Assembly: GCA_016926235.1 (NCBI GenBank)
Contig: JAFGOZ010000078.1
Span: forward strand, 1-8,556
DNA from: Bacteroidales bacterium
GTDB lineage: Bacteria > Bacteroidota > Bacteroidia > Bacteroidales > UBA10428
Direction of reading: 5' to 3'
DNA: 8,556 nt
The position numbers and the translations under genes are program-made. Below, in pieces: positions 1 to 8,556 of this stretch; the first letter of the stretch is position 1; each line of letters opens with the position of its first letter. The notes beneath the pieces were generated by a model that was not told the origin of the DNA, did no database searches, and was given only the letters and a program-made list of their open reading frames with translations.

Positions 1-356
1 ACAAGATTTTCAAGTGCATCCTTACGTTGTTCAAATGCTTTGACGGCTGCAAATGCAACATCACTCTCGAATTTTGCATTTAGATATTCCTTTGATGCTT
101 CTTTGTATTCCGTTAGTGTTGGAATAAGCGCATCAATAGCTTTGTCTGTTACCTTTTCAAGATCGAAATCTTCAGGTGAGGTACGTATTGCACGATCTAA
201 CTCAGATTTTGTGAGTTCAAGTTTCTCTTTTGCTCTGTCGAGATTCCTTTTCATTTCAGCTGCATGTTTTCCGTATTTCAACATCAGCTCGGCTTGCCCA
301 ATCCATTCTACGTCAAGGCAACCTTCTTCAATTTTAATGTCTGATTCGTAATTCAT
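1..356 (-). CDS. UvsY-like recombination mediator, C-terminus cut by window edge
   Basis: 118 residues are visible from the ATG at 356..354, with no stop before the left edge. The protein is almost wholly helical and charged, with no signal peptide or membrane segment. The layout resembles UvsY-type mediators: a short N-terminal strand with D15-V-E-W18, a helix around QAELMLKYGKHA (residues 21-32), a long basic/acidic helix (33-57), an 'IRTSPEDFDLEKVTDKAI' segment (57-74), and a final helix ending FEQRKDALENL (108-118). T4 UvsY (about 137 residues) helps load UvsX recombinase onto single-stranded DNA covered by SSB; the same role is inferred here. The gene starts 6 nt after the clamp loader stop, so it belongs to the same operon. 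Its leader is A-rich with no Shine-Dalgarno. The match is from memory of family pattern, not a search; another coiled-coil DNA-metabolism protein is possible. Confidence 0.6.
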   Translation of the reverse strand, partial: MNYESDIKIEEGCLDVEWIGQAELMLKYGKHAAEMKRNLDRAKEKLELTKSELDRAIRTSPEDFDLEKVTDKAIDALIPTLTEYKEASKEYLNAKFESDVAFAAVKAFEQRKDALENL

Positions 357-362
357 ACTATT

Positions 363-1271
363 TTAGTTTTTAATTATTGAGTAACATGCATATACTATTC
401 CGGGGAAACCTATATTGTAAGTAGGTTCCCAAAACTTTTCTATAATAAGTGCAGCCATATCATTCTCCTTATTGAGTAGAACTGCCTGACAATATCCTAA
501 TACGGCTCTGCGGATAGTTTCTGCTTCCTGTTCTTTTAATCCGGTGAGTATAGATTTAACCTTACTCCAACTTGCATTACCGATCAACGCCCGGCACAAT
601 TCAATAATCTGACTTTGATGTTCAGCCGTTTGTTTTGCAATAATCAGTCTCCTGTCCTCCGGCACACTCAATACCTGTTCGAGAATGTTTATTGCATTAC
701 GTGGAAGCCCAAGACTATCCTGGACTATCTGATCATAAATATCAGATGCTAAAGTCTGATTCTCAGATTTTACTATTGATGATAGTAATGCAAACATCTG
801 CCGTTCCGATAAAGGATTCATTTGAATCTGAATACACCTTCCTTTTATTGTGGGTAGTAACTTCTGAGGATCAGTAGTACAGAGAATGAAATATACGTGT
901 TTCGGAGCATCCTCAAGTATTTTCAATAAGCCGGATTGTGCATCCGATGTTAGCCGGTGGACCTCATCTATAATCCACACCCGGCACTTCCCTTCAATTG
1001 GAAGGTATTGACTGTTACTTCTTATGTCCCGGATAGTATCAATGCCTCTGAATTGACCACTATCCACTTCAACCAAGTCTTTTCCTTTGCATTCAAGTTT
1101 GTCGGCAATTATTCTTGCAGTAGAAGTTTTACCGCAGCCGGTTTGACCATGCAATAGGAATGCATGAGGAATGTCTTTGCCGGACAACATTGTATCAAGT
1201 GCTTTTATAGCATCCTGATTACCTTTGATTTCATTGAAATCTTTTGGACGATACTTTAAATATAAACTCAT
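363..1271 (-). CDS. Clamp loader AAA+ ATPase (DnaX/RFC small-subunit type)
   Basis: A 302-residue AAA+ ATPase that should open the sliding clamp and place it on primed DNA using ATP. Seen in the sequence: an N-terminal 'YLKYRPKDFNEIKGN' box typical of clamp loaders (4-18); Walker A GQTGCGKT (42-49); Walker B VWIIDE (98-103) running into DEVH (102-105); sensor 1 CTTD (131-134); GRC (144-146), matching the SRC arginine-finger motif; and a sensor 2 region LPRNAINILEQ near residue 193. The rest is a helical C-terminal collar. The four-cysteine zinc module that bacterial DnaX carries after Walker A is missing, and there is no tau-like C-terminal extension, so the protein is closer in size to phage and archaeal small subunits. 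No separate large or delta-like subunit is visible; it may act as a homo-oligomer or with a partner outside the window. The start follows a 23-nt A/T-rich leader next to the CC/GG repeat tract. Confidence 0.9.
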   Translation of the reverse strand: MSLYLKYRPKDFNEIKGNQDAIKALDTMLSGKDIPHAFLLHGQTGCGKTSTARIIADKLECKGKDLVEVDSGQFRGIDTIRDIRSNSQYLPIEGKCRVWIIDEVHRLTSDAQSGLLKILEDAPKHVYFILCTTDPQKLLPTIKGRCIQIQMNPLSERQMFALLSSIVKSENQTLASDIYDQIVQDSLGLPRNAINILEQVLSVPEDRRLIIAKQTAEHQSQIIELCRALIGNASWSKVKSILTGLKEQEAETIRRAVLGYCQAVLLNKENDMAALIIEKFWEPTYNIGFPGIVYACYSIIKN

Positions 1272-1294
1272 AATTTGTTTTGTTAAATAAAAAA

Positions 1295-1381
1295 CCTTGC
1301 CTTACCCTACCACACCTGACCTGACCGCACCTGACCCAACCTGACCGCACCTAACCTTGCCTTACCCAACCTAACCTGACC
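1295..1381. repeat. Degenerate pentanucleotide tandem tract (CCTNA on plus strand)
   Basis: Seventeen consecutive 5-bp units plus a final CC, with no indel breaking the register. Positions 1 and 2 of every unit are C. Position 3 is T in 11 of 17, position 4 varies freely, and position 5 is A in 15 of 17. Longer internal matches exist: a 13-bp match 1295-1307/1355-1367 (60 bp apart) and one at 1320-1332/1340-1352 (20 bp apart). On the transcribed minus strand this gives 18 GG doublets separated by exactly 3 nt, ending in a T6 run at 1294-1289. It fills most of the 116-bp gap between the polymerase stop and the clamp loader start. The tract is non-coding in all likelihood, because 5 is not a multiple of 3 and no frame gives a sensible protein. 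Its role is unknown: two-layer G-quadruplex or R-loop formation in the transcript, or repeated protein binding, are inferences. Confidence 0.9.
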
Positions 1382-1387
1382 ATTATT

Positions 1388-4300
1388 TTATTCTTTACTT
1401 GCCCATGATCCATCAACCGGATATTCAGTTACAGATATTTCGAGTGGGACAACAATCCACTTCCAGTGATCCGGCAATAGTTCACAAGTTATTTTTCTTA
1501 CAGTTTCTTTAACGTACTCCAGCTCGTCGGGATGAACATCCATTAACATTGAATCATGAATCTGTCCCACAAGCCTTGAATCTAACTTTTCCTTAATACA
1601 CCACTTATCTGTTTCGATAAACGACCAGAGAAGGCAGTGGAATGCTGAGTTTTTTGTTATAACCCCATCAGCAACAAATTGATGTAAGTTATCATCCACA
1701 CTCATTGTATATGTATCTTCAACTTTGTCCAAAATACTTATACTCTTAATTTTGTCATACCTATATATTTCAAAACCTGAATTTGTTCTTTGAATAATTC
1801 TCTCAGCTACAAATTGTGAAATATCTTTTCCTGATTTAAGATTTTTCAATTCTACAATTTCGTCACAATTTTTATAATGACTTCTTAATTTATTATTACC
1901 TAATGCCTTTCTTATTGTTGAAATTGGAATCTTACGAACTGGTTTTTTATTCTTTTCTCTCCAGCTAAATCTTAATAACCATCCATTTTTAGTACGGCTT
2001 AAATAGGAATCGAATCCTATTGAAGATGATAAAATTTGTATTTGATTGAGTAATTTTTTATTACACATGTGTAAATTTCTTTCCTGCCACTTTGTTCTTG
2101 CTCCATCAGACATCCACAATCCTTCTAAAAAGTCACGCTTTTCTTGATCAGAAGCATTCCAAATTATATGGGGAATTTCTTTATTATGCGCATTACTTCC
2201 AAAAACAAATCCTTTATGTTCTAAATATTCACTTATATCTTTTTCAATATATAACAAGTATTTATTACTATACTTTCCGTCATCAAAATGAAGTTCTCTA
2301 TAATGAGGCTTATAATTTTGACTCTCAAGAAATTCTTTTATTTTGATTAATATCTCTTTCTTTTTTAATCCAACAGTTATTGACAATATTTTTCTGTCTT
2401 TTCTTGATTTTTCACTACTTTTCCTGAGCGCTAAATATCCATCACCTACTATAAATCCATAAATGAAAAACCAGTTGATTTCTTTGGAAGGAGAAATTAT
2501 ATCATTTGTTTTAGGCAATGCTACATAATCCCCAATTTTTAAATTATCGAAATTTACCCATTCATTTAATTCATTTTTCAATTTATGACGAGTATCACAT
2601 TTGATTAATAATCCAGATTCTAATTCAATCTCAGCTAATTGATACTCTCCTTTATTAATAGCCGTTGCATTTGCCCAATTAAAACCAGTCCAAACTTTAC
2701 ATTCTTTTCCTAATAAATTTATAATTGGAATAAGTCCTTTATCAGTTAAAATTTTACTATCTGATTGAAGGCAGCCTTGTATGGGATAATTGATACAGTT
2801 CTTCATATCCATTATTCCACTACAACGAAATCCGGTTAGTAAGTCAATATACCCATATTTTTGATAGACTCTCCACCACCGGTTCTTCCAATCATTATAA
2901 TCCGCAAACCGGACGTTCCAGAAATCATCCTCGACTTCTTTAAGATGTCTTTCAAATGCTTTGGATGAGTTGATCCCTTTCGCAATAAGATGGTCTGAAA
3001 TGGTAAACATTGCAGTATCCAGTTCAATTCCCTGATGAGCGGTCCACTTACCTGAAGGGAGTTTCATCCATCCGCAAATGTTCTCCATGCAATTCACATA
3101 ATAGTCTCCGTAAAACTGAGGAAAGACAAATCCATTCTTTGCACTTTGACGCATTGTTACATGAGCCGGATTAGATTTATCAATGGTATCTACCATAAAA
3201 ATCTGTTTAGCCATATCGGAATGCATATCAGATGCTTTGTTTTTTACATAACGAATCATGTTTGAATCCTTATGATAACAACAACTAATTGCAACCTCTA
3301 TTGCCTTGAAATCTATTTCCAGGAATTGATGTCCCGGACGTGGATACAAAGCTCCCCTGCAAATTGTCATTTGTTCCTCATCTCTGTTTGGAACATTTTG
3401 CAGGTTAGGATTTGAGGCTGAATTATGCACACAAATTTCATTTGCAAAGAAATTATTAAAATCTTCTATTTCTAAATCATACACATCCGTGTATTTATTA
3501 ATCCATTCAACTTTTGTGATTACATGATTATTCGGAACAAATGATCCAAATTGATTTTCCCACTTTCTTTCAGTAGGAATTCCATACATTCTGTAAAGTT
3601 GTAAAAGACGATAATAATTATGACCAATCCTTTTTGAAACTATTGATCTACCCAACTTGGATAAGTTTATTAAATCTTTCTTCCAAATATAATTGCCCCA
3701 TTTGTCATAACGGATCATAATATCATTAAAGTCTATTTCATAAATTTTGAGATACTTTTTAAATGTTACAAAATCATATTTTATTTTTGTGAGGTGGCCT
3801 TTAACTTCTGCAAGTAATCTATAACAACTAAATTTTGATAATTTTAAGCTACAAGGATGATCAAATCCAGTTTTAACTTTATATTTTCCCTCTTTCCATC
3901 CTTTTCTTATTGCAATTACATTATTTAATCTTGCTTTTGGCGAAAATAAAGTTGTTTTAACATGATGTTTGGAATGCAACGAAGGTGTCATCTTTTTAAG
4001 ATTCGATAAAGTGTGATCTAAATGGTTATTATTTTTATGATGCACAATTTCATTATCTTCTAAATTTCCTATCAATTGAGAATAAATGAAACGGTGTTCT
4101 TTAATACCGTGACCATTTAGATTATGTCCTGTGAATTTTAGACAATCTTTATGCCTGCTACAAGATAATACTCTAATTTTGGGAATATGTTTACTGTCAT
4201 CATTAAGTCTATAATCTCCAATTAAATATTTTGCTTCTACATAGGAACCATCCATCAATCTTATCTTGTGTTCAGGAGTAACATCAAGAAATCCTTTCTT

Positions 4301-4969
4301 ACCTTTTGTTGACCAATGTAAACGAATTACCTTTTTAAATCCGGTCTTACCGGCCCATAGAACTTTTCTTATAGCAGGATTTAAGTTATCGTCAAAACAA
4401 TAAACATAATTTCCTTCTTTTACATTTTCAATAGGAATTCCCTTTGGATTATCAATTGAATCATGCATTACAAGAATCAAAGTACCTTTTGCAATACATG
4501 ATCGGAACGTCTTTACAAGATGCAGGTTGAAGTTAGGGTGTATGTATCCATCAACCTGCTCTCTTGCAAAATTATCAAGGTAATCTCTGGTCTTTTTCAG
4601 CTTCTTAATTTCAATAAGATTAAGAAGCTCAGGTATATTTAGTTTTGTAAGTGTTTCTTCATCCGTTGATCCTAATCCCGATTCAGTATATTTGGGAGGA
4701 GTGAGTTTCTTTACTGAATAAAGGAAAGCTCTGAGTTGTGCATCGCTATTTATATTTACCTTTCTTTTGGAAGAATGTTCCCAGTGCTTGTAGAGTCTTG
4801 TTTCTTTGAATTCCTCTTCAAGATCATCTATTCTTTTGGAGAGCTTATAGTATTCACGTTTGATATAAGGCATATCAACACGAATACCGGCTTCCTCTGC
4901 ATGTGACAGTGCAAGAACTCCATCGTGGAGTAATCGGTAAGCTTCTTCTGTTTTTGGATTAAGTAACAT
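1388..4969 (-). CDS. Family A DNA polymerase (polymerase domain only) with two inteins
   Basis: A 1193-residue precursor. Removing two inteins (158-516 and 733-1107) leaves a 459-residue polymerase: 1-157, 517-732 and 1108-1193. The N-terminus, LLHDGVLALSHAEEAGIRVD (13-32), is where the polymerase part of Pol I proteins begins, so 5' nuclease and proofreading domains are absent; a 3'-5' exonuclease lies in the gene just upstream. Seen: the rebuilt TFRS/SASNPNLQNVP block; motif A D553-F-K-A-I-E558 (Pol I DYSQIE); motif B R607...K611...F616...Y620-G621; NYPIQG (727-732) joined to SAFH; motif C QIHDS with H1138-D1139. D553 and D1139 are the expected metal ligands. Motif C has Ser where E. coli Pol I has Glu, as I recall from many phage enzymes. 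The ATG lies 2 nt after the exonuclease stop, suggesting coupled translation. Activity should need both splicing events, since both inteins interrupt conserved blocks. Confidence 0.95.
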   Translation of the reverse strand: MLLNPKTEEAYRLLHDGVLALSHAEEAGIRVDMPYIKREYYKLSKRIDDLEEEFKETRLYKHWEHSSKRKVNINSDAQLRAFLYSVKKLTPPKYTESGLGSTDEETLTKLNIPELLNLIEIKKLKKTRDYLDNFAREQVDGYIHPNFNLHLVKTFRSCIAKGTLILVMHDSIDNPKGIPIENVKEGNYVYCFDDNLNPAIRKVLWAGKTGFKKVIRLHWSTKGKKGFLDVTPEHKIRLMDGSYVEAKYLIGDYRLNDDSKHIPKIRVLSCSRHKDCLKFTGHNLNGHGIKEHRFIYSQLIGNLEDNEIVHHKNNNHLDHTLSNLKKMTPSLHSKHHVKTTLFSPKARLNNVIAIRKGWKEGKYKVKTGFDHPCSLKLSKFSCYRLLAEVKGHLTKIKYDFVTFKKYLKIYEIDFNDIMIRYDKWGNYIWKKDLINLSKLGRSIVSKRIGHNYYRLLQLYRMYGIPTERKWENQFGSFVPNNHVITKVEWINKYTDVYDLEIEDFNNFFANEICVHNSASNPNLQNVPNRDEEQMTICRGALYPRPGHQFLEIDFKAIEVAISCCYHKDSNMIRYVKNKASDMHSDMAKQIFMVDTIDKSNPAHVTMRQSAKNGFVFPQFYGDYYVNCMENICGWMKLPSGKWTAHQGIELDTAMFTISDHLIAKGINSSKAFERHLKEVEDDFWNVRFADYNDWKNRWWRVYQKYGYIDLLTGFRCSGIMDMKNCINYPIQGCLQSDSKILTDKGLIPIINLLGKECKVWTGFNWANATAINKGEYQLAEIELESGLLIKCDTRHKLKNELNEWVNFDNLKIGDYVALPKTNDIISPSKEINWFFIYGFIVGDGYLALRKSSEKSRKDRKILSITVGLKKKEILIKIKEFLESQNYKPHYRELHFDDGKYSNKYLLYIEKDISEYLEHKGFVFGSNAHNKEIPHIIWNASDQEKRDFLEGLWMSDGARTKWQERNLHMCNKKLLNQIQILSSSIGFDSYLSRTKNGWLLRFSWREKNKKPVRKIPISTIRKALGNNKLRSHYKNCDEIVELKNLKSGKDISQFVAERIIQRTNSGFEIYRYDKIKSISILDKVEDTYTMSVDDNLHQFVADGVITKNSAFHCLLWSFIETDKWCIKEKLDSRLVGQIHDSMLMDVHPDELEYVKETVRKITCELLPDHWKWIVVPLEISVTEYPVDGSWASKE
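1649..2773 (-). mobile_element. Intein 2 of the polymerase, LAGLIDADG homing endonuclease
   Basis: A 375-residue intein, precursor residues 733-1107, inserted between NYPIQG and SAFHCLLW in the conserved QG(T/S)A block of family A polymerases. It starts with Cys733 and ends VITKN1107, followed by Ser1108 as the +1 nucleophile. Block A is CLQSDSKILTDKGLIPI; block B is around CDTRH (791-795), with Asp rather than Thr in the usual TxxH position; block F is TYTMSVDDNLHQFVADGVITKN (1086-1107). The endonuclease has two LAGLIDADG helices: FIYGFIVGDGY (835-845) and FLEGLWMSDG (947-956), with D843 and D955 as likely metal ligands. The penultimate residue is Lys1106 rather than the usual His. The DNA is much more AT-rich than the exteins: 12 G/C in the 60 bases 2221-2280 versus 26 in 2881-2940. 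An intact endonuclease suggests it may still home. Confidence 0.93.
3422..4498 (-). mobile_element. Intein 1 of the polymerase, HNH homing endonuclease
   Basis: A 359-residue intein, precursor residues 158-516, sitting between TFRS157 and S517-ASNPNLQN, the conserved R-x-S-S-x-x-PNLQN block of family A polymerases. It shows canonical class 1 splicing residues: Cys158, block B T231-P-E-H234, and a C-terminus VHN516 with penultimate His515 and +1 Ser517. The nuclease is of HNH type: IVHHKNNNHLDHTLSNL around 308-324 (H310/H311 and N323) followed by H332 and H335-H336. Residues 340-470 hold a basic, probably helix-turn-helix-containing region, likely DNA recognition. GC content is very low (10 G/C in the 60 bases 3721-3780), although the first part of the splicing domain (near 4340-4355) is closer to extein composition and holds both CCGG sites I saw in the inteins. 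Function inferred: self-splicing, plus cleavage of the intein-free allele to spread the element. Confidence 0.94.
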
Positions 4970-4971
4970 CT

Positions 4972-6186
4972 TTAAAATGGTAAAAGTATATCTGCTCTTT
5001 GCATATCAGCCAGCCGTTTGGTATGAATAGAATCCAATCCATTGTACCGTAATAACATTTCTCTACCGCCCGGTTGTTTAAGAAGTTCATATATCTTATT
5101 TGGAGAGTTAGCATCTTTACTATCTTCTCCACTTAGATAGGGAGCAATTTCACTATCGTAATCAATTACTCCAAAGCTTGTATAGGTTTGAAATTTCAAA
5201 CTGGTAATCTTATCACGATTGTCTAATACGTGAGCAGCCAGCATTGTGTCCCATACCCAATTAACCACCGGCTGATAAAGACAATTCACACTCCAGGATT
5301 GCTCGAACTTCATATTGTGCGCTATCTTACCTATTGTATCATCAGCAATAAGATTTAAGAATGGACGTTGTTTGGAACGTATTTCAGGCATCAGGAAAGA
5401 ATAAACGTAATCAGTTGTCGGAGCAACTGAAGCACTGACTATTCTGTATCCATTTGTATGTGGTTTTATTGCAGGAGTTTCATAATCAATAGCCACTTCA
5501 TGTTTTAGTGCTTCAAGTATGCGTAAATCTTCTATTATTGATATATCCGGTTCTTTGTATTCCCTGATTGGTGTACCGACAAGGGAGATTATACTTTTCA
5601 AATCCTGTTCCCATATTGCTTGCTCTACTTGCCCTTCACGTTCAACAAAACTTGGATGTAGTGTAGGACATATCCAGCATTTGAAATCCTGATCGGGAAT
5701 TCTGAATCCTCTCCATTTGGTAATTCCACCAAGGTCCTTTTTCCACCTGTGACCAATGACAGATTGTACTGCAACATTCCCAAAAAGTACAATTATCTTA
5801 GGTTTGTATTTATCAATGGCAGACAGAACAAATCTGCGACAGTTTTGTATTTCATGATTTGTTGGTGTTCTGTTTCCCCACTGAGGATCAATCGGACGGC
5901 AACTTACTGCATTTATATTAAGACAATCATCGAATAAATCAATACCCAACTTCTTGTACGTTTCCTGAAGAAGATTCCCTGTCTTGCCTTGCCATGGCAG
6001 TCCTTTTTTATCTTCAAACTCTCCTGGTGCTTCTCCAATGTTGAGAATTCCTTTTTTGAAATTCCCATAAGGTTCCATCTTTGGAGTTATGCAATGTTTG
6101 TAAAGTCCACAGCTAAAGCAAGACAGAGTTCTTCCTTCAGGACGACTGATTGATTGTGTTTGTGATTTTGTAAAAAACCTGTTCAT
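4972..6186 (-). CDS. Family 4 uracil-DNA glycosylase fused to DEDDy 3'-5' exonuclease
   Basis: A 404-residue two-domain protein. Residues 20-200 match family 4 uracil-DNA glycosylase: four cysteines placed for a 4Fe-4S cluster (C23-x2-C26, C96, C116), motif GEAPGEFED (51-59; GEAPG is the family 4 signature), a G-x-PWQGKTG loop (62-70), CRPI then PT..E...CR (96-117), LFGNVAVQSV (135-143), and CPTLHPS (173-179). This domain should remove uracil from DNA. Residues 225-395 match Pol I-type proofreading exonucleases: exo I D234-Y-E236-T, exo II HN291-M-K-F-E295, a conserved DTML (313-316), and exo III Y381-N-G-L-D385. Exo II has Glu where E. coli Pol I has catalytic Asp424. The next gene is the matching polymerase domain, 2 nt downstream, so the pair looks like a split UDG-exo-pol protein; I recall a single-chain version in Bacillus phage SPO1. 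The start overlaps the clamp stop (ATGA). Confidence 0.92.
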   Translation of the reverse strand: MNRFFTKSQTQSISRPEGRTLSCFSCGLYKHCITPKMEPYGNFKKGILNIGEAPGEFEDKKGLPWQGKTGNLLQETYKKLGIDLFDDCLNINAVSCRPIDPQWGNRTPTNHEIQNCRRFVLSAIDKYKPKIIVLFGNVAVQSVIGHRWKKDLGGITKWRGFRIPDQDFKCWICPTLHPSFVEREGQVEQAIWEQDLKSIISLVGTPIREYKEPDISIIEDLRILEALKHEVAIDYETPAIKPHTNGYRIVSASVAPTTDYVYSFLMPEIRSKQRPFLNLIADDTIGKIAHNMKFEQSWSVNCLYQPVVNWVWDTMLAAHVLDNRDKITSLKFQTYTSFGVIDYDSEIAPYLSGEDSKDANSPNKIYELLKQPGGREMLLRYNGLDSIHTKRLADMQRADILLPF

Positions 6187-7214
6187 TCTTCGTATCTTAA
6201 AGCAACCATGTACCGCCAGCTATCACCCTCAAAGAGTATCTTGCTACGGACATCATTGATTACACATGCAGTTGTTTCCGAAAGTATATCTTTCAGAAGA
6301 TAGGGAGTTGCCATAAATATTACCGGCTCATCTTTGAACTCAGTAGGAGTATCCTCTTCAAACCACCCACCTTCTGATTCACTACGTACTCTGATAATGT
6401 TATTCTTTAAGGTAACAATTATCTTCTCATCTATCTGACTCTTCCTCTCAGCAAATATCATTGCCCGCAGTATTACATCTTTCAGATTGTCAGGAAAGGT
6501 TAATGTACTTCCTTTTACATCAAGGTGAGATTTCGTATTTGGAAATTCCTCATTGACAATCCGGCAGGAGAATATAGTTTCTTTGTCCGTTTTGAAGTGA
6601 ATCCAGCCGTCTCCTTCTGCAATACTAACCGGACTGAGTTTTAACATTTCGATTGCACTCTTTGCCGGAAAAAGGAATGTACCTACCGGCATTTCACTTG
6701 AAAGAGTAAACTGAGCCACACGATATGCATCTGAAGATTCAACAAAGCCGGACTTATTTACATGGATATTCTGAAGTATAGGATCAGTGGGATCAGTTGA
6801 GGCACATCCGTAAGTAAATTTAACCGCATTCAAAAAATCATCCGGCAGTTTCTTCCATTTACTTTTTGGAATGTCACCTACGATTGGCAGTGTAATTTGT
6901 TCCTGTAATGTAAGTCCGGCTTTTGCCTTACCGGCTTTTATTACGAGTTCGGACTTCTTGTTTATGAAGATTTCAAGTTCTTTGGCAGATAACTTACTCA
7001 GTAAATCATACAGTTTTTGTGCCTGTACGACACCTTCAATGCCCTCCCATCCCTCTATTGGATGTGATACGCTTATCTCATCATTGTAAGTTGCAATTCT
7101 TCCTTTAGAAAACGTGTAGGATTTTGCCTGTGCAAGGTATGGAATCTCCTTATCAGCCAATCCGGACTCTACGATTTTCAGGGCTTCCTGAAATTTTATC
7201 TTTTCTATAATCAT
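6183..7214 (-). CDS. DNA sliding clamp, bacterial beta (DnaN-like) type
   Basis: A 343-residue protein, close to bacterial beta clamps (about 366) and longer than T4 gp45 (about 228), so a three-domain beta fold forming a dimeric ring is expected. Seen: TFSKGRIATYNDEISVS (34-50) like the clamp's first strands; LTLQEQITLP (101-110) at the domain 1/2 border; SDAYRVA (161-167) lined up with TDGHRLA of E. coli beta; FLFPAKSAIEMLKL (180-193); FSCRIVNEEFPN (215-226), matching the clamp's FP-containing loop; FMATPYLLKDIL (300-311) and a C-terminal strand YMVALRY (335-341). It would tether the polymerase and perhaps the glycosylase/exonuclease to DNA and be loaded by the ATPase downstream. Both ends overlap neighbours by 4 nt (ATGA), which argues for coupled translation with genes on each side. 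Overall similarity to cellular DnaN is low, so this is a divergent viral version. Confidence 0.82.
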   Translation of the reverse strand: MIIEKIKFQEALKIVESGLADKEIPYLAQAKSYTFSKGRIATYNDEISVSHPIEGWEGIEGVVQAQKLYDLLSKLSAKELEIFINKKSELVIKAGKAKAGLTLQEQITLPIVGDIPKSKWKKLPDDFLNAVKFTYGCASTDPTDPILQNIHVNKSGFVESSDAYRVAQFTLSSEMPVGTFLFPAKSAIEMLKLSPVSIAEGDGWIHFKTDKETIFSCRIVNEEFPNTKSHLDVKGSTLTFPDNLKDVILRAMIFAERKSQIDEKIIVTLKNNIIRVRSESEGGWFEEDTPTEFKDEPVIFMATPYLLKDILSETTACVINDVRSKILFEGDSWRYMVALRYEE

Positions 7215-8110
7215 AATACATCAAATATTTCAAGTACCTGCATAATAATGTTATACTGCACACGTGAATGGCGGATGTTCGTTTGTCCTCCGTTCTCTAC
7301 AAACTTATCGTCTGCCCATTGAATGACATCATTCACTGATGCCCCCGGATTATCTCGTATTATCTCTGCTACTGCACGTGTACGTGTGTATTTCTCACCT
7401 TTAGAAGGTTTAACTACCTTCATTTTGGGTTTTGGTTTCTCAACCTTTTCTTTAACCGGTTCAGGCTCGGGCTCCGGTTCAGGTTCCGGCTCTGGAGATT
7501 TTTTCTTAGGAGAACTCTTCTTTACCGGCTTCTTAATCTTTTCTTTAACCGGTTCAGGTTCCGGTTCCGGCTCAGGAGTTTCTTCCGGATCAGTATCAAC
7601 AACATTTTCCACATCATCATCCATGTTATCATCTGTGTCATCTTCCGGATTCATTTCAGGTGGGACAAGGGCTCTCAGAAGTTCATCACGTAAATCCTCT
7701 TTGAATCTGAATGTAGATAGTTTCTTATTAATCTCTTTAAAGACTCTGTAAGTTGAGGCAATCTCTTTCAATTCTTTCAGAGTGGATGATTTCTGAATGA
7801 GGTCTAAGATGTCCTCAAGATTTTCATCTTCCGGTATCATCTCAGGATTATGTATTTGAATATACGCAGCAATAAATTCCTCTATATGCTTGGGGAATTC
7901 ATCTTCGTCAGGAAGGATATTCCCGATAGCTTCTCCTAATTGTTCCAAAAGTCCTTCTTCAGTAATATCTTCCGGTACAGTTAAGGGTTCTTTAGTTTCC
8001 TCGTCAGACAATCCCATGATGTCTATCATCTTTTCAAGGATTTTGACCAGTTCCTCTCTTGTGTAATCTTCCAATGCTTTTGGAGAATCATCTTTAATTT
8101 TCTTTGCCAT
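7211..8110 (-). CDS. Acidic protein with Pro-Glu linkers, function unknown
   Basis: A 299-residue protein I do not recognise as a named family. Parts in order: a helical acidic N-terminal region (12-150) with KALEDYTREELVKILEKM and LRDELLRALVPP; a very acidic stretch (155-178, mostly D/E); a Pro-Glu run (179-187); a basic Lys/Pro segment (188-205); a second Pro-Glu run (206-218); another basic segment (219-240); and a compact C-terminal domain (240-299) with 'TRAVAEIIRDNPGASVNDVIQWADDKFVENGG', which looks like a winged-helix or similar small helical DNA-binding fold. No signal peptide or membrane segment. The alternating charge blocks suggest a flexible spacer between two folded ends. Its stop overlaps the sliding clamp start (ATGA), so it is made together with the clamp and likely acts in replication, possibly as an accessory or scaffold; that is inference. 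The start is ATG behind an A/T-only stretch, 18 nt after the methyltransferase stop. Confidence 0.8.
   Translation of the reverse strand: MAKKIKDDSPKALEDYTREELVKILEKMIDIMGLSDEETKEPLTVPEDITEEGLLEQLGEAIGNILPDEDEFPKHIEEFIAAYIQIHNPEMIPEDENLEDILDLIQKSSTLKELKEIASTYRVFKEINKKLSTFRFKEDLRDELLRALVPPEMNPEDDTDDNMDDDVENVVDTDPEETPEPEPEPEPVKEKIKKPVKKSSPKKKSPEPEPEPEPEPEPVKEKVEKPKPKMKVVKPSKGEKYTRTRAVAEIIRDNPGASVNDVIQWADDKFVENGGQTNIRHSRVQYNIIMQVLEIFDVL
7445..7576 (-). repeat. Duplicated Pro-Glu/Lys linker module within a coding region
   Basis: Two imperfect direct copies lie 93 bp (31 codons) apart, in frame. Positions 7445-7465 and 7538-7558 are identical over 21 bp. Each copy encodes a run of alternating Pro and Glu (7457-7495: 13 residues; 7550-7576: 9 residues) followed by VKEK and a Lys/Pro-rich stretch. 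The Pro-Glu codons vary (CCG/CCT/CCC and GAA/GAG), so the run is not a pure 6-bp microsatellite. The length difference between copies suggests expansion or contraction by slippage. Such runs form stiff, extended spacers in other proteins. Confidence 0.85.
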
Positions 8111-8128
8111 AATAATTTAGATTAACAA

Positions 8129-8556
8129 TTACAAAAATATACCTAATTTCCTTTTTATTCTTTTTTCAGCCAGCTTCACATACTCAGGGTTGAGTTCAAT
8201 CCCGATAAAGTTACGGTCTAACTTACGTGCTACAATGCCGGTAGTGCCACTTCCGATAAATGGGTCCAAAACTATTCCACCTTTAGGACAACCGGCTCGA
8301 ATCATTGGTTCAATAAGTTTTTGAGGAAAGACTGCGAAATGTGCTTCCGATGTAGGTTGAAGGTTTACAGTCCATACTGAACGCTTGTTTTTCATTCCAC
8401 TCGATTGATATACACCTGATTTATTGATTGCATATACTCCATTGAGACTCTTCCCACCAACGGTAGGACCAGTTATATGCCTGTTATCAGTATCAAAATA
8501 TGTAGATTTCTCCTGAATCGCTTCCTGATCAAAGTAATACTTTTGACTCTTTGACA
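8129..8556 (-). CDS. DNA methyltransferase (N6-adenine or N4-cytosine), N-terminus cut by window edge
   Basis: The reading frame stays open to the right edge, giving 141 residues of C-terminal sequence; an internal Met at 8395 is not the true start, because the upstream codons encode typical family sequence (SQKYYFDQEAI, then a Gly-rich loop and SSGMKNKRSVWTV). The visible part holds the KRSVW block, HFAVFPQKLIEPMIRAGCP, the SAM-binding motif LDPFIGSGTT (FxGxG) and the strand FIGIELNPEYVKLAEKRI. In beta-class amino-methyltransferases the catalytic DPPY-type motif comes before the FxGxG motif, so it should lie outside the window; whether adenine or cytosine is the target cannot be read here. 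Likely role: modification of phage DNA to avoid host restriction. No restriction endonuclease is seen next to it. The stop is TAA, 18 nt before the acidic protein's start. Confidence 0.9.
   Translation of the reverse strand, partial: SKSQKYYFDQEAIQEKSTYFDTDNRHITGPTVGGKSLNGVYAINKSGVYQSSGMKNKRSVWTVNLQPTSEAHFAVFPQKLIEPMIRAGCPKGGIVLDPFIGSGTTGIVARKLDRNFIGIELNPEYVKLAEKRIKRKLGIFL

Follow-up and report, generated by a model that had tools for sequence, protein, structure and literature searches.

The window, by which we mean the whole 8,556-nucleotide (8.6-kb) stretch of DNA analysed, is part of an uncultured phage-like genome and carries seven genes, all coded on the minus strand. The frames of the polymerase and the clamp loader lie 116 nt apart (gap 1272-1387), and the repeat tract under study sits in this gap. 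In minus-strand order, the features are the following:

Window end, minus strand: DNA methyltransferase, first in the gene order, cut by the window end
7211-8110, minus strand: acidic protein of 299 aa with PEPEPEP tracts, second in order
Minus strand: beta clamp, third in order
Minus strand: UDG/3'-5' exonuclease, fourth in order
1388..4969, minus strand: family-A DNA polymerase of 1193 aa with two inteins, the gene upstream of the array
3422-4498, minus strand: polymerase intein with an HNH part, residues 158-516
1649-2773, minus strand: polymerase intein with a LAGLIDADG-like part, residues 733-1107
1382..1387, minus strand: 5' flank AATAAT, between the polymerase stop and the array
1292..1381, minus strand: GGY-NN array of 18 units, proposed to be the repeat part of a guide RNA of the vrRNA type
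1353..1366, minus strand: second copy of the beginning of the tail, GGTAAGGCAAGGTT, inside the array (units 4-6) and lacking the U-run
1285..1306, minus strand: 3' tail GGTAAGGCAAGGTTTTTTATTT, containing the motif GGYAAGGYAAGGTTTTTT, also seen at the ends of GGY arrays from other viral records
363..1271, minus strand: clamp loader of 302 aa, the gene downstream of the array
Other window end, minus strand: 118-aa protein, last in order, cut by the window end

The polymerase frame has a Pfam Intein_splicing match of 60 bits. The acidic protein was assigned to no family by PHROGs or PADLOC at the cut-offs applied; its one weak Pfam match lies far below the curated cut-off. A search of viral_contigs for relatives of the beta clamp returned three only, at 27-30% identity.

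Starting at 1295, CC doublets recur in exact 5-bp steps 18 times (17 complete units and one more CC, which ends at 1381), which bears out the strict register described in the initial annotation. Among 200 Markov sequences that keep the dinucleotides of the window, the longest CC/GG chain at 5-bp spacing had five members, once, and the longest CC chain in 5000 sequences with the tract's own dinucleotides had nine, again once; a chain of 18 is thus not a product of chance. The longest GGY chain in 5 Mb simulated at the window's dinucleotides was three (one strand). The annotation had three bases drifting in each unit. Drift is indeed confined between the fixed GGs, but it affects two bases rather than three, since A or G precedes every CC and each minus-strand unit therefore reads GGY-NN. 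GGY is fixed in 18/18 units (GGT in 16, GGC in 2), in strict tandem register, and the two NN bases vary. On the coding strand, units 1-9 are GGTCA GGTTA GGTTG GGTAA GGCAA GGTTA GGTGC GGTCA GGTTG and units 10-18 are GGTCA GGTGC GGTCA GGTCA GGTGT GGTAG GGTAA GGCAA GGTTT, giving the NN series CA TA TG AA AA TA GC CA TG CA GC CA CA GT AG AA AA TT. The last NN (TT) is also the beginning of the U-run, and the count falls from 18 to 15 if three closing constant units are assigned to the tail. The annotation's description of six U residues behind the tract and of an A/U-rich clamp-loader leader holds. CRISPR arrays consist of ~20-40 bp repeats with unique spacers between them and are accompanied by cas genes; such an array was ruled out here by the 5-bp units and by the lack of any cas family among the seven window proteins (PHROGs, Pfam).

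A 2026 preprint (PMC13142463), the one paper on VIPR in the literature searched, describes VIPR as a RAMP-like protein, Vipr, working with guide vrRNAs, in each of which 9-16 GGY/NN units are followed by a constant 3' tail. The NN pairs are reported to specify a DNA target, with one base skipped between pairs; competing phages and satellites are among the predicted targets, and phages are reported to find and silence rival DNA in this way (PMC13142463). Judged by its letters, the array matches this published GGY-NN signature on the coding strand, and the earlier proposal of an action at the RNA level is supported. The tract very probably encodes a guide RNA of the vrRNA type, which we regard as its best explanation.

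Support for this assignment comes from a survey of viral arrays. A pattern scan of IMG/VR for 5-bp arrays returned at least 120 stretches; the pattern demands GGT in six units, so the scan is silent on the third base. Arrays were called diverse if they had seven or more units and five or more NN types. As a control we read the record of Escherichia phage SUSP1 (KT454805), where an 11-unit array adjoins a 195-aa gene; from its position by the array, its size and its family fold, we infer that ALH47069.1 is the SUSP1 vipr gene. An iterated profile built from the SUSP1 gene beside the array found the Vipr family, among the matches listed, in SUSP1 and 36 IMG/VR stretches. The family was present in 36 of the 52 stretches with diverse NN and in none of the 68 with plain repeats, again among the matches listed (Fisher p = 2e-18, with related records counted separately). 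This association favours another suggestion of the initial annotation, an array for a phage protein. A model of one family member, that of L022, computed from 21 sequences, predicts a Cas7/Csm3 (RAMP) fold. In Vipr loci, diverse arrays lie 0-1937 nt from the gene among the matches listed, with longer distances under-counted because the stretches are short, and two of the 16 array stretches without Vipr have a family member elsewhere in the whole record (among the matches listed). A hhalign search for divergent Vipr in 266 ORFs within 4 kb of vipr-less arrays reached a best probability of 4%, and PADLOC returned nothing, either for three Vipr proteins or for two proteins of the window. Rfam gave no match at gathering score in nine array loci, so the hammerhead-interspersed arrays described in PMC13142463 were not seen there.

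The same survey bears on the idea that slippage gave rise to a pentanucleotide microsatellite here, which then drifted. Plain arrays (GGTTA, GGTCG etc.) are common, 68 of the 120 stretches being without a diverse array among the matches listed, but a microsatellite is scarcely credible as the origin of the window's tract: drift struck two positions only and left GGY untouched in 18 units, a pattern that favours selection on GG spacing over slippage, as had been suggested. In 42 GG chains of the non-diverse stretches (among the matches listed), 327 of 428 third bases are Y, which also argues against a microsatellite.

The 3' tail provides a second line of evidence, as the motif at the array's 3' end also caps arrays near RAMP-fold Vipr proteins in other viruses. 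GGYAAGGYAAGGTTTTTT matched 23 viral stretches and caps a GGY array in 15 of them, one with a broken register (L319); Vipr is encoded in 11 of these 15. The other eight have no array ending at the motif, and one of them (L321) has an array nearby. The motif spans three units, L022 and L059 were in mind when it was picked, and the 23 stretches include several near-identical records, so a constant 3' tail common to this type of RNA is supported, rather than proven, by the count. On the 5' side, the AATAAT of the window has its like in the similar A/T flanks of the arrays of the IMG/VR record G007. Counted in the same way as the 18 of the window, 17-21 units occur in eight of 172 unique arrays of Vipr loci (among the matches listed). 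The 18 units and the inner copy of the tail start at 1353-1366 raise the possibility that two vrRNAs are fused or overlapping; the inner copy may mark such a fusion or a stagger, and staggered arrays are mentioned for vrRNAs in PMC13142463. A long row of GGC-rich arrays with GGCAAGGCAAGGTTTTT-like closing tails and TGC-interrupted units inside was also observed at L326:357-2016.

One role proposed in the initial annotation, that the tract tunes the expression of the clamp loader, found no support. Clamp-loader searches gave relatives, with 54-65% identity for the best 80 of the viral scan and 32-63% for others, and 87 loci were examined (L001-L007, L139 and L149-L227, with two contigs or more present twice). 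None of the 87 has a GGY chain of five or more units anywhere. The proposed R-loop primer for replication is likewise unsupported. The junction could be judged in the 80 loci with a polymerase match, and none of them has a GGY array there, which speaks against a conserved control of the clamp loader. In these 80 loci, 3 to 1365 nt separate the clamp loader from the last piece of the polymerase; the junction is thus a variable-length slot, within which the tract is not conserved. Fourteen further relative records, whole or in large part, have no array either. A TTYGTATAATA-like sequence, perhaps a promoter, was observed in the polymerase-clamp loader gap of L152, L153, L156, L160, L163, L165, L191 and L195, and none was found by eye in the window's gap.

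Repeats of GG-N3-GG are able to form two-layer quadruplexes, and the array stands directly before the clamp loader, so that a cis-acting G-rich element, either a G-quadruplex or a pause site, could set the expression of this gene. Such potential, to which the initial annotation had pointed, exists in any GG repeat, but it leaves the fixed pyrimidine, the variable NN and the shared tail unexplained. The RNA fold of the array strand, which does not score quadruplexes, is no better than that of shuffles (z = +1.09; 171 of 200 shuffles fold at least as well). Scans for promoters and terminators found nothing above chance and no terminator-like site, so that pausing or termination of transcription gains no support, and Rfam has no match at gathering score in the window. 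With the array missing from all 80 judgeable junctions, we hold a cis-acting element to be highly improbable.

The preferred reading, a vrRNA-type guide, calls for a Vipr protein, and the window contains no Vipr-family ORF; the vipr (RAMP) gene beside the vrRNA that marks a complete VIPR locus is thus not seen within it. In this best explanation the gene would be either outside the 8.6-kb window or supplied by another element, and the guide gene would possibly be located apart from its protein gene. The window shows 7.2 kb on the upstream side of the array and 1.3 kb on the downstream side, so a vipr gene slightly past the window's left end is possible. Vipr was found in none of five records behind the relatives, with four other records as positive controls, and in none of 20 further ones, where without a positive the empty answer shows little; many of these records are fragments. 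Arrays without a Vipr match also occur in the records G001 and G041. G001 (55.8 kb), the sole relative among those searched with arrays, has a row of vrRNA-like GGY arrays (L134:3586-3793) away from the polymerase-clamp loader junction, between a sigma-factor-like gene, as read from the sequence, and a 160-aa gene; their tail, GGTAAGGCAG, is unlike that of the window, and no terminal repeat was found. G041, a 56-kb record that appears to be complete from its 247-bp direct terminal repeat, has a 15-unit GGY array (L238:9380-9454) followed by a G+C-rich inverted repeat. A divergent Vipr missed by the profile is possible for the window, G001 and G041.

These two records lend some support to the rather unlikely option of an orphan guide, where the phage carries the vrRNA only and borrows Vipr from a co-resident prophage, a satellite or the host. 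Placement in the polymerase-clamp loader operon would then cause the guide to be made together with the replication genes. A vrRNA that arrived as part of a VIPR locus since lost, and is no longer used, would likewise agree with the lack of vipr in the window and in G001. Such a relic is improbable, as neutral decay would be expected to break GGs or add indels, and the tract retains its whole tail and all 18 GGY units in a perfect, unbroken row.

If the tract is a vrRNA-type guide gene, its transcript would be made as part of the replication operon, which runs from the polymerase to the clamp loader, or start at an unseen promoter. Vipr subunits would then align on the vrRNA, each binding one GGY and leaving an NN exposed, and the NN pairs would read a double-stranded DNA target as NNxNNxNN, noncontiguously, by the 1-nt skip rule (PMC13142463). 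The most likely carrier of the target would be a competing phage or a satellite, and transcription of the target would be blocked. A decoded-target search of viral_contigs with two 8-NN seeds gave 13 and 12 matches, several of them in near-identical records, with extension at chance (2-7/18 bases). In the loci examined, the best decoded-target match was 23/34 bases, versus 23, 23 and 24 for three shuffled NN orders. The preprint's skip rule was not reproduced on 155 arrays, where skips of 0, 1, 2 and 3 gave 46, 49, 51 and 60 matches, respectively.

The guide RNA proposed here is a further case of a known, very recent kind, and a complete VIPR locus is not established. A guide array in a core replication operon, with a tail pointing to the Vipr subfamily of G006 and G007, provides a search key for further guides of this sort, and the window makes it testable whether guides travel without the protein gene. 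Should the orphan option prove true, VIPR would have guide-only elements acting in trans.

Among known systems, the vrRNA of SUSP1 resembles the tract in being an intergenic GGY-NN pentanucleotide array of a phage genome with a constant 3' end (PMC13142463). The window differs from this type in its short U-rich tail without excess folding, its location between replication genes, the lack of a vipr-family gene in 8.6 kb, and its 18 units, compared with 9-16 in the published vrRNAs (PMC13142463). Closer parallels are the IMG/VR records G006 (3300033149_002136) and G007 (3300031275_000004), whose Vipr proteins share 44% identity and whose arrays have the tail GGYAAGGYAAGGTTTTTTAT and A/T-rich flanks, as in the window; G007 also has single arrays in gaps between co-directional genes. 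In these two records a vipr gene lies 7-843 nt from their seven diverse arrays, whereas the window shows none. A more distant likeness is to the crRNA of class 1 CRISPR-Cas, where a variable guide is similarly capped by a constant part and the partner has a RAMP fold (PMC13142463); the crRNA uses a spacer, while the vrRNA relies on a noncontiguous NN code.
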